Source: Olsenella sp. An270 (GTDB lineage Bacteria; Actinomycetota; Coriobacteriia; Coriobacteriales; Atopobiaceae). From it: DNA of 64,000 bases. This document shows positions 1 through 64,000 of this stretch, piece by piece (positions within the stretch are counted from its first letter, which is position 1; each line of letters begins with the position of its first letter). The notes beneath the pieces were generated by a model. That model was not told the origin of the DNA. It saw only the letters and a program-made list of their open reading frames with translations, and made no database searches. The position numbers and the translations under genes were made by a program. The stretch lies in NCBI RefSeq assembly GCF_002159735.1, contig NZ_NFJF01000003.1:1-64000 (forward strand), read 5' to 3'.

Positions 1-234
1 CCCTGGTCCAAGGGGGCGCGGCCCTCATGCTCAAACTGCTCATTTTTCGGTGCACGCGTTGCTCAGAAACCGGTGCTCATTCGGACCATTTCTTATTGCA
101 CATCAACATGCGTGCTCCAGGGGAGCGGATGGGTGGAGGTCTGCCTCGTCTCCGAGGGCGGCGACGGCGAGGGGAGCTCGGTCGTCACGTGGCACATGCT
201 CGCCTCCGACCTCGTCGGCCTGTCGGGGGAGTAG
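1..234 (+). CDS. 3' end of an unrecognised gene, open to the left window edge
   Basis: Frame 1 is open from the window edge to a TAG at 232-234. From about 111 onward nearly every codon ends in G or C and the translation looks protein-like (...GWVEVCLVSEGG..., ...LASDLVGLSGE), so this frame is probably coding here. The first 110 bases are AT-richer and do not have this codon pattern, so the reading frame may begin near the GTG at 111 or be disrupted upstream. No family is recognised. It lies just before and overlaps the pilus genes, so it may belong to the same operon. It could instead be a short spurious frame in a promoter region. Confidence 0.3.
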   Translation, partial: PWSKGARPSCSNCSFFGARVAQKPVLIRTISYCTSTCVLQGSGWVEVCLVSEGGDGEGSSVVTWHMLASDLVGLSGE

Positions 235-425
235 GGGGCTGTCGCGGACAGTCGACGGTCGAGTACCTGCTCGTGCTCGCGGCGTTCGTCGCGGCGATAG
301 GGGCCCTCGGCCTGCTCTGGCACGCGGGGAGGGACGGGGTGCTGGTGGGGCTCGCGACGGCGAGCGCGTCCCACGGGACCGGACAGGGGACCGTCGCCCT
401 GCTCAAGGACGTCCTGGGGTACTGA
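189..425 (+). CDS. Small Flp/TadE-like pilin-type protein
   Basis: A short basic N-terminus leads to CRG-QSTVEY and a hydrophobic helix of about 22 residues, followed by a short tail. Gly followed by Glu at +5 (G/QSTVEY) is the classical prepilin cleavage context of Flp pilins and TadE-like pseudopilins. The product is therefore probably a membrane-processed subunit of a Tad pilus. The gene is immediately followed by two TadE-like and one TadG-like gene, which supports the call. The start is uncertain: GTG at 189 is used here, ATG at 129 has a better ribosome-binding site (GGGGAG), and ATG at 108 is also in frame. Codon bias before about 235 favours another frame, so a late start is likely. 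Confidence 0.6.
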   Translation: MAHARLRPRRPVGGVGGCRGQSTVEYLLVLAAFVAAIGALGLLWHAGRDGVLVGLATASASHGTGQGTVALLKDVLGY

Positions 426-426
426 G

Positions 427-900
427 ATGGGTCGAGCCGCGGACCGGTCCGGCCAGATGAGCGTCGAGGCCGCCCTGCTCCTCCCGGTCGTCCTCGCCCT
501 GGTCGCCCTTCTCGCCCAGCCGGCGTGCGTTCTCTACACGCGGGCGGTGATGGCCGCGACGGCGGGGGAGCTCGCCCGGCTCGCCCTGACGGACCGAGGG
601 TCGGGCGACGAGCTGAGGGACTACGCGCTGCGCCGTCTGCGTGCCGTTCCCGACCTCGCGGTCTTTCACGAGGGAGGGGAGAGGGACTGGGAGGTCGAGG
701 TGACGGGTCCCGACGAGGCGGGCGTGGTGACGGTCGCCCTGTCGGGGCGCGTCCGTCCCCTTCCCCTGCTCGGGTCGTTGGTCGCCGCCCTCGGTACGTC
801 GGGGGATGGCACGGTGGAGCTCGGGGTGGAGACATCCGGACGCCTTCGCGCGGAGTGGATCGGAGGGAGCTATGACGACTGGGTCGAGATGTGGGGCTAG
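427..900 (+). CDS. TadE-like pilus assembly protein
   Basis: The protein has 157 residues and a TadE-type N-terminus: a short leader, then SGQMSVEAALLLPVVLALV, one membrane helix with Glu at +5. The rest is a soluble domain that would lie outside the membrane. TadE/TadF proteins are minor pseudopilins needed for assembly or processing of Flp pili. The ATG follows the stop of the small pilin-like gene by one base, and the next gene starts inside this one, so the block is translationally coupled. It is about as long as typical TadE proteins. No individual family member can be assigned, so no symbol is given. Confidence 0.75.
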   Translation: MGRAADRSGQMSVEAALLLPVVLALVALLAQPACVLYTRAVMAATAGELARLALTDRGSGDELRDYALRRLRAVPDLAVFHEGGERDWEVEVTGPDEAGVVTVALSGRVRPLPLLGSLVAALGTSGDGTVELGVETSGRLRAEWIGGSYDDWVEMWG

Positions 901-2932
901 CGTGGGGCGTCCCGTGACCGTGCTGTCCGCCTTCCGCGACGACGAGGGCGGCTTCACGACGGTCGCCGTGGCGGTGGCGCTCCTCCTGAGCCTGACGCTC
1001 GTCTTCGCAGCGGCGTCGGCGGGATGGGTCGCCTCGCGCTCCTCCGAGGTCCAGGACGTCGCCGACGCCGCCGCGCTCGCGGGCGCCAACTCGGTCGCCT
1101 CGTTCGCGACGGTCGCGCAGGTGCTCGACGCCTGCGTTCTGAGCCTGGGGCTCACGGGCATGGTCGTCTACGGGGCCGGGCTCGTCGCCTCGTGCGTCCC
1201 GGGCCTCACGACGGTCGGGGCGCGGATGTGCGCCGCAGGCGGACAGATCCTCGAGGCTCGGCGAGGTCTCGCGCGGACGGCAGCGAGCGGGCTCGAGAGG
1301 CTTGAGGCGGCGCTGCCGGCGCTCGTCGTGGCCAACTCGGCGTCGTGCGTCGCGGCGAACGAGGGGGAGGGGCTCTCCTACTCGGGCTGCGCGCTGCCCG
1401 TGCCCGCGACGTCCCAATCGGACTTCTCGGCGCTGCTGGCCGACGTGGACGACGAGCCGCTGGACGATCTCTCGGAGCAGATGCGGGCCGTCTCGCTGGA
1501 GGCAGAGGAGGCGCGCGAGCGCGCGGACGAGGCACTCGAGCGGGGGTGGATGGCGGACTGCGGCTCCAAGCCCTACTCGCTGTTCGAGCGCGCGGGCACG
1601 CTCGCGGGACTGTCGGGCGCGGAGAACCCCTACCATGCCTCTCCCGAGACATGGAGCTTCGGGGTCCCGCTCATGAGGGCGCGCGCCTACTACGCCGCGC
1701 GACTCTCTGCGGAGGACGTGGCGGGACCCACGGCGGAGGAGCTCACGGACGCTGCATGCCGGAGGGCGTTCTACGAGTATGCGCTGGGGGAGGTGCGCGC
1801 AGGGTCCTGGACGGAGCGGCAGGACGGGACGGTCGAGGCCGACCTCCCCAGCCTGCCGAGAAATGCGGCCGAGACCCGCGCCTGCGCGCTCTATACGCAG
1901 ACCCTGTGGCCGTGCACGGACGAGGAGGGCGGCAGGACGCTACACTCCTCGGCCGACTGTCCGGGCGCGACCGGCGCTCCCTCCGGCTCTGCCACGCTCG
2001 CGCAGCTGGACAGCGGTTCGGTCGCCCCGTGCCCCGAGTGTCGGATGGACGTCGGCGAGATGGGGCGGGTGGCCGCCGCCTCGACCTCGATCGAGAACGG
2101 GTTCGAGCACCACTGGCGCATCATCGTCGAGGCGTCCGAGGACTACGAGGCGGCGCGCGACGACCTCGCCGCCGCGGAGGCTCGCACCCGCGAGCTCGCG
2201 GAGGAGGGCGAGCGCGCGTTCGAGGATGCTCTGGGGCAGCTCTCCGCCGAGCGCCCCGTGCTGTGCCCGCCGGGCGCGTGGGGCTGCGTCGCCGTCGTCT
2301 CCCGCGCGGAGGGGACGGTTGTCCCGACCGAGCTCACGGCGTCGTTTCTCTCCTCCGCCGAGCTGCCCGCGGGCGCGGCCGTCTCGGCGGCGGTCCTCGC
2401 TCCCGACGAGGCGACGTCCGAGAACAACGTCCTGGCGAGCTTCTTCGACTCCCTCTCCGTGTCCGATTCGGCGCTCGGAGGGGCGCTCGACGGCGTCATG
2501 GGTCTCTGGGGCTCGCTTCTCGTTGGCTACGGGTCGGCCTACGGCAGGGTGGCGGAGGTCGGGGGAGGCTTCCTCGACCGGCTTGACGGCGTGTTGGGCG
2601 GCTCCGTGGGGGCGTGGCTGAGAGACCAGCTCAAGGGCGTCATGCACGACCTCGGGCTCGAGCCGGTCGATATGCGCCTGAGAAAGCCGGTCCTGACGAA
2701 CACCCAGGATGTGCTCGACCGGGGTGGCTACGACCAGGTCTCGACGGTTCGCGAGCTGGTGGCGCGACTCCCCGACTCCGGGTCTGCGGCGGACCTGGCC
2801 CGTGCCCTGGGCGTCGAGCTGGGGGATGCGATCGGCGCCGGCTCGCTCACGGTGGCCGAGCTGCCGATTCCTGGGACCGACCTCACGATTCCCCTCACCG
2901 TGGAGCTCTCGGCCGCGGGAGGCTCGCCATGA
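872..2932 (+). CDS. Large TadG-like pilus-locus protein
   Basis: With the ATG at 872 (GGAGGG ribosome-binding site at 862-867) the product is about 686 residues. The N-terminal segment GGFTTVAVAVALLLSLTLV is a single hydrophobic helix. It is followed by EVQDVADAAALAGA, the DAAALAGA-type signature typical of TadG/Flp-pilus proteins. The middle holds several cysteines, including a CPEC pair, and a Glu/Arg/Ala-rich segment (about residues 420-470) that may be a coiled coil. The C-terminal third is less charged and has no recognised domain. It is much longer than classical TadE and lacks a clear von Willebrand A motif. It overlaps the previous stop by 29 bases and the next start by ATGA. Role in the pilus is inferred from context. 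Confidence 0.65.
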   Translation: MTTGSRCGASVGRPVTVLSAFRDDEGGFTTVAVAVALLLSLTLVFAAASAGWVASRSSEVQDVADAAALAGANSVASFATVAQVLDACVLSLGLTGMVVYGAGLVASCVPGLTTVGARMCAAGGQILEARRGLARTAASGLERLEAALPALVVANSASCVAANEGEGLSYSGCALPVPATSQSDFSALLADVDDEPLDDLSEQMRAVSLEAEEARERADEALERGWMADCGSKPYSLFERAGTLAGLSGAENPYHASPETWSFGVPLMRARAYYAARLSAEDVAGPTAEELTDAACRRAFYEYALGEVRAGSWTERQDGTVEADLPSLPRNAAETRACALYTQTLWPCTDEEGGRTLHSSADCPGATGAPSGSATLAQLDSGSVAPCPECRMDVGEMGRVAAASTSIENGFEHHWRIIVEASEDYEAARDDLAAAEARTRELAEEGERAFEDALGQLSAERPVLCPPGAWGCVAVVSRAEGTVVPTELTASFLSSAELPAGAAVSAAVLAPDEATSENNVLASFFDSLSVSDSALGGALDGVMGLWGSLLVGYGSAYGRVAEVGGGFLDRLDGVLGGSVGAWLRDQLKGVMHDLGLEPVDMRLRKPVLTNTQDVLDRGGYDQVSTVRELVARLPDSGSAADLARALGVELGDAIGAGSLTVAELPIPGTDLTIPLTVELSAAGGSP

Positions 2933-3399
2933 GGGCCGCCGCAAGGGCGCTGCGCTCGAGGGACGCGCAGATGACCGTGGAGCTCGCCGTGGTGGCCCCC
3001 GTCGTCATCGCCGTCGCCCTCGTCATCCTCAACCTCATGGGCTTTGTGGAGGCGTGCGCGGCGTTCGACCAGGCGGCGCGGGATGCGGTGCTCACCCAGG
3101 GCGTGTCTCCTGCCGGCGAGCAGGGCGCGGCGGCGGTCGACGAGGTCCGCGCTGCCATCGCCGACCTCGTCGGAAGGGAGGACCGCTGCGAGGTGGAGGT
3201 GCGCTCGGAGGGCGTGTCGTGGGGAGACGGCGGCACGTTCGCGGTGTCACCGCTGCTCACGCGCTACGTATGCACGCTGACGTACCGGCCGTGGCCTCGC
3301 CTGCTGCGCCTTCCGGGCGTCACCTACGAGGCGCCGCTCGCGCTCACCCACGAGTGCGAGCTCGTGGTGGACCGTCACCGACCCGGGGTGGTGATCTGA
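2929..3399 (+). CDS. Second TadE-like pilus protein
   Basis: The protein has 156 residues with a leader ending RDAQMTVELAVVAPVVIAVA, the TadE-like hydrophobic helix with a conserved Glu, then a soluble domain containing Cys pairs (RCEVEV, YVCTLTY, HECELVV). It probably sits in the inner membrane as a minor pseudopilin of the Tad machine. The start ATG overlaps the stop of the TadG-like gene (ATGA), so its expression is coupled to it. Together with the genes at 189, 427 and 872 it forms the distal end of a tad operon whose ATPase and platform genes would lie left of the window. Confidence 0.72.
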   Translation: MRAAARALRSRDAQMTVELAVVAPVVIAVALVILNLMGFVEACAAFDQAARDAVLTQGVSPAGEQGAAAVDEVRAAIADLVGREDRCEVEVRSEGVSWGDGGTFAVSPLLTRYVCTLTYRPWPRLLRLPGVTYEAPLALTHECELVVDRHRPGVVI

Positions 3400-3400
3400 G

Positions 3401-3760
3401 ATGGGGCTTGCGCGACTGTCGTCCGACGAGCGGCCGGAACGCGTGCTCGAGCTCAGGGTCCTCACCACGTGGGCGGAACGGCTGCGCGGCCTCTTGGGCA
3501 CGGGCCCGGAAGCGGCCCCCGTCATGCTCGCGCGCTGCCCGTCGATACACACGTTTGGCATGCGCTACCCGCTGGACGTGGCGCTGGTGGGGGAACTGGG
3601 CGAGGTCCTGCTCGTCCGCAGGGGGCTGCCCCCGCGCGAGTTTCTCGCCCATCCGGACGCCTGCTGCGCCATCGAGCGCCCTGCGGCGGAGGGGGAGTGG
3701 ATCGAGGAGGGGGAGCACCTGTGGGTCGTGGCGGTCGGACCCGATGCAATGGGTCGCTGA
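3401..3760 (+). CDS. DUF192 family protein
   Basis: The 119-residue product has the DUF192 signature: a short beta start, then RLRGLLGT, then the central motif CPSIHTFGMRYPLDVALV, and a hydrophobic strand around VLLVRRGLPP. DUF192 proteins are small beta-rich proteins of unknown biochemical role that often sit beside secretion or pilus genes. The start is one base after the stop of the second TadE-like gene, so it is probably the continuation of the tad operon. No signal peptide is visible, unlike many DUF192 proteins, so it may be cytoplasmic. Family assignment is confident; function is not. Confidence 0.75.
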   Translation: MGLARLSSDERPERVLELRVLTTWAERLRGLLGTGPEAAPVMLARCPSIHTFGMRYPLDVALVGELGEVLLVRRGLPPREFLAHPDACCAIERPAAEGEWIEEGEHLWVVAVGPDAMGR

Positions 3761-3775
3761 GAGAGGGAGAGGGAT

Positions 3776-4321
3776 ATGACGGCTTTCACGAAGGGTGTCA
3801 CCGGAGGGTACGAGACGAGGGTCTGCCCGCGCTGCGGCGCGGAGCTCTACGCGGACATGAGCGTGTGCTACGGGTGCCTGTACGACTTCGCGCGGGATGC
3901 GGCGCGCCCGCGCCTGCCCGAGCCGCCGGGAATCCCACCGGAGCCGCCGGCGGGAGGTCCCGACGAGACGCTCGACCTCGCCGACGGCGAGGCCTGCTCC
4001 ACACGTGAGGTGGGGATGCTGGTGAGGACGCCGTCGGTGGACGTGTGGGTGAGCGTCCCCTCCCGGGGCGTGACGGTGGGACGGGACGACGGCAACGACG
4101 TCGTGCTCCACTCCCGCGCGGTATCCCGCAGGCACCTGAGGCTGGCCCCCACCCCTGACGGCATGGAGGCGAGCGACCTGGGCGCGACGAACCCTACCCG
4201 CTATCGGGGACGTGACGTGCGCGGGTCCGTCATCGTCCCCTACGGCGACTCCGTCGACGTATGCGGCTGCGTCCTCACCATGACCGGTCCTTCTCTGCAG
4301 GAGCCCTGCCGAGAGACATGA
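3776..4321 (+). CDS. Zinc-ribbon and FHA-domain protein
   Basis: The N-terminus holds two Cys pairs (VCPRCGAELY and VCYGCLYDF, about residues 17-38), a zinc-ribbon. A proline-rich linker follows. The C-terminal half (about 85-175) is a forkhead-associated domain, shown by GVTVGRDDGNDVVL, then SRAVSRRHLRL, then a late Asn (GATNPTRY). FHA domains bind phosphothreonine, so the protein is likely a phospho-dependent adaptor in serine/threonine kinase signalling. It follows the DUF192 gene by 15 bases with a GAGAGGGAGAGGG purine-rich ribosome-binding region. Its place at the end of the tad operon suggests a link to pilus control, but this is only inferred. Confidence 0.75.
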   Translation: MTAFTKGVTGGYETRVCPRCGAELYADMSVCYGCLYDFARDAARPRLPEPPGIPPEPPAGGPDETLDLADGEACSTREVGMLVRTPSVDVWVSVPSRGVTVGRDDGNDVVLHSRAVSRRHLRLAPTPDGMEASDLGATNPTRYRGRDVRGSVIVPYGDSVDVCGCVLTMTGPSLQEPCRET

Positions 4322-4353
4322 CACGGCGCCCGGCCCGCCCCGAGAAAAAGTCT

Positions 4354-4381
4354 TTGACACGATGGGCGAGTTTGGTATAGT
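4354..4381 (+). promoter_or_regulatory. Sigma-70 type promoter for tRNA-Phe
   Basis: TTGACA at 4354-4359 and TATAGT at 4376-4381 are separated by 16 bases and lie just upstream of the tRNA. The match to the -35 and -10 consensus is strong. Confidence 0.8.
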
Positions 4382-4397
4382 AATTCCCGCACCAAAT

Positions 4398-4473
4398 GGC
4401 TGGGTAGCTCAGTTGGTAGAGCAGGGGACTGAAAATCCCCGTGTCAGGGGTTCGACTCCCTTCCCCGCCACCA
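4398..4473 (+). tRNA. tRNA-Phe (anticodon GAA)
   Basis: The 76-base gene has a D-arm (GCTC...GAGC), an anticodon stem GGGGA/TCCCC with loop CTGAAAA giving anticodon GAA, a five-base variable loop, a T-arm with TTCGACT and an encoded CCA end. The acceptor arms pair except at position 4, where T faces C. The product carries phenylalanine to UUC/UUU codons. It has its own promoter and is followed by a clear terminator, so it is a single-gene unit. Confidence 0.95.
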
Positions 4474-4481
4474 GAACTTTC

Positions 4482-4520
4482 GCAGGTCGGAGGCCATGTG
4501 TCTCCGACCTGCTTTGTTTT
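4482..4520 (+). terminator. Rho-independent terminator after tRNA-Phe
   Basis: GCAGGTCGGAG and CTCCGACCTGC form a perfect 11-bp stem around a nine-base loop, followed by TTTGTTTTT. This is a textbook intrinsic terminator for the tRNA; the convergent acylphosphatase gene ends just beyond it. Confidence 0.9.
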
Positions 4521-4535
4521 TCTCGGCGCACCGCC

Positions 4536-4874
4536 CTAGTAGCGGACCTCGAAGCCCCGCTCGCCCGGTACCACGGCTATCTCGTCGCGCTGGTCAATCG
4601 TGTAGCTCGAGCGCACACCGCGCACCCCCATCTCCTCGAGCATGCGCGAGAAGAACGCGCCCAGGTGCGAGGGCTCGCCCTGGACCTCGGCCGTGACCGA
4701 GCCGTCGGGCTCGTTTCTCACCCAGCCGGTGACGGAGAGCCCGCGCGCGACCGTCGCGGCCGTCCAGCGGAACCCCACGCCCTGCACGCGCCCGACGAAG
4801 CGCACGCGCAGCCGTCGGGCGTTCTCGGGCGTGGGGACGTCGGGCTCGGGCCTCCCTCTCCAGAACGGCGACAT
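4536..4874 (-). CDS. acyP: Acylphosphatase
   Basis: The 112-residue product contains the acylphosphatase signature RVQGVGFRW with its catalytic Arg, and the second motif GWVRNEPDGSVTAEVQGE with the catalytic Asn. The enzyme hydrolyses the acyl-phosphate bond of compounds such as carbamoyl phosphate and 1,3-bisphosphoglycerate in the cytoplasm. The start ATG at 4874 is preceded by a GAGGGGAGG ribosome-binding site. The N-terminal extension of about 20 residues (MSPFWRGRPEPDVPTPEN) is longer than in the 90-residue minimal enzymes. It is convergent with the tRNA unit and divergent from the tannase-like gene. Confidence 0.9.
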   Translation of the reverse strand: MSPFWRGRPEPDVPTPENARRLRVRFVGRVQGVGFRWTAATVARGLSVTGWVRNEPDGSVTAEVQGEPSHLGAFFSRMLEEMGVRGVRSSYTIDQRDEIAVVPGERGFEVRY

Positions 4875-4990
4875 GCTGCCTCCCCTCGGGCGGACGTCAA
4901 GAATGTGGTGGTCGCATGGGCGACGGGCGCCCCTGCGGCCCGTTGCTACAATGGTACCCGTGCCTTCACGCTGTAATCCGAGGAGGGGCC

Positions 4991-6889
4991 ATGGGCTGCA
5001 CAAGAAGAGAGTTCCTCGCCCTCGCGTCCATGGGGACGATCGCCGGCGCCGTGGGCTGCACGCCGACGCAGCGGGTCCCCGAGACGCAGACGGGCGACGC
5101 CGCGCCCGAGCCCGAGGTGGACGCCTCCGAGTTCGAGGGCCTCGCGCTCGACACGTCCGCATGGCGCTTCGACAGCGAGAACAACGTCTACTACCAGCTC
5201 GGCCTCACCTACTGCCTGAATCCCGCGACCGAGACCTACGAGTCGCTTGCCATCTTCGTCCCCGGCGCCTACTTCAACGCCGAGAAGAACGGTGACACCT
5301 ACACCTGCACCGTCAACGAGAAGGCCGTCGTCGGCAGCTTCACGCCGGCGACCGCCCCGATTCTCATGCCCGTGAACTCCGGGACCCTCGCCGCCCAGGA
5401 GAGCCCCACCGCCTACGGGTACGAGGGCCTCGCCCCCTATCTGGGCGAGGGCTGCGTCTACGTCTATGCCGGGTTCCGCGGCCGTTCCGCCGCCGTCGAC
5501 ACCGCGACCGGATCGAGCGAGCTCATCCCCGGCGGGTCCCCCTGGCCGGCCGTGGACCTCAAGGCGGCGATCCGCTACCTGCGCTACAACGCGGCGTGCC
5601 TGCCCTGCGACGCGCGTCGCACCTTCGTCTTTGGGTTCGGCGCGGGCGGAGGCCTCTCCGCGGTCCTCGGCGCCTCGGGCGACTCGCCCCTCTTCGAGCC
5701 GTACCTTGCCGAGATCGGCGCCGTCACCCATGACGCCGCGGGCGCCGCCGTGTCCGATGCCATCGCCGGCAGTGCCTCATGGTGTCCCGTCACCTCCTAC
5801 GACATGGCCGACGCCGCCTACGAGTGGTGCCAGGGCCAGTACGGCGCCGACCCCTCGCGCGCCGACGGCACCTGGACGCAGCTGCTCTCGCGCGACCTGG
5901 CGGGTGCGTACGGCGCCTGGATCAACGAGATGGACCTGCGTGACGCCGACGACGTCCAGCTCACGCTCGACGAGACGGAGGCGGGCGTCTACGCGATGGG
6001 CTCCTACGCCCAGGCGCTCCTCGACGAGGTCGACGAGGCTGCGACCCACTTCGTCCAGAACACCGCGTTCCCCTACACCTACACCCCGCAGAGGCTCGAG
6101 GACCCCACCTTCCCCGGCGACCCCAACCTCGCGAGCTCGCGCGCGGCGGACGCGACGCCCCAGGGCGAGGCGACTGCCGACGGGACCGGGGAGCGGGAGC
6201 CCGGGTCGGCGGACGCCTCGGGGCAGATTGCGGGCGTGGCCCAGGTGCAGTCCACGATCTACGACTCCGCCCAGAGCTACTTTGCCGCGCTCAACGACTC
6301 CGCCCTGTGGATCAACTACAACCACCGCTCGGGGGCCGTCTCGGTTTCGAGCCTTCGCGACTTCGTCATGCACCTGCGTCCCGCCCGCCTCGAGGCGGCG
6401 CCGTTCGACCGTCCCGACCGCAGCTCGAGGGCAAACCAGCTCTTTGGCGTGGGCGAGGAGTCGACCCTGCACTTCTCGGCCCGCGTCGCCGAGACGGTGG
6501 CGGCGCATGCCGACGAGTACGCCGACTGCGACGACTGGAGCCTCGCGTATGAGACGGCGTGGGCGGACGACCTGGAGAAGGTCGACGCGCTCGGGACCCC
6601 CATGTCGGAGCGAGTCGCCCTGATGAACCCGCTCACCTGGCTGAGCGGCCACTACGAGGGCTACGGCCAGTCCGAGGTCGCGCCCCACTGGCGCGTCAAC
6701 GAGGGCCTCTTCGATACCGACACCTCGCTGGCCACCGCGGCGAACATCGTCTTCGCCCTGCGCAAGTACGACGGCGTCGCCGACGTCGCCCACACCCCGG
6801 TCTGGGGCCAGGGTCACGTGCTGGCGGAACGCTCCGGAACGGCGACGTCCAACCTGCTCGACTGGGTCGTCGCCTGCTGCGCGTCGTAG
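4991..6889 (+). CDS. Tat lipoprotein related to tannases/feruloyl esterases, nucleophile Ser replaced by Gly
   Basis: The 632-residue product starts after an AGGAGG site. Its signal has a twin-arginine (TRREFLALAS) and a lipobox (GAVGC), so it is probably exported folded by Tat and anchored by lipid at Cys23. The body resembles bacterial tannase-type alpha/beta hydrolases. WRVNEGLFDTDTS matches the Asp-containing WRVRxGTxDSDTS region, and VWGQGH near the C-terminus matches the catalytic His region. At the nucleophile elbow, where tannases have G-x-S-x-G-G, the sequence reads FGFGAGGG, so Gly217 replaces Ser. It may be a pseudo-enzyme or binding protein. A Gly/Thr/Glu-rich insert of about 60 residues precedes the C-terminal part. 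An extended -10 (TGCTACAAT, to 4952) lies upstream. Confidence 0.7.
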   Translation: MGCTRREFLALASMGTIAGAVGCTPTQRVPETQTGDAAPEPEVDASEFEGLALDTSAWRFDSENNVYYQLGLTYCLNPATETYESLAIFVPGAYFNAEKNGDTYTCTVNEKAVVGSFTPATAPILMPVNSGTLAAQESPTAYGYEGLAPYLGEGCVYVYAGFRGRSAAVDTATGSSELIPGGSPWPAVDLKAAIRYLRYNAACLPCDARRTFVFGFGAGGGLSAVLGASGDSPLFEPYLAEIGAVTHDAAGAAVSDAIAGSASWCPVTSYDMADAAYEWCQGQYGADPSRADGTWTQLLSRDLAGAYGAWINEMDLRDADDVQLTLDETEAGVYAMGSYAQALLDEVDEAATHFVQNTAFPYTYTPQRLEDPTFPGDPNLASSRAADATPQGEATADGTGEREPGSADASGQIAGVAQVQSTIYDSAQSYFAALNDSALWINYNHRSGAVSVSSLRDFVMHLRPARLEAAPFDRPDRSSRANQLFGVGEESTLHFSARVAETVAAHADEYADCDDWSLAYETAWADDLEKVDALGTPMSERVALMNPLTWLSGHYEGYGQSEVAPHWRVNEGLFDTDTSLATAANIVFALRKYDGVADVAHTPVWGQGHVLAERSGTATSNLLDWVVACCAS

Positions 6890-6898
6890 GGGCTCGGC

Positions 6899-8227
6899 AT
6901 GGGTGCGGACGCGCAGGGGGAGGCGGCGCTCTCCCCGAGGCAGTCGCTCTTCGTGGGGGTGACGCTCTTCTCGATGTTCTTCGGCGCGGGCAACCTGATC
7001 CTGCCGCCGCTCCTGGGCGTCCAGGCAGGCAATGACGTCGTGCCGGCGCTCCTGGGCTTTCTCGTTGCCGGCGTGGGGCTTCCGGTGCTCGGCATCGTCG
7101 CGGTGGCGCTCTCGGGCACGCTGCGCGACCTGGCGTCTCGCGTGCACCCCGCGTTCGCGCGCGTCTTTGTCGCCCTCGTCTACCTTGCCATCGGTCCGTG
7201 CCTGGCCATCCCGCGCACGGCCTCGACGGCCTTCGAGATGCTTGCGCCGCTGCTCCCCGACTCGTGGCCGACCGAGGTCGCCCGTCTTGCGTTCTCCGTC
7301 CTCTTCTTCGTCGCGGCGTACGTTCTCGCCCTGCGCCCGGGACGCCTCACGCGCCTGCTCGGCAGGCTGACGGGACCCTCCCTCATTCTGCTCATCGTGC
7401 TCGTCGTGGGGGCCTCCGTCGCCTCCCTCGCCGGCGCGCCCGCGCTCCCGGCCGCCGAGCCCGTCGCCCCCTATGACGCGCTGGCTCCCGTCCAGGGCTT
7501 CCTCACGGGCTACCAGACAATGGACCTGCTCGCCTCGCTCACCTTTGGCATCGTCATCGCCAAGAACGTGCGCAACCTCGGCGTGGCCGGGGAGCGCGGC
7601 GTCATGCGCGAGGTCTGTCGGGCCGGCGTCGTCGCGGGGGTGCTCCTGGTCGCGGTCTACGGCGGCCTGGCGGTGGTCGGCTTCGAGCAGTGCGAGGCGC
7701 TCGCCGGGGCGACCAACGGCGCAGCCGTCATCACTGCCTCGGCGACCGCGCACTTTGGGGTCGCGGGGACCGTGGTCGTGGCCGTCATCTTCCTGCTCGC
7801 CTGCCTCAACGTCTGCATCGGCCTCATCAGCTGCTGCGGCACGTACTTCGCCGGCGAGCTTCCGCGCGTGAGCTACCGTGGCTGCGCGCTCGTGTTCGCC
7901 GCCTTCTCGTGCGCGGCGGCCAACCTCGGCCTCGATGCCATCCTCGACCTCTCAGCGACGCTGCTCTCCGCGATGTATCCCGTCGCCATCGTGCTCGTGG
8001 CCCTTGGGATGGCGCGACGTCTCGCCGACCGCTCCCCGCGCGTCTGGCGCTGGACCGTCGCGGTTGCCGCCGTCGTGAGCGTCGCGGACGCGGCCCGCTC
8101 CGCCCTCGGCCTCCCGCCGGGTCCCCTTCCCCTTGCCGGCCTCGGCCTCGGGTGGGTGTGCCCCACCCTCGTCGCGGCGCTTCTCGCCCTCCTCCTGCCC
8201 TCCTTCGTCCGAAGGGAGCTCTCATGA
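6899..8227 (+). CDS. brnQ: Branched-chain amino acid:cation symporter BrnQ
   Basis: The 442-residue, highly hydrophobic protein has about 12 membrane helices. The N-terminal signature VGVTLFSMFFGAGNLILPP is diagnostic of the LivK/BrnQ symporter family. It imports leucine, isoleucine and valine with Na+ or H+. The length is as expected for BrnQ. The start is nine bases after the tannase-like stop, and the stop overlaps the next start (ATGA), so transcription with both neighbours is likely. Nothing ties the amino acid transporter to the tannase-like protein beyond proximity. Confidence 0.92.
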   Translation: MGADAQGEAALSPRQSLFVGVTLFSMFFGAGNLILPPLLGVQAGNDVVPALLGFLVAGVGLPVLGIVAVALSGTLRDLASRVHPAFARVFVALVYLAIGPCLAIPRTASTAFEMLAPLLPDSWPTEVARLAFSVLFFVAAYVLALRPGRLTRLLGRLTGPSLILLIVLVVGASVASLAGAPALPAAEPVAPYDALAPVQGFLTGYQTMDLLASLTFGIVIAKNVRNLGVAGERGVMREVCRAGVVAGVLLVAVYGGLAVVGFEQCEALAGATNGAAVITASATAHFGVAGTVVVAVIFLLACLNVCIGLISCCGTYFAGELPRVSYRGCALVFAAFSCAAANLGLDAILDLSATLLSAMYPVAIVLVALGMARRLADRSPRVWRWTVAVAAVVSVADAARSALGLPPGPLPLAGLGLGWVCPTLVAALLALLLPSFVRRELS

Positions 8228-8889
8228 CCCTCACGAGAAGGGGGACCTTCCCCCTCGTCCTTCTCGCCCTGCTCGTCGCTGCGATCGGCCTGGTGGGCTG
8301 TGCCGGCGGTGTGCGGTCCCAGTCCGTCACCGACGACGACGGGCAGGCTCAGGTCCGGCAGACCGCGGACCCGGACGACGCCTACGCCACCGGGATCCAC
8401 CACGCGCGCATCGACGTGGAGGGCTATGGCTCGATCGAGGTGACGCTCAACGCCAACGCGGCGCCGATCACGGTCTCCAACTTCTGCCACCTGGCCGAGG
8501 AGGGCTTCTACGACGGCCTCACGTTCCACCGCGTGGTCCCCGGCTTCATGATCCAGGGCGGCGACCCCGCCGGCGACGGGACGGGCGGCTCGGACCAGGC
8601 CATCAAGGGGGAGTTCTCCGCCAACGGGGTGGCAAACAGCATCCCGCACACCCGCGGGACCATCTCGATGGCGCGCGCGAGCGACCCCGACTCCGCGAGC
8701 TCGCAGTTCTTCATCATGCAGGAGACCACGCCCTCGCTCGACGGACAGTACGCCGCCTTTGGGACCGTGACCTCGGGAATGGAGGTCGTCGACGCCATCT
8801 GCGAGAAGGTGCCGGTCGCTGACGAGGCGAGCGGGCTGGTGGCGCCCGAGGACCAGCCTGTCATCTCCACGATCGAGGTCATCGACTGA
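8224..8889 (+). CDS. Cyclophilin-type peptidyl-prolyl isomerase lipoprotein
   Basis: The 221-residue product begins with a lipoprotein signal (LLVAAIGLVGC, lipid Cys at about 22) followed by a short polar linker and a cyclophilin domain. The family signatures are present: NFCHLAEEGFYDGLTFHRVVPGFMIQGGDP with the catalytic Arg, then SMARASDPDSASSQFFI. It should catalyse cis-trans isomerisation of prolyl bonds on the outer face of the membrane and assist folding of exported proteins. ATG overlaps the brnQ stop. Length and motifs are complete and normal. Confidence 0.93.
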   Translation: MTLTRRGTFPLVLLALLVAAIGLVGCAGGVRSQSVTDDDGQAQVRQTADPDDAYATGIHHARIDVEGYGSIEVTLNANAAPITVSNFCHLAEEGFYDGLTFHRVVPGFMIQGGDPAGDGTGGSDQAIKGEFSANGVANSIPHTRGTISMARASDPDSASSQFFIMQETTPSLDGQYAAFGTVTSGMEVVDAICEKVPVADEASGLVAPEDQPVISTIEVID

Positions 8890-8959
8890 TGGCCTGGGCT
8901 CTGCGTGGCTGGCAGCCTATGTAAAGGTAAACGCAAAAACTTACTCATATGTGGAGTTC

Positions 8960-9012
8960 TTGACAATACCCTTTCCGCAAACGGCGCTAAATCCACTTTT
9001 TGCGTGGTATAC
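8960..9012 (+). promoter_or_regulatory. Probable promoter region of carD
   Basis: TTGACA lies at 8960-8965 and a TATACT, preceded by TGG, at 9007-9012. They are too far apart to be one promoter. The -10 sits 25 bases before the carD start, so either it works with a weak -35 or two start sites exist. Confidence 0.4.
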
Positions 9013-9037
9013 TCAACCCACGTGAAAGGAGCGGGTC

Positions 9038-9538
9038 ATGTATTCCGTGGGAGACTATCTCGTTCATCCGGGCCAGGGCGTGTGTCAGGTGAAGGATGTG
9101 ACGGACGGTCCCCAGGCGGTCTACCAGCTGCTTCCCATCGGGAAGCGCCATCCGATCCACATCAGCTTCCCCGTTGCCAACGAGCGGCGCCTTCGTCCCG
9201 TGCTCTCGCGTGCCGAGGCCGAGCAGATCATCGAGGACTATCCCACCATCGAGGTCGAGAGCTTCCAGGCGCGCAACAACTCCCTCGAGGAGGAGCACTA
9301 CCGCAACGAGATGCGCCAGGGCTCGTGCCGGGACTCCGTGCGCATCGTGAAGACGTTCCGCATCCGCATCGCCGAGCTGGCGGCCCGCAACAAGCGCCCG
9401 CCGGTCGCCTACGAGCGCATCCTCAAGGAGGCGCGCGAACGCTCCAGCGTGGAGCTTGCCGTCGCCCTCGACTCCACGCCCGAGGACGTCGCGCTGCTGC
9501 TCCAGAGCAGGCTGGACGAGGCCGCCGAGCAGAACTAG
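9038..9538 (+). CDS. carD: CarD/CdnL family RNA polymerase-binding regulator
   Basis: The 166-residue protein begins YSVGDYLVHPGQGVCQVKDV, the CarD/CdnL/TRCF RNA polymerase-interaction domain (about 1-60). The C-terminal half is helical, with a basic segment (FRIRIAELAARNKRPPVAYERIL) as in the DNA-binding domain of CarD. CarD binds the beta subunit of RNA polymerase and stabilises open promoter complexes, notably at rRNA promoters. It has its own promoter and an AAAGGAG ribosome-binding site. Length matches mycobacterial CarD (about 160). The next gene starts 133 bases downstream, after a possible TACAAT -10. Confidence 0.9.
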   Translation: MYSVGDYLVHPGQGVCQVKDVTDGPQAVYQLLPIGKRHPIHISFPVANERRLRPVLSRAEAEQIIEDYPTIEVESFQARNNSLEEEHYRNEMRQGSCRDSVRIVKTFRIRIAELAARNKRPPVAYERILKEARERSSVELAVALDSTPEDVALLLQSRLDEAAEQN

Positions 9539-9671
9539 CGTCTCGGCCCGGTCCCGCGCGGGTCCCTCACGGTTACCGTTTGCGCTCCGTCTCGTGTGGG
9601 GGCTGTGAGTTTTTGTCTCCAGCCCGTACAATGGTGCGCACGCAACGGACCCGTCACAGGGAGGAATCACG

Positions 9672-9962
9672 ATGACGTCCGATCAGGAGGCCCGCGGGAG
9701 CAGGGCCGTCATCACCGTGCTGGGCAGCGACCGTCCGGGCATCGTCGCCGCGGTGGCGGGCGCGCTCAGCGAGCGCCAGGCCAACATCCTGGACATCTCT
9801 CAGACCATCCTGCAGGGCATCTTCACGATGACCATGCTGGTCGACCTTGCCGAGGCCGACTTCTCCGAGCTCAAGGCCCGTCTCGACGAGCTCGCGGAGA
9901 GCCTAGGCGTGCAGATCATGCTGCAGCGCGAGGACGTCTTCCGGTACATGTACCGCCTCTAG
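9672..9962 (+). CDS. ACT-domain protein (UPF0237 type)
   Basis: The 96-residue product is a single ACT domain with the start VITVLGSDRPGIVAAVAGALSERQANILDISQTIL and ends LQREDVFRYMYRL, as in the UPF0237 family of small ACT proteins. These are thought to bind small ligands such as amino acids and act as sensors; in streptococci a homologue binds the Gcv system region. A GGGAGG site precedes the ATG. A possible -10 (TACAAT, about 9627) lies between carD and this gene. In many anaerobes it sits next to a PFL-like or DUF711 gene, but here it precedes citrate synthase, 45 bases away. Confidence 0.88.
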   Translation: MTSDQEARGSRAVITVLGSDRPGIVAAVAGALSERQANILDISQTILQGIFTMTMLVDLAEADFSELKARLDELAESLGVQIMLQREDVFRYMYRL

Positions 9963-10007
9963 CGCCGCTCGAGCGGGCCGGAGTCCCGGCCCCGGGAGGA
10001 GGTTCCC

Positions 10008-11459
10008 ATGATTCACCTGCCCAAGGGTGGCGGGAGGCCCATTCTTACCCCGCGAGACACCCCCGCCTTCGACCACGTGGCCGACGCCTACCCCATGCCG
10101 TCGGTGGGCCTGGGGCTCCCTCCCGTCTCGGACGGCCTCTACCACGGGTACGAGGACGTGGACGTGGTGCCCTCCGAGCTCTATGCCAAGTACGACGTCA
10201 AGCGGGGCCTGCGCAACGCCGACGGCTCGGGCGTGCTCGTGGGCCTCACCACTATCTCCAACGTCCACGGCTACAACAAGACCGACCACGGCGTCGAGCC
10301 CGACGAGGGCGACCTGATCTACCGCGGCTACCGCGTGGCCGACCTCATCGGCGCCTCTCAGGCCGAGGACCGCTTTGGCTACGAGGAGGTCGCCTACCTG
10401 CTCATCGCCGGCAAGCTGCCCACACGCGAGGAGCTTGACGACTTCCGCGCCCGCGTCGACGCCCGCAAGCAGCTCCCCGAGGGCTACTTCGGGATCTTCC
10501 CGCGCGCCACCTACAGCCACAACATCATGAACGTGCTGCAGCGCGCGACGCTTCTTCTCTACGCCTTCGACCCCAACCCCGACGACACCTCGCCCACGCA
10601 CGAGATCGACGTGGCGCTCTCCCTGCTCGGCCGCTGGCCGCGCACCGCGGCCGTGGCGCACGCTGCCCACAAGGCGGAGATCGCGGACGAGAAGCTCGTG
10701 GTGCCTCCGATCCGCGAGGGATACTCCATGGCCGAGACCGTCCTCGACGTCCTGCGCAGCGACGACGGCTTCACGCACGACGAGGCGATGCTGCTCGACG
10801 TCATGCTCATCCTGCACGCCGAGCACGGTGGCGGCAACAACTCCACGTTCACCACGCGCGTCCTGTCGTCGTCCGGCACCGACGCCTACTCCGCGTACGC
10901 CGCGGCGATCGGCTCGCTCAAGGGCCCCAAGCACGGCGGCGCCAACTTCAAGGTGAGCGGCATGATCGACGACGTGGCCTCCCACGTGCGCCACTGGGAC
11001 TCCGAGGACGAGGTGGCGAGCTACCTCGCCAAGATCGTCCGCAAGGAGGCCTTCGACAAGACCGGCCTCATCTATGGGCTGGGACATGCGGTCTACACGC
11101 TCTCCGACCCGCGCGCCCAGATCGTGAAGACCTACGCACGCAAGGTCGCGGCCGAGAAGGGCCTGCTCGAGCGCTTTGACCTCATCGAGAGCATCGAGCG
11201 TCTGGGACCGCAGGTCATGCGTGACGTCAAGGGCTCGGGCAAGGCCATCTGCGCCAACATCGACCTCTACACGGGCTTCATCTATTCGATGCTGGGGATC
11301 GAGCCGGACCTCTACACGGCGATCTTCGCGATGGCGCGTCTCGCCGGCTGGACCGCGCACCGCATGGAGGAGCTCTACGGCGCCGGTCGCATCATCCGTC
11401 CGGCCTACAACTCCGTCATGCCTCACGGCGGCGACTACGTGCCCCTTGACGAGCGGTAG
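10008..11459 (+). CDS. gltA: Citrate synthase
   Basis: The 483-residue enzyme condenses oxaloacetate and acetyl-CoA to citrate. Citrate synthase signatures are present: RGYRVADLI, the HAEHGGGNNSTF segment with an active-site His, GSLKGPKHGGAN, GLGHAVYTLSDPRA with the second His, and a C-terminal RPAYNSVMP. The N-terminus is about 40 residues longer than minimal enzymes, which is common in type II-like citrate synthases of Clostridia and Coriobacteria. A GGGAGGAGG ribosome-binding site precedes the ATG. In a fermentative organism it probably supplies 2-oxoglutarate for glutamate synthesis. The gene converges on the STAND gene 47 bases downstream. 2-Methylcitrate synthase is the alternative. 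Confidence 0.9.
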   Translation: MIHLPKGGGRPILTPRDTPAFDHVADAYPMPSVGLGLPPVSDGLYHGYEDVDVVPSELYAKYDVKRGLRNADGSGVLVGLTTISNVHGYNKTDHGVEPDEGDLIYRGYRVADLIGASQAEDRFGYEEVAYLLIAGKLPTREELDDFRARVDARKQLPEGYFGIFPRATYSHNIMNVLQRATLLLYAFDPNPDDTSPTHEIDVALSLLGRWPRTAAVAHAAHKAEIADEKLVVPPIREGYSMAETVLDVLRSDDGFTHDEAMLLDVMLILHAEHGGGNNSTFTTRVLSSSGTDAYSAYAAAIGSLKGPKHGGANFKVSGMIDDVASHVRHWDSEDEVASYLAKIVRKEAFDKTGLIYGLGHAVYTLSDPRAQIVKTYARKVAAEKGLLERFDLIESIERLGPQVMRDVKGSGKAICANIDLYTGFIYSMLGIEPDLYTAIFAMARLAGWTAHRMEELYGAGRIIRPAYNSVMPHGGDYVPLDER

Positions 11460-11506
11460 TGGGGTCGCATCGGCGACGCGCCGTTACCCGGCGATCGGGT
11501 GCCGGT

Positions 11507-14500
11507 TCAGGTGAGGCGCGCCTGTCGACGCCTGGCCTCGGCCGCGCGCCCCTTGAGGTAGCGCTTGAGCTCCCAACTCAGCCCGTGCGTCGACACGCGC
11601 GCCCAGCCGGCCAGATCGTCGAGGAGCGAGAGGTGCTCCTTGACCGCCTCCGGCACGGAGGCGTAGAGATCGTAGAGGGGCTCCACCTTGAGGCCGATGG
11701 TCAGTGCGGTGTCCGTGTCCTTGCGGAGCTTGGCGTACAGGACCGTGCGCGAGCCCAGCTCGAGCTCGTAGCGACGAATGCGCCCCTCCTCGGGAAGGCG
11801 ATCCGCGATCGCCTCGCAGTCGTCCACCACCTGTGCGGCGGTGCACGGCTTGACATGGTCCAGCAGGCGTCCGTCGCAGTAGGTGCTGGCGAGCTGCTCC
11901 AGGAGGCCCAGCGTCATCGGTACCCTCTGCCGCGCCTGCTCGGGAGGCTGGCCGCAGATCACCCTCCGCATGTCCCCGATGGCCGCGAGGAGCAGCAGCT
12001 CGACCTGCGACCTGTCCGCGTCGGCCACCGGCTCGAACGTCCGCGCGAGGTTGCCCAGCAGCGCCGCCCTGTTCCCGGGCTCGTCTGCCCCCAGGCGCTC
12101 GTAGTCGCCGAGCGCGGCGTTGAACCTCGAGCGAGCCTCGTCGCGCCTGCCCAGAGCCAGGCAGAGCGTCCCCGCGTTCGAGCGTGCCCGGAGGAGCTCC
12201 CACCCGAGCTGGTCCCGCTCCTCCTCTACCCCCGTAGCCGTCCCCGACCCCAGCCATGCGTCGGTAAGGGAGAGGGCGTCGTCCAGGGTCGCGAGCGCGC
12301 CCGTCCGGTCTCCGTTGGCCTCGAGCCATGTCGCGTACACTACCGACAGGCGCACGAGGTTCAGGTAGCTGTTGTAGGTGGGTGCCTGCGCCCGGAGCGC
12401 GTCGAGAGTCTCGCGCAGCTCCCTCCAGGCCACCCGCACGCCGTCCTGGTCCTTCTCGGCGGCGCGCTGGTTGAGCAGGCGGACTCGGCGGACGAGAAGG
12501 TCCATGGGGTTGCCCGTCTGCTCCGCCGCCCCGCCGGCGGAGCGCGAGGTAGCCTGTCGGTCGAGTGCGGCGAGGCGCTCGCCGGGCAGGGAGATCACGT
12601 CCCCGAGACGTCCCAGCGAGAAGTCGGCCGTCGCGTCGATCGGCTGGTCGAGCAGCCGGCGGTCGAGCAGGATTCGCGTGACGTCCCGCTCGTGCTGGGC
12701 GAGGAATGCCCGGCCCTCGGGGTCGTCGGCAAGGCGGCGGCATGCGGCGGCGAACCCCTTGGCGATGTTGGGGTCAACGGGGGCCGTGCTGGACGCCTGT
12801 ACGAGCAGGGTGAGGGTGGTGATGAGCTCCTCGTCGGCCGGCCGGGCATCGTTCGCGCCGCCCAGTGCCTCCATGCAGCGCGCCGTCGTGACTAGCAGGA
12901 GGCAGAGGCTCTGGATGAAGAGGAAGCTCGTGCCCATTGCCTCGCGCGCACCGTTCAGCAAGTCGGACATCTCGCGGGTCTGGAGCAGGGCAGCGTGCGT
13001 ATCTCCCGCAGAAAGGGCGTCGTCTGCCGCGTTGAAGCGCATTCCCACCAGACCGCCGAGCGTATCGGGGCAGGGTTTCCTCTGGTAGGCGGACCGCATG
13101 GCGTCGATGGCGGTGCCGTAGGCGCGCGCGGCCGCCGCATGGTCGCCCGCTCGCGCGCTCAGGGCCGCCAGCGTGACGCTCATGTTGGTGAGGGAGATGG
13201 TGAGCTCGTCGCCCCCGACCTGCTCACCGGTTGCCGTGTCGGGTTTGAGGGCGCGTTGGAGCCGCTCGGACGCCCTCTCCATGAGCGCGAGGCCCCGCTC
13301 CACGTCGTCCTGGCGTTGCGCCACAATCCTCAGCACCTCCGCCTCGCGTACGAGGGCGAGGGGGGTCTGTCGCGCGGCCTCGAGGGCAGTGAGCAGCCGC
13401 CCCATGATCTCACTGGCAAACGACTCCGTGTGCGCCTCGTACAGGGTGCGATGCGTGGAGACGACCATGAGGGCGGAAAGGCGCATGAGCGCATCGGGGC
13501 CCTGGTCCAACGACGCGTCGATCACAGGCCACAGGAAGCTGTCCTGCGGCCGCGTCGCGCGCTCCTCGCGGACGGCGCGGGCGAGCTCAGCGGCTGCGAC
13601 CTCGCTGTTCATGTGGATGAGGGCCACCGGGACGTCCACGTGGCGCCGGGCGGCCACGAGCAGGCGCAGCACCTCGCGATTAGCCTCCCACACCAGGGGA
13701 GAGGACAACGTCTCCGACGTGGCGCCCCGGAGCCTCCTCAGGAAGTGGCCGGCAAGGATTGTGCTGACGACCACACGGTCCTTCTCGCTGAGCCAGCCCA
13801 TGATAGCCGTGCGGAACACCCTCTCGGAGAGGTCCCACTTGCCGCTCTCGCGCTGCACGAGGACGGGGCCCATGAGGCGCCGGAACCACGTGAGGTCGGG
13901 CATGGTGAGTCCCTGCGGGCCAAACAGGGCGAGGAGGTCCTCGTCGCGCAGCCCGAATCGCGTGACCGCGAGGTAGACGAGAACCGTGTAGAGGGCTTCC
14001 TCCCGGAGGCCGGTGACTGTGGAGGCGCGCTCGAGCAGGGTCAGCAGGAGCTCCTCGTCGTGGGAGGGGAGGTCGGCGAGGCGCCCTCGCAGGAGCTCGG
14101 TGAGCGCGCCCATGGCGGTGTCCCCGCGCGCCGCGCGCTCGTCCGCCCAAGCGTAGTCGCGCTCGTCCAGGGCGAGAAGAACCTGGAGGCAGAGCGCGAG
14201 GTGCAGCGGCGTGAGCGCCTGACCGCTGGCAAGGGCGGCCACGTCGTCGAGGACGGCCTCGGGAAGCGTCTTGTGGGCCTCGCGCGCCAGCCCGCGAGCG
14301 ACCTCACGGGCGGATTGTGCGTCGAGAGGCGTCAGGGGCAGGGTCGTGCCGCCGAGCCGGTACAGAGAGGCGAGCCCGTGCTCGGTCTCAGCCGAGCAGA
14401 CGACGCGGCACCCGTCGGGGAGGTCCGGCAGCCACGCGAGGGGATCGTCGCCGATCGTCTCGAGCTCGTCGACGGCGTCGACCACCAGGATGACGGGGCG

Positions 14501-15610
14501 TCGCTGGCAGACGAGACCCAGAATCCTCGCGAACCTGTCGCGGCTGGCGTCGAGGGGCGTGACCCCTGTGTTCCGCAGGAGTCCGTCGTAGTCAAGCGAG
14601 CCGGTCACGTCTGGGTTCTCATCGTAGAGGGCCCGCGAGAAGAAGTGTGTGACCCCGCCGACGCTGGAGCTCTGATACGTGCGACCGCAGAGGGCGGCCA
14701 CCACGCAGGCGTCGGCTCGGCTCCTCCTCAGCTCAAGGGCCGCACGGGCGAGCAGCGTCGTCTTGCCCATGCCCGACGCCCCGGTGACGAGCAGCACGGG
14801 GTCGCCCTGCGCGGTCTCCCTGTCGCAGAAGGCAAGGATACGCCGCAGCTCCTCCTCGCGCGCGATGCAGAGACGGCCACCCTCCTCGATGAGGCGCCCC
14901 TGGGTCCCCCGCTCCACGCCATCGTCGGTGGGATCCTCGGGCGCTGGGCCCCAGAGCTCGCCGAGCCGCTGCGTGATGACCTCGGTGAGCATCGAGCAGA
15001 ACGCGTCGAGGTCGTAGCTTCCGTCACCGCGCACGCTGATCTGGTACTCGCGGACGCGATCCGGCCTCTGCCGGACGCGGGATCGCAGCTCCTCCTGGCG
15101 GCGCAGGTCCTCGCCCGTGCTCAGGAAGCGCTCTCGCTGGGCGTCGGTGAGCGCGCTGATGTTGGAGATGGTCCGGACGCAGCACAGGGTGAGTCCGTCC
15201 TTCTCCGACTGTTCGAGGCCGTAGGCGATCTCCAGCTCGGTCATGCTGCGGCCCGTTGGGAGTCCGGGGTAGTCATATGAGAGCTCACAGAGGCCGTTGG
15301 CGTCGGGCACGTAGCCGTAGCGTTGTCCCACGAGGGCTAGGAAGAAGGGACGGCAGCGCCTGATCTCGTCAAGGCAGGTGTGCATGACCCTGCGCTCCTG
15401 CCCCGCCTCGTCAATGCCGGTCGTGTCGATGCCCCAGCGCAGGTCGACGATCGAGACGGTGGTCCCGTGGCGCGCGGCGAGCTCCTCCAGGCGCGGCAGA
15501 ACATGGTCTCGGATGGCGTCTCGCTCGAGCTGCATGTCGCGAAACGTGCTCGAGACGAAGATTGAGACCGGTGCGGGTGGGCGCCACGTGCTCGAGGACA
15601 CCGCGATCAC
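11507..15610 (-). CDS. DUF4062-NACHT STAND ATPase with long helical-repeat C-terminus
   Basis: This 1367-residue protein combines three parts. Residues 15-135 are a DUF4062 domain: SIFVSSTFRDMQLERDAI, VDLRWGID, then CLDEIRRCRPFFLALVGQRYGYVPD. This pattern closely recalls the N-terminal region of the animal proteins TEP1, NPHP3 and NWD1. Residues 270-440 are a NACHT-type ATPase with Walker A GASGMGKTT (277-285) and Walker B VILVVDAVDEL (373-383). From about 640 the chain is Ala/Leu/Arg-rich helical repeat, TPR-like in the 800-1340 region. Such STAND proteins sense a ligand through the repeats and oligomerise; many act in antiphage defence, with the N-terminal domain as effector. Start GTG at 15610 has a weak ribosome-binding site. 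It follows kup by 69 bases on the same strand. Function is unproven. Confidence 0.8.
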   Translation of the reverse strand: MIAVSSSTWRPPAPVSIFVSSTFRDMQLERDAIRDHVLPRLEELAARHGTTVSIVDLRWGIDTTGIDEAGQERRVMHTCLDEIRRCRPFFLALVGQRYGYVPDANGLCELSYDYPGLPTGRSMTELEIAYGLEQSEKDGLTLCCVRTISNISALTDAQRERFLSTGEDLRRQEELRSRVRQRPDRVREYQISVRGDGSYDLDAFCSMLTEVITQRLGELWGPAPEDPTDDGVERGTQGRLIEEGGRLCIAREEELRRILAFCDRETAQGDPVLLVTGASGMGKTTLLARAALELRRSRADACVVAALCGRTYQSSSVGGVTHFFSRALYDENPDVTGSLDYDGLLRNTGVTPLDASRDRFARILGLVCQRRPVILVVDAVDELETIGDDPLAWLPDLPDGCRVVCSAETEHGLASLYRLGGTTLPLTPLDAQSAREVARGLAREAHKTLPEAVLDDVAALASGQALTPLHLALCLQVLLALDERDYAWADERAARGDTAMGALTELLRGRLADLPSHDEELLLTLLERASTVTGLREEALYTVLVYLAVTRFGLRDEDLLALFGPQGLTMPDLTWFRRLMGPVLVQRESGKWDLSERVFRTAIMGWLSEKDRVVVSTILAGHFLRRLRGATSETLSSPLVWEANREVLRLLVAARRHVDVPVALIHMNSEVAAAELARAVREERATRPQDSFLWPVIDASLDQGPDALMRLSALMVVSTHRTLYEAHTESFASEIMGRLLTALEAARQTPLALVREAEVLRIVAQRQDDVERGLALMERASERLQRALKPDTATGEQVGGDELTISLTNMSVTLAALSARAGDHAAAARAYGTAIDAMRSAYQRKPCPDTLGGLVGMRFNAADDALSAGDTHAALLQTREMSDLLNGAREAMGTSFLFIQSLCLLLVTTARCMEALGGANDARPADEELITTLTLLVQASSTAPVDPNIAKGFAAACRRLADDPEGRAFLAQHERDVTRILLDRRLLDQPIDATADFSLGRLGDVISLPGERLAALDRQATSRSAGGAAEQTGNPMDLLVRRVRLLNQRAAEKDQDGVRVAWRELRETLDALRAQAPTYNSYLNLVRLSVVYATWLEANGDRTGALATLDDALSLTDAWLGSGTATGVEEERDQLGWELLRARSNAGTLCLALGRRDEARSRFNAALGDYERLGADEPGNRAALLGNLARTFEPVADADRSQVELLLLAAIGDMRRVICGQPPEQARQRVPMTLGLLEQLASTYCDGRLLDHVKPCTAAQVVDDCEAIADRLPEEGRIRRYELELGSRTVLYAKLRKDTDTALTIGLKVEPLYDLYASVPEAVKEHLSLLDDLAGWARVSTHGLSWELKRYLKGRAAEARRRQARLT

Positions 15611-15679
15611 CTCCGTGGGACGGCGCGACAGCCGGTCCTTCTCGCCGTCCTAGTCCTTCTCGTCCTCCTCGGCGAGACC

Positions 15680-17926
15680 CTACTCCTCGCCCTCCTGGGT
15701 GACTTCTGTGTCCTCGTCGTCCTCCTCGTCGATGACGAGCGGGCGGAACGTGGCGGTGTCGCCGCCCACGAGGCCGCGCATGGCCTCCTCGGCCTGGGCC
15801 TCGCGCTCGTCCCTCATGTGGACGGAGAAGATGTCATCGTCGTCCTCGGAGCTCTCGTGAGCCTCGGCCTGCTTGGCGGCGACCTGCGGCGCCACCTCCT
15901 CGAGCGGGCGGCGCGTGAGCTTGTGCTGGCGCTTGGTCTTGGAGAAGAGCGGCACGTACTCAAAGATGACGCTCGAGTTCTCCAGTCCGTACCAGCGCGC
16001 GGGCGATCCGCAGAAGCTGCGGATGAGGTACTTGAGCTCGATGAGGCGCTGGTCGAAGCCCGAGATGTCGGTCTCGGGGGAGATCATCTTGCGGATGAGG
16101 CAGAAGCGGAAGTCGCCCACCGTGCTGTGCTCGCGGTAGATCGAGTACTTGTGGTTCTGCGGGGCGAGCTGACCGCGCTCCATGAGGTCGGCCACGATCT
16201 GGTAGAGGTAGGTGTTGATGCGCTGGTTCACCTTGAAGCCCAGGCGCAGCTGCACCTTGAAGAGGAAGTCGGTGTCAAAGTCGTTGACGATGAACTCGTG
16301 GGTGTGCGGCTCGTCGGTGACCTGGACGTTGAGGAAGTAGTACGCCTTGGCGCGCTTGGGGCGCTTGTCCAGGATCGAGTAGAGGATGTCGCGGTCGAGC
16401 TTGTCGAACGACGAGTCGTTGGTGAGGAAGACCAGGTTGTCGGCAAGCAGCGGGTAGTCGTCGTCGTGGGAGAGGTCGAAGATCTGGTCCAGGTACTCGC
16501 GAACGGGCAGGTAGACCGTCTGCGTGCGCTCGACGGCCGTGCCGCGGCGCCACACGTACATGACCACGAAGATCAGGAAGCTCATGATCACGGTGACGTA
16601 GCCGCCGTGGAAGAACTTCGTGAGGCTCGAGAAGAAGAACATGAACTCGATGGCGCCGAAGAAGATCGCGAAGGGCACGGCCAGTGCGGTCTTGTGCTGC
16701 ACGCGGGAGAGGTACATCGTGAGCAGGATCGTGGTCATGAGCATCGTGACCGTGATGGCCAGGCCATAGGCGGCCTCCATGTGCGCCGAGGTCTGGAACA
16801 GCAGCACCACGCAGATGCAGCCGATCCACATGATGCTGTTGACCAGCGGGATGTAGATCTGGCCCTTGGTCTCGGAGGGGTAGTTGATGCGCATGTGGGG
16901 CATGAGGTCCAGGCGCACCGCCTCGGAGACGATGGAGTAGGAGCCGGTGATGAGCGCCTGGGAGGCGATGATCGCGGCGAAGGTGGAGAGCAGGACGGCG
17001 AAGACGCGGATCTGCTCGGGGAGCATCTGGAAGAACGGGTTGAGGTCGCTGACGGAGGCAAGGTCGGCGTTGCCGGCGTTGGCGATGATCCAGGCGCCCT
17101 GGCCCAGGTAGTTGAGGATTAGGCAGACCTTCACGAACGGCCAGGTGGCGTAGATGTTGGGCTTGCCCACGTGGCCCATGTCGGAGTAGAGGGCCTCGGC
17201 GCCGGTGGTGCAGAGGAACACGTTGCCCAGGACCATGAGGCCGGCGGCGTTGAGGTTGCCGTCAAAGAGGAACGTGATGCCGCGCAGCGGGTTGAAGGCG
17301 CGCAGGACGTTGAGGTCGAGGCCGATGTTCATGAGGCCGGCGGCAGCGAGGAAGACGAACCACAGCGTCATGACCGGGCCGAAGAGCTTGCCGATCGTGG
17401 AGGTGCCCGCCTTCTGCAGGAAGAAGAGCACGCAGAGGATGCAGATCACGATGGCGACGACGATGCCCTGGTTGTCGCCGATGACGGAGTAGATGAAGTC
17501 GACGGTGCGCAGGCCCTCGATGGCGGTGGTGACGGTGACGGCCGGGGTGAGGATGCCGTCCGCCAGAAGCGCGGCGCCACCGATCATGGCGGGGATGATG
17601 AGCCAGCGCCCGCAGCGCTTGACCAGGCTGTAGAGCGCGAAGATGCCGCCCTCGTTGTGGTTGTCGGCCTTCATGGCCACGAGCACGTACTTGACCGTGG
17701 TGATGAGGGTGAGCGTCCAGATGATGAGCGAGAGGGCGCCCAGCACCACGTCCTGGGACATGGTGGGCAGGCCGCCGTTTCCGGAGATGATCGCCTTCAG
17801 GGTGTACATCGGGCTCGTGCCGATGTCTCCGTACACGACGCCCAGGGTGACGAGGATCATCGCCGCGGAGAGGGGGATGCCCGTGTAGCGGGCCTTGCGC
17901 GCGGCGGGCGCGAGATTCGTGGCCAT
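15680..17926 (-). CDS. kup: Kup-type potassium transporter
   Basis: The 748-residue protein has the KUP/HAK/KT signature near its N-terminus (LGVVYGDIGTSPMYTLKAI) and about 12 membrane helices, including DNHNEGGIFALYSL and LLADGILTPAVTV. It takes up K+ with protons. A cytoplasmic C-terminal domain follows residue 460 and ends in a long Glu/Asp-rich tail (about residues 680-748) that is unusual in its acidity. The start has a GGAG site four to five bases upstream. The upstream intergenic region carries an inverted repeat. The STAND gene follows at 69 bases and may be cotranscribed. Confidence 0.93.
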   Translation of the reverse strand: MATNLAPAARKARYTGIPLSAAMILVTLGVVYGDIGTSPMYTLKAIISGNGGLPTMSQDVVLGALSLIIWTLTLITTVKYVLVAMKADNHNEGGIFALYSLVKRCGRWLIIPAMIGGAALLADGILTPAVTVTTAIEGLRTVDFIYSVIGDNQGIVVAIVICILCVLFFLQKAGTSTIGKLFGPVMTLWFVFLAAAGLMNIGLDLNVLRAFNPLRGITFLFDGNLNAAGLMVLGNVFLCTTGAEALYSDMGHVGKPNIYATWPFVKVCLILNYLGQGAWIIANAGNADLASVSDLNPFFQMLPEQIRVFAVLLSTFAAIIASQALITGSYSIVSEAVRLDLMPHMRINYPSETKGQIYIPLVNSIMWIGCICVVLLFQTSAHMEAAYGLAITVTMLMTTILLTMYLSRVQHKTALAVPFAIFFGAIEFMFFFSSLTKFFHGGYVTVIMSFLIFVVMYVWRRGTAVERTQTVYLPVREYLDQIFDLSHDDDYPLLADNLVFLTNDSSFDKLDRDILYSILDKRPKRAKAYYFLNVQVTDEPHTHEFIVNDFDTDFLFKVQLRLGFKVNQRINTYLYQIVADLMERGQLAPQNHKYSIYREHSTVGDFRFCLIRKMISPETDISGFDQRLIELKYLIRSFCGSPARWYGLENSSVIFEYVPLFSKTKRQHKLTRRPLEEVAPQVAAKQAEAHESSEDDDDIFSVHMRDEREAQAEEAMRGLVGGDTATFRPLVIDEEDDEDTEVTQEGEE

Positions 17927-18050
17927 GGAACTCCAAACTCGGGGCTACTAAAGACGCGTCAAGTGTAGCGTTTCTCGCCACGTTCCGCCGTTCTTCTCGC
18001 CGAGTAGCGGCCCTTCTCGCCCGGCGTCAACCGCTTGCTGCGGCACTCGG

Positions 18051-18167
18051 CGTCGAGTGTACGAGATAGACGTTCCTGTGGCACATTGGGCTAACTTTTA
18101 TCTGGGGAAACGTTGGGTCCGTGTCTCGAAATAACGGGTGCCGGAGCGCTAACTCGTACACTCGGCG
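18051..18167. repeat. Intergenic element with inverted ends (kup-rlmKL)
   Basis: CGAGTGTACGAGATAG at 18054-18069 is inverted as CTAACTCGTACACTCG at 18149-18164 (one mismatch), bracketing about 80 AT-richer bases. GTTCTTCTCGCC flanks the left side (17990) and its complement GGCGAGAAGAAC the right (18202). The layout resembles a small non-autonomous mobile element or a regulatory hairpin. Together with flanks it fills the 346-base gap between divergent kup and rlmKL; both promoters must also lie here, but no convincing -35/-10 pair was found. Confidence 0.5.
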
Positions 18168-18272
18168 CGGGATGCGCTCGCCCGTCGCGAAACGGGCGCG
18201 GGCGAGAAGAACGCCGGCTCGCCGTTCGTGCGAGAATGGCGGGGTAGGTTGCGACGGGCGAAAGGTGACCCG

Positions 18273-20489
18273 ATGGAGTTTGTGGCGACGTGCCCCAAGG
18301 GCTTTGAGCGACTGCTGGCGGACGAGCTTGCCGCGCTGGGAGCGCCGCAGGTGAGGCCGCTGGCGGGACAGGTGAGCTTTGGCGGCGGGCTGGAGGACGC
18401 GTATCGGGCGTGCCTGTGGTCGAGGCTGGCGTCACGCGTGCTGCTCGTGCTCGCGCGCGTGGGCGCCGCCGATGCCGACGAGCTCTACGAGGGGGTCTCG
18501 GCGATTGCCTGGGAGGACCACCTCGCGCCCGGGGCGACCTTTGCCGTTGACGCCCACGGCACCAACGCCCAGCTTCGCAACACGCAGTTCGTGGCCCTGC
18601 GCACCAAGGACGCCGTCGTGGACCGTCTGGTCTCCGTGCGCGGCGCGCGACCGATGGTGGACACGGCGCGCGCGGACGTGACCGTGTCCGTCCGTCTCTC
18701 CGGCCAGCGTGCCACGCTGGCGATCGACCTCGCCGGCGAGCCGCTCTTCCGACGCGGCTACGCCACGCGCGGCGACGCGCGCCTGAGCTCGCTGCGGCCC
18801 GACTACGCCGCCGCGCTGCTCGCCGCCGGCGGGTGGGACGAGGCTGTCCGCTCCGGCTCGCCCGCGCTCGCGGCGCTCTGGCCGGGGCAGGGGAGCGTGC
18901 TCGTGGAGGCTGCGGGCGTCGCGCTGGACCGCGCGCCGGGTCTGCTGCGCTCGCGCTGGGGCTTCGCCGGCTGGGCGGGGCATGACGCGGACGCCTGGCA
19001 GGCGCTTCTCGCCGAGGCGGAGGCGCGCTCGGCCGCGGGCGAGAAGAACCCCTGCTCGCTGCTCGTGCTGGATGGCCGGTCGGGCACGCTCTCGGCCTGT
19101 CGCCAGGCCCTGCGCGGCGCCGGGATCGCCCTGGAGCCGCAAGGGTGTGAGCAGGTGCCCCCCTCGTGTTGTCTTGCGGCGGCGGACCTGTCGTGGGTCG
19201 GGGAGACCGCCCTCGCGACGGAGGCCGCCGTGCTCTCCGAGCTCGCGTCGCATGCGGGGCGACGGCTCGTCGTCCTCTCCCGTGACGAGGCGCCGGACGC
19301 GGCCCTGCGCTCCGAGCCCGCGTCCGTGACCGAGGTCATCGTCGGGCGCGACCCGGCGACCATCCGCGTCTACGAGCAGAGCGACTCTGTGGCACCTGCG
19401 CCCTCGGTTGAGCTTCCGGGCGGCGGGCGCGCGAGCGTGCTCGTGCCCGCCTCCGACCAGTTTGCCCGCCGGCTCGCGAAGGTGGCGCGCCTCCGCGCCA
19501 AGTGGGCGCGTCGCGAGGACGTGACCTGCTACCGCGTCTATGACGCCGACCTGCCCGACTACGCCGTCGCCATCGAGCTCTACGAGGGCTCCGAGACCCC
19601 GGGTCGCTGGCTCCAGGTCTCCGAGTACGCCGCCCCGCGTGGGGTGGACCCCGAGCTCGCGCGCAGGCGCCTGCTCGACGTGCTGACGATCGCACCCCGG
19701 GTGCTCGGGGTCGACCCGGCGGACGTGAGCGTGCGCGTGAGGACACGAGCGCGCGGCGGCTCGCAGTACGCCGACGAGGCGCGCGTGCCCGAGCGTGGAG
19801 CCCGTGGACGGGACCGCTCTTCTCGCCGACAGGGTGTGGAGCTGCCGGCGGGGTCGCATCTGGTGGACGAGGGCGGCCTCACCTTCGAGGTGAACTTCGA
19901 CGCGCGCCACGACTGCGGCATCTTCCTGGACCACCGGGAGACGCGCTCCCGCATCCGCGAGATGATGAAGCAGACCAAGGGGTCAAAGCGCTTCCTCAAC
20001 CTCTTTGCGTACACGGGTACCGCGACCTGCTACGCGGCGGACGGCGGCGCAAAGCACACCACGACGGTCGACCTCTCGCGCCCGAGCCTGGACTGGGCGC
20101 GCCGCAACATGGCCCGCAACGGCTTTGACGGCCCGGAGCACGAGTTCGTTCAGGCGGACGTGCTCGCGTGGGTCTCCGAGCAGAGGCATACGCGTAACCG
20201 ATGGGACCTGATCTTCTGCGACGTGCCCACGTTCTCCAACTCGGCGCGCATGCGCAAGAGCTCCTTCGACGTGCAGCGCGACCATGCCGAGCTGATCATC
20301 GGCGTGTCGCGTCTGCTCGTGCGGGGCGGATGCGCGATCTTCTCGTGCAACCTGCGCAGCTTCAGGCCGGATGCGGAGAAGCTCGAGCGCGCCGGCGTGC
20401 GCCTCACCGACATCACCGACGAGACCATTCCCGAGGACTTCTCTCGCAACCGCAAGATTCACCACGCCTATCTCGTGGAGCGCGCATAG
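18273..20489 (+). CDS. rlmKL: RlmKL-type 23S rRNA methyltransferase with degenerate N-terminal RlmL half
   Basis: The 738-residue protein is collinear with E. coli RlmKL: a THUMP-containing start (FVATCPKGFERLLADELAALGA, then GATFAVDAHG), an RlmL-like region, and a C-terminal RlmK Rossmann domain. RlmK is intact: LVDEGGLTFEVNFD, then FLNLFAYTGTATCYAADGGA (SAM motif) and CDVPTFSNSARM. RlmK makes m7G2069 and RlmL m2G2445 in E. coli 23S rRNA. In the RlmL half, DPMCGSGT is replaced by ALWPGQGS (about residues 200-207) although the flanks (VEAAGVALDRAPGLLRSRWGFAGW) are conserved, and NPPYGER is replaced by ADLSWVGE. The N-terminal half is probably inactive as a methyltransferase. Confidence 0.88.
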   Translation: MEFVATCPKGFERLLADELAALGAPQVRPLAGQVSFGGGLEDAYRACLWSRLASRVLLVLARVGAADADELYEGVSAIAWEDHLAPGATFAVDAHGTNAQLRNTQFVALRTKDAVVDRLVSVRGARPMVDTARADVTVSVRLSGQRATLAIDLAGEPLFRRGYATRGDARLSSLRPDYAAALLAAGGWDEAVRSGSPALAALWPGQGSVLVEAAGVALDRAPGLLRSRWGFAGWAGHDADAWQALLAEAEARSAAGEKNPCSLLVLDGRSGTLSACRQALRGAGIALEPQGCEQVPPSCCLAAADLSWVGETALATEAAVLSELASHAGRRLVVLSRDEAPDAALRSEPASVTEVIVGRDPATIRVYEQSDSVAPAPSVELPGGGRASVLVPASDQFARRLAKVARLRAKWARREDVTCYRVYDADLPDYAVAIELYEGSETPGRWLQVSEYAAPRGVDPELARRRLLDVLTIAPRVLGVDPADVSVRVRTRARGGSQYADEARVPERGARGRDRSSRRQGVELPAGSHLVDEGGLTFEVNFDARHDCGIFLDHRETRSRIREMMKQTKGSKRFLNLFAYTGTATCYAADGGAKHTTTVDLSRPSLDWARRNMARNGFDGPEHEFVQADVLAWVSEQRHTRNRWDLIFCDVPTFSNSARMRKSSFDVQRDHAELIIGVSRLLVRGGCAIFSCNLRSFRPDAEKLERAGVRLTDITDETIPEDFSRNRKIHHAYLVERA

Positions 20490-20628
20490 GACCCTCCCTC
20501 CGTCCGCCGACGCAGGGCGCCCATCGGACAAGGCGATGCCAGCGGGCGACCGCTCGGCGACTACTATTGCTTCATACGTGCGGATTCGGCGCGGGACGTC
20601 CCGCGCCCCGAGCAAATGGGGGAACACC

Positions 20629-22350
20629 ATGGACGCAAGCATCGAGGCCAAGGTCAGCGCCTGGCAGGACAACGTCACCGAGCCCGATCTCGTGATCGAG
20701 CTGGACGACCTCTGCCGCGAGGGCAACGAGGAGAAGCTCTTTGACGCCTTCTATCGTGACCTCGCCTTTGGCACCGCCGGTCTTCGCGGCACGCTTGGCG
20801 TGGGCACCAATCGCATGAACGTCTACGTGGTCGCGCAGGCCACCCAGGGTGTCGCGGACTACCTGAACGCCCACTACGACAGCCCCACGCTCGCGCTCGC
20901 GCGCGACTCGCGCAACAAGGGCGAGGACTTCCAGCGCGTGGCCGCCGGCGTCCTGGCCGCCAACGGCATCCACGTCTACGTGTACCCGCGCATCGAGCCG
21001 GTCCCGACGCTCTCCTTTGCGGTGCGCTACCTCGGCACCTCCGCGGGCATCGTGCTCACGGCCTCCCACAACCCGGCGCCCTACAACGGCTACAAGGTCT
21101 ACAACGACAACGGCGGCCAGATCACCGACGAGGCCGCGGCGGAGATCTCGGCCAACATCGCCAAGGTCGACCCGTTCACCGTCGACATCATGGACTTCGA
21201 AGAGGGCATCGAGAAGGGCCTGATCGAGTGGACGCCCGAGGAGGTCCTCGACAGCTTCATCGAGAACATCAAGAAGGTCTCCGTCCCGGGCTTCAAGGCC
21301 TCTGACGACTACTCCGTGGTCTACACGCCGCTCAACGGCACTGGCATGGAGCTCGTGACCCGCATCCTCAAGGAGATCGGCGTCGAGAAGGTTTCCGTCG
21401 TCCCCGAGCAGGCGGAGCCCGACGGCAACTTCCCCACGTGCACCTATCCCAACCCCGAGTTCCGCGAGGCGCTCGAGCTGGCGCTGGGTCTCGCCGAGGA
21501 GGTCAAGCCCAACCTCGTCGTGGCCACCGACCCCGACGCCGACCGCATGGGCACCGCAATCCCGCACGACGGCGACTACGTGCTGCTCTCCGGCAACGAG
21601 ATGGGCGTCCTGCTCATGGACTGGCTCGCCACGATGGCCAAGGACCGCGGCGAGGACGTGGCGGCTAAGGTCGCCGTCTCCACGATCGTCTCGTCCTCCA
21701 TGCCCGACGCCCTCGCGCGTGACTGGGGCTTTGAGATGAGGCGTGTGCTCACCGGCTTCAAGTACATCGGCGACCAGATTGACCAGCTCAAGGACGAGGG
21801 CGAGGAGGACCGATTCCTCATGGGCTTCGAGGAGTCCTACGGTTACCTCGTCGGCACGCACGCCCGCGACAAGGACGCCATCGTCGCCACGATGCTCTGC
21901 GTCGAGATGGCCAGCTACTACGCCGAGAAGGGTATGGACCTGTACGAGGCAATGGACGCCCTCTACCAGAAGTACGGCTACTACCTCAACGGTACCGTCA
22001 ACGCGAGCTTCCCGGGTGCGGCGGGCGCCGACAAGATGGCCGGCATCATGGACGGCCTGCGCAAGAACCCGCCCACTGAGATCGCCGGCTACAAGGTCCT
22101 CGGCATGACCGACTACGCCACCGGCCCCGAGATGCCGCGCGTCTCCGGTCTGCAGAAGGAGGCCGCGCAGGTGCTGCCGCCGGCCAACGTCATCGAGTTC
22201 CGTCTTGAGGACGACAACAAGGTCATCTTCCGTCCGTCCGGAACCGAGCCCAAGGTCAAGGCGTACCTCTTCTCCAAGGGTGCCACGCGTGCCGAGTCCG
22301 AGGCCGTCCGTGCCAAGCTCGAGGCCGCTTCCAAGGAGATCCTGTCGTAG
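20629..22350 (+). CDS. pgcA: Phosphoglucomutase/phosphomannomutase (phosphohexose mutase family)
   Basis: The 573-residue enzyme has the family features in order: FGTAGLRGTLGVGTNRMN near the start, the phosphoserine loop TASHNPAPYNGYKVY, the metal-binding DPDADRMG, the sugar-binding GFEESYGYL, and the phosphate-binding RPSGTEPKVKAY near the end. It interconverts glucose-1-phosphate and glucose-6-phosphate, with possible activity on mannose and ribose phosphates, feeding wall and glycogen precursors. Length matches Bacillus PgcA (about 575-580). The start ATG at 20629 has a GGGGGAA site. A strong terminator follows the stop, so it is transcribed alone. Confidence 0.92.
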   Translation: MDASIEAKVSAWQDNVTEPDLVIELDDLCREGNEEKLFDAFYRDLAFGTAGLRGTLGVGTNRMNVYVVAQATQGVADYLNAHYDSPTLALARDSRNKGEDFQRVAAGVLAANGIHVYVYPRIEPVPTLSFAVRYLGTSAGIVLTASHNPAPYNGYKVYNDNGGQITDEAAAEISANIAKVDPFTVDIMDFEEGIEKGLIEWTPEEVLDSFIENIKKVSVPGFKASDDYSVVYTPLNGTGMELVTRILKEIGVEKVSVVPEQAEPDGNFPTCTYPNPEFREALELALGLAEEVKPNLVVATDPDADRMGTAIPHDGDYVLLSGNEMGVLLMDWLATMAKDRGEDVAAKVAVSTIVSSSMPDALARDWGFEMRRVLTGFKYIGDQIDQLKDEGEEDRFLMGFEESYGYLVGTHARDKDAIVATMLCVEMASYYAEKGMDLYEAMDALYQKYGYYLNGTVNASFPGAAGADKMAGIMDGLRKNPPTEIAGYKVLGMTDYATGPEMPRVSGLQKEAAQVLPPANVIEFRLEDDNKVIFRPSGTEPKVKAYLFSKGATRAESEAVRAKLEAASKEILS

Positions 22351-22370
22351 GAATCCCTTCTCAAAGGCGG

Positions 22371-22406
22371 AGCCCCGCCTCCCCGATCGGGGAGGCGGGG
22401 CTTTTT
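22371..22406 (+). terminator. Intrinsic terminator after the phosphoglucomutase gene
   Basis: AGCCCCGCCTCCCCG pairs with CGGGGAGGCGGGGCT around a two-base loop and is followed by five T. It begins 20 bases after the stop codon. Confidence 0.92.
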
Positions 22407-22429
22407 GCATGCGAACTTGGCTCAAGCGT

Positions 22430-22652
22430 GCATAAAACGGTCCCTCGTGCTACATAAAAGGGCTCCGGAAGGTCAAAAAGGGGATTCGTGTAGCGTAGTT
22501 TTAGCCAAATTGCTCAAACAAGTTTCTTTATATATGTAGTTATCTGGCCTTTTGTAACGAGCCTACTCACAGAACCCTGGAAAAGACGCTACACGAATCG
22601 ACGTTTTATGCAGCGAAGAGGCCCGAATGTAGCACGAGACGCGGTTTTATGC
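22430..22652. repeat. 223-bp element with 67-bp imperfect inverted arms
   Basis: The left arm (22430-22498) and the right arm (22586-22652) are imperfect inverted copies. Both contain GCATAAAAC at the outer end, CTCGTGCTACAT 15 bases further in, and GATTCGTGTAGCGT at the inner end. Between them lie about 87 AT-rich bases (TTATATATGTAG). No open reading frame is present. The layout is that of a miniature inverted-repeat element or a large foldback. It fills most of the 332-base gap between two convergent genes. Confidence 0.65.
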
Positions 22653-22683
22653 GTCCAATCCTTTGGTGGCAGCCCCTTGAGCG

Positions 22684-23775
22684 CTATTCCGCCGTGTCGT
22701 CGGCCTCTGCGGCGCTGATCGCATAAAGGGTGTCGCCGACGCCCGCGATGGTGGCAGGGTCCCAGGTGTGGGAGCTGACCTCGGGGGAGGTGGGGTCGTA
22801 GACGACCAGCGAGCCGTCGGAGTCCTCGGTGACGAGGACGATCCAGTGCGCGGAGTCGGTGAGGGTGTCAGCCGCGGCCTCGACGAGCAGGTAGGTGCCC
22901 GTGTCGAGGACCTGCACGAGGTTCTCCTCGTTGGAGGTGTAGGTCGAGCAGGTGAGCCCGTAGTCCTTCAGTGAGTCGCCGAGGAAGGACCCCGACATGA
23001 GGGAGTCCCCACTCGCCATCTCGGCGTCGGTGATCGCTTGGGCAAAGTCGGCGGGCGTGCGGTCGCCCTTGCCCGTCAGGGCCATGTATGCCATCGAGAG
23101 GCTGGTGGGCCCGGACCCGGTGAGCGCGAGCGGCGAGCCGGCGTAGTCGACGTTGCCCCAGCGCTCGTCCCAGCAGTAGAGCTGGGGAACGGTTCCCTCG
23201 CTCACCTCGTCGTCGTAGGGCTGGGCGGTCTTCTCCGCCTCGGGATAGGCCGCGACGAAGTCGATGGCGTCGGGCTGCGCGAGAGCGAGCTCGAGCAGGC
23301 CCTGGTTCTCGTACTCGTTCGCGTGCGCGGCGATCGACGCGAGCTTCTCGTCCCGGTCGAGCTCCGACGCGAACCGCTTGGTCAGGTCTTCGTCCACGCC
23401 GGCGGCGACACGGGCGTCGACGGGGTTGGCTTCGGTGGTCTGCTGCTCCGAGCTGCATCCGCGGACGCAGCTCGAGATTCCCACGATCAGCAGGATGAGG
23501 ATGATGAGCGCAAGGGCGGCGAGGATCAGCAGGCGGCGGTTCGTGCTGAGCCTCCGCGCGCGGCCACTCTGGAAGTTGATGCTGCGTGCCCGGAGCGGGT
23601 AGCCCGGGCCGGAGGACAGGCGCGAGGAGGAGGGGCGCTGACGGGTGCCGCGGGGGCCGTGGTAGGTGCCCTGCGAGGGGACGCGCCCGCGCGAGCCCTG
23701 GGAGTGGGGGCGAGACGAGCCCGTGCGCTGGCCCGAGCCCTGACGATAGCGTGCGTCGCGATCGTTGTACGTCAT
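22684..23775 (-). CDS. Membrane-anchored C39-like peptidase-fold protein, catalytic Cys replaced
   Basis: The 363-residue product starts at ATG 23775 behind GGAGGA. The first 80 residues are Ser/Arg/Gly-rich and basic. A single membrane helix follows (LLILAALALIILILLIVGI, about 82-100), so the rest faces outward. Residues 198-355 match the peptidase C39-like fold: CWDERWGNVDYAGSPLALTGSGPTSLSM, a His in SAHWIVLV and an Asp in VVYDPTS. In active relatives the first motif reads QWDxRWG and GCGPTS; here Gln is Cys201 and the catalytic Cys is Ser221. It may be a structural or regulatory pseudo-peptidase. It is the downstream neighbour of a class A PBP on the same strand but a terminator-like hairpin separates them. 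Confidence 0.72.
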   Translation of the reverse strand: MTYNDRDARYRQGSGQRTGSSRPHSQGSRGRVPSQGTYHGPRGTRQRPSSSRLSSGPGYPLRARSINFQSGRARRLSTNRRLLILAALALIILILLIVGISSCVRGCSSEQQTTEANPVDARVAAGVDEDLTKRFASELDRDEKLASIAAHANEYENQGLLELALAQPDAIDFVAAYPEAEKTAQPYDDEVSEGTVPQLYCWDERWGNVDYAGSPLALTGSGPTSLSMAYMALTGKGDRTPADFAQAITDAEMASGDSLMSGSFLGDSLKDYGLTCSTYTSNEENLVQVLDTGTYLLVEAAADTLTDSAHWIVLVTEDSDGSLVVYDPTSPEVSSHTWDPATIAGVGDTLYAISAAEADDTAE

Positions 23776-23845
23776 GCGTCCTCCGTGACGAGCTTGGTAC
23801 AGAAAATCTCTTATCGCATGATACGGCAGTGAGATGGGAAAAGAG

Positions 23846-23882
23846 AGCGGGCGCCGCCCCAATCGGGGAGCGGCGCCCGCTC
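23846..23882 (-). terminator. Terminator-like hairpin after the PBP gene
   Basis: GCGGGCGCCGC and GCGGCGCCCGC form a GC-rich stem, closed further by CCCC/GGGG. On the minus strand it is followed by TCTTTTCCC, so it probably ends transcription of the class A PBP gene. Confidence 0.75.
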
Positions 23883-23889
23883 GATGGGC

Positions 23890-26091
23890 CTATTGCGCGG
23901 GAGCCGGGTCGGATGAACCCTGGTTCTCGCCACCGGGCTGCGGGTCTTCTCCGGTATCCGGCCCGGCGGGCTCCTCGGGCGTGGGATCGGGCTCCTCGCT
24001 CGGGGTCTCCTCGACCGGTTCGGTGGGCTCGGTCGGCTCGGTGGGGGTCGTGGGCTCGGTGGTCTCGGGGGCCTCCTCCTCCGGGGTCTCCTGCACGACG
24101 GGCTGCGAGCTCCAGCCCTTCGTGTTCACCGAGGTGCTGGTTCCGATGAAGTCCCAGGAGTCGTTGGGCTTGTACTGGGCCTCGTGGTCTGAGGTCGGGA
24201 ACTCCGCGCGAGCCACGCCGTCGAGCGCCGAGTTCATGTAGGTGCCCCAGATGGGGATCGGGAGGGTGGCGGTCCTGCCGGTCGCGCCCTGGTAATACAC
24301 GCGCTGGTTGCTGCTCTCGATGCAGCCGACCCACACCGCGGTCGTGAGCTGGGGCGTGTAGCCGCAGAACCAGAGGTTGTTGTAGTTGTCGGTCGTTCCG
24401 GTCTTGCCCGCGACGGGCTGGTTCTGGCGGAAGTAGCTCCTCAGGTTGGTGGCGCTGCCCTCGGTGATGACCGTCTCGAGGATGTTGGTCGCCTCCTCGA
24501 CGATGGCGGAGTCGACAACCTGCTCCGGGTCGTCCTCGTGCTCGTAGACCACGTTGCCGTTGCGGTCCTCGATCCGAGTGATCGCGACGGGGTTGCGGTG
24601 GACGCCCCCGTTGGCGAGGGTCGAGAAGGCCTCGGCCATCTCGAGCGGGGAGACCGGCGAGGTGCCGAGCGCGGAGGCGAGGCCGGGCTCGATCGTCGAC
24701 TCGATGCCGAGGCGCGCCGCCATGTCGGCGACCTTGTCCATGCCGATGGCCTCGGCGACCTGGACGTAGCCGGTGTTGGAGGAGACGGCGGTCGCGCGCT
24801 GCAGCGTGCAGATGCCGTAGTTAGCGTGGTCGATGTTGCTCGGGGCCCACGTGGGCGTGACCTGGATCGTGGGCTGGCAGTTGATGCGCACCGTGGGGCT
24901 CATGCCCGCCTCGAGCGCGGCGGTGAGCACGACGGCCTTGAAGCTCGAGCCCGTCTGCCGCGGCGAGGTCGCCATGTTGATGGAGCTCTGGCCGGCCTCG
25001 GTGTCGTTGCCGTAGTTCTGGCCGCCCACCATGGCGACGATGTGACCGTTGGAGTTGTCGATCGAGACGAGCGCGGCCGACGCGTCGGGGTCGCCGCCGG
25101 CTGCCAGGCGGTCACTGCAGGCCTGCTCGGCCGCCGCCTGCTTCGCGGGCTCGATGGTGGTGTAGACCTTCAGGCCGCCCTGGGCGATTGTGTCGGACGA
25201 GAAGTCCTGGAGCAGCAGGTTGCGCACGTAGTCGGTGAAGAAGGGATAGGTGCTGTCGGAGTCGGTGAGCTCGCCGGGGTTGAGCGGGATCTCCTCGGCG
25301 ACGGTCGCGTCGTACTCCTCCTGCGAGATGTCGCCCGCCTCGAGCATGCGCGAGAGGACGAGGTTGCGACGGCTCTTGCAGTTCTCGTAGTTCACGAAGG
25401 GGTCGTAGTAGGTGGGGGAGTTGGGGATGCCCACGAGCGTGGCCGCCTCGTTGAGCGTGAGGTCGGCGGCGCTCTTGTTGAAGTAGGTGATGGCCGCCGC
25501 CTCGATGCCGTAGGCACCGTTGCCGTAGAAGATGGTGTTGAGGTACATGTTGAGGATCTGTTCCTTCGTGTACGTCTTCTCCATCTGGATGGCGATGTAC
25601 GCCTCGCGGACCTTGCGCCGCAGCGAGTTCTCGAACTGCTCGTCGGAGAGGACCGTCCAGCGGACGAGCTGCTGGGTGATCGTGGAGCCGCCGCCCTGCT
25701 CGCCGCCGCCAAAGACCTGGCCCACCGCCGCGCGCAGAATGCCCTCGGGGTCAACGCCGTTGTGCTGGTAGAAGCGCTTGTCCTCGGTGTCGATGGTGCC
25801 CTGGATGACGTAATCGGAGACCTGGTCCAGCGTCACCGAGCGACGGTTCTGCAGATAGTAGGCAACGATCTCGTTGCCGTCCGCGTCGTAGACGCGGGTG
25901 GGCTCGGCCACGAGGAAGGCGTCGGCGGAGGTGTAGTCGGGCAGGTCCTCGAGCCAGGTGGACACCACCGCTCCCAGTGAGAGTGCGAGCGTCACGCAGA
26001 GAAGCGCGATGAAGCCGAGCACTCCGGCGAGGCCAAAGCCCACGAAGTGCGTCTTCGAGTGCGCGCGTGCCCGACGCGTTCTGATTCCCAT
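23890..26091 (-). CDS. Class A penicillin-binding protein (bifunctional transglycosylase/transpeptidase)
   Basis: The 733-residue protein has a short basic N-terminus, one membrane helix (about 17-45), a GT51 glycosyltransferase domain with TIDTEDKRFYQHNGVDP, GGSTITQQLVR and KVREAYIAIQMEKTYTKEQILNMYLN, and a transpeptidase domain with SSFK, SSN and KTGTT. It polymerises lipid II and cross-links peptidoglycan outside the membrane. A tail of about 70 residues rich in Pro, Glu and Thr ends the protein, typical of actinobacterial PBP1-type proteins. The ATG at 26091 has CAGGAGGG upstream. It is divergent from tyrS across 117 bases. Confidence 0.94.
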   Translation of the reverse strand: MGIRTRRARAHSKTHFVGFGLAGVLGFIALLCVTLALSLGAVVSTWLEDLPDYTSADAFLVAEPTRVYDADGNEIVAYYLQNRRSVTLDQVSDYVIQGTIDTEDKRFYQHNGVDPEGILRAAVGQVFGGGEQGGGSTITQQLVRWTVLSDEQFENSLRRKVREAYIAIQMEKTYTKEQILNMYLNTIFYGNGAYGIEAAAITYFNKSAADLTLNEAATLVGIPNSPTYYDPFVNYENCKSRRNLVLSRMLEAGDISQEEYDATVAEEIPLNPGELTDSDSTYPFFTDYVRNLLLQDFSSDTIAQGGLKVYTTIEPAKQAAAEQACSDRLAAGGDPDASAALVSIDNSNGHIVAMVGGQNYGNDTEAGQSSINMATSPRQTGSSFKAVVLTAALEAGMSPTVRINCQPTIQVTPTWAPSNIDHANYGICTLQRATAVSSNTGYVQVAEAIGMDKVADMAARLGIESTIEPGLASALGTSPVSPLEMAEAFSTLANGGVHRNPVAITRIEDRNGNVVYEHEDDPEQVVDSAIVEEATNILETVITEGSATNLRSYFRQNQPVAGKTGTTDNYNNLWFCGYTPQLTTAVWVGCIESSNQRVYYQGATGRTATLPIPIWGTYMNSALDGVARAEFPTSDHEAQYKPNDSWDFIGTSTSVNTKGWSSQPVVQETPEEEAPETTEPTTPTEPTEPTEPVEETPSEEPDPTPEEPAGPDTGEDPQPGGENQGSSDPAPAQ

Positions 26092-26208
26092 GAGCCCTCC
26101 TGAAACGGGATGTAACGCCACAATCGCATCACATTATACTATGCTAGTTTGCTATGCCGCCGCCCGTGGGCGGTTCAGAGAGACGTAGACCTTATGGAGG
26201 ACAGCGCA

Positions 26209-27426
26209 ATGCTCCCAGTCGACGAGCAACTCAAGGTGATCACCTCCGGCACGATGCAGATCGTGCCGCTCGACGAGCTCAAGAAGAAGCTCGAGAAGGG
26301 CACGCCGCTCAACATCAAGCTGGGCGTGGACCCCACCTCTCCCGACCTGCACCTCGGCCACGCCGTGCCCCTGCGCAAGATGCGCCAGTTCCAGGACCTG
26401 GGCCACAACGTGACGCTCATCATCGGCAACGGCACCGCCCTCATCGGCGACCCGTCCGGCCGCGACTCCACCCGCCCGCCCCTCACCGAGGAGCAGGTCG
26501 AGGCCAACGCCAAGACCTACGTCGAGCAGGCCATGAAGGTGCTCGACCCCGAGAAGACCCAGATCGTCCACAACGGCGACTGGCTGAAGGGCCTGAACCT
26601 CGCCGAGATGCTCAAGCTCATGAGCCAGTTCAACGTGGCCCGCATCCTCGAGCGCGAGGACTTCCACAACCGCTACACCGAGGGCAAGTCCATCGCCCTG
26701 CACGAGTTCATCTACCCGGTGCTGCAGGCCTACGACTCCGTCGTGGTGAAGGCGGACCTCGAGATGGGCGGCAACGACCAGATCTTTAACCTGCTCGCCG
26801 GCCGCGACCTCATGCGCGCCATGGGCATGGAGCCGCAGGTGGCCCTCACGATGCCGCTTCTGGTGGGCACCGACGGCCACAAGAAGATGTCCAAGAGCTA
26901 CGGCAACTACGTGGGCCTCACCGACGAGCCGGCCGACATGTACGGCAAGGTCATGTCCATCACCGACGAGCTGGTGCCGCTCTACTGGCGCCTCTGCTCC
27001 ACGGCCGACATGGACAAGCTCGACGCCATCGACGCCGCCTTCGCGGACGGCACCGCCGACCCGTACGCGCTCAAGCGCGAGCTGGCTGCCAACATCGTGG
27101 ACCTCTACCACGGAGAGGGCGCCGGCGCCGCGGCGAGCGCCGCCTTCGACGCGCAGTTCAAGCGCGCCGAGGCCCCCGAGGACATGCCGGAGTTCCCCGT
27201 GAGCGTGGTCGAGGTCAACGACGAGGGCAAGGTCTACCTGGGCAAGCTCCTCGTCGAGGTGGGCATCGCCAAGTCCGCCGGCGAGGCACGTCGCCTCGTG
27301 GACGGCGGCGGCGTCAAGATCAACGGCGAGGCCGTGGCGCCCAAGTGCTACAACGTCGAGGCGTCGCTCTTCTCGGCTGGTACGACGGTCCAGTCCGGCA
27401 AGAAGCGCTGGGCGCGCCTGGTCTAG
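26209..27426 (+). CDS. tyrS: Tyrosyl-tRNA synthetase
   Basis: The 405-residue enzyme charges tRNA-Tyr. It has the class I HIGH-like motif (PDLHLGHAVPLRKM), the KMSKS motif (HKKMSKSYGNYVG), and a C-terminal S4 RNA-binding domain (GKLLVEVGIAKSAGEARRLVDGGGVKING). The TyrZ-like signature LGVDPTSPDLHLGH groups it with the shorter TyrRS form. The start ATG at 26209 is preceded by GGAGG at eight bases; an in-frame ATG at 26194 lacks that spacing. A TATACT (about 26136) lies in the shared region with the PBP gene. Confidence 0.95.
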   Translation: MLPVDEQLKVITSGTMQIVPLDELKKKLEKGTPLNIKLGVDPTSPDLHLGHAVPLRKMRQFQDLGHNVTLIIGNGTALIGDPSGRDSTRPPLTEEQVEANAKTYVEQAMKVLDPEKTQIVHNGDWLKGLNLAEMLKLMSQFNVARILEREDFHNRYTEGKSIALHEFIYPVLQAYDSVVVKADLEMGGNDQIFNLLAGRDLMRAMGMEPQVALTMPLLVGTDGHKKMSKSYGNYVGLTDEPADMYGKVMSITDELVPLYWRLCSTADMDKLDAIDAAFADGTADPYALKRELAANIVDLYHGEGAGAAASAAFDAQFKRAEAPEDMPEFPVSVVEVNDEGKVYLGKLLVEVGIAKSAGEARRLVDGGGVKINGEAVAPKCYNVEASLFSAGTTVQSGKKRWARLV

Positions 27427-27439
27427 CCCCCTCTTCCCC

Positions 27440-27639
27440 GGTTTGGGTTCACGGCATGCGGCCCGCGCGTCGCATCGGTGAGCACCACCTGGGGATTTGC
27501 GAGGAGGCGGCGCCGCGTGACCCTTTTGGTGAACCCAAACCACTTTTCGGTTTGGGTTCACTGCTGTTATAGGGGAGTTCGGGGACCTGCGGTTTTGTCG
27601 CGATATACTTCGCAGGGAGCAAAACCGTGAACCCAAACC
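27440..27639. promoter_or_regulatory. Four alternating copies of GGTTTGGGTTCAC before the U32 gene
   Basis: The 13-mer GGTTTGGGTTCAC occurs forward at 27440-27452 and 27549-27561 and inverted (GTGAACCCAAACC) at 27529-27541 and 27627-27639. The second and third copies are seven bases apart and form a perfect 13-bp hairpin. The fourth lies between a TATACT -10 (27604-27609) and the ribosome-binding site of the U32 gene. It could be an operator array for an unknown regulator, a set of RNA hairpins, or the ends of two small mobile elements. Confidence 0.6.
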
Positions 27640-27659
27640 GTTCTGGCGGGAAGGAAGAG

Positions 27660-30185
27660 ATGGCGAGAAGAACCACGTTCCTGGAGGCGCACGGCGTTCC
27701 GGAGCTGCTGGCGCCTGCCGGCGGCCCGGAGCCGTTCAACGCGGCGCTCGCCGCGGGCGCCGACGCCATCTACTGCGGCCTGGGCAACGACTTCAACGCC
27801 CGTCGCGGCGCCAAGAACTTCGACGACGAGTCCTTCGCGGCGGCATGTCGCCGCGCGCACCTCGCGGGCGCGCGCGTCTACGTGACCGTCAACGTGGCCA
27901 TCTCGACCGAAGAGCTACCGCGCGTGCTGGAGCTGGTACGCCGTGCGTGGCGGCTGGGGGCCGACGCCTTCATCATCCAGGACTGGGGCCTCATGGCCGA
28001 GGTCCGCCGCCGGTGGCCGGAGGTGGAGACGCACGTCTCAACGCAGGCCAACGTCCACGACGCGCGCGGCGTGGCGTGGTGCCGCGACGTCTGGGGCGTG
28101 GACCGCGTGACGCTCTCGCGCGAACTCTCGCTGGCAGAGATCTCCCGCATCGCCGAGGAGGGCGTGGAGCTGGAGTGCTTCGGCCACGGCGCGCTCTGCT
28201 TCTGCTACTCGGGCGTGTGCCTCATGAGCTCGATGAACGGCGGGCGCTCGGCCAACCGCGGCCTCTGTGCGCAGCCGTGCCGGCTGCCCTACGACCTCGT
28301 CGACGAGGACGGCAACGTGATGGAGATCCCCGGCGTGGCAACGCAGGGGATCCCCGAGACGAGCCGCGGCGTGGGCGGGACGCGCCTGCTCTGCCCCAAG
28401 GACTACCGCACGGTCGATCGCGTGCGCGAGATGCACGACGCGGGCGTGGGCTCCCTCAAGGTCGAGGGCCGCATGAAGGCCCCCGACTACGTGTTCTCCG
28501 TCGTGGCGGCCTACCGCGACGCCCTCGACGCGCTGCGCGACGGCAGCGACGACGACGCCGCGCGCGCGAGGCGGGATCGACGCCTGCGCCGCGCGTTCAA
28601 CCGCGACTTCACCGAGAGCTACCTCTGGGGCGGCTCCGACAACGACATGATGAGCTACGAACGCTCCAACAACCGCGGTGAGCTAGTCGGACGCGTCACG
28701 GGCTCGCGAGCCCTCGAGGACGCGGTCGTGCGGCGCGGCGGCGGCAACGGCGGCCGCGAACGCATGCGGCGCCTCACCCGCGCCGACGTGGAGGTTCTTC
28801 TCGACCAGCCGGTGGGTGCCGGCGACCTGCTGGAGATCCGCCCGCCCTCCGACCCCTCCCAGTTCCTGACCGCCCACGCCGAGGCGGACGCCGCGGCGGG
28901 GGAGACCATCACCTGCCGGACGTCGCGTCCCATGGAGGAGGGGTCGCTCGTGCGCGTGATCCGCTCGCAGGCGGCGCTCGACGAGGCGGCGCGGGTGGCC
29001 GACAAGGACGTGGTGCGTCGGCGTCCGGTGCGGGTGCGCGTGACGGCTCGCCTGGGGGAGCCGTTCTCGGTTGAGCTCGAGACCCTCGACGGCGCCGCGG
29101 CGGCGCGTGCCGAGGGCTTCGTCGTGGAGGCCGCGCGCACGCGTCCGGTCACCGAGGAGGACCTCGTCGAGCACGTGGGACGCATGGGCCAGAGCCCGTT
29201 TGCTCCCATGGAGTGGGACGTCGCGCTGGACGCAGGCTGCGGCATGTCCTTCTCGGCCGTGCACAAGGTGCGCGCCGAGGCGTGCCGTCTCCTGGAGGAG
29301 TCCCTGCTCGCGCCCTATGCCGACCGTGAGCTCTCTGCTGGGGAGCCCGACCATACACACCTGTCGGTTTTCACCCCAAACGACCCCCAAAACACCCAGG
29401 TGTGCGTGGTCGTGACGACGCCGGCGTGCGCCGAGGCCGCGCTCGCCGCCGGCGCGACGCGCATCTACGCCTCCGCCGACGACCTCGCTCGGGGCTCGTG
29501 GCCGTCCGGCGTGATCCCCTGGCTCGACGAGGTCTGCCGCGAGGCCGACCACGCCCGCCTGGACCCGTGGGTGCGCGCCGGCGAGCCCGTGGCGGTGGGC
29601 AACGTCTCCGAGCTCGCCCTCGCCGTCAGCCGCGGCGCGGCCCCCGAGGTCCGCTCCTGCGTCCCGGTTCACAACGCGTCCGCCCTCGCGGCGCTGACCG
29701 AGGCGGGCGCGGCCGGCGTCTGGCTCTCGCCGGAGCTCACGCTCGAGGAGGTCTGTGCCCTCGCCCGCACGTCCCGCGTGCCCGTGGGCCTCTCGGTCCT
29801 GGGTCGCGAGCGCGTGATGACGAGCGAGCACTGCGTCCTGCAGGCGCTCGGCCGCTGCCGCCACGACTGCGCCCGCTGCCCCGAGCGCGCCCGCGCCCTC
29901 TCCCTACGCGACATCGACGGCAACCTCCTGCCCGTCCGCACGGACGTCAACGGCCGCTCGCGCATCTGGTGCGCCCGCCCGCTCGACGCGACGCCGCAGG
30001 TCGGTGAGCTGGTCGAGGCCGGAGTGACCCGCCTGCTCGTGGACGGCCAGCTCATGACCGCCCCCGAGGTCGGCGAGGCCGTGACCCGCGTGGTCCGGGC
30101 CCTCGAGGCCGTCCGCGACGGCCGCCGCCCTGCGCCGCGCATGAAGGGGGCCACGTCGGGTCATCTCTTCTCGCCCATTGGGTAA
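27660..30185 (+). CDS. Peptidase U32 family protein, long form
   Basis: The 841-residue protein has a complete U32 domain (about 10-340). Signs are ELLAPAGGPEPFNAALAAGADAIYCGL, THVSTQANVHD, the family signature ELECFGHGALCFCYSGVCLMSSMNGGRSANRGLCAQPCRLPY with its Cys set, and LKVEGRMKAPDYV. The C-terminal part includes further Cys residues (CRHDCARCP). U32 proteins were named for a collagenase; several members (RlhA, TrhP/TrhO types) modify RNA and need prephenate or iron, so RNA hydroxylation is a real alternative. The ATG at 27660 has GGAAGGAAGAG upstream; an in-frame ATG-like extension to 27627 lies inside the repeat array and is less likely. Confidence 0.88.
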   Translation: MARRTTFLEAHGVPELLAPAGGPEPFNAALAAGADAIYCGLGNDFNARRGAKNFDDESFAAACRRAHLAGARVYVTVNVAISTEELPRVLELVRRAWRLGADAFIIQDWGLMAEVRRRWPEVETHVSTQANVHDARGVAWCRDVWGVDRVTLSRELSLAEISRIAEEGVELECFGHGALCFCYSGVCLMSSMNGGRSANRGLCAQPCRLPYDLVDEDGNVMEIPGVATQGIPETSRGVGGTRLLCPKDYRTVDRVREMHDAGVGSLKVEGRMKAPDYVFSVVAAYRDALDALRDGSDDDAARARRDRRLRRAFNRDFTESYLWGGSDNDMMSYERSNNRGELVGRVTGSRALEDAVVRRGGGNGGRERMRRLTRADVEVLLDQPVGAGDLLEIRPPSDPSQFLTAHAEADAAAGETITCRTSRPMEEGSLVRVIRSQAALDEAARVADKDVVRRRPVRVRVTARLGEPFSVELETLDGAAAARAEGFVVEAARTRPVTEEDLVEHVGRMGQSPFAPMEWDVALDAGCGMSFSAVHKVRAEACRLLEESLLAPYADRELSAGEPDHTHLSVFTPNDPQNTQVCVVVTTPACAEAALAAGATRIYASADDLARGSWPSGVIPWLDEVCREADHARLDPWVRAGEPVAVGNVSELALAVSRGAAPEVRSCVPVHNASALAALTEAGAAGVWLSPELTLEEVCALARTSRVPVGLSVLGRERVMTSEHCVLQALGRCRHDCARCPERARALSLRDIDGNLLPVRTDVNGRSRIWCARPLDATPQVGELVEAGVTRLLVDGQLMTAPEVGEAVTRVVRALEAVRDGRRPAPRMKGATSGHLFSPIG

Positions 30186-30226
30186 GATGTCTCTCGGAAC
30201 CATTCCAGCCTAGCGAAAGGAACACC

Positions 30227-30463
30227 ATGGCTGTTGACCGCGCACTCCTCGACGCCACCCTCGACGTCATCCGCCAGAGCCTCCAGGCCGACGGCGGCGA
30301 CGTCGCCCTCATCGACGTGACCGACGACGGCGTCGTGACCCTCGAGATGCAGGGCGCCTGCGCCGGCTGCCCGCTCTCCTCCCTCGACATGTCCGAGGGC
30401 ATCGAGCGCATCCTCATGGAGCACGTCCCCGGCGTGACGCGCGTCCAGCCGGCCGCCTTCTAG
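30227..30463 (+). CDS. NifU C-terminal-domain iron-sulfur scaffold protein
   Basis: The 78-residue protein is a single NifU-like domain: a start VIRQSLQADGGDVALIDV and the GACAGCPLS motif whose two Cys bind an Fe-S cluster, then EGIERILMEHVPGV. It likely carries or transfers Fe-S clusters in the cytoplasm. An AAAGGAA site precedes the ATG and a TAAGAT -10-like element lies at 30183-30188, at the end of the U32 gene. It precedes lgt by 16 bases. Confidence 0.9.
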   Translation: MAVDRALLDATLDVIRQSLQADGGDVALIDVTDDGVVTLEMQGACAGCPLSSLDMSEGIERILMEHVPGVTRVQPAAF

Positions 30464-30479
30464 CGCGGGCGAGAAGAAC

Positions 30480-31295
30480 GTGTTCCTCGACGAGATCTAT
30501 CACGCGCTCGACCCGGTGGCCATCTCGATAGGCCCCGTCTCGATTCGCTGGTACGCGCTGGCCTACCTGGCCGGCTTCGTCTGCGCCGGCGTGGTGCTGT
30601 GGCGCACGCAGCGCCGCTGGGGCCTGGGCATCTCCCTCGACGACGTGCTCTCGATCATGATCGGCATCGTCTTTGGCATCATCGTCGGCGCGCGCCTGTT
30701 CTACGTGCTCTTCTACGGCGCGGGGTACTACCTCGAGAACCCGATGGAGATCTTCATGCTCAACCACGGCGGCATGAGCTTCCACGGCGGACTCGTGGGC
30801 GCCGTCGTGGGGGGCTCGCTCGTGTGCTGGCGTCTCGGCATCTCGATTCCCACGGTCTGCGACATGGGCGTCATCGGCGCGCCAATCGGCCTGTTCTTCG
30901 GTCGCTGCGCCAACTTCGTGAACGGCGAGCTCTGGGGCAAGGAGACCGACCTGCCCTGGGGCGTCATGTTCGAGACGGGCGGCGCGGTCTACCGCCATCC
31001 CTCGCAGCTCTACGAGGCCGTGCTCGAGGGCATCGTGATCTTCGTGGTGCTCTACGCGCTGTCGCGCCGCGTGCCGCCACGCCCGCAGGGCACCTTCATG
31101 GGCGTGTTCCTCGCGCTCTACGGCATCTTCCGCTTCCTGGTCGAGTTCGTTCGCGTGCCGGACGCCCAGCTCGGCTACCTCTTTGGCCCCATCACGATGG
31201 GCCAGCTGCTGAGCCTGCCGCTCGTTCTTCTCGGCATCGCGATCCTAGTGGGGGCGCACCAGCTCAACCGACCGCAGCGCGGCTACCTCGGCTAG
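30480..31295 (+). CDS. lgt: Prolipoprotein diacylglyceryl transferase
   Basis: The 271-residue, seven-helix membrane enzyme transfers diacylglycerol from phosphatidylglycerol to the lipobox Cys of prolipoproteins. Lgt signatures are visible: IRWYALAYLAGF, GGMSFHGGLVGA, and the diagnostic GRCANFVNGELWGKETDLPWGVMF, then RHPSQLYEA. The start is GTG at 30480; the sequence directly before it, GGCGAGAAGAAC, is one of the recurrent motif copies and may double as a weak ribosome-binding site. The window encodes several lipoproteins that need this enzyme (4991, 8224). Confidence 0.93.
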   Translation: MFLDEIYHALDPVAISIGPVSIRWYALAYLAGFVCAGVVLWRTQRRWGLGISLDDVLSIMIGIVFGIIVGARLFYVLFYGAGYYLENPMEIFMLNHGGMSFHGGLVGAVVGGSLVCWRLGISIPTVCDMGVIGAPIGLFFGRCANFVNGELWGKETDLPWGVMFETGGAVYRHPSQLYEAVLEGIVIFVVLYALSRRVPPRPQGTFMGVFLALYGIFRFLVEFVRVPDAQLGYLFGPITMGQLLSLPLVLLGIAILVGAHQLNRPQRGYLG

Positions 31296-31316
31296 GGGAG
31301 GCGCCGCGCCCGCACC

Positions 31317-32528
31317 CTACGCGCGGGCGGAGTCCTCAGGCGTGATCGTCATGGACTGGAAGCGGTGCGCCATGTAGGCGTCGTCGTAGTGCTCGGCGTA
31401 GAACTCCTCGACCGGCGAGGTGGGCGGAAGGCCGCTCTCGCGCTGGTACCAGCACTCCAGCGACTGCAGCGTCATGACGCCGTTCACCAGCATCAGGATG
31501 GCGCAGAGGGTGGTGAACGAGTAGCGCGCCTGCCAGGGGATGAGGTTGATCAGCTTGAGCAGCCACGGCAGGCAGACCTTGATCCAGACAAAGCCCAGCG
31601 CACCCCACATGCACATGAAGAGCGTGGACGTGCGTCCCTGGAAGAGCACGGCGATCGGGTCGGGGAAGAGGCCAAAGATCGTGGAGCCGGAGTAGTCCCA
31701 GGCCACGGCGCCAAAGCCGACCTGCATGAACCAGGAGACCGCCGCCTCGAAGAGGCCGCCGATTACGGCGGATACCAGGAAGATGACCACGGGGTTCGCG
31801 CGGTAGAAGCGGTTGAGCGCCACGGTCATGAGCACGGCGCCAAAGCCGTAGATCGGCGAGAAGGGCCCATAGAGCATGCCGGCGCGGTCCTGGTAGACGC
31901 CCGGGTCCACGACGACCATGTGGTAGACGGTCTCAATCACGAGGCCCAGGACGCAGCAGACCACGAAGACCCAGAACAGGTTGAAAAAGTCCAGCTCGAT
32001 GAAGCCGCGGTCGCCCTTGGCGCGGCCGAGCGTGCCGGCCTCGGCCTCCTCCTCGGTCTCCATGTCGCGCAGCTTGCGCTGGAGCTGGCGCTCCGAGATC
32101 AGCGTGGGGTCGACGGTCACGGAGATGACGAGGAGGACGGCGAGGCGCACCCCGTCGTAGATGAGGTTGTCGCCAAAGCCGTTGAGCATGATCTCCAGGA
32201 TCAGGTTGACGACGCCCACGCCGAGCAGCGCGTAGGCGATCTGCGCCACGTGTCGGCGGCGGTTCTTGAGCACGAGCACGCCGAAGGCGACGTAGCCGAC
32301 CGACGCCAGGAACATCGTGACGAGCTGGACGGCGACGAGCGTCATCGTGAGCGTAACGTCGTGACGCTCGCGGAAGAGGTCCGCGCCGTACTGGAGGAGC
32401 GGGATCGCGATGAGCGCGATCAGCGCGAGCACAGCAGCCGCTGTCACTAGGCAGTAGACGCCGTAGACCTTGAGAAGGACAGAGATCTTGCGGCTCTCTG
32501 CGGGCGCGGGTGCTTCGCGGTTGCTCAT
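31317..32528 (-). CDS. CmpB-like putative ABC transporter permease (PF06541 type)
   Basis: The 403-residue membrane protein has about 8 to 9 helices. The second half has the pattern GMLYGPFSPIYGFGAVLM and later WDYSGSTIFGLFPDPIAVLFQG and WGALGFVWIKVCLPWL, as in the PF06541 family called putative ABC transporter permease CmpB. No ATPase partner is next to it, so a transport role is unproven. The N-terminal half is a separate four-helix domain followed by a charged loop (QLQRKLRDMETEEEAEAG). The ATG at 32528 has GAAGGAGC upstream. It is convergent with lgt. Confidence 0.72.
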   Translation of the reverse strand: MSNREAPAPAESRKISVLLKVYGVYCLVTAAAVLALIALIAIPLLQYGADLFRERHDVTLTMTLVAVQLVTMFLASVGYVAFGVLVLKNRRRHVAQIAYALLGVGVVNLILEIMLNGFGDNLIYDGVRLAVLLVISVTVDPTLISERQLQRKLRDMETEEEAEAGTLGRAKGDRGFIELDFFNLFWVFVVCCVLGLVIETVYHMVVVDPGVYQDRAGMLYGPFSPIYGFGAVLMTVALNRFYRANPVVIFLVSAVIGGLFEAAVSWFMQVGFGAVAWDYSGSTIFGLFPDPIAVLFQGRTSTLFMCMWGALGFVWIKVCLPWLLKLINLIPWQARYSFTTLCAILMLVNGVMTLQSLECWYQRESGLPPTSPVEEFYAEHYDDAYMAHRFQSMTITPEDSARA

Positions 32529-32657
32529 GGGGCTCCTTCGGGGTGGGTGCACTGGCTCCATCGTACCCGTGTATGCGGCCAAACATTCCTGATAGGGGGT
32601 AAGCGGTGCCCGCCCGTTTGGCGCACGGGCATTGCTCGCGGTCAATTTTGAGGAGAG

Positions 32658-32809
32658 CTGCCTTCAAAACCGACTTGTGAATAGATTTTGGGAGTGAAGG
32701 GATTCCGCGCGGTCTCTCGGCGCAAGAAGTCCCAGTTGAAATTCGTCAGGCGGGGCCTCCTTGTGGCAGGCCAAACGGAAAACTGTTCATAAGTCGGTCT
32801 AGAAGGCAG
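32658..32809. mobile_element. 152-bp MITE-like element, copy 1
   Basis: The ends read CTGCCTTCAAAACCGACTT and, inverted, CTGCCTTCTAGACCGACTT, and pairing continues toward TGAATAG (here GTGAATAG/ATGAACAG). The interior has no gene. A second copy of exactly the same length and the same ends is at 53742-53893, about 70-75 percent identical inside. The size, inverted ends and two unlinked copies fit a non-autonomous mobile element. It occupies much of the 381-base gap 32529-32909, together with the promoter of the next gene. Confidence 0.8.
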
Positions 32810-32851
32810 AAGTCTTTGCAAATGGCGCGCCCTCGCGAAGGAACGTCTCGA

Positions 32852-32880
32852 TTGACATTACAGAATATGTAACGTACTAT
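32852..32880 (+). promoter_or_regulatory. Strong sigma-70 promoter of the HTH regulator
   Basis: TTGACA at 32852-32857 and TACTAT at 32875-32880 have a 17-base spacer. The AATATGTAACGTACTATAG stretch over the -10 is a plausible autoregulatory operator. AGGAGGT precedes the ATG. Confidence 0.8.
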
Positions 32881-32909
32881 AGCGTGCAACGATAAGAGAA
32901 GGAGGTCCC

Positions 32910-33479
32910 ATGGCCAAGAAGACGCTGGACATCACGACGCGCGAGCAGCTGGACGTCTACATGAACCCGCAGCGCCAGCGCCTGCTGCACGAAATGCAGG
33001 TCCTCGCGCGGCCGGTCACGTGCAAGCAGCTGGCCGACGCCATGGGCATCTCCGCCTCGTCGGTCACGCACCACATGAAGAAGCTCGAGTCGCTGGGCCT
33101 GGTGGAGCTCGACCACACCGAGGTCATCCGCGGCATAACCGCTCGCTACTGGCGGGCCGTGCCCACGGACGTGTCGCTGCGCGCCAACGAGGGCGGGGAC
33201 CTCCAGGAGGAGAAGATGTTCCTCGTGGACTACCTCAACCAGCAGGTCTTTGCGGGGCTGCGCACCTACGCGGCGTCGGACGCGGTGGAGCGCGAGAAGG
33301 AGCTGGGCCTTGCCCACGGCGAGCTGCTCAGCGGCGTGATGTACCTCACGGAGGACGCGGCGCGGGAGTTCCAGGACGTGGTGCGCGCGTTTGTCGAGAA
33401 GTACGACCAGCCGCAGGAGGGCGCGGTGCCCTGGGAGTTCAGCGTGGCCTGCTACCCGCACAGGAGCTTCCCGGCGTAG
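32910..33479 (+). CDS. ArsR-like winged helix regulator
   Basis: The 189-residue protein has an N-terminal winged helix (about 15-85): LDVYMNPQRQRLLHEMQVLARPVTCKQLADAMGISASSVTHHMKKLESLGLVELD. This is the HTH_20/ArsR-like type. No metal-binding Cys cluster as in classical ArsR is visible. The C-terminal helical part probably binds a ligand or dimerises. It has its own strong promoter and is followed after 58 bases by an MFS transporter on the same strand. The simplest reading is a local repressor of that efflux gene. Confidence 0.8.
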   Translation: MAKKTLDITTREQLDVYMNPQRQRLLHEMQVLARPVTCKQLADAMGISASSVTHHMKKLESLGLVELDHTEVIRGITARYWRAVPTDVSLRANEGGDLQEEKMFLVDYLNQQVFAGLRTYAASDAVEREKELGLAHGELLSGVMYLTEDAAREFQDVVRAFVEKYDQPQEGAVPWEFSVACYPHRSFPA

Positions 33480-33537
33480 GCGCCAAGTTATCCGAACAAC
33501 CTAACTCGTAGAAGGCCCGACAGGGGAGGGGTTCGTC

Positions 33538-34743
33538 ATGGAGAAGAACCGCGTTCTGCCCGTCTCTCACGCGCTCGTGTTCCTGCTGATCCACCTGGGG
33601 ACGGGCCTCGCGGCGCCCGTGCTCTCGCTCATGCTGCTCGCCCGCGGCGCCACGCTGATGACGCTGCCGCTCGTGGTGGGCGTGACGACCGTGGTCACGT
33701 GTCTCTGCGAGGTGCCGAGCGGCATCGCCGCGGACGTGCTGGGGCGCCGGCGGGTCTTCGCGCTCTCGATGGCGCTGCAGGTGGCGACCTACGTGGTGCT
33801 GCTCGCGACCCCGAGCCTCGCCGTGGTGGCGGTCTCCGGCGTCCTGCGCGGCCTTGCACTCGCGGCACGCACGGGGACGCTCGAGGCGGTCGAGCTGGAC
33901 CGCGTGGTGGCGGAGCACCCGGAAGCCGCGGAGCGCCTCGCAGCGCTCGACGCACTCAACGGGAGGCTCGTGCTGCTGGAGTCCGCGGGCATGGGGGCAG
34001 GTGCCATCGCCGGCGGCGTGCTGGCGACGCTCGACCCCAGCTACGTGCTGCTCATTGGCTGCATCATCGCGTCCGGGGCCGCTGCGCTGGCGGGCGGCCT
34101 GGCGCTCTTCCCGCCGGACGGACGCTCGGGCGTCCCGGTGTGCGAGCGGCTGCGTTCCACCCTCGCCGACATGCGCGCGACGCTCGCCCGGCCGGGCGAC
34201 ATCCGCCTGGTGCTCGCGGCCTCCGCCTCGGCCGGCGTGGTGATGGTCGCCGTGGAGACGTACTGGCAGCTCGCCTTCGAGAGCCTCGTGGGCGCGGGCG
34301 GCACGTGGCTGCTCGGCTTTGTCAACTGCGCGGGCATGGGCGCGGCGGCGCTCGGCAGCGCGGCGGCGATGCGCTGGGGGAGCGCGGCGTCCGGTACGCG
34401 CGGGCGACGCGGGCTCTACCTGGCGCTGCAGGCGGTGGCGATCGTCTGCCTGGCGCTCTTCTCGGCTGCGGCGAGCGTGCCCGTGTCCGTGGCCGTCTAC
34501 GTGGCGCTCTACCTCGCCCTCGGCGCGCGCGGCGTAATCGAGCAGACCGTGCTCCACAACGCCGTTCCCTCGCGCGAGCGCTCCGGCATGGCGTCCGTGC
34601 AGTCGATCGCCCTGCGCGCCGGCGGCCTTGCGGGCTCGGCGGCGAGCGGGCCGGCCGTGGCGGCGCTCACGCTCGCCGGCGCGTGGCCGGTCCTCGCGGC
34701 GCTTGCGGTCGCGCTTGCCGCGCTCGGGATCCGTCGTCGTTAG
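33538..34743 (+). CDS. MFS transporter
   Basis: The 401-residue protein has about 12 membrane helices, a central cytoplasmic loop near residue 200-225 and the MFS motif between helices 2 and 3 in the form GIAADVLGRRRVFALSM. It is probably a drug or metabolite exporter using the proton gradient. A GGGGAGGGG ribosome-binding site precedes the ATG. It follows the winged helix regulator and is probably controlled by it. The substrate cannot be told from the sequence. Confidence 0.85.
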   Translation: MEKNRVLPVSHALVFLLIHLGTGLAAPVLSLMLLARGATLMTLPLVVGVTTVVTCLCEVPSGIAADVLGRRRVFALSMALQVATYVVLLATPSLAVVAVSGVLRGLALAARTGTLEAVELDRVVAEHPEAAERLAALDALNGRLVLLESAGMGAGAIAGGVLATLDPSYVLLIGCIIASGAAALAGGLALFPPDGRSGVPVCERLRSTLADMRATLARPGDIRLVLAASASAGVVMVAVETYWQLAFESLVGAGGTWLLGFVNCAGMGAAALGSAAAMRWGSAASGTRGRRGLYLALQAVAIVCLALFSAAASVPVSVAVYVALYLALGARGVIEQTVLHNAVPSRERSGMASVQSIALRAGGLAGSAASGPAVAALTLAGAWPVLAALAVALAALGIRRR

Positions 34744-34766
34744 GTTGTGCGGAGGTCGTCAGCTCG

Positions 34767-35819
34767 TCAGTCAGCCGGCTCGACGCGGATCCACAGGTAC
34801 GCCTCGGAGTGCTCGTCCCACTCGTCCAGCGGGTCGGTGAAGAAGTAGCATGCCACCTCGGCGCCGTCGACGAGCGCCGCCTCGCCGACGTCGTAGTGGT
34901 CGAGGGAGATGCTCTCGTACGGCGAGCCCGCAAGAAAGGCCTCGCGGAACTCCGGGAACAGCTCGTGCGCGGTGACGAGCCCGGGGACGAGGGCGGGCAC
35001 GTCCGCCGCGGCGAGGGCACCGTGCAGGAGCTCCAGGTCCCTCTCGGCCTGTGCGAGGCTCTCCACCTGGCTCAGGGAGGGATCGACGGCGAGGTGGTAT
35101 CCGGTCTCGATGACCTGCCCGTCGTTGTTGACGTCGACGCGGATGCTGCTCCCGGTCTCCTCGCCCGCCTCGTCCACGACGTCGCCGGTCACGTAATAGC
35201 TGACCTTATCGTGCCCCTTGGTCGGGTCAATGCAGAACGGGTCCAGCCCGGCGTCCGCAAAGGAGGCCACGAGTGCGCGGGTGGTCTGGGCGGCGGCCTC
35301 CATCTCCTGCCGCATGATCTGTACGCGCCCCACGAAGTGCGGCACGTACATGGCGGCGAGAAGGACGAGCGCGGCGGCGAGCACGCGGCGGGGGAAGCGA
35401 CGGTGGTCGGGCAGCGAGATGCCGAGCGGCTCGGCGATCTTCCAGGACGCTCGCAGGAAGCCGCTTCTGTCCTCCCGTGCGGTGAAGGGCGCCGGAGCCT
35501 TTTCGCGGGAGGGGTCCTCGAGGCGCGCCGCCTGTGCCTTGGCGGCGACGGAGCCCCATGTCTTCTTGTTCAGGTTGTAGTTCGTGGCAAGGATGACATA
35601 GCTGATCGCGATCGTAAACGCGATCACGATGGCGAGCATGGTGAAGAGCCCGACGAGATACAGCCCGGGGTCGTGGAAGACGAGGTCGTCGAGCATGCTG
35701 AGGAAGAGGAACTCGCCCATGACGATGAGGATGTAGGTGAGGCCGCGTCGCGCGAGCGGGCCCATGACGTAGTACCAGCGGACGAGCAGCCGCTCCCAGC
35801 CTGTGACGTCTGCGTTCAT
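34767..35819 (-). CDS. Unrecognised membrane protein with extracytoplasmic C-terminal domain
   Basis: The 350-residue protein has two helices near the N-terminus (about 22-45 and 52-80) and one near 145-165, then a soluble acidic domain of about 185 residues (VSYYVTGDVVDEAGEE..., SEAYLWIRVEP). No family was recognised. A TATAAT on the minus strand (complement of 35849-35854) suggests its own promoter, facing away from the ABC operon. It is convergent with the MFS gene, ending 23 bases from it. Function unknown. Confidence 0.7.
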   Translation of the reverse strand: MNADVTGWERLLVRWYYVMGPLARRGLTYILIVMGEFLFLSMLDDLVFHDPGLYLVGLFTMLAIVIAFTIAISYVILATNYNLNKKTWGSVAAKAQAARLEDPSREKAPAPFTAREDRSGFLRASWKIAEPLGISLPDHRRFPRRVLAAALVLLAAMYVPHFVGRVQIMRQEMEAAAQTTRALVASFADAGLDPFCIDPTKGHDKVSYYVTGDVVDEAGEETGSSIRVDVNNDGQVIETGYHLAVDPSLSQVESLAQAERDLELLHGALAAADVPALVPGLVTAHELFPEFREAFLAGSPYESISLDHYDVGEAALVDGAEVACYFFTDPLDEWDEHSEAYLWIRVEPAD

Positions 35820-35894
35820 GGGGCCCTCCCTGCGCGTAGGTTGGACAGATTATATCTCGCGAAGCGCTGAGCCGAGGAGCCTGAAAGTTATTTG

Positions 35895-35945
35895 AGGTTA
35901 ACAGTTGCCCCAAAATAGTTTACTCTCTCTAACAGATAGAGACGG
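35895..35945 (+). promoter_or_regulatory. Promoter/operator region of the CydDC-like operon
   Basis: GAGGTTAACAGTTG is followed by a possible -35 (TTGCCC) and -10 (TACTCT) and then CTCTCTAACAGATAGAG, an imperfect dyad. GGTTAAC also occurs in the divergent region at 44988-45007, so both ABC loci may share a regulator, possibly of the DtxR/IdeR iron type. This is inferred from motif likeness only. Confidence 0.35.
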
Positions 35946-35967
35946 ACGTGAGGGGCGACGACTCGTG

Positions 35968-37707
35968 ATGATCGACAAGCGGCTCATCGGCATCGTGCCG
36001 GGGAGCATGAGATACGTGGGCGCGAGCGTGGCCCTGCAGTGGGCGTCGCTCGTGGCCAACATGGGCATGGTGCTCGTCATCTGTCGGACGCTCTCCGCGC
36101 TCTGTACGGGCGTGGCGGGCGAGAAGGACCTCGTGCTTCTCGCCGTCTGCGTGGTCGTGGCGGCCGCCGTGCGCGGGCTTGCAGCCGTGGGCTCCGCGCG
36201 CATGGGGTTTCTCGCCAGCCTCGAGGTCAAGCGCACGCTGCGCCATCGCATCTACGAGAAGCTCCTGCGCCTGGGGCCGAGCTACCGCGAGGACGTGCGC
36301 ACCTCCGAGGTCGTGCAGGTGGCCGTGGAGGGGTGCGACCAGCTCGAGACCTACTTCGGCGCGTACCTGCCGCAGTTCTTCTACGCCATGCTCGCGCCGC
36401 TCACGCTCTTTGTGGCCCTGGCCTTTGTGAGCGTGCCGGCGGCCGTGGTGCTGCTCGTGTGCGTGCCACTCATTCCCGTGGCCATCGCCGCGGTGCAGAC
36501 CTGGGCAAAGAAGCTGCTCGGCCGCTACTGGGGCCAGTATACCGAGCTCGGCGACACGTTCCTGGAGAACCTCCAGGGCCTCACCACCCTCAAGGTCTAT
36601 CAGGCTGACGAGTTCAAACAGGCCGAGATGAACGAGCAGGCCGAGAAGTTCCGGCGCATTACCATGCGCGTGCTCACGATGCAGCTCAACTCCATCACGA
36701 TCATGGACCTCGTGGCATACGGCGGGGCTGCCGCTGGCGTGGCGGTGGCGCTCACGCAGATGACGGCGGGTGCCGTGGGCCTGGGCGGGTGCCTCGCCAT
36801 CATCCTGCTGGCGGCGGACTACTTCATTCCCATGCGCCAGCTGGGGTCGTTCTTCCACGTGGCCATGAACGGCATGGCGGCGAGCGAGAAGATCTTCCGC
36901 CTGCTGGAGCTGCCGGAGCCTCCGGCGGGTGGGAAGAGCTTTCCTGCGCGGTGCGACGTGTGCGCTCGCGACCTGCGTTTCTCCTACGACGGCGAGCGCG
37001 AGGTGCTGGACGGCGTTGATCTGGACGTGCCGGCCGGCGGCTTCGTTGCCGTGGTGGGCGAGTCCGGCTGCGGAAAGTCCACGCTCGCGGCGCTCCTGCT
37101 GGGGCGGCTGCGCGGATACCGCGGCTCGCTCACGGTGGGCGGCGTGGAGGTTAGCGCGCTCGACACAGCCGACCTGCTCGCCCACGTGACGTACGTGGGT
37201 CACGAGAGCTACCTCTTCAAGGGTACGGTGCGCGAGAACCTGCTGGTCGCGGCCCCGGGTGCGAGCGACGATGCGCTCTGGGTCGCACTCGAGGCCACGC
37301 GCCTGGCGCCCTTCCTTCGCGGCGAGGACGGGTTGGACACGATGCTCGCGGAGCGCGGCTCCAACCTCTCCGGTGGTCAGCGCCAGCGTCTGGCAATCGC
37401 CCGCGCCCTCTTGCATGAGACGCCGGTCTACGTCTTTGACGAGGCCACCTCCAACGTGGACGCGGAGAGCGAGGACGTCATCATGGACGCCGTTCGCGGG
37501 CTGGCTGGCCGCGTGACGGTGATCCTCATCTCGCACCGTCTGGCAAACGTGGTGGGGGCCGACGAGATCTTCGTGCTCGACGGCGGATGCGTGGTGGAGC
37601 ACGGGCGCCACGACGAGCTGGTCACTGCAGGCGGTCGCTACGCAACACTCTGGCGCGCCCAGCGCGAGCTCGAGGAATTCGGCACGACGAAGGGGGTGGT
37701 CGCATGA
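35968..37707 (+). CDS. CydD-like ABC exporter, membrane and ATPase domains fused
   Basis: The 579-residue protein has six membrane helices (about 15-320) and a C-terminal ATPase with Walker A GESGCGKST, signature LSGGQRQRLAIARAL and Walker B VYVFDEATS. The N-terminal half resembles CydD/AarD-type ABC exporters. The ATG at 35968 is used; a GTG lies one codon upstream. The next gene overlaps by ATGA and supplies the partner half, so the two form a heterodimer. CydDC exports reduced thiols and binds haem in E. coli; here the downstream YgbA-like, DUF454 and metal-domain genes point to redox, nitrosative or metal stress. Confidence 0.82.
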   Translation: MIDKRLIGIVPGSMRYVGASVALQWASLVANMGMVLVICRTLSALCTGVAGEKDLVLLAVCVVVAAAVRGLAAVGSARMGFLASLEVKRTLRHRIYEKLLRLGPSYREDVRTSEVVQVAVEGCDQLETYFGAYLPQFFYAMLAPLTLFVALAFVSVPAAVVLLVCVPLIPVAIAAVQTWAKKLLGRYWGQYTELGDTFLENLQGLTTLKVYQADEFKQAEMNEQAEKFRRITMRVLTMQLNSITIMDLVAYGGAAAGVAVALTQMTAGAVGLGGCLAIILLAADYFIPMRQLGSFFHVAMNGMAASEKIFRLLELPEPPAGGKSFPARCDVCARDLRFSYDGEREVLDGVDLDVPAGGFVAVVGESGCGKSTLAALLLGRLRGYRGSLTVGGVEVSALDTADLLAHVTYVGHESYLFKGTVRENLLVAAPGASDDALWVALEATRLAPFLRGEDGLDTMLAERGSNLSGGQRQRLAIARALLHETPVYVFDEATSNVDAESEDVIMDAVRGLAGRVTVILISHRLANVVGADEIFVLDGGCVVEHGRHDELVTAGGRYATLWRAQRELEEFGTTKGVVA

Positions 37708-39344
37708 GGGTGATGCGGCGGCTCGTGGGGCTGGTGCGCCCGCTCATGGGATTCATGGTGCTTGCCATCCTCATGGGGCTTCTCGGTCACGTCTGCGCGG
37801 CGGCGATCACGGTGTCCGGCGGTTACGGCGTGCTCGCGGTGCTTGCGGACGGCGCGGCGGCCCCGCTCGCCGGCCTCATCGCGGCGATGGCGGTCTGCGC
37901 CGTGGCGCGCGGGCTTTTGCGCTACGGCGAGCAGGCGTGCAACCACTTCATCGCGTTCAAGCTGCTCGCGCTCGTCCGCGACCGCGTGTTCCGGGCGCTG
38001 CGCCGGCTTGCCCCGGCCAAGCTCGAGGGGCGCGACCGTGGCGACCTCATCTCGCTCATCACCTCGGACATCGAGCTTCTCGAGGTCTTCTATGCGCACA
38101 CCATCTCGCCGACGGCGATTGCGCTGCTCTTCTGCGCGGGTGCCTGCGCCTTCATCGGGAGCTTCCACCCCGCGCTCGCCGTTGTGGCCGCAGCGTCGTA
38201 TCTCGCCGTGGGCGTGGCGTGCCCGCTGGTCGCGGCGCGCCTGGCCGGGGACGCCGGCGCGCGCTTCCGCGCCGGTGCGGGCGAGCTCTCGAGCTTCGTA
38301 CTGGAGAGCCTGCGCGGCCTGGACGAGATCCTGCAGTACGGTGCGGGTGCGGAGCGCCTGTCCCAGATGGACGAGCGGTCCCGCGCGCTCGCCGCGGACG
38401 AGGAGTGCATGAAGCGCGCCACCGGTCGTGCGACGGCGCTCACCAACACGGTCATTCTTACCTGCGACCTGGTCATGCTTCTCGTGGTGGCGGCGCTTCA
38501 CCGCGCCGGTGCCGTGGGCTTTGACGGGGTGCTCATCCCCGTGCTCGCGCTCATGAGCTCGTTCGGCCCGGTGGTGGCGCTCGCGAACCTGGGCTCCACG
38601 CTGCAGCCCACCCTCGCGGCGGGGGAGCGCGTGCTCGCCATCCTGGATGAGGAGCCGGTGACGCCGGAGGTCGCGGGTCAGGAGCACGTGGACTTTGACG
38701 GCGCCGCAGCCAGCCGCGTGAGCTTCTCCTACGGAGACGAGCGCGTGCTCACGGACGTCTCGCTCGAGGCTCCCGCCGGCAGAATCGTGGGCATCACCGG
38801 GCGCTCCGGCTCCGGCAAGTCCACCCTGCTGCGCCTCTTCATGCGGTTCTGGGACACGGGCGAGGGGAGCGTCTCCGTCTCCGGGCGCGACGTGCGGCGC
38901 GTGGACACGGCCAACCTGCGCGAGCTGGAGTCCCTCGTCACGCAGGAGACCCACCTCTTCCACGACAGCATCCGCAACAACCTGCGCATCGCGCGGCTCG
39001 ACGCCACGGATGAAGAGATCGAGGCGGCATGCCGCAAGGCCTCGGTCCACGACTTTGTGATGGGCCTGCCCCAGGGCTACGACACGCCGGTCGGAGAGCT
39101 CGGCGACACCCTCTCCGGCGGCGAGCGCCAGCGCCTAGGGCTTGCGCGCGCCTTCCTGCATGACGCCCCGTTCATGCTGCTCGACGAGCCCACGAGCAAC
39201 CTCGACAGCCTGAACGAGGCCGTCATCCTGCGCTCCATTGCCGAGGAGCGCGCCGGGCGGACGGTTCTTCTCGTCTCCCATAGGCCGTCCACGATGCGCA
39301 TCGCCGACACCGTGGTCAGCGTTGAGAACGGGAGGGTCAGCTGA
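37704..39344 (+). CDS. CydC-like ABC exporter, partner of the preceding gene
   Basis: The 546-residue half-transporter has six helices and an ATPase with Walker A GRSGSGKST, signature LSGGERQRLGLARAF and Walker B FMLLDEPTS. The membrane part resembles CydC. ATG overlaps the stop of its partner, and its own stop overlaps the next start (TGATG). No cytochrome bd genes are in the window, so the usual CydDC role in bd oxidase assembly cannot be confirmed; export of thiols, haem or another small molecule is equally possible. Confidence 0.82.
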   Translation: MRVMRRLVGLVRPLMGFMVLAILMGLLGHVCAAAITVSGGYGVLAVLADGAAAPLAGLIAAMAVCAVARGLLRYGEQACNHFIAFKLLALVRDRVFRALRRLAPAKLEGRDRGDLISLITSDIELLEVFYAHTISPTAIALLFCAGACAFIGSFHPALAVVAAASYLAVGVACPLVAARLAGDAGARFRAGAGELSSFVLESLRGLDEILQYGAGAERLSQMDERSRALAADEECMKRATGRATALTNTVILTCDLVMLLVVAALHRAGAVGFDGVLIPVLALMSSFGPVVALANLGSTLQPTLAAGERVLAILDEEPVTPEVAGQEHVDFDGAAASRVSFSYGDERVLTDVSLEAPAGRIVGITGRSGSGKSTLLRLFMRFWDTGEGSVSVSGRDVRRVDTANLRELESLVTQETHLFHDSIRNNLRIARLDATDEEIEAACRKASVHDFVMGLPQGYDTPVGELGDTLSGGERQRLGLARAFLHDAPFMLLDEPTSNLDSLNEAVILRSIAEERAGRTVLLVSHRPSTMRIADTVVSVENGRVS

Positions 39345-39709
39345 TGGCGCGCACGCCCGACACCGCGCGCGTGGCGGCCAAGCGTGAGCGCGAGAAGCGC
39401 ATGGTCTCCGAGATGATCGCGCTCTACTGCCGCAAGCGTCACGGCACGCGCGGCGGCGAGCTTTGCCCGGAGTGCGCCGAGCTCGCGGAGTACGCGCGGC
39501 AGCGCAGCGACCGCTGTCCCTTCATGGAGACCAAGACCTTCTGCTCCAACTGCCGCGTGCACTGCTACAAGCCTGAGATGCGCGAGAAGATCCGCGAGGT
39601 CATGCGCTTCTCGGGCCCGCGCATGATCTTCCATCACCCCGTGGCGGCGATTCGTCACGTTATCGAAACCAAGGCCGAGAAGAGGCGACTGTCCAGGGAG
39701 GACGCATGA
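39344..39709 (+). CDS. YgbA-like protein (nitrous oxide-stimulated promoter family)
   Basis: The 121-residue protein has the family pattern: KMVSEMIALYCRKRHG-type helix (here KRMVSEMIALYCRKRHG), LCPECAELAEYARQRSDRCPFMETKTFCSNCRVHCY, and RFSGPRMIFHHPVAAIRH. The regularly spaced Cys residues could bind metal. The E. coli relative YgbA is induced by nitric oxide through NsrR and helps growth under nitrosative stress and low iron. It is tightly coupled in this operon, with overlaps on both sides, which supports a stress-related role for the ABC pair. Confidence 0.85.
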   Translation: MARTPDTARVAAKREREKRMVSEMIALYCRKRHGTRGGELCPECAELAEYARQRSDRCPFMETKTFCSNCRVHCYKPEMREKIREVMRFSGPRMIFHHPVAAIRHVIETKAEKRRLSREDA

Positions 39710-40092
39710 AAGTGAAGAAGGTGCTGCTCGTTGCGCTAGGCTGCGTGGGACTTGCTCTGGGGGCTGTGGGAGCTGTGGTCCCGCTGCTGCCGGCGTTTCC
39801 GTTTCTGATGCTCGCGGCGTTCTGCTTTGCCAAGAGCTCCGAGCGGCTGCACGTGTGGTTCACGGGCACCAAGCTCTACAAGAAGAACCTCGAGAGCTAC
39901 GTGAGCGGCCAGGGCATGGACTGGGCAACCAAGATCCGCGTGATGGTCACGGTGACCGTGCTCATGTCCATCGGCTTTGTCATGATGCGCGCGGTGCGCG
40001 TGGGCCAGATCGTCCTCGCGTGCGTGTGGGTGTTCCACATCCTGTACTTCTGCTTCGGCGTAAAGACCTGTCGCGTGCCGGCTGAGGTGTGA
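39706..40092 (+). CDS. DUF454 (YbaN-like) inner membrane protein
   Basis: The 128-residue protein has about three to four helices and the family pattern GAVGAVVPLLPAFPFLMLAAFCFAKSSERLHVWF, then a second hydrophobic half. DUF454 proteins are small inner-membrane proteins of unknown function often found next to iron or haem uptake genes. ATG overlaps the preceding stop (ATGA). Family assignment is firm. Confidence 0.88.
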   Translation: MKVKKVLLVALGCVGLALGAVGAVVPLLPAFPFLMLAAFCFAKSSERLHVWFTGTKLYKKNLESYVSGQGMDWATKIRVMVTVTVLMSIGFVMMRAVRVGQIVLACVWVFHILYFCFGVKTCRVPAEV

Positions 40093-40131
40093 GCGACGGC
40101 GAGAAGAACGCGAGCTCGTAGGGAGGTTGCC

Positions 40132-40497
40132 ATGATTAACGTCATTATCGTCCTGGCCGTGGTGGCGGTCGTCCTTCTCGCCGCCCGTCGCTACCTGCGG
40201 ACGCTGCGCCGGGGCGGCTGCGGGTGCGGGTGCTCCGGCGGGGGAGAGTCCCACGTCGCGCGCCCGCAGGTCGCCGACACCAACGAGGCGCACTACCCCT
40301 ACGCGGCAGACCTCACCGTCGAGGGGATGCACTGCGAGCACTGCCTCGCCGCCGTGGAGACCGCGCTCGACGGCATCGGCGGCGTGTGGGCGCGCGCGAC
40401 CCTGCCCGACCGCGTGCGCGTGCTCTCCAAGGACCCGATCGATCGCGCCGCGCTCGCCGCCGCGGTGGAGTCTGCCGGCTACCGCGTGGTGGGTTAG
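40132..40497 (+). CDS. Membrane-anchored heavy-metal-associated domain protein
   Basis: The 121-residue product starts with a membrane helix (VIIVLAVVAVVLLAARRYL), then a Cys-rich stretch RRGGCGCGCSGGG as in FeoB-associated Cys-rich membrane proteins. The second half is an HMA domain with the metal-binding GMHCEHC. It probably binds Cu+ or another soft metal at the membrane. A GGGAGG site lies before the ATG. It closes the CydDC-like operon after 39 bases. In the intergenic space there is a copy of GGCGAGAAGAAC. Confidence 0.82.
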   Translation: MINVIIVLAVVAVVLLAARRYLRTLRRGGCGCGCSGGGESHVARPQVADTNEAHYPYAADLTVEGMHCEHCLAAVETALDGIGGVWARATLPDRVRVLSKDPIDRAALAAAVESAGYRVVG

Positions 40498-40569
40498 GCA
40501 TCGCCGACATCTGATCGTGTTATTTGCGAACGAGTTTTCGAGGGCTTGTTTCTATTGCTAAGGCATATT

Positions 40570-40632
40570 GAGTGTGCACCAATCGAGATCAATGACTCTT
40601 CAAAGCGCGGCTTTCTCGATTGGTGCACACTC
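40570..40632. repeat. Perfect 19-bp inverted repeat with 25-base spacer
   Basis: GAGTGTGCACCAATCGAGA at 40570-40588 is exactly inverted at 40614-40632. There is no T-tract, so it is not a standard terminator. It lies between the end of the metal-domain gene and the end of a convergent gene. It could be a bidirectional stop, a small mobile element or a recombination site. Confidence 0.6.
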
Positions 40633-40660
40633 GATGTCACGGATGTTGGAGGACGTGGCT

Positions 40661-41311
40661 TTAGGCCATTGCAAGCGCCTCGGAGTGCAGGCAGACGAGC
40701 ATCGCGGCGAACATGATCGTGAAGACGAGGTTGCTCCACCCGCCAAAGAGGGCGCAGCGCGCCGGCTGCGGCACGCGCATCCACACGAGGCCGAGAAACG
40801 ACGTGACCAGCGGCGTGAGGACGACAAACCATGTGGGAAAGACCGTCTGTCCCAACACTATGGCAACGCCGAGAACAACAAAGCCCAGGTACATGGGCAC
40901 GGTGGCAAACCGCATGACAAACATGATGTTGTCCGCGACCTCGTCGTACAGTTCTTCTCGCTCTGCCTTGGCGATGACGGAGAGATAGACGTACTGGGCG
41001 TGGTAGGCGCCGCCGCAGATGAGGGCAAGGGCGAGCAGTGCCGCGGCAAGCCAGACGAGCCAGTCCATCTCGCCGCGCGCCGTGAGCGTAAGCCCCGCAA
41101 ATCCGGGCACATAGAAGAACGCGGCGACCGGACCGAGCGCGCCCCCAACCCGTACGCGGCCGGAGGGCACGTCGCGCATGATGCGCATGTACGGCCTGAG
41201 CGTGCCGTCCATGTCGTAGGCGCCGGACGTGAAGTAGAGCAGCATGTCCCCGGCAAACATGAGAATCGAGCCCAGGAGCCCCAGGGCGAGAAGAACGAGT
41301 GTCAACGGCAT
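40661..41311 (-). CDS. Six-helix membrane protein of unknown function (DUF6796-like)
   Basis: The 216-residue protein has about six membrane helices and starts MPLTLVLLALGLLGSILMFAGDMLLYF. The GDMLLY motif with small residues recalls the DUF6796 family of actinobacterial and firmicute membrane proteins; this is a memory-based match. The start ATG at 41311 has GGGAGG five bases upstream. It lies 40 bases downstream of the second ABC pair on the same strand, with a palindromic repeat between. It could be a transport accessory. Confidence 0.65.
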   Translation of the reverse strand: MPLTLVLLALGLLGSILMFAGDMLLYFTSGAYDMDGTLRPYMRIMRDVPSGRVRVGGALGPVAAFFYVPGFAGLTLTARGEMDWLVWLAAALLALALICGGAYHAQYVYLSVIAKAEREELYDEVADNIMFVMRFATVPMYLGFVVLGVAIVLGQTVFPTWFVVLTPLVTSFLGLVWMRVPQPARCALFGGWSNLVFTIMFAAMLVCLHSEALAMA

Positions 41312-41328
41312 GACGCCTCCCATCCAAC

Positions 41329-41355
41329 GTGACAAAGGGACTGTCCCTTTGTCAC
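41329..41355. repeat. Short palindrome of the GGGAC(A/T)GTCCC family
   Basis: GTGACAAAGGGAC is exactly mirrored by GTCCCTTTGTCAC around a single T. The stop codon of the adjacent ABC gene (41352-41354) lies inside it. Related palindromes are at 46771, 49046, 55633 and 59868. Confidence 0.75.
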
Positions 41356-43085
41356 ATAGTCCAATCGGCGCTTTGGGTCTGCAGGTGGACCATGCGGGCG
41401 AAGAGGCCGCCCGCGGCGAGAAGCTCTTCCGGAGAGCCTTGCTCGGCCACGCGGCCGTCCTCGAGCACCACGATCTTGTCCGCACTCATCACGGTGCGCA
41501 TGCGGTGGGCGATCACGATGACGGTCTTGCCGGCGAGCAGGCGCGAGAGCGCCTCCTGGACCTGCGTCTCGTTCTCCACGTCGAGCGACGCCGTGGCCTC
41601 GTCCAGGAGCACGACCGGCGCGTCCTTGAGCAGGGCGCGGGCGATGGAGATCCGCTGGCGCTCGCCGCCGGAGAGCCGCGCGCCGTTCTCGCCGATCATC
41701 GTGTCGTAGCCCTGCGGCAGGCGGCTCACGAACTCGTCGCAGTTGGCCGCGCGCGCCGCCGCGAGCACCTCCTCGTCGGTGGCGCCGCGCCGACCCAGGC
41801 GGATGTTGCCCATCACCGTGTCGTCAAAGAGCAGCACGTCCTGGAAGACCACGGAGAAGTCGCCGAGAAGGACCTCGGGGTCCACGGCTGCCACGTCCAC
41901 GCCGCCCACGGTGACGTGCCCCGCGTCGGCGTCCCACAGGCGCGCGGCCAGCCTCGCGCATGTTGACTTGCCGGAGCCGGACGGCCCCACGAGCGCCGTG
42001 ACCTCGCCCTCGCGTGCCGTGAACGTCACGCCGTCCAGGACCTTCTCGCCGCGATCGTAGGAGAAGGACACGTCCTCGAAGGCGACGTCATGCCCCACGG
42101 GCTCGTACTTCTCGCCGCCCTGCGCGAGCGGCTCCTCGTAGAAGCCCTTCATGCGCGCCGCAGCGGTCTTGGCCGAGAAGAGCTCGGCGATGAGCATGAG
42201 GCACTGGTCGAAGGGCGCGTAGATGCGGCTCACCACCACGAGGAAGGCGAAGAGCGTCATGAACGTGCAGGAGCCCTCCAGGATGAGCGCCGCGCCCACG
42301 AGCACCGTGGTGGCAAGGCCCAGGCGCAGCACGATCTGGGCGCCGTTGACGGCGATGCCGCAGGCGATCTCCGAGCGGGCGGCCTGGCGCTCCGCGGCGT
42401 CGACGTCCGCATGAATGTGCTCGAGGTAGCGCTCCTCCTGGTTGGTCGCGCGCACCTCGCGCACGCACTCGAGCGCCTCCTGGATGTCCTCCGAGGTGGC
42501 AAGGCCGCGCATGCGCGTGGCCTCCATCATGGGCTGGAGGGCGCGGCGCGCGCCGAAGAGAATCGCGAGCCCCACCGGGCAGCTCCAGAGCGACGCGAGC
42601 GCGAGCCGCCAGTCAAAGGAGAACAGGCAGACGGCCGCCACGGCGAGCGTGATGTAGGCGCCATAGAGCTCGGGCAGCACGTGGCTGTAGGCGTGCTCGG
42701 TGGTCTTGACGTCGGTCATGAGGGTCTCGGTGAGGTCGGCGAGGTCGCGGCGGCCGAAGAAGCCCAGGGGCAGCTTGCGCAGGCGCTCGGCGAGGCCGAT
42801 GCGCTGACGACCGCTCTCCTTGTAGATGACGCCGTACTGGTAGTAGTAGGCCCAGTACTCCGCCACGAAGAGCGCGACCGCAAAGGCGGCGAGGCCCGCT
42901 GCGTACGGGAGGAGGTCCGGCAGCGGCGCGCCCTCGGTGAGGTGCGCCACGAGCTCGCCCATGAGCAGGTAGAGGGCACCCACGCCGCCAAAGACCACGA
43001 GGTTCGAGGCGGCCGTCCACACGGCGCCGAGCTTGACGTTGCGCATGCCCTCGTCGGTGAGGGCGTACTTCTCTTGGATGCTCAT
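41352..43085 (-). CDS. ABC exporter half-transporter B (IrtB/YbtQ-like layout)
   Basis: The 577-residue protein has six membrane helices and an ATPase with Walker A GPSGSGKST, signature LSGGERQRISIARAL and Walker B VVLLDEATA. It immediately follows its partner (stop and start adjacent at 43085/43086), so they form a heterodimer. The pair divergent from an AraC regulator resembles the siderophore importers IrtAB or YbtPQ, which are exporters by fold but import iron chelates. Exporters of peptides or drugs have the same fold, so the substrate is open. Its stop codon lies inside a palindromic repeat. Confidence 0.82.
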   Translation of the reverse strand: MSIQEKYALTDEGMRNVKLGAVWTAASNLVVFGGVGALYLLMGELVAHLTEGAPLPDLLPYAAGLAAFAVALFVAEYWAYYYQYGVIYKESGRQRIGLAERLRKLPLGFFGRRDLADLTETLMTDVKTTEHAYSHVLPELYGAYITLAVAAVCLFSFDWRLALASLWSCPVGLAILFGARRALQPMMEATRMRGLATSEDIQEALECVREVRATNQEERYLEHIHADVDAAERQAARSEIACGIAVNGAQIVLRLGLATTVLVGAALILEGSCTFMTLFAFLVVVSRIYAPFDQCLMLIAELFSAKTAAARMKGFYEEPLAQGGEKYEPVGHDVAFEDVSFSYDRGEKVLDGVTFTAREGEVTALVGPSGSGKSTCARLAARLWDADAGHVTVGGVDVAAVDPEVLLGDFSVVFQDVLLFDDTVMGNIRLGRRGATDEEVLAAARAANCDEFVSRLPQGYDTMIGENGARLSGGERQRISIARALLKDAPVVLLDEATASLDVENETQVQEALSRLLAGKTVIVIAHRMRTVMSADKIVVLEDGRVAEQGSPEELLAAGGLFARMVHLQTQSADWTM

Positions 43086-44921
43086 CTACTCCACCTCCGT
43101 GGCGCTCGTGATGCGCCAGCTCACGGACTTCTCGTAGTCGGCCCACATGCGGGCGTAGAGGCCGCCCGCCGCCAGCAGCTCGTCGTGCGTGCCCTGCTCG
43201 GCCACGCGTCCGGCGTCGAGCACCACGATCTTGTCGGCGTTTCGCACCGTGGAGAGGCGGTGCGCGATCATGAGGACGGTGCGCGCCGAGCCGTCGCGCC
43301 CGCGGGCGAGACGCTTGAAGGCCGCCTGGATCTTGACCTCGTTCTCGGGGTCGGCAAAGGCCGTCGCCTCGTCGAGCACCACCACCGGAGCATCCTTCAG
43401 AATCGCGCGGGCGATCATGAGGCGCTGCACCTCGCCGCCGGAGAGGTGGGTGCCGCCCGTCCCCACGAGCGTGTCGGCGCCTTGGGGCAGCTTCTCCAGG
43501 ATGTCCGCGCACTGGGCGGCCTCAAGCGCGGCGAGCGCCTCCTCGCGGGTGGCCTCGGGGCGCGCGGCGCGCACGTTCTCCAGGATCGTCTGGCGGAAGG
43601 GGCGGTTGGCCTGGAAGACAAAGGCCACGCGGTCCATGAGGTCGTGCGGGTCCATCTCGCGCACGTCCACGCCGCCGAGCGTCACGCGTCCGGCGTCCAC
43701 GTCCCAGAAGCGAGGTACGAGGCTCGCCGCCGTGGTCTTACCGCCGCCGGAGGGGCCCACGAGCGCCACCGTCGCGCCGGCCGGCACCTCAAAGCTCACG
43801 TGGTCGAGCGCCGGAGCGTCCGCGCCCTCGTAGGTAAAGCTCACGTCCTCGAAGCAGATGGCGTTGCCCGCGGGCGTGCGAGGTGCGGCGGGGGCGGAGA
43901 TCACGGGCGCAGCCAGCACCTCCTCGACGCGCGAGACCGCGTCCGCAGCAGACTGGAACGCCTCGGACATGAACATCACGCGGGTCATGGCGGTGGGGAT
44001 CACCGCCGAGAAGATCGCGTAGAACGCGAAGTTGGCCAGAAAGCGCGCGAAGTCCCCCTCTCCGGGCGCGACGAGGATCGCCGCCGGCACGAGGAAGATC
44101 GCGACGCCGTTGATGATGGTGAGCGAGAGCGACTGCGGCGTCTGGCACCACTTGACGGCGTAGTCCTGCGCGAGCCGTGTGAACTCCTCGATGGCGTCAT
44201 GGAACGCGCGGAAGCTGTAGACCGTCTGCTGGAACACCTTGACCACAGGGATGCCACGCACGTACTCGGTGCCGGTCTTGTTCATCTTGACGAGCGACTC
44301 CATGTAGCGCGTCATGAAGTCCATGCCGCGCCCGCCCATCATCTTTATCAGGCAGAGAATGGAGATGACGACCGCCGCGAGGCACGCGAGACCGAGTCGC
44401 CAGTCAAAGACGAAGAACAGCACCAGCATGCCGACGATCATGGCAATGCTGCCTGCGGTGTCAGGGAGCTTATGTGCGAGAAGCCCCTCGGTCTCGGCGG
44501 CACAGCCGTCCACGACGCGGCGCAGTGCGCCGCTCGCGTGCGTGTCGAAGTAGCCGAGGCTCGCGTGCATGAGGTGGTCCGTGGTGCGCTTGCGCATGTT
44601 GGACGCACAACGGAAGGCCGCGAGGTGCGTGCACATGAGGCCGGCGAAGTAGATGAGGATGCTCGCGGCCGCAAGGCCGAACGCCCACCAGCCGTACGCG
44701 GCGATTCCGGTGGCCGCGCCCCAGTCGGGGGCCACGGCGATGAGGTCGCGCGCCACGAGCCAGATGCAGACGTACGGGCCAAAACTCACGAGCATAGAGA
44801 CGGCCGAGAGCGTGCAGCCCAGGTACGTGAGCGCCTTGCGCGGACCGGCGAAGGCGAGCAGACGGCTCACGGCGCCCTTGCCGCGGGCGTCGCTCGCCCT
44901 GGTTGCTTGAGAGTCAGACAT
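43086..44921 (-). CDS. ABC exporter half-transporter A
   Basis: The 611-residue protein has a charged N-terminus, six helices and an ATPase with Walker A GPSGGGKTT, signature LSGGEVQRLMIARAI and Walker B VVVLDEATA. The signature in the form GGEVQR is slightly unusual. It is the first gene of the pair and is transcribed away from the AraC gene across 125 bases that contain GTTAG...CTAAC dyad symmetry. It is likely under control of that regulator or of an iron repressor. Confidence 0.82.
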   Translation of the reverse strand: MSDSQATRASDARGKGAVSRLLAFAGPRKALTYLGCTLSAVSMLVSFGPYVCIWLVARDLIAVAPDWGAATGIAAYGWWAFGLAAASILIYFAGLMCTHLAAFRCASNMRKRTTDHLMHASLGYFDTHASGALRRVVDGCAAETEGLLAHKLPDTAGSIAMIVGMLVLFFVFDWRLGLACLAAVVISILCLIKMMGGRGMDFMTRYMESLVKMNKTGTEYVRGIPVVKVFQQTVYSFRAFHDAIEEFTRLAQDYAVKWCQTPQSLSLTIINGVAIFLVPAAILVAPGEGDFARFLANFAFYAIFSAVIPTAMTRVMFMSEAFQSAADAVSRVEEVLAAPVISAPAAPRTPAGNAICFEDVSFTYEGADAPALDHVSFEVPAGATVALVGPSGGGKTTAASLVPRFWDVDAGRVTLGGVDVREMDPHDLMDRVAFVFQANRPFRQTILENVRAARPEATREEALAALEAAQCADILEKLPQGADTLVGTGGTHLSGGEVQRLMIARAILKDAPVVVLDEATAFADPENEVKIQAAFKRLARGRDGSARTVLMIAHRLSTVRNADKIVVLDAGRVAEQGTHDELLAAGGLYARMWADYEKSVSWRITSATEVE

Positions 44922-44987
44922 CGAAGCCTCCTTGCCCTCGTGTCTTGATTGGCATTCCGCCGCACCGTATCATGGGAGTCGTTACTT

Positions 44988-45007
44988 GTTAGCTACGGTT
45001 AACTAAC
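44988..45007. promoter_or_regulatory. Dyad operator between ABC pair and AraC gene
   Basis: GTTAGCTACGGTTAACTAAC has GTTAG and CTAAC as mirrored ends. It lies 40 bases before the AraC start and about 67 bases before the ABC start. It partly recalls the DtxR/IdeR iron box (TTAGGTTAGsCTAACCTAA), but the match is imperfect. Confidence 0.4.
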
Positions 45008-45046
45008 CTTGGACGATTCCTCAAGGGAGATGGACGAACCCTCAAG

Positions 45047-46042
45047 ATGACGGGCATGGGAGACATTCCCCGCGAGCTCGTTGCGCTCTTCGAGCCGCAG
45101 GTCGAGCAGCTTGGCGTGCGCCTCGAGCGTCGGGGCGGCATCTGGGTGGGCGAGACGCGCGGCTCCGTGGCGACAGGCTCGATGTGGCTTTGCGCACCGG
45201 TTTCGCACTGCCTCGTGCTCTGCCACGACGTCACTCCGCTTGAGGACATGCCGCTCTTCGAGGGGTCGCTCGGGCCGTATGCCTGCGCCTGCACGATGGG
45301 GGACGATGCGGTTTCGTGCTCGCGGGACTGCGGACTTCCGATCAGGTTCGTCGGCGCCGGGGGCGGCACGCGCCGTCCGCATGACGAAGTGGCCACGTTC
45401 GTCGAGCGCGGCCCCCGCTCGCTCTCAAGTCGCCTGCTCGCCGGCCACGTCTACCGCTCTCGCTCAGTCATCTGTCTGCCCGACTTCTTCGACGAGCTGG
45501 ACCGTAGCTATCCGGGGGAGTTCAGCGGGCTCTTCTCGGCGTTTGACGGCTCCTGGGGTCCCAAGGCCAAGGGGGCGATTCGTCATGCGCTCGGCAACAT
45601 ACCCGCGAGTCCTCCGCTCGGCCCCGGTGGGTCGCTCGGGATTCTCTCGACCGTCACCTCTCTCATGGCGTCTCTGGTGGCAGACGGGAAAGGCGCCGGT
45701 CAAGACGAGGGCGCGCTGGTGAGTCACGCGAGGAGGCTCCTGTCGGCTGCCGTCGAGGAGGGCGGCGCGCCACCTTCCGTCGACGCGCTCGCAGGCAGGC
45801 TCTACGTGAGCCGGTCGCGGCTCTGTGACGCGTTCAGGCGCGAGACGGGGCAGAGCGTGGGCGCATATGCGCGCCAGCTGAGGATGGAGCACGCGTGCCG
45901 CCTCCTCGAGGACGGGGGTCGTACCGTCTCCGAGATTGCCGTCCTTCTCGGCTATCCAAGCCCCTCGGCCTTCTGCCACGCCTTCTCCGACTTCACGGGC
46001 ATGTCCCCTCGTGCGTGGAGAGGGCGTGTAGCAGCTTGTTGA
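45047..46042 (+). CDS. AraC-family regulator, divergent from ABC pair
   Basis: The 331-residue protein ends in an AraC DNA-binding domain (about 235-330) with two helix-turn-helix motifs: PSVDALAGRLYVSRSRLCDAFRRETGQSVGAYARQLRMEHA and VSEIAVLLGYPSPSAFCHAFSDFTGMSPRAWR. The N-terminal 220 residues hold several Cys (ACACTMGDDAVSCSRDCGLPIRF) that could sense metal or redox state; no cupin is obvious. It likely controls the divergent ABC transporter. ATG at 45047 and 45056 are both possible starts; neither has a strong ribosome-binding site. Confidence 0.85.
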   Translation: MTGMGDIPRELVALFEPQVEQLGVRLERRGGIWVGETRGSVATGSMWLCAPVSHCLVLCHDVTPLEDMPLFEGSLGPYACACTMGDDAVSCSRDCGLPIRFVGAGGGTRRPHDEVATFVERGPRSLSSRLLAGHVYRSRSVICLPDFFDELDRSYPGEFSGLFSAFDGSWGPKAKGAIRHALGNIPASPPLGPGGSLGILSTVTSLMASLVADGKGAGQDEGALVSHARRLLSAAVEEGGAPPSVDALAGRLYVSRSRLCDAFRRETGQSVGAYARQLRMEHACRLLEDGGRTVSEIAVLLGYPSPSAFCHAFSDFTGMSPRAWRGRVAAC

Positions 46043-46084
46043 GCGCTATGGCATGCCTGCCCGGTCAGAAAACTCCTGTGTTGT

Positions 46085-46114
46085 TTGGTTATGACCAATA
46101 TGTTGGTTATACTT
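46085..46114 (+). promoter_or_regulatory. Promoter/operator of the toxin-antitoxin pair
   Basis: TTGGTTATGACCAA (46085-46098) is a palindrome and TTGGTTAT recurs at 46103, running into TATACT (46109-46114). TTGGTT at 46085 can act as -35 with an 18-base spacer. Such overlap of dyads with the -10 is typical of antitoxin autoregulation. Confidence 0.6.
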
Positions 46115-46138
46115 GTCGCAACGAAGGAGGCGAGCCCG

Positions 46139-46423
46139 ATGACAACGTTGACCATCGACCTTGAAGGCGCCGCGCGCATGGGCATTGCGGAGGCAAAGGC
46201 CCATCTCAGTAGCATCGTCGAGCGTGCCGAGAAGAACGGCGAGGCCGCGATTCTCGAACGCTATGGGCGGCCGGCGGCGCTTGTTGTGCCCCTGCCGCGT
46301 GCGACAGGGGCACAACACCGTGCACGAGGCATTCTGGCCGAATATGCCGATGAGTCCGCTCTCTGCCTCGAAGAGGGCGCCTTCGCTCGGGCAATGGAGG
46401 CAAAGCATGGAATCCCTGCTTGA
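46139..46423 (+). CDS. Phd/YefM-type antitoxin
   Basis: The 94-residue product has the Phd/YefM pattern: MGIAEAKAHLSSIVERAEKNGEAAILERYGRPAALVVPL, a DNA-binding N-terminus, then an acidic flexible C-terminus (EYADESALCLEEGAFARAMEAKHGIPA) that would cover the toxin. The ATG at 46139 has AAGGAGG upstream. The PIN toxin gene starts 17 bases before its stop, a classical antitoxin-toxin overlap. A shortened copy of this C-terminus is found at 49077-49166. Confidence 0.88.
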   Translation: MTTLTIDLEGAARMGIAEAKAHLSSIVERAEKNGEAAILERYGRPAALVVPLPRATGAQHRARGILAEYADESALCLEEGAFARAMEAKHGIPA

Positions 46424-46775
46424 TGCCAACGCGGCGCTTCGCTACCTATTGGAGGACAATCAGGAGCAGGCCGAGGCGGTTGCTGAGGCTATTGCGCGGG
46501 GCGCTGAGGTCACCGTCGAGGTTCTCGCGGAGTGCGTCTATGTGCTCGCGGGCGTCTATCACGTACCGAGGTCGCGCATCGCGGAGAGCCTCGGAATCCT
46601 GCTTGACGAGGTCACGTGTCGGCGCAGGAACGTTGCGGCGGCTGCGCTCGGGCTCTACAGTGGCAGCTCGTTCGACTTCGTCGACTGCGTACTTGCCGCG
46701 GAGCGTCAGGAGCTCGGCCGCGACGTCATGACGTTCGATAAAAAGCTCATTGGCCTTCTTGGCAAAGTCGAGTGA
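46407..46775 (+). CDS. PIN-domain toxin (VapC-like)
   Basis: The 122-residue protein has a PIN fold: LLDANAALRYLLEDN with the first acidic residue, an internal Glu (VTVEVLAECVYVL), and the C-terminal acidic pair in FDFVDCVLAAERQELGRDVMTFDKKL. PIN toxins cut tRNA or rRNA using Mg2+ when the antitoxin is degraded. It overlaps the Phd-type antitoxin. Its stop TGA (46773-46775) is inside a palindromic repeat. A decayed copy with an internal deletion is at 49150. Confidence 0.88.
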   Translation: MESLLDANAALRYLLEDNQEQAEAVAEAIARGAEVTVEVLAECVYVLAGVYHVPRSRIAESLGILLDEVTCRRRNVAAAALGLYSGSSFDFVDCVLAAERQELGRDVMTFDKKLIGLLGKVE

Positions 46776-46808
46776 TTCAAAAGAGGACAGACCCCTTTTG
46801 AATCACTT
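46771..46808. repeat. Palindromic repeat at the convergent ends of toxin and XRE genes
   Basis: AGTGATTCAAAAGAGG is mirrored by CCCCTTTTGAATCACTT around GACAGA. It contains the stop codon of the PIN toxin and touches the stop of the convergent gene at 46807. It is a more divergent member of the GGGACAGTCCC family. Confidence 0.65.
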
Positions 46809-47436
46809 ACCCGAGCAGCGTCTCCATGAGCCATGCGACCCCGTAGCCGATGAAGAAGCTCACTGCCATCCCAAAGAGCGCCCAGCCTACGATGCGGATG
46901 ACCTTCATCCAGCGGGGGATGAGACGCTCGCGGCGGCCGCGCTCGGTGTCGCGGTCCACGGGCTCACCGTTCCAGAAGGCGAGAACCTCCTGGTAGGTGA
47001 CGAGGTCGTGCTCACGCTTGATGCGGTCGACCCACACCGAGGCAAACATCGCGATTCCCCAGAGCACGACCGCCAGCGCCGCGGTCGGCAGCGTCTGCAC
47101 GATTGAGAGGTCCCACACGGTCATCTGTGCCACCCACCAGATCATGGCAAGCACCATCAGGGCGATGAAGCCCGTCATCGCGTAGCTCAGCCGCTTAAGC
47201 AGTTGCACGTCCTTCTCAATCGTTTCTTTCATGGCGTCTACGTCTCCTCTCACAAGCTCGTCGATGGTCGTGCCAAAGACCTGCGAGAGGAGCAGCAGGC
47301 TCTGGACGTCGGGGTAGGTCTTGTCGTTCTCCCAGCTTGAGATCGTCTGACGGCTTACGTAGATGCGCCCCGCCAGCTCGTCCTGCGAGATGCCGAGCTC
47401 CGCGCGCCGCGCCTTGATGTGACTTCCCAGCTCCAT
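46807..47436 (-). CDS. XRE-type HTH protein with membrane C-terminus
   Basis: The 209-residue protein has an N-terminal Cro/CI helix-turn-helix (about 5-60): IKARRAELGISQDELAGRIYVSRQTISSWENDKTYPDVQSLLLLSQVFGTTIDELV. Three to four membrane helices follow (about 85-205). Such membrane-tethered XRE regulators are common in Firmicutes and Coriobacteria; they may sense membrane state. ATG at 47436 has GGAGG upstream. A paralogue with similar order is at 60590. No target gene is obvious. Confidence 0.82.
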   Translation of the reverse strand: MELGSHIKARRAELGISQDELAGRIYVSRQTISSWENDKTYPDVQSLLLLSQVFGTTIDELVRGDVDAMKETIEKDVQLLKRLSYAMTGFIALMVLAMIWWVAQMTVWDLSIVQTLPTAALAVVLWGIAMFASVWVDRIKREHDLVTYQEVLAFWNGEPVDRDTERGRRERLIPRWMKVIRIVGWALFGMAVSFFIGYGVAWLMETLLG

Positions 47437-47512
47437 GCTGCCTCCTTCCTGCGTCTTGGCTCGACCCTTGTCGAGAGGAACGTGCCACTGCGGGGGAGAG
47501 CGTACCATCAAA

Positions 47513-47556
47513 GGTGGGCGACACCGGGCCCCGGGCGGCCACCTGCGGCTGTCAAA
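47513..47556. repeat. Repeat with GTGGGCGACACCGGGCCCC, copy 1
   Basis: The first 21 bases recur exactly at 53590, and after a diverged gap the word GCTGTCAAA recurs in register. It lies in the 5' region of the XRE gene, between two minus-strand genes. Nature unknown. Confidence 0.55.
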
Positions 47557-47586
47557 AGGTCTTGACGGTGTCGTTGAACTGGGAGT

Positions 47587-48933
47587 TTACAATTGCTCAT
47601 CAAGAATGCCCGGAAAGGCATTGGCGGCGTAGAGCGGTACGTTTACCAGCCAGTCCTGCTCCTTCAGCCCGCGGAGCGAGAAGCGCACGGCACGCTCGAG
47701 CCCATAGTCGCGTACGAACGCGGCGAGACTTCCCCCGGCGATGTTCTCGTCTGCCTTGGCCTCAATGGGGATGGGGCGTCCCGCAACCTCGAGCAGGAAG
47801 TCGACCTCGCCCTTTTTCTGCTTGCCGTCTGCCGACCAGTAATACGGCACCAGGCCGCCCGCCACGAGCTGCTGGCACACGAACTGCTCGGCATAGACTC
47901 CCTTGTACTCGGTAAAGAGACGGTCCCCCTCCACGAGCACGCGTGGCTCAAGTCCTGTTGCCGCGCCCAAGAGCCCGACGTCGAGCAGGTAGAGCTTGAA
48001 GTACGTCTCGTCGGAGTACCCTTTGAGCGGGAGTCCAGGCTTGGTCACGCGAGGGACCTTTGTGACCAGGCCCGCATCGACAAGCCATGCGACGGCATCC
48101 CGATAGTCGCGTCCGCGCCCGCCCTCCCGGACGGAGGCGTAGCTGAACCGTCGAAGGTCGCTCTCCCGCGCAAGCTGGATGGGCACCGACCTCCACGTCT
48201 GGCGGATTCGCTCTACTTCCGCAGAGCTTTCAACGTGCTTGGAGAAGTCGTGCTCGTAGTCCGCGAGCAGCGCCCGCTGCACCGCCCGCGCCGCCGCAAA
48301 GTCCCCGGTCTCACTGTAGCGCTTCGCTGCCTCGGGCATGCCTCCCACGTAGTAATAGGCGCGCAGGAGATCGGTCAGGCGCTCGGAGAAGACGCTGATG
48401 AGATCGGCGTCGCCCTGGGAGAGCGCATCCGCAAGCGCCGGGTTGCCAACCTCGCGCACGAACTCGTCAAACGAGAGAGGGTGCAGGTCAAGATAGTCGA
48501 CCTTCCCAACGGGCCATGACGTGCCGGTGCCGTCCCTCCCGCGTTTACGGCTGAGGGCCACGCCAAGAAGGGATCCCGCCGCGACCACGGGCACGTCGGG
48601 GCGCTGCTCGCAGAACATCTTGAGGGCGGTGATGGCGCGCGGGCACTCCTGGATCTCATCGAGGAATACCAGCGTCCTGCCGTCGCGGGGATTCGTCCCC
48701 GTTGCCGCGCCAATGATAGTGAGCAGGCGCTCCGAATCAAGGCTTCCCTCGAAGGCCCGCTTCATGTCCTCGTTGTCCAGGAACACGACATGGGCCACGG
48801 AATCGTAGCGGTCTTCTCCGAACGCGAGGACAAGCCACGTCTTTCCCACCTGACGGGCACCGTTGACGATGAGCGGCTTGCGACTGGGGCTGTCGCTCCA
48901 CGAGAGGAGTTTTGCCATGGCGTTGCGATACAT
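47587..48933 (-). CDS. AAA ATPase with DUF4143 C-terminal domain
   Basis: The 448-residue protein has an AAA_14 ATPase: Walker A NGARQVGKTWL (about 25-35), Walker B TLVFLDEIQECP, then a DUF4143 domain with YLLDVGLLGA, YAEQFVCQQL and the nuclease-like GEVDFLLEVAGRPIPIEAKAD. These proteins are frequent in gut bacteria and Archaea; their role is unknown, and some may be mobile or defence-related. The start ATG at 48933 has GAGG eight bases upstream; three tandem repeats lie directly before it. It sits between an intact and a decayed toxin-antitoxin pair, an accessory context. Confidence 0.88.
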   Translation of the reverse strand: MYRNAMAKLLSWSDSPSRKPLIVNGARQVGKTWLVLAFGEDRYDSVAHVVFLDNEDMKRAFEGSLDSERLLTIIGAATGTNPRDGRTLVFLDEIQECPRAITALKMFCEQRPDVPVVAAGSLLGVALSRKRGRDGTGTSWPVGKVDYLDLHPLSFDEFVREVGNPALADALSQGDADLISVFSERLTDLLRAYYYVGGMPEAAKRYSETGDFAAARAVQRALLADYEHDFSKHVESSAEVERIRQTWRSVPIQLARESDLRRFSYASVREGGRGRDYRDAVAWLVDAGLVTKVPRVTKPGLPLKGYSDETYFKLYLLDVGLLGAATGLEPRVLVEGDRLFTEYKGVYAEQFVCQQLVAGGLVPYYWSADGKQKKGEVDFLLEVAGRPIPIEAKADENIAGGSLAAFVRDYGLERAVRFSLRGLKEQDWLVNVPLYAANAFPGILDEQL

Positions 48934-48942
48934 TCCCGACCT

Positions 48943-49040
48943 CATTTCTGGCGGAAACCGACTTCGGTATCGACCATATTTTGGCGGAAACCGATTTCGG
49001 CATCAACCATTTTATGGCGGAAACCGAAGTCGGCATCCGC
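48943..49040. repeat. Three tandem 32-33 bp repeats upstream of the DUF4143 gene
   Basis: Units at 48943-48974, 48975-49007 and 49008-49040 each contain TGGCGGAAACCGA followed by TCGG and TATC or CATC, so each holds a small dyad (ACCGA..TCGGT or a variant). They start ten bases before the ATPase ATG and so may bind a regulator or form its leader. They could also be a minisatellite left by mobile element activity. Confidence 0.7.
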
Positions 49041-49045
49041 CAACG

Positions 49046-49076
49046 ATGATACGAAGGGACAGTCCCTTCGTATCAT
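49046..49076. repeat. 31-bp palindrome of the GGGACAGTCCC family
   Basis: ATGATACGAAGGGAC is mirrored by GTCCCTTCGTATCAT around one base. An identical 31-mer is at 55633-55663. Here it directly abuts the remnant of an antitoxin gene, whose 5' part is missing. Confidence 0.8.
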
Positions 49077-49166
49077 CTCGCAGAGTACGCGGACGAGGGG
49101 CTTGTTGGCCTCGAGGATGGCGCCTTTGCCCGGGCGATGGAGGTTAAGCATGGAAGCCCTGCTTGA
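49077..49166 (+). pseudogene. Remnant of a Phd/YefM-type antitoxin (C-terminal 29 residues)
   Basis: The frame reads LAEYADEGLVGLEDGAFARA then MEVKHGSPA and a stop. It matches the last 29 residues of the intact antitoxin at 46139 at most positions. The rest of the gene is absent and replaced by the palindrome at 49046. There is no start codon. Its overlap with the following toxin remnant is preserved. Confidence 0.85.
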
Positions 49167-49368
49167 TGCCAACGCCGTGCTGCGCTACCTGCTTGACCAG
49201 GTCACGTGCCGACGCAAGAACGTGGCTGCGGCGGCGCTCGGGCTCTACAGCGGCGGCTCGTTCGACTTCGTCGACTGCGTGCTGGCCGCAGAGCGCCAGG
49301 AGCTCGGCCGCGACGTCGTGACGTTTGACAAGAGGTTCGTCGTGCTGCTGGGCAAGGTGGGGGACTAG
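49150..49368 (+). pseudogene. PIN toxin remnant with internal deletion
   Basis: The 72-residue frame begins MEALLDANAVLRYLLDQ and jumps to VTCRRKNVAAAALGLYSGG and the normal C-terminus. Compared with the intact PIN toxin at 46407 about 50 residues are missing in frame, removing the middle acidic residue of the active site and part of the fold. It is therefore almost certainly inactive. Together with the antitoxin remnant it is a decayed duplicate of the pair 2.7 kb upstream. Confidence 0.82.
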
Positions 49369-49370
49369 CT

Positions 49371-49397
49371 GTTCAGTGCCAAGACGTTGTTTACGCC
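49371..49397 (+). mobile_element. Possible IS481-type terminal end
   Basis: GTTCAGTGCCAAGACGTTGT followed by TTAC recalls inverted ends of IS481 elements. It lies 100 bases before an IS481-like transposase fragment; no matching right end was found. Confidence 0.45.
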
Positions 49398-49470
49398 CCG
49401 AGGGTGACAAACAGGGAGGGCTCCCGCATGCTGTGGATTGCCTAGATCTGCAGCCGAGGGGAGCCCTCTC

Positions 49471-49755
49471 ATGTCACAGCATCCTAACGCAAGGCTCACG
49501 CCCAGGGGGCGGGAGCTGCTCGCCTCCCGGGTCGCCGGGGGCGAGCGCGTGTCCGCCGTCGCCCGCCAGATGGGCGTGAGCAGGCAGACCGCGAGCAAGT
49601 GGCTCTCCGCGGCCGACGTGGCCCGGGCCGTGCTCCTCTCGGTCTTCGAGATCACCGTGCTGCGCTTCGTCCTCGACGTGACCCGCATGCGCGCGAGCCT
49701 CGTGCGCCGGGGCGCCCCGATGCACTGGGAGACCGTCACCCGCAAGAAGCTCTGA
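49471..49755 (+). pseudogene. IS481-type transposase fragment fused to unrelated tail
   Basis: The first 45 residues (MSQHPNARLTPRGRELLASR then VAGGERVSAVARQMGVSRQT) are the N-terminal helix-turn-helix of IS481 transposases. After ASKWL the sequence changes to ADVARAVLLSVFEITVLRFV and ends TVTRKKL, with no integrase catalytic core (DDE). The normal length is about 300-350 residues. The fragment is a deletion product joined to other coding DNA; it cannot transpose by itself. Confidence 0.72.
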
Positions 49756-49758
49756 CCC

Positions 49759-49806
49759 TGGGACACAGGGACGGAGGAGTTTGTCCCACCTGTGTCCCTG
49801 TGTCAC
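49759..49806. repeat. Inverted repeat TGGGACACAGGGAC / GTCCCTGTGTCA
   Basis: The arms at 49759-49772 and 49794-49806 bracket 21 bases. It directly follows the transposase fragment and is a relative of the other GGGAC palindromes. No T-tract follows. Confidence 0.6.
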
Positions 49807-50287
49807 ATCGGGGCCTGCCCGTGCCTATGAGGGGGTACGCGTGCGACGGGGCGACGACCGACGTCTCGGAGGGCGACTCCGAGGCCTCCTCGGCCCTTCT
49901 CGGGATTGCCCGAGGGCGCCATAGGCTTCCGCTCGGGAGGCAATCGAGCCGAGTCTCCCGTGGGGCAGATTCGAGAGCCCTCTGTGGCAGATGAGGCCTC
50001 CGTTGTGTGCGTCTGGGAGGGTGAATTGGGGAGGGACCCCGTACGCGTGACCGAATCCTGCGGCTTTAGTTGCGTGAAAGGGGCGCTAAATCCCTCCTGC
50101 CACACAATGGAGCCGTTATCTGACACACGCGGCTCTGTCTGACGCCTCGCGTCCCAGGGGCCCGTTCGGCTGACCACTGGGCAAGGCAAAGGGGCCCTTT
50201 AGGCAGGGCGCTTGCGGCGAGCGAGGCTGGCGCGCCGCCGGGCACCTATAATGCTCTCGTTGCCGCGCGGCCGACCGAGGGGGTGCC
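49807..50287. other. Gene-free stretch with a promoter for the GNAT-like operon
   Basis: About 480 bases without a convincing gene; small frames here lack codon bias. It may contain remains of the rearranged IS region. TATAAT at 50247-50252, after CACC, is a likely -10 of the next gene, 36 bases before its start; no clear -35 was seen. Confidence 0.5.
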
Positions 50288-52150
50288 ATGACGTATACCG
50301 TGCTCTATGGGGAGGACGTCGACGTCCCCTTCCTCGACCGCCTCGTGGCCGTGGACCACGCCTGCTACGAGCCCGCCTACTGGGGCGACCCCGCCAACAC
50401 GGTCGCCCGCTACGAGCGGAACCGCCGCTCGTTCGTGTTCGTCGTCGACGACGAGAGCGGGCGTCTCGCCGGCTACGTCAACTTCTTCCCCTGCGAGCTG
50501 GGCCTCCACCAGGACAACGTCTCGCGTAGCCCCGTCATCCGTGACGACGACATCGCCCCCGACGAGGTCGCGCAGTACCGTACCGACGAGAACCACCTCT
50601 TCGTGCTCTCCATCGCCGTCCACCCCGCCTATCAGGACGGGGAGGTCATCCGGCTGCTCACCGACGGCTTCGTCGGCTACCTGCGGCGCCTGCGCGACGA
50701 GGGCCTGCCCGTCACGAGCGTCGTCGCCACCGCCGTCTCGGGCGACGGCACGAAGGTCCTGCGCAGCCTCCTGTTCCACGAGCTCCGTCACCTGGAGGAC
50801 GGCAACACGGTCTTCGTCTGCGACGGCCCGCGGCTCGACCGCCTGCTCGCGGGAAGGGCCCACTTCGCGACCTACCGCAGCGACCTCTGGCTGCTGCTCC
50901 CGCTCGCCGAGCACGAGGCGAACCTGCGCGTCGACAACCTGCTCGAGGACCGTGCCAGAGGCGTCCCCGCCGAGCCCGCCACCGCCGACGACCGCGCGCT
51001 CGCCGAGCACGTCATCTCGGAGCTCGTCGAGTACCTCTCCTACGAGTGCAGCAACGAGGTGGTGCGCGACCTCGAGCTCGCCCACCTCGGGAGCTTCGAC
51101 TTCCTCCACACCACCGACGACTACCCGGCGCGCGATGCCGGCGAGGAGATCGTCATGGGCACCGCGCGCGGGCACGCCGTCCTCGTCTGCCACCGCCGGA
51201 CGCACATGTTCGTGCTCGCCGTGCTCCTTTCGGCGTATCCCTTCTCCGTCACGCAGATGGAGGACCAGGTCTCCTACGACTACCTCAAGATACGCAGCCC
51301 GGAGGGCCCCGACCGCTTCGTCTCCCTCTACGACTACCTGCTCGAGACGTTCGGACTGCACCGCTGCGGGCGCGCGAAGTGCGCGCTGTTCCTCTCGGAG
51401 CGCCCGGACAACGACCGCGAGCTGCAGGACATGCTCGCCGCCGAGACGTACGACAACTACGGGCGCGAGTACCGCATCGACAGCACCGAGGTCCGCGCGA
51501 TGAGCCTCGACAACCGCGCGCAGTTCGACGACTACGAGCTCTACCTCTCGAGCAGGGCCGTCGTCTACGTGGCGAAGAGCTTCCGCGACCTCCCCATGGA
51601 CCGCGTGAGCGACTTCGCGAACTACCTCTTCATCGTGGTGCTCGTCCTTTTTCAGAACACCGCGCTCGAGAAGGTCAACACGCGCGTGACGAGGGTCCTC
51701 GAGGCGAACCACGACATCTCGCCGAAGGCCAAGCTCGCGATCGACCGGGAGTACGGCAGGACGGTGCGCTTCTGGGAGACGCAGAACTTCAAGTACCTCT
51801 CGTCCCAGATCGAGGCCACCTGCCTGCGCGAGGCGTTTCTCAACCAGGAGCTGCATGACGTCTACACCGAGCACCAGGAGTACCTCGAGCACCTCGTCTC
51901 GGTGAAGAGCGCCATCGTCGAGGGGCGCACGGGCATGGTCATCAACGTGGCCGCCGTCATCCTCGCGATCATCCAGCTGCAGCCCTTCTTCGCCGACCTC
52001 CTCCGGGACGTGTACGAGGGGCTCGGGATCGAGGCCACATACGCGGAGACCACCACGTACTGCGGCCTGTTCGGCGGGGTTGCCATTTACGTGCTCGTGG
52101 TTGTCATCAACCAGCGGCGTCGCCGGCACCAGCAGAGAAGCCGGATCTAG
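50288..52150 (+). CDS. GNAT-like N-terminus fused to a helical membrane-anchored C-terminus
   Basis: The 620-residue protein has an N-terminal region (about 1-190) with GNAT acetyltransferase character: FVFVVDDESGRLAGYVNFFP, LFVLSIAVHPAYQDGEVIRLLTDGFVGYL, and a final strand NTVFVCDG. The acetyl-CoA loop (Q/RxxGxG/A) is not clear. The middle (about 250-470) is of unknown fold. Residues 480-580 are charged helices, probably a coiled coil, and two membrane helices end the protein (VINVAAVILAIIQL, CGLFGGVAIYVLVVVI), a CorA-like layout. No known full-length family was recognised. It is followed at nine bases by a ThiT-like gene. Confidence 0.55.
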   Translation: MTYTVLYGEDVDVPFLDRLVAVDHACYEPAYWGDPANTVARYERNRRSFVFVVDDESGRLAGYVNFFPCELGLHQDNVSRSPVIRDDDIAPDEVAQYRTDENHLFVLSIAVHPAYQDGEVIRLLTDGFVGYLRRLRDEGLPVTSVVATAVSGDGTKVLRSLLFHELRHLEDGNTVFVCDGPRLDRLLAGRAHFATYRSDLWLLLPLAEHEANLRVDNLLEDRARGVPAEPATADDRALAEHVISELVEYLSYECSNEVVRDLELAHLGSFDFLHTTDDYPARDAGEEIVMGTARGHAVLVCHRRTHMFVLAVLLSAYPFSVTQMEDQVSYDYLKIRSPEGPDRFVSLYDYLLETFGLHRCGRAKCALFLSERPDNDRELQDMLAAETYDNYGREYRIDSTEVRAMSLDNRAQFDDYELYLSSRAVVYVAKSFRDLPMDRVSDFANYLFIVVLVLFQNTALEKVNTRVTRVLEANHDISPKAKLAIDREYGRTVRFWETQNFKYLSSQIEATCLREAFLNQELHDVYTEHQEYLEHLVSVKSAIVEGRTGMVINVAAVILAIIQLQPFFADLLRDVYEGLGIEATYAETTTYCGLFGGVAIYVLVVVINQRRRRHQQRSRI

Positions 52151-52159
52151 GGGGTGCGC

Positions 52160-52909
52160 ATGGGAGGGCGAGGGTCCAAAGGGGGCGCGCGGGGCGACGG
52201 CCGCCGCGTCTATCGGCGTGAGCCGGGCGACTGGCTCTGGGCGAACCGCGCGTTCTGGACCGTCGCGCTTCTCGCCCTGTCCGTGCTGCTCTCGGCGTTT
52301 CGGTTCGTGACGCTTCCACAGGGCGGCTCGGTCACGTTCCTGAGCCTGCTGCCGCTGTGGCTCGTCACGTACTTCTACGGCCCGCGCCATGGCTGCGTGG
52401 CCGGCGCGGTCTTCGGGTTCACCCGACTTGCGGTCATCTTCGGCGTGGGCGAGTGGGTGAACTTCTCGCCGGGCGCCATCGTGCTCGAGTACCCGGTCGC
52501 GTGCGGGGCCGTGGCGGTGGGAGGCCTGCTCCTGCGCGGGTTCGGGCCGAGGCGCGGCCGCGAGTGCGGTTGCGGGCGCGGGGTGGGGCGTGGAAGCGGC
52601 GCCCGTGACGAGGGCGAGGAAGACGATGACGTTAGGGGCGACGTGCTCGTCCTTCGTGTGGGCTACCTCGTCGGCGTGCTCGCGATGGGGGTGTGCTACG
52701 TCGTCTCGGCGCTGCTCTTCTACCCGCCCGAGGCCGAGGGCCTGCTTCCCAACCTCCTCGCGTGCGTCGCGTACGACATGAGCTACCTCCTCATCGAGGC
52801 GGTGCTCACCGAGCTGCTCCTGTTGCTGCCGCCCATGCTTGACGCCATACTCTACCTGCGCTTTGTTGCCACCACCGAGAAGGGCGACCCCACCCTCCGC
52901 TCGTTCTGA
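52160..52909 (+). CDS. ThiT-like ECF transporter substrate-binding component
   Basis: The 249-residue membrane protein has six helices and the pattern SLLPLWLVTYFYGPRHGCVAGAVFGFTRL and later GYLVGVLAMGVCYVVSALLFY. This matches the thiamine-specific S component ThiT (PF09515), which works with the ECF energy-coupling module. An insert of about 45 residues rich in Arg, Gly, Cys and acidic residues (about 133-170) is unusual and may loop into the cytoplasm. No TPP riboswitch is visible before the operon, which is odd for a thiamine transporter. ATG at 52160 is used, with GGGGG before it; a GTG lies two codons upstream. Confidence 0.65.
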   Translation: MGGRGSKGGARGDGRRVYRREPGDWLWANRAFWTVALLALSVLLSAFRFVTLPQGGSVTFLSLLPLWLVTYFYGPRHGCVAGAVFGFTRLAVIFGVGEWVNFSPGAIVLEYPVACGAVAVGGLLLRGFGPRRGRECGCGRGVGRGSGARDEGEEDDDVRGDVLVLRVGYLVGVLAMGVCYVVSALLFYPPEAEGLLPNLLACVAYDMSYLLIEAVLTELLLLLPPMLDAILYLRFVATTEKGDPTLRSF

Positions 52910-52921
52910 CTCGCGAGCGGC

Positions 52922-53009
52922 AGGCGTGTGACAAAGTGACAAAGGGGACGGAGGCTTTTGTCACACCGGAGGCGTGTGACAAAAGCCTCCGTCCCCTCTG
53001 TCACACGCC
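52922..53009. repeat. Long palindrome, 31-bp arms, GGGGACGGAGG type
   Basis: The arms 52936-52966 and 52974-53004 are inverted copies with one mismatch, carrying GTGACAAA/GGGGACGGAGGC and TTTTGTCACAC. It lies between two convergent genes and may terminate both as well as being a mobile palindrome. Confidence 0.75.
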
Positions 53010-53029
53010 CCCGTCCTACGGGTTCGGCA

Positions 53030-53590
53030 TCACATTCCGGCTTGGTCGAGGAAGCGCCGCACGAGGTAGGTCGTGATCGCCGAGCGGGAGGCGATTCCCA
53101 CCACCTGGCCGTCGGAGACCACGGGGATCTTCTTCACGTCCGACTCGCTAAGGAGCCGGCAGATGTCCTCGAACGAGGTGCTGACCGGGATGGTGACGGG
53201 GTGGTCGGACCCCACGTCGAGGGCCAGCTGGTCCATGATTGACGTCAGCCTCGCCTCGAACTTCGAGCCGCTCTCGCGGAGGCAGTCCAACAGGAGTGCG
53301 GGCGCCCCGACCGCCGGCACGTTGTGCCCCACGGACCTCAGGTAGCGCATGACGTCCCCGTCGCTCAGGTAGCCCACGACGGCGCCCTCGGGGGAGACGA
53401 TGGGCGCTCCGCTGATCTTCCTCTCTGCGAAGTACGCGAGGGCCTCGCGGACGGTCGCGTTTGCAGGCAGCATGAAGACGTCGCGCTCCATGTACTTGGC
53501 GAGGGACGCCTCGTCGGCGGGCGCCTCGTCGGCAAGGGCGCGCTGACGCTGGTAGTAGCCCTCGGTGTAGGCGACGTAGATGACGCCGCG
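53030..53590 (-). CDS. Tandem CBS-domain protein, 5' end uncertain
   Basis: The reading frame contains two CBS domains: YMERDVFMLPANATVREALAYFAERKISGAPIVSPEGAVVGYLSDGDVMRYL and PVTIPVSTSFEDICRLLSESDVKKIPVVSDGQVVGIASRSAI. CBS pairs bind adenosyl ligands and regulate enzymes or channels. The first 28 residues (VIYVAYTEGYYQRQRALADE) have no start codon in a good context. Upstream the frame runs into a repeat (53590-53644), so the original start may have been lost. ATG at 53491 would give the smallest product with both domains. The family of the parent protein was not recognised. Confidence 0.6.
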   Translation of the reverse strand, partial: RGVIYVAYTEGYYQRQRALADEAPADEASLAKYMERDVFMLPANATVREALAYFAERKISGAPIVSPEGAVVGYLSDGDVMRYLRSVGHNVPAVGAPALLLDCLRESGSKFEARLTSIMDQLALDVGSDHPVTIPVSTSFEDICRLLSESDVKKIPVVSDGQVVGIASRSAITTYLVRRFLDQAGM

Positions 53591-53644
53591 GTGGGCGACA
53601 CCGGGCCCCGCAGAGCCATGTCGTGCTGTCAAATGTTCCTTACA
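53590..53644. repeat. Repeat with GTGGGCGACACCGGGCCCC, copy 2
   Basis: The first 21 bases are identical to 47513-47533, followed by a diverged portion and GCTGTCAAA. It abuts the 5' end of the CBS gene and may have replaced its start. Confidence 0.55.
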
Positions 53645-53741
53645 TGGTTGCTGATCTGCGTATATGCACTGCAACGCATTGAACGCCGAATTAGCTCAGC
53701 GTCGTGCCGTGAGCTGGGTTTGCGACTGATTTTGGAATGAC

Positions 53742-53893
53742 CTGCCTTCAAAACCGACTTCTGAATAGATTTCTGGAGCGAGAAAGCTCTGCGTGGCTCG
53801 TTGGCGAAAGAAGCCCCAGTTGAGATTCGTCTCATGGAGCCCCTTCGGGATATGCCGCGTAGAAAACTATTCAGAAGTCGGTCTAGAAGGCAG
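53742..53893. mobile_element. 152-bp MITE-like element, copy 2
   Basis: The same length as copy 1 at 32658, with ends CTGCCTTCAAAACCGACTTC and its inverted counterpart GAAGTCGGTCTAGAAGGCAG; the inverted ends pair for about 30 bases (TGAATAGATTT against AAACTATTCA). The flank on both copies reads AAGTC after the right end. It sits 124 bases before prfC, with no gene inside. The 53594-54017 gap holds this element, the repeat at 53590 and the prfC promoter. Confidence 0.82.
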
Positions 53894-53977
53894 AAGTCCC
53901 TCTAGTTACTGCGTCGAACTTCGTTGACTGCGCGCTTTTGGGCAAGGCAGTGGGCTAGCTACCACGTGCGCATCCGC

Positions 53978-53983
53978 TACAAT
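53978..53983 (+). promoter_or_regulatory. Likely -10 of prfC (TACAAT)
   Basis: TACAAT lies 35 bases before the prfC start; the -35 is weak. TACAAT also occurs before other genes here (4947, 9626). Confidence 0.4.
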
Positions 53984-54017
53984 AGCTGGGCTCAAACGTC
54001 TGCAACGGAGGAAACGC

Positions 54018-55631
54018 ATGCCAAGCCTTGAGGAGGAGATCTCTTCTCGCCGCACCTTTGCCATCATCTCGCACCCGGACGCGGGCAAGACCACGCTCAC
54101 GGAGAAGCTCCTGCTCTACACCGGCACCATCCAGAGCGCCGGCTCGGTCAAGGGCAAGGCCAGCGCCAAGCACGCGGTCTCCGACTGGATGGACATCGAG
54201 AAGGCGCGCGGCATCTCCGTCACGTCCTCCGTGCTGCAGTTCACCTACGAGGGCCACTGCGTGAACATCCTGGACACCCCCGGCCACCAGGACTTCTCCG
54301 AGGACACCTACCGCACGCTCATGGCCGCGGACTCCGCCGTCATGGTGATCGACGGCGCCAAGGGCGTGGAGGCCCAGACCGTCAAGCTCTTCAAGGTGTG
54401 CGCGCTGCGCGGCATCCCTATCTTCACCTTTGTGAACAAGCTCGACCACGAGACGCGCGACCCCTTTGACCTCATGGAGGAGATCGAGAACGTCCTGGGC
54501 ATCGGGACGTACCCCATGAACTGGCCCATCGGCAACGGGCGCACGTTCCGCGGCGTCTTTGACCGCGCGAGCCGCCACGTGCTCGCCTTCGAGGGCGACG
54601 GCCGCGCCAACGCCACCAAGCGCGTGGCCGAGGTGGAGGCGGAGCTCGGCGACGCCGCCCTCGACGAGCTCATCGGCGAGGAGAACCACCGCACCCTCAT
54701 GGACGACATCGAGCTTCTCGACGGCGCGGACCACGAGTTCGACCTCGAGGCCGTGCGCACGGGCAAGCTCACGCCGGTCTTCTTTGGCTCGGCGCTCACC
54801 AACTTTGGCGTGGAGCCGTTCCTGCGCGACTTCCTGCGCATGGCGCCCGCTCCGGGCCCGCACACGGACGCCCTCACGGGCGAGGAGGTCCCCGCGACCG
54901 ACCCGTCCTTCTCGGGCTTTGTCTTCAAGATCCAGGCCAACATGGACAAGAACCACCGCGACCGCGTGGCGTTTTTGCGCGTGTGCTCGGGGCGCTTCGA
55001 GCGCGGCATGGACGCCTACCACGTGCAGGGCGACCGCAAGATCAAGCTGGCCACGGGCACGGCGATGATGGCCGACGACCGCGCTACGGTGGACGAGGCG
55101 TGTGCCGGCGACATCGTGGGCCTCTTCGACCCGGGGATCTTCTCGATCGGCGACACGCTCTGCGTGCCCGGCCGGCGCGTGCGCTACGCCGGCATCCCCA
55201 CCTTCGCGCCGGAGCACTTCGCGCGCGTCTCGCAGGTGGACACGCTCAAGCGCAAGCAGTTCGTGAAGGGCATGGAGGAGCTCGCCCAGGAGGGCGCCAT
55301 CCAGATCTTCCGCGAGCTGGGCGCCGGCATGGAGAGCGTGATCGTGGGAGTGGTGGGCGTGCTGCAGTTCGAGGTGCTCGAGCAGCGCCTCAAGAGCGAG
55401 TACCACGTGGACGTCTACCGGCAGGCGCTGCCCTACACCGAGGTCCGCTGGATCGACAACTCGCCCGACGAGCTGGACGTGCGCTCGCTCAACCTCACAC
55501 GCGACACCCTGCGCGTCGAGGACATGCGCGGCGGGCGCCTGCTCCTGTTCACGAGCCCGTGGAACCTGGACTGGGCCACGGAGCGCAACCCCGACCTGCG
55601 GCTCTCCGAGTTTGGCAACGTGACGTTCTAG
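54018..55631 (+). CDS. prfC: Peptide chain release factor 3
   Basis: The 537-residue GTPase has the G1 loop SHPDAGKTT, the switch region ARGISVTSSVLQF, DTPGHQDF, and NKLD. Length and the RF3 hallmark AIISHPDAGKTTLTEKLLL and WPIGNGRTFRGVFDR agree with the family. RF3 recycles RF1 and RF2 from the ribosome after termination. A GGAGG site precedes the ATG. The stop TAG (55629-55631) is shared on the other strand with the stop of the convergent AraC gene and touches a palindromic repeat. Confidence 0.96.
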   Translation: MPSLEEEISSRRTFAIISHPDAGKTTLTEKLLLYTGTIQSAGSVKGKASAKHAVSDWMDIEKARGISVTSSVLQFTYEGHCVNILDTPGHQDFSEDTYRTLMAADSAVMVIDGAKGVEAQTVKLFKVCALRGIPIFTFVNKLDHETRDPFDLMEEIENVLGIGTYPMNWPIGNGRTFRGVFDRASRHVLAFEGDGRANATKRVAEVEAELGDAALDELIGEENHRTLMDDIELLDGADHEFDLEAVRTGKLTPVFFGSALTNFGVEPFLRDFLRMAPAPGPHTDALTGEEVPATDPSFSGFVFKIQANMDKNHRDRVAFLRVCSGRFERGMDAYHVQGDRKIKLATGTAMMADDRATVDEACAGDIVGLFDPGIFSIGDTLCVPGRRVRYAGIPTFAPEHFARVSQVDTLKRKQFVKGMEELAQEGAIQIFRELGAGMESVIVGVVGVLQFEVLEQRLKSEYHVDVYRQALPYTEVRWIDNSPDELDVRSLNLTRDTLRVEDMRGGRLLLFTSPWNLDWATERNPDLRLSEFGNVTF

Positions 55632-56704
55632 GATGATACGAAGGGACAGTCCCTTCGTATCATTGTGCGGTAGGCGGCGGGTGTCATACCGTGGCTGTCA
55701 CGAAAATGGGCGTAGAAGTTTGACCTGCCGCGGTATCCCAGTGCTCGAGCTATCTCAGAGATGGGCAGGTCGGTGTCGCGCAGCATTCGCGCGGCCTCGC
55801 GCATACAGGCGTCTCGGCACCAGACGGCGAGGCTCGTTCCCGTTCGTGTACGGAACACATCGCTCAGGTAGTTCCCGTTGTAGCTGAATACGCGCGAGAG
55901 TTCGTTGCGTGTGACCCGACGTCGCTGTGCAAGCACGTAGGAGACGATGTGCTCCATGAGGTCGTCCGAGCTGGCGCTGGAGAACCTCGTCTCGTCAAGC
56001 GTGCTGCCTCTCGGGTCTCCGAGGGTGCCCAGCAGTCGTTCGAGATAACCCTGCACGACGCTACGGTATCCGGGCAGTCGCTCTATCAGCTCCTGGATCA
56101 CGTGGTTGGTAAGGAGCGAGAGCTCCCGTACCCTGTCTTCTCGGTCGCGAGGAGCTATGTCGACGTAGTCGACCTCACCAGTCGCGCGGACGTTGCGGGA
56201 GAGGAAAGCCGCGAGTGCGTCGCACCTGGAGTCACGGGAAATCAGCTCCTTGAGCAGGGAGGGCCTGATGCTAAAGTAGGCGGCGAGATACGAGGTGGAC
56301 ATTCCCTCTGCATGCCAGGCGTTCTGGTTGAGGATGCTGCAGTCCCCGGCGCGATAGCACCTCCGCCTGCCCTCTACGGTGAAGTCGAGCTCTCCGTCAA
56401 GAATGGCAACGAGCTCCAGGTAGTCGTGCTTGTGAGGGTTGGCAATCGGCTGGTCAGGCTGCGGCAGCAGGACACAGAGTGCGCTGCTTGGAGCAAACAG
56501 GAAGTACCTTCGCTCGCCCGGTTCGCACCAGTCAACAATAAGGAGAAAGTCGTCCTCGATAGTCTGGTGCCAGACTTCGCTCCCCTTTACTGAGCTGATG
56601 ATCGGTGAGGTGCCTCCCGCCTCAAACTGGCCGCTCCGCGAGAGGTCAATGACCTGGTTGGCAGACAGCACATTGGTAAGCGTGCCAAACAGTCCTGCGT
56701 CCAC
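55628..56704 (-). CDS. AraC-family regulator with cupin-like sensor, C-terminus in a repeat
   Basis: The 358-residue protein has an N-terminal sensor (about 90-150) with a cupin pattern PHKHDYLELVAILDGELDFTVEGRRRCYRAGDCSILN. The C-terminal AraC domain (about 255-345) has RVTRNELSRVFSYNGNYLSDVFRTRTGTSLAVW and LPISEIARALGYRGRSNFYAHFRDSHGMTPAAYR. The last residues MIRRDCPFVSS are encoded by the palindrome at 55633-55663. Start is GTG at 56704 with GGAAGGAAAGG upstream. It is divergent from a GH2 glycosidase and probably controls it in response to a sugar. Confidence 0.88.
   Translation of the reverse strand: MDAGLFGTLTNVLSANQVIDLSRSGQFEAGGTSPIISSVKGSEVWHQTIEDDFLLIVDWCEPGERRYFLFAPSSALCVLLPQPDQPIANPHKHDYLELVAILDGELDFTVEGRRRCYRAGDCSILNQNAWHAEGMSTSYLAAYFSIRPSLLKELISRDSRCDALAAFLSRNVRATGEVDYVDIAPRDREDRVRELSLLTNHVIQELIERLPGYRSVVQGYLERLLGTLGDPRGSTLDETRFSSASSDDLMEHIVSYVLAQRRRVTRNELSRVFSYNGNYLSDVFRTRTGTSLAVWCRDACMREAARMLRDTDLPISEIARALGYRGRSNFYAHFRDSHGMTPAAYRTMIRRDCPFVSS
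55633..55663. repeat. 31-bp palindrome, identical to 49046-49076
   Basis: The arms ATGATACGAAGGGAC and GTCCCTTCGTATCAT are perfect. It lies between the convergent stops of prfC and the AraC gene and encodes the last ten residues of the AraC protein. Confidence 0.85.
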
Positions 56705-56878
56705 GACCTTTCCTTCCGCTTGTCACGGCAGGCGAGAAGAACTGTGGAAACAGTACACCATTTGCCCGTATCACGCGAAAACAAAACGCGAAGACGACGG
56801 TTGCTCGACCTACTGTGAGCGTCAAGGTGAACGCGAGCAGATTGCATGCCTGCACGCGCATGTGGAAAGGGGACATCT

Positions 56879-59284
56879 ATGAGAGACGAGCTTTGGAACG
56901 AAGGCTGGACGTTCTGGACAGACGGCGAAGGTGTGCGTCGCACAGTCCGCTTGCCGCACGACGCGATGCTCTATGCCCAGCGTGGTCCCGAGAGTCCCGC
57001 CAAGGACGCCGGTGGCTACTTCTACGGAGACGTCTATCACTATGAAAAGCGCTTCGTCCCTCGGGAGGCGTGGGCGGGCCAGGAGGTCGTGCTCGTTTTC
57101 GACGGCGTGTATCGCAATGCCACGGTGACACTCAACGGTACGCAGGTCGCATGGCACGCGTACGGGTACACGCCCTTCTCGGCTCGTCTTACCGAAGCCT
57201 TGCTTCCGGGGTGTGAGAACGTGTTGGAGGTCGTCGCGGACAACTCGGAGCTCCCCAATGCACGCTGGTACACGGGTGGCGGCATCTATCGTGACGTGCG
57301 TCTGCTCGTGGCGCCCATGCACCACATAACGTGGCAGGGTGTCCAAGTTGACACGGTTTCCACTGATCCGGCGGTCGTGCGGGTGAGAACTGAGCTCACG
57401 GGTCCTTCTGTTGTGGGGGAGCGCGTACGCGTGGAGATTCTTGACAAGGGGGAAGTTGTCGCTCGAGGCGAGGATGCTGACGCGACGCTTACGATTCCCG
57501 ATGCCCGCCTCTGGAGCGCGGAGCGCCCGGAGCTCTACGTCTGTCGCGTGACGCTCGAGGACGCCACGAGTGCAGTGATCGATGTTGCGGAGACCACTTT
57601 TGGCGTTCGCACGCTGGCCTGGTCTGCCGAGAAGGGCTTCTTGGTGAACGGCGAGACGGTGCTTCTCCGTGGCGCGTGCGTACACCATGACAACGGGATG
57701 CTGGGTGCGGCGAGTTATGACGCATCCGAGGAACGCAAGGTCCGCATTCTCAAGGAGCAGGGCTTCAACGCGCTTCGCAGCTCGCACAACCCTGCGTCCC
57801 CGGCGCTGCTCGAAGCGTGCGACCGACTGGGCATGTATGTCATCGACGAGACGTTCGACATGTGGTTCCAGCACAAGAACCCCTATGACTACGCGAGCGA
57901 CTTCGAGGCGTGCTACCTCGATGACGTGCGTGCCATGATCGAGCGCGACCGCAACCACCCCAGCGTCGTGATGTACTCCATCGGCAACGAGGTCTCCGAG
58001 CCGGTTAAGCCGCATGGTCTGGAGGTTGCGCAGAACATGATCGACCTCGCTCATCGCCTGGACCCGAGCCGTCCTGTGACGGCGGGCATCAACTTCATGG
58101 TGCTCATGATGGCGAGTTCCGGTAAGGGCCTCTACGACGAGGGCGGCCTGGCGAAGGACTATGCCGACGGGAACCGTGCCGAGAAGGACGGTGGTCGTCG
58201 CGCGGAGCGAAAGTCGGGCAGCCTGCTTTTCAACACGATGATGTCGGTCCTGGGCAAGGGCATCAACCGCATGGGAAACTCGAAGAAGGCTGACCGTGCC
58301 ACAACGCCGGTGCTCGACCTGCTTGACGTGTGCGGGTACAACTACGCGAACGGGCGCTATGCCAAGGAGGGAAGCGTCCATCCGGGGCGCATCATCGTTG
58401 GCTCGGAGACCTACCCGCAAGACATTGCCGACAACTGGGCGAAGGTCGAGCGCCTTTCGTACGTGATCGGTGACTTCATGTGGACGGGCTGGGACTATCT
58501 GGGCGAGGCTGCCATTGGGTCGTGGAACTACGAGGGCGTGTCGATGGTGAACGTGCGCTATCCGTGGCTGCTCTCCGGGGCCGGGGTCGTCGACATCTGC
58601 GGGCGCCCGGACGCGCAGGCGGCATACGCAGCGACGGTTTGGGGTGCGCGCGAGAAGCCCTATCTGGGCGTGCGACCGGTGAATCACCCTGGCGTTCGCG
58701 TGACGAAGGCTGCGTGGCGCGGGACCAACGCGTTTGACAGTTGGTCATGGGCCTCGTGCGAAGGCAACAAAACCACGGTCGAGGTGTACGGACGAGGCGA
58801 GATCGCCGAGCTTCTCGTCAACGGGAGGAGCTGCGGCCGTAGGCGCCTCAAGAAGTTTAGGGCGCTGTTCCGTGTGCGCTATGAGCCCGGCACGCTCACG
58901 GCGGTGGTCTACGATCGAGCCGGGAAGGAGCTGGGTCGCAGCGAGCTCGTCTCGGCGACCGGGGCGGTGCGTCTGGACGTGCGGCCGGAGGTCTCGTGCG
59001 TGCGCGTCGGAGAGATTGCCTACGTTGCGATAGAGCTGAGAGGCGAGAACGACGTGTTGGAGTCCAACGCCGACCGACGGGTGACGCTCGAGGTGGAGGG
59101 CGGCGAGCTGCTCGGCTTTGGCAGCGCGCAGCCAAACCCGGAGGAGAGCTACCTCTCCAGCGAGTGCCAGACCTGGTACGGACGAGCCGTTGCCGTCGTG
59201 CGAGCAAGTGAGCGGGGGCAGGTCTCGATTACCGCCCGCGACGCCACCGGCCAGGTTGCCTCCGCTGCGATCGAGGTTGAGTAG
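56879..59284 (+). CDS. Glycoside hydrolase family 2 protein (beta-galactosidase/beta-glucuronidase-like)
   Basis: The 801-residue enzyme has an N-terminal sugar-binding domain (ARWYTGGGIYRDVRL, typical of GH2), an immunoglobulin-like domain, a TIM barrel (about 265-560) with GACVHHDNGMLG, LRSSHNPASPALLEACDRLGMYVIDE, the acid/base Glu in VMYSIGNEVSEP, and a nucleophile Glu in IIVGSETYPQDI. C-terminal beta domains follow (about 600-800). No signal peptide is present, so it acts in the cytoplasm on an imported sugar. The short GAAAGGGG site precedes ATG 56879. It is divergent from the AraC gene, which likely regulates it. The precise glycoside cannot be told. Confidence 0.9.
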   Translation: MRDELWNEGWTFWTDGEGVRRTVRLPHDAMLYAQRGPESPAKDAGGYFYGDVYHYEKRFVPREAWAGQEVVLVFDGVYRNATVTLNGTQVAWHAYGYTPFSARLTEALLPGCENVLEVVADNSELPNARWYTGGGIYRDVRLLVAPMHHITWQGVQVDTVSTDPAVVRVRTELTGPSVVGERVRVEILDKGEVVARGEDADATLTIPDARLWSAERPELYVCRVTLEDATSAVIDVAETTFGVRTLAWSAEKGFLVNGETVLLRGACVHHDNGMLGAASYDASEERKVRILKEQGFNALRSSHNPASPALLEACDRLGMYVIDETFDMWFQHKNPYDYASDFEACYLDDVRAMIERDRNHPSVVMYSIGNEVSEPVKPHGLEVAQNMIDLAHRLDPSRPVTAGINFMVLMMASSGKGLYDEGGLAKDYADGNRAEKDGGRRAERKSGSLLFNTMMSVLGKGINRMGNSKKADRATTPVLDLLDVCGYNYANGRYAKEGSVHPGRIIVGSETYPQDIADNWAKVERLSYVIGDFMWTGWDYLGEAAIGSWNYEGVSMVNVRYPWLLSGAGVVDICGRPDAQAAYAATVWGAREKPYLGVRPVNHPGVRVTKAAWRGTNAFDSWSWASCEGNKTTVEVYGRGEIAELLVNGRSCGRRRLKKFRALFRVRYEPGTLTAVVYDRAGKELGRSELVSATGAVRLDVRPEVSCVRVGEIAYVAIELRGENDVLESNADRRVTLEVEGGELLGFGSAQPNPEESYLSSECQTWYGRAVAVVRASERGQVSITARDATGQVASAAIEVE

Positions 59285-59314
59285 ACAGTCGCGGTCGTGA
59301 CGGATCCCTTTCCT

Positions 59315-59382
59315 GCCGAGGCGGGGGCTGCGGAATAATCGGTCTCAAAGAGGGCCGTTATCCGAAAGTTCCCCGCCTCGGC
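59315..59382. terminator. Large two-tier hairpin after the GH2 gene
   Basis: GCCGAGGCGGGG (59315-59326) pairs with CCCCGCCTCGGC (59371-59382). Inside, CGGAATAATCGG and CCGTTATCCG can also pair. No U-tract follows. It may work as a terminator for the GH2 gene or be a structured RNA or small mobile element. Confidence 0.5.
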
Positions 59383-59415
59383 GTGTGAGTGATCCCAAGG
59401 GATAGTTCCTTTGCT

Positions 59416-59799
59416 TCATTTGGCGGTGGCGCAGCCGATGGCGAGGCCGATCGCGGCGGGGATGAGGCCGTACAAGAAGACGGCCAGGTCAGCCGGTGCG
59501 ATGTTGGTGAGGCCGAGGACGTTCGAGAGGCTGAACGTCGCCACGGTGTGGAGCACGTAGAGCGCGGCGATCACAACCGGCGCGGCGAGGCGCCGCCAGC
59601 CGAGCTCGGCCGCGCGGCCAATCAGAAACGCCGCCACGACGCCGGCAATCGGCAGGGCAATGCCGAGCGCCAGGATCACGTAGCCCATGATGCCGCCCCC
59701 GCCGAGGGTGCCCGTCGCAAGGAATCCCCAGTAGAACGCAAGACACGCGAGCCAGACTGCGCCGTAGACGAGCGCGGCCCTGACGAGACGCTTCTCCAT
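59416..59799 (-). CDS. Small four-helix membrane protein, unrecognised
   Basis: The 127-residue protein has four hydrophobic segments (about 8-28, 38-60, 70-95 and 102-125) with short loops and no charged motifs. The start ATG has a GGAGGTG site upstream. No family was recognised. Its 3' end meets a degenerate GGGAT...TTCC palindrome near 59391. It is convergent with the GH2 gene. Function unknown. Confidence 0.65.
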   Translation of the reverse strand: MEKRLVRAALVYGAVWLACLAFYWGFLATGTLGGGGIMGYVILALGIALPIAGVVAAFLIGRAAELGWRRLAAPVVIAALYVLHTVATFSLSNVLGLTNIAPADLAVFLYGLIPAAIGLAIGCATAK

Positions 59800-59867
59800 G
59801 GGACACCTCCTCGGTCGTGCCGTTACCGTCAGTCTAACCAGGAGAAAGAAGTAATCTCTTCTCTGAT

Positions 59868-59894
59868 GATGAATAGGGACTGTCCCTTTTCATC
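59868..59894. repeat. Palindrome GATGAATAGGGAC / GTCCCTTTTCATC
   Basis: The arms mirror with one mismatch around T. It lies 17 bases before the GyrI-like gene, so unlike most copies it is at a gene 5' end. A degenerate copy is at 59391-59418. Confidence 0.65.
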
Positions 59895-59911
59895 CAAGGG
59901 AAGGACATCTC

Positions 59912-60403
59912 ATGGAGTATCGAATCATCGAGAAGGGCGAGTTTCGCCTTGCTGGCGTCGCGGCGCGTGTGCCGATGCAGTTCGAGGGCGAGAACCCCGC
60001 GATCGCGGAGCTTGCGCTAAGCATCACGGAGGCGCAGCGCGCCGAGATGCACCGCCTGATGGACACGGAGCCGCGTCGCGTGGTGAACGCCTCTTGGAAC
60101 TCGGACACCAACTTCCAGGAGGAAGCGGGCGAGCTCACGCACCTCATCGGCGTGCCGACCATGGCACATGAGGCGGGGGAGAACCTCGCGCTCGTGGAGG
60201 TGCCGGCGCTCACCTGGGCGGTCTTCCCCAATGACGGTCCCCATCCGGAGACCATGCAGCAGACGACTGCCCGCATCTATGCCGAGTGGCTCGCCGAGGC
60301 ACCCTACGAGCTTGACGGATTCCGCATGCTCTCGTTCAGTGACGTCCGCGACGACGGCACCGCCTACAGCGAGATCTGGGTGCCCGTACACTGCAAAGCG
60401 TGA
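59912..60403 (+). CDS. GyrI-like small-molecule binding protein
   Basis: The 163-residue protein matches the AraC effector-binding/GyrI-like fold: EYRIIEKGEFRLAGVAARVP at the start, LIGVPTMAHEAGENLALVEVPALTWAVFPNDGPHPETM and a final strand YSEIWVPVH. There is no DNA-binding domain, so it is a free ligand-binding domain. Relatives bind drugs or dyes, and some hydrolyse cyclopropanated toxins. The AAGGACATCTC ribosome-binding region fits weakly. No partner gene is evident. Confidence 0.82.
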   Translation: MEYRIIEKGEFRLAGVAARVPMQFEGENPAIAELALSITEAQRAEMHRLMDTEPRRVVNASWNSDTNFQEEAGELTHLIGVPTMAHEAGENLALVEVPALTWAVFPNDGPHPETMQQTTARIYAEWLAEAPYELDGFRMLSFSDVRDDGTAYSEIWVPVHCKA

Positions 60404-60589
60404 CACTGTCCTTCTCGCCCGCTCGCTGCGGCCAACCTCGCATCTACCTGCGGCGCGCAACCGGCGGGCGCCCTCTGGTTGCCGCGAAATCGGCCAAATT
60501 GCGCACCGTCGGTTGGTAGAATTGCGCCGTGCGCGCCCGCAGACTAGAGGTGCCGGCAGACAGAGTACACCCCCGACGAAGGGCAGATC

Positions 60590-61621
60590 ATGAGCTTTCG
60601 CGACAACCTCCAGCACCTGCGCGCAGAGCGCAACATGACCCAGGAGCAGCTGGCCATGCTGCTCGGCGTCTCCCGCCAGAGCGTCACCAAGTGGGAGGCC
60701 GAGAAGAGCCAGCCGGAGATGGACAAGCTCCTCAAGATGTGCGAGATCTTTGACTGCACGCTCGACGAGCTCGTGACGGGCGACCTCACCGGTCGCGCCG
60801 CGCCCGCGACGGCCGCGCCCATCCCTGCCGGCCCGCCCACCGACGTCTGCGGCTACGAGGAGCATTGGCGCATGATGGCGCTCAAGGTCCCCACCGGCGT
60901 CGCCCTCATCCTTCTGGGCATCGCGCTCGGCCTTCTCTTTGAGGGATCGGTCGAGCTGGCGTCCTGGAACGGGCGCGACGGCCTCTTCGTGATCATCGTG
61001 CTCGTGGGCATCCTCGCGGGTCTCGCGTTTCTCGTGCCTGCGGGCATGGAGCACACGGCGTTCCAGAAGGCGCACCCCTACGTGGAGGACTTCTACACCG
61101 ACGAGGATCGCGCCGCCGCCCGCCGGCAGTTCTCGACGGCGCTCATCGCCGGGCTCGCGCTCATCTTCGCGGGCATTGGCTGCCTGCTCATGCTCGAGAA
61201 GACCGCGGAGAACTGGGCGCTCTTCCTTCTCATGCTGTTCATCGCCCTGGGAGTGTGGTGGATCGTGCGCGGTGGCATGCTGCTCGGTCGCGTCAACGTC
61301 GAGGAGTACAACAAGTCCGTTGCCGAGGACCTCGAGGTGGAGGACATCGTGTCCGCAGAGCTCGACGAGGCCCGGCGCGAGGCCCTTCTCGCCCAGAAGA
61401 GGCACGGCAAGAAGCTCGGGGCGGTGTGCGGCGTCATCATGATCGTGGCCACGATTGTGGGCCTGGCGCTTCTCTTTGCGCCGGTGTTCTCGGCGCCAAG
61501 CATGGACTCTTGGACCCCGGAGGGCACCTCGGCCATGTGGTTCTGGGTGGCCTGGCCGGTGGGTGGCCTCGTCTGCGGCATCGTGACGCTGCTCTGGGAG
61601 GCGTTCAGCCGCGAGGAGTAG
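60590..61621 (+). CDS. XRE-type HTH protein with membrane C-terminus (second copy)
   Basis: The 343-residue protein has an N-terminal Cro/CI helix-turn-helix (about 5-60): NLQHLRAERNMTQEQLAMLLGVSRQSVTKWEAEKSQPEMDKLLKMCEIFDCTLDELVTGD. About five to six membrane helices follow with a central loop of charged residues (EDLEVEDIVSAELDEARREAL). The layout matches the shorter protein at 46807. A TAGAAT -10 lies at about 60515. Role unknown, probably a membrane-sensing regulator. Confidence 0.82.
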   Translation: MSFRDNLQHLRAERNMTQEQLAMLLGVSRQSVTKWEAEKSQPEMDKLLKMCEIFDCTLDELVTGDLTGRAAPATAAPIPAGPPTDVCGYEEHWRMMALKVPTGVALILLGIALGLLFEGSVELASWNGRDGLFVIIVLVGILAGLAFLVPAGMEHTAFQKAHPYVEDFYTDEDRAAARRQFSTALIAGLALIFAGIGCLLMLEKTAENWALFLLMLFIALGVWWIVRGGMLLGRVNVEEYNKSVAEDLEVEDIVSAELDEARREALLAQKRHGKKLGAVCGVIMIVATIVGLALLFAPVFSAPSMDSWTPEGTSAMWFWVAWPVGGLVCGIVTLLWEAFSREE

Positions 61622-61654
61622 CGCTCCACTCTTTGTCCTGCGCCTCTGCTATTA

Positions 61655-61670
61655 TGTAGACACGTCTACA
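61655..61670. promoter_or_regulatory. Operator TGTAGAC-AC-GTCTACA before relB
   Basis: Seven-base arms mirror perfectly around AC and overlap a TATTAT -10-like element (61650-61655). It lies directly before the ribosome-binding site, as expected for antitoxin autoregulation. Confidence 0.75.
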
Positions 61671-61682
61671 AAGGAGGCTCGC

Positions 61683-61964
61683 ATGGCAACAGCGGTGGTG
61701 TCGGGACGGGTGGACGAGAAGGTCCGCCAGCGCGCGGACGCCTACATCCGCGCAGCGGGGTCCACGCCGGCCGAGGTCATCAAGGTGGTCTGGGAGAACA
61801 TCGCACGCACGGGCGAGGTGCCGGAGGAGGTGCCGGCAGAGGAGCCCCGCGGTACCTGGGAACGCTTCATGGAGTTCCGAGAGAGCCTTCCCAAGGCCGA
61901 GCCGTGGCTGGTGAACCTCACCGAGGAGCAGATGCGCGATATGATTGCGAGCCGCTATGCGTGA
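61683..61964 (+). CDS. RelB/DinJ-type antitoxin
   Basis: The 93-residue protein has the RelB/DinJ ribbon-helix-helix start: AVVSGRVDEKVRQRADAYIRAAGSTPAEVIKVVWENIARTGEVPEE. The C-terminal part is acidic and helical and would bind the toxin. AAGGAGG precedes the ATG. The next gene, a PIN protein, overlaps its stop by eight bases. RelB antitoxins usually pair with RelE/YafQ ribonucleases, so the PIN partner is a less usual combination. Confidence 0.88.
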   Translation: MATAVVSGRVDEKVRQRADAYIRAAGSTPAEVIKVVWENIARTGEVPEEVPAEEPRGTWERFMEFRESLPKAEPWLVNLTEEQMRDMIASRYA

Positions 61965-62385
61965 CTTCAACAGCAGGAGGCTGCTCTTCGATACCGGCGT
62001 TCTTCTCGACGCGGTCTGCAAGGAGCGACCGCAGTCTGCGGAGGCATGCGAGGTCCTTCGCCGTTGCAACGGCGGGGGAGACCTGGGGCTTGTTGCCGTA
62101 GGGTCTCTCAAGGATGCGTATTACGTGCTTCAGCGCCAATACAATGAGGTGCAGGCGAGAAGATCGGTGGAATGGTTGCGCGAACTGCTCGTGATCGCGC
62201 CGATGGGCGCGGAGGAGTGCGAGCTCTCGCTCGGCTGCGGCGAACCGGATTTCGAGGACGGCCTCATCCGTGCCTGCGCCGAGCTCAACGACGTGGACGT
62301 CATCCTCACGCGCGACGTGGACGCGTTCAAGCGCTCCAAAGTGCGCGCCATGACCTGCGCGGAGTACCTCGAGACCTTTGGCTAG
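61957..62385 (+). CDS. PIN-domain toxin paired with RelB-type antitoxin
   Basis: The 142-residue protein has PIN features: RLLFDTGVLLDAVCKERPQSAEACEVL at the start with the first Asp, an internal VGSLKDAYYVLQRQY, and the C-terminal acidic cluster EPDFEDGLIRACAELNDVDVILTRDVDAFKRS. It likely cleaves RNA and is neutralised by the RelB-like protein. ATG at 61957 overlaps the antitoxin stop; another ATG lies four codons earlier. It differs clearly from the VapC-like toxin at 46407. Confidence 0.86.
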   Translation: MRDFNSRRLLFDTGVLLDAVCKERPQSAEACEVLRRCNGGGDLGLVAVGSLKDAYYVLQRQYNEVQARRSVEWLRELLVIAPMGAEECELSLGCGEPDFEDGLIRACAELNDVDVILTRDVDAFKRSKVRAMTCAEYLETFG

Positions 62386-62393
62386 GGGGCGCC

Positions 62394-63401
62394 ATGGATG
62401 AGCTGCTGTGCAACGACGCAAGCTACATGGAGACGCTCGAGCGCGTCAAGCAAGAGATTTCCGGATCGAGGGCGCGTGCCGTGCTTGCGGTCAACAGTGA
62501 AGTTGTCTGTATGTACTGAAGGATAGGTAAGCTCATCGACGAGCGCTCCGAGTGGGGCAATCGCTTCATCGACTCCCTGTCTGGCGACATCAGGCTTGCG
62601 TATCCGGGAATCAAAGGCTTCTCGGTTCGCAACCTCAAGTACATGCTTCGGCTTGCACGCGAATACGATCTCGAATTTGTGCAACAGGTTGTTGCACAAA
62701 TACCATGGGGCCACACGACGCACCTGTTCGACAGGGTGGGCGGCCGAGTTGAGCGCGACTGGTATATGAGGAAGGCGGCAGAGCACGGCTGGAGCCGCGC
62801 GACGCTCATGCACCAGGTGTCTACCGGATTGTTCGAGCGCCAATCCGAGGTCCAGAAGGTGACTAACTTCGACCGCCTGCCCCCGCCGGCGGACAGCGAG
62901 ATGGTGCGGCAGGCGCTTAAGGACCCCTACATCTTCGACTTCATAACCGCAGACGAGGGAGTCGAGGAGAAGACACTTGAGAATGAGATAGTCAGGAACA
63001 TCACGGGGCTGCTCCTCGAGCTTGGCACCGGCTTCGCGTTCATGGGCAGACAGTACCAGCTGGTCGTCTCTGGCAGGGATTTCTACATTGACCTGCTCTT
63101 CTACAACACGAGGCTGTCGCGCTACTTTGTCATTGAGCTCAAGGCGTGCGAGTTCCGGCCGGAGTATACGGGAAAGCTCGGGTTCTACGTCGCCGCCGTG
63201 GACGACCTGCTCCGCAACGAGCATGACGGATCCACTGTCGGTCTCCTGCTCTGCAAGACGAAGGACAACACAATCGCCGAGTACTCACTGCGCAGTACGT
63301 CGGCCCCCATTGGCGTGAGCGAATTCAGAACCGCGGACGAGCTCCCCGAGGAGATGCGCGGAATCCTTCCGACGCCGGAGGACATCGCAAGCCGCGTCTG
63401 A
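62394..63401 (+). pseudogene. DUF1016/YhcG-type PD-(D/E)XK nuclease gene broken by one TGA
   Basis: One continuous frame of 336 codons is interrupted only by TGA at 62517-62519. The first part, MDELLCNDASYMETLERVKQ to VVCMY, and the second, RIGKLIDERSEWGNRFIDSL, join across the stop where relatives have Trp (YWxIGK). The second part has the DUF1016 N-terminal helical region and the nuclease domain with FYIDLLFYNTRLSRYFVIELKACEF (Asp and E-x-K). TGA ends many other genes here, so it is not a recoded Trp. The C-terminal part might still be made from an internal start. DUF1016 proteins are linked with defence and restriction islands. Confidence 0.85.
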
Positions 63402-63474
63402 TGGGGCGACGTCTCACACTATTCGGACCTCTGAAAGAATGAAAGGCCGTTGAACGTTTCGTGAGGTTCGGCAA

Positions 63475-64000
63475 CTACGAACAGAACCGCTCAATGAACG
63501 CCAGGTAGTCGGCCTCGTTCTGGTCGGCGTAGGCGCGGGCGAAGTCCCACATGGCGTCCTCGAAGGCGTGGCCGTCGTCGAGGTAGGCGGCGATGGCAAC
63601 CTCGTCACCGGTGCGGGCGTGCGCGTGCGCGAGCGACCACGCGCAGAGCCGAGCGACGTTCTCGAGGCTCTCCGGGCCCACCGCGGCGAGATCGATCGAG
63701 CCCTTGCCGTTCCAGAGCTGGCGCACATAGTAGTCGCGGGTGCCGACGCTCGCCGTGGGCACGCTCGTCCAGCCCAGCAAAAAGTCGCTCGTGGACTGCG
63801 CGAGGCGCTGTCCCTCCACCACGCGCTCGCCATGGCTCGCAAAGCCGCTCGGTCGCCAGTAGCGCTCCACGACCGACTCCTCGGCCTCCTTGACCTGCAG
63901 GACCAGCGGGTCGTCCTCGTTGCGGCCCGTGAGCAGCGCGATCCAGGCGCGCCGTCCTACCGAGCCCACGCCCACCACCTTGCGCGCGGCGTCCTGCAGG
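63475..64000 (-). CDS. DUF2252 family protein, 3' part
   Basis: The gene enters from the right edge; the window shows the last 175 codons. DARKVVGVGSVGRRAWIALL, DPLVLQVKEAEESVVERY, GERVVEGQRLAQSTSDFLLGW and YYVRQLWNGKGSIDL are the hallmark pattern of the DUF2252 family, which has a kinase-like fold. The biological role is unknown. The last residues (AFIERFCS) are typical of the family C-terminus. It is convergent with the DUF1016 gene. Confidence 0.88.
   Translation of the reverse strand, partial: LQDAARKVVGVGSVGRRAWIALLTGRNEDDPLVLQVKEAEESVVERYWRPSGFASHGERVVEGQRLAQSTSDFLLGWTSVPTASVGTRDYYVRQLWNGKGSIDLAAVGPESLENVARLCAWSLAHAHARTGDEVAIAAYLDDGHAFEDAMWDFARAYADQNEADYLAFIERFCS

Follow-up and report, generated by a model that had tools for sequence, protein, structure and literature searches.

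The window, by which we mean the whole 64,000-nucleotide stretch of Olsenella sp. An270 analyzed here (contig NZ_NFJF01000003.1), carries tyrS (PF00579; positions 26149 to 27426, plus strand) and, downstream on the same strand, a gene of the U32 peptidase family (PF01136; 27660 to 30185, with its ATG at 27660). When the whole window was scanned, exactly four copies of GGTTTGGGTTCAC were found, at 27440 (+), 27529 (-), 27549 (+), and 27627 (-), all between these two genes; with 2 mismatches allowed, none of 100 dinucleotide shuffles reached four copies (mean, 0.57; largest, 2). The first-pass annotation of this DNA had described perfect 13-mers of alternating orientation, the middle pair of which forms a hairpin, and both descriptions are confirmed; the inner pair gives a 13-bp stem without mismatches, closed by a 7-nt loop. 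It had also placed the last copy between the -10 box and the ribosome-binding site of the U32 gene. The position holds, in that by eye the fourth 13-mer lies between a -10-like TATACT (27604 to 27609, plus strand) and the U32 ribosome-binding region, but the promoter is unsupported: a sigma-70 scan called none at this site, and TATACT is a resemblance only. No terminator was called there either. G and L numbers are used here as genome and locus labels, G000 being the genome studied (2.01 Mb, 98.6% complete); TATACT is present in G000, G023, and G024 and absent in G004.

What appears as four repeats is a pair of tandem elements, each contributing two arms, from a dispersed arm-core-arm family that is constrained at the level of DNA. 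Element 1 (27440 to 27541, plus strand; 102 bp) belongs to the family that we call F1 (GGTTTGGGTTC) and begins 13 bp after the tyrS stop codon. Its inverted arms of 11 to 13 bp, exact matches at 27440 to 27452 (+) and 27529 to 27541 (-), surround the core CCACCTGGGGATTTG (27485 to 27499, +), which lies 45 bp from the left end and 42 bp from the right and scores 17.6 bits. A 7-bp A/T-rich linker, ACTTTTC (27542 to 27548), joins it to element 2 (27549 to 27639, plus strand), which at 91 bp is about one helical turn shorter. The arms of element 2 are likewise exact, at 27549 to 27561 (+) and, upstream of the U32 start, at 27627 to 27639 (-), and its core GGACCTGCGGTTTTG (27583 to 27597, +) lies 34 bp from the left end and 42 bp from the right and scores 17.4 bits; the TATACT lies inside element 2. 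The annotation's suggestion of two small foldback elements was therefore correct in form: both are members, placed in tandem, of an inverted-repeat family that is dispersed.

A genome-wide search found 11 exact matches to the 13-mer (reversed control, 0). The first 11 bp of the repeat, which we call the F1 end, have 49 exact copies in the genome (reversed control, 0), and these fall into 20 clusters, the tyrS-U32 cluster included; 36 of the 49 make up 18 exact inverted pairs, 57 to 101 bp apart. Inverted F1 dyads (arm, 4 to 12 bp, arm) were found in 9 of 31 genus genomes, and a scan of a species-level genome collection for the dyad returned 84 stretches, 76 of which come from Thermophilibacter gallinarum (12 of them from the cultured strain DSM 107455), "Olsenella," "Atopobium," and other Atopobiaceae assemblies and from one assembly labeled Collinsella. 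The other eight come from unrelated organisms; the seven whose spacing was listed have arms 4, 5, 6, 10, 10, 11, and 11 bp apart and look like chance matches. Among F1 dyads, a 7-bp linker is found in 44 of 65. Viral contigs gave no match to the dyad pattern.

Across the related genomes, the spacing of F1 pairs is quantized in steps of about 10.5 bp. Measured from start to start, 160 units running from a plus end to a minus end are 57 to 58, 68, 79 to 81, 90 to 92, 100 to 102, or 111 to 113 bp long, the exceptions being 84 and 194 bp; the count took in the eight outsider records, and eight dyads are spaced other than 18, 19, 37, or 38. Keeping units of 60 to 130 bp and removing same-length units more than 70% alike left 125 non-redundant unit lengths, for which the Rayleigh R is 0.907 at 10.6 bp; the largest value among 5000 smooth-length nulls was 0.273. 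For an oriented core, approximately TTACCTGCGGTTTTG, 120 of these 125 units give a score above 4 bits, a figure that is partly circular because the motif was learned from the same F1 units. Of the 120, 97 have the core at 42 bp from one end, and 112 have it at 44 to 45 or 54 to 55 bp from the other. Since the motif was trained on F1, the real tests of the core are the reversed-sequence control and independent families: a core above 10 bits occurs in 56 of 72 F1 inverted repeats versus 1 of 72 reversed, and in 16 of 76 non-F1 inverted repeats versus 2 of 76 reversed. Outside the arms and the core, F1 interiors hold low position-wise information.

Arms, core, and whole-turn spacing are preserved among copies and orthologues while the remaining sequence changes. 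The outer arms at exact dyads, which were not selected for, give the less biased view: among 169 sides of 86 dyads (orthologous dyads from different genomes being counted apart), 132 outer arms are exact, 10 are one mismatch off, and 27 are unrecognizable, with 3 or more mismatches, whereas a random-place control gave 3 to 6 mismatches in 82 of 84. The 142 good outer arms sit at quantized distances. Between orthologous units of the same length, identity is 99.7% in the arms (2282/2288), a value biased upward because both members needed recognizable arms, 82% in the core (1257/1530), and 65% in the rest (4828/7460); in 48 of 104 comparisons, the rest of the unit is at or below a rounded identity of 0.5. 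Orthologue lengths differ by 0 bp in 104 comparisons, 1 bp in 15, 7 bp in 2, 10 bp in 12, 11 bp in 1, 20 bp in 1, 21 bp in 5, 32 bp in 1, and 33 bp in 1, these pairwise counts not being independent events; 21 of the 23 changes of 2 bp or more are thus of 10 to 11, 20 to 21, or 32 to 33 bp, and the other two are of 7 bp. The eight outside-group records were left out of the outer-arm and orthologue counts, as they were of the family-overlap, context, and core-orientation counts given below.

The U32 gene was found in all 31 genus genomes, and the region upstream of it was compared in 30. An arm-core-arm element occupies this gap in 15 of the 30, G000 included, and in 11 of these the end sequence is different. 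Tandem GGTTTGGG elements are present in G000, G023, G024, and G004; G010, G045, G001, G022, G011, G017, G043, G003, G009, G019, and G040 carry another inverted repeat with a core of at least 7 bits. Weaker cases are G014, whose arms are nearly identical to those of G040 (core, 0.1 bits), and G002 (core, 5.0 bits). The gap is without such an element in 13 genomes, 3 of which have almost no gap, and several of these 13 gaps hold coreless inverted repeats. At the covered U32 loci, the reversed control scored below the core except in G009 (core, 8.3 versus 10.7) and G014 (0.1 versus 1.3). Among other genera of the family, 1 of 23 U32 loci has an inverted repeat with a core score above 10.

The core model, trained on F1, also finds cores in F2, F4, F8, and F6, families that were not in the training set. 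The F2 arm has 64, 62, and 35 half-sites in G010, G001, and G045, respectively, and 0 to 2 in the other 28 genomes; its core lies at 55/42 bp from the two ends in 27 of 30 non-redundant 112-bp units, the same as in one F1 class (this profile leaves out pairs with a spacing other than 98, most of which are cross-pairings within tandem arrays). The F4 arm, with one mismatch allowed, has 13, 15, and 11 matches in G022, G011, and G017 and 0 to 1 in the other 28 genomes, with one control match, in G040; its core lies at 32/29 to 30 in 12 of 13 units. G000 itself carries at least two arm families besides F1, namely, F8 and F6. F8 has 36 half-sites in G000 (reversed control, 1), 22 in G024, and 0 in G023, the control reaching 4 elsewhere, and its 29 units are spaced 87 to 88, 97 to 99, or 108 bp, plus one of 80 and one of 156 that look like mispairings. 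The core is recognized in 17 of the 29 (reversed control, 1/29), 16 of which have it at 43/51, 53/51, or 43/41 and one at 25/51. The other 12 F8 units are without a recognized core; units with the usual arms, similar spacing, and a different-looking center were seen at L303, L305, L352, L357, L358, L360, L365, L366, L311, and L367, and a motif search in the coreless units gave no convincing second core. F6 has 23 half-sites in G000 with two mismatches allowed, and its core lies at 58 to 59/56 to 57 in 18 of 19 units, against a high control of 6/19.

Several of these elements lie in the window itself. An F8 (GAGTGTACGAG) element of the same core class lies upstream of a K+ transporter gene (18050 to 18168, plus strand), and a related element (22483 to 22599, plus strand) has the arms GATTCGTGTAGCGT, a further arm type, around the core TTATCTGGCCTTTTG. 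Iteron-like or nested elements, in which repeated arm copies flank one core, were seen at window positions 22424 to 22659, at L093 (3842 to 3988), and at L091 (1790 to 1998). F6 (AACCGACTTnTGAA) elements lie at 32659 to 32808, with the core on the minus strand, and at 53743 to 53892 (minus strand), upstream of prfC (RF3). The surroundings of the latter (52252 to 55272) are 96 to 99% identical to five genus genomes over 1.9 to 3.1 kb, the other copies being at L326, L327, L328, L329, and L334 and the element differing by single bases at most; this near-identity suggests recent transfer of the entire block. Three imperfect copies of TGGCGGAAACCGACTTCGG were also noted at 48949 to 49042, just past the start of a minus-strand open reading frame (47587 to 48945). 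An approximately 27-bp sequence, GTGCAAAGGGGACAGTCACTTTTGCAC, occurs as an inverted pair within coding sequence at L164 and L169 (about 3190) and at L177, inside the U32 gene.

Overlap between families by position is small outside the U32 gap, which is itself the gap chosen for inspection. Gaps that hold different families in different species are the coaX gap and L131/L264 (F1 and F2 in both), L312 (F8 versus F1), L380 (F6 versus F2), and L376 (F6 versus another arm type). Gene context was judged from the calls of a simple codon model, for which the window was the training set, rather than from an annotation pipeline. Apart from 11 F1 clusters that these calls place within genes and 7 at locus edges, F1 clusters lie in 45 tandem, 29 convergent, and 10 divergent gaps; the corresponding background numbers, for gaps of at least 80 bp whether or not they hold an element, are 129, 58, and 58. 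The excess of convergent over divergent gaps, 29:10 versus 58:58, has a P value of 0.009. The median distance from element to gene end is 24 bp at stop codons (n = 150) and 107.5 bp at start codons (n = 82). In tandem F1 doublets, orthologous doublets being counted apart, the cores face each other in 3 and face apart in 19 (P = 0.0009), and both point in one direction in 37.

We considered whether the arms base-pair in RNA, so that the transcript would contain a terminator, an attenuator, or a leader switch; the last had been proposed in the first-pass annotation. In favor, the 239-nt transcript of this region folds strongly (z, -5.2), as expected of an inverted repeat; inspection by eye shows a terminator-like hairpin overlapping a few copies, and the location at 3' ends suits such a role. 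However, the fixed orientation with respect to transcription expected of a structured RNA or riboswitch was not seen: where the flanking genes run the same way, 34 F1 cores follow the direction of transcription and 41 oppose it (P = 0.49), and with F1, F2, and F4 pooled the counts are 40 and 49. Since core orientation ignores transcription, the constraint acts on DNA. The spacing, moreover, tracks the helical repeat of B-DNA, and within a genome the arms share one sequence, where pairing would require only that they be complementary. Rfam gave no family over threshold, its only match being a sub-threshold snoRNA inside tyrS; the lack of a terminator call at U32 points the same way. F1 arms are also found inside the linker-coding part of dnaX in G000 (L011; PF13177 and PF12169), and similar arm-bearing sequence, assigned to dnaX by likeness to L011, is present in G024, G023, and G004 (L028, L075, and L091). 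There the dyad's left arm is translated as EPKP in G000, G024, and G023, which have an 8-bp linker, and as RTQT in G004, which has a 7-bp linker; the arm DNA is identical despite the differing reading frames, and the G004 frame is the called open frame and continues like that of the other three genomes. A role in RNA structure is, in our judgment, very unlikely, and the leader-switch proposal is not upheld. Still less likely, to the point of being hardly credible, is an operator array dedicated to the U32 gene, even though half of the genus genomes compared have an element in this gap and three species have the -10-like box inside element 2. G000 has 19 further clusters, the neighboring genes share no common theme by eye at the 15 other G000 sites read, and 13 of the 30 genomes have no such element at U32, 3 of them having almost no gap; these observations rule out U32-specific regulation as the main reading. 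The annotation's operator array with looping was right in spirit, because the inverted sites share one helical face around a core, but not as regulation of U32. It had also held that many scattered copies with no conserved place before U32 genes would favor a mobile repeat over regulation: the copies are indeed many and dispersed, but the place at U32 is also occupied in half of the genomes compared. Its interpretation as a whole is partly supported.

A more serious alternative is that these are selfish REPIN- or MITE-like miniature elements, each arm family moved in trans by its own transposase, with the core as a host-factor site for transposition and with copies that gather in 3' intergenic space. 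F2 is expanded in three genomes, F8 is absent from G023, some orthologous gaps are short and without the element, and solo arms occur where a relative has the whole element (L384 and L381), all of which indicates that copies are gained and lost; tandem arrays occur as well. On the other side, interiors are unrelated within a genome while the arms are exact, a pattern that copying by itself would not produce and that would be unexpected of recent copies, or of old ones in the absence of selection. Target-site duplications are not consistently present, and G000 has no Y1/RAYT transposase, although 28 of the 31 genus genomes have one. Alignments of occupied with short gaps were in most cases too poor for a clean insertion point to be placed. 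A parent insertion sequence with these ends did not come to light in the loci read, where the one gene seen between two F1 clusters matches no Pfam or NCBIfam family. We regard selfish elements as unlikely, though well short of negligible.

Comparison with known systems bears on the same question. REPINs have two inverted conserved ends as a unit, are intergenic, form several families per genome and tandem clusters, and show a few preferred end-to-end distances (PMC3116915). The paired inverted ends are seen here (160 units, with the outer arms exact in 132 of 169), but matches to PF01797 (Y1) in G000 number 0, the ends are without a REP hairpin (the arm alone is unfolded, and arm plus flank folds weakly, at -4.1 and -5.2 kcal/mol in two window stretches), and a GTAG or GTGG tag occurs in the first 30 nt of only 8 of 125 units, one end and strand being checked. 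Spacing by helical turns and an oriented core common to families with unrelated ends set the elements apart as well, and mobilization by a RAYT is unsupported for G000, which has no Y1 transposase gene. A second dispersed motif, approximately GGCGAGAAGAACG or CGTTCTTCTCGCC and often in hairpins by eye, was seen at window positions 27660 to 27675, at L016, and at L163; motifs of the GGCGAGAAGAACG type and the Y1 transposases of the genus may be one REP/RAYT system. Compared with MITEs, the flanks lack a target-site duplication (direct-repeat identity is within 1.2 SD above the null at 3 to 5 bp, below the null at 6 to 8 bp, and about 2.2 to 2.3 SD above it at 9 to 10 bp only), and a copied interior is not seen, since 125 of 160 units were left after the length and similarity filters.

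BIME or RIP (REP-IHF-REP) elements and Correia-like elements with an IHF site (PMC2229807 for the latter) resemble the present ones in their inverted ends and central protein site, their length of about 100 bp, and their place at gene 3' ends. The position near 3' ends is shared with BIME/RIP, but the IHF consensus WATCAANNNNTTR is matched by a single unit of the 125 (shuffled sequence predicts 0.25), TCAANNNNTTR being found in 5 of 125 (2.0 expected), and in contrast to both kinds, interiors here are unrelated and end sequences are replaced between species. In the gal repressosome (GalR-HU) and P1 parS (ParB boxes with an IHF bend), inverted sites are bridged over an architectural-protein site in a manner sensitive to helical phase, and arm specificity can differ between relatives; these, however, are single loci of known role, whereas here there are dozens of scattered chromosomal copies and the proteins are putative. 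The specificity of stoperators also differs between relatives, and to our knowledge, these sites occur in phage genomes with no paired arms, no core, and no helical quantization. Mycobacteriophage stoperators are described as many scattered asymmetric sites for one protein that can stop transcription (PMC9283540 and PMC6550527). Membership in the REPIN/RAYT, MITE, and REP-IHF-REP classes thus each fails on at least one tested feature; the elements are not U32 specific and give no sign of an RNA switch. Literature searches on Olsenella, Thermophilibacter, and Atopobium repeats gave nothing on these elements among the matches listed, the titles listed for their sequence strings look unrelated, and the matches listed for helical periodicity of repeat families held only an unrelated genome paper.

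We consider it probable that the elements are binding sites of a looped or wrapped nucleoprotein complex made of putative proteins. One sequence-specific protein per arm family would bind both arms, a second, more conserved protein would bind and perhaps bend the core, and together they would draw the DNA into a small loop or wrap, closed on one helical face. Such a complex may serve, at gene ends, as a local insulator, a roadblock terminator, or a chromosome-structuring site, a role that the position near 3' ends suggests. A 344-amino-acid gene between two F1 clusters (G000:C7:369463-370747; L052, 1526 to 2560, minus strand) has no Pfam or NCBIfam match and is, by its place, a possible recognizer of the elements; in G001, the genes of a stretch dense in F2 copies (L278) look housekeeping-like by eye, with no evident recognizer among them. 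Counting against a phased complex, families come and go and some orthologous gaps are short and empty, which suits mobile elements as well; further points against it are the coreless F8 units, the high F6 control, and the unrecognizable outer arms.

It is possible, though on balance doubtful, that the elements, scattered in dozens of copies per genome, represent a novel type of chromosomal nucleoprotein site whose arms are exchangeable: a core of one class would be read by a conserved protein, and the arms would be read by fast-evolving proteins and replaced as whole families between species. If so, several families would stand side by side in one genome, all held to the same helical face, and species would change the recognition code of a DNA-folding or boundary system that spans the chromosome but leave its geometry intact. 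It is easy to dismiss dispersed palindromic repeats as selfish debris; here, arms, core, and helical phase are visibly maintained locus by locus while the rest drifts, and the sequences thus give evidence that a DNA-protein architecture is at work at many gene ends. With arms wholly different between sister species and the same core class and geometry, the coevolution of proteins and their sites would be testable in close relatives.
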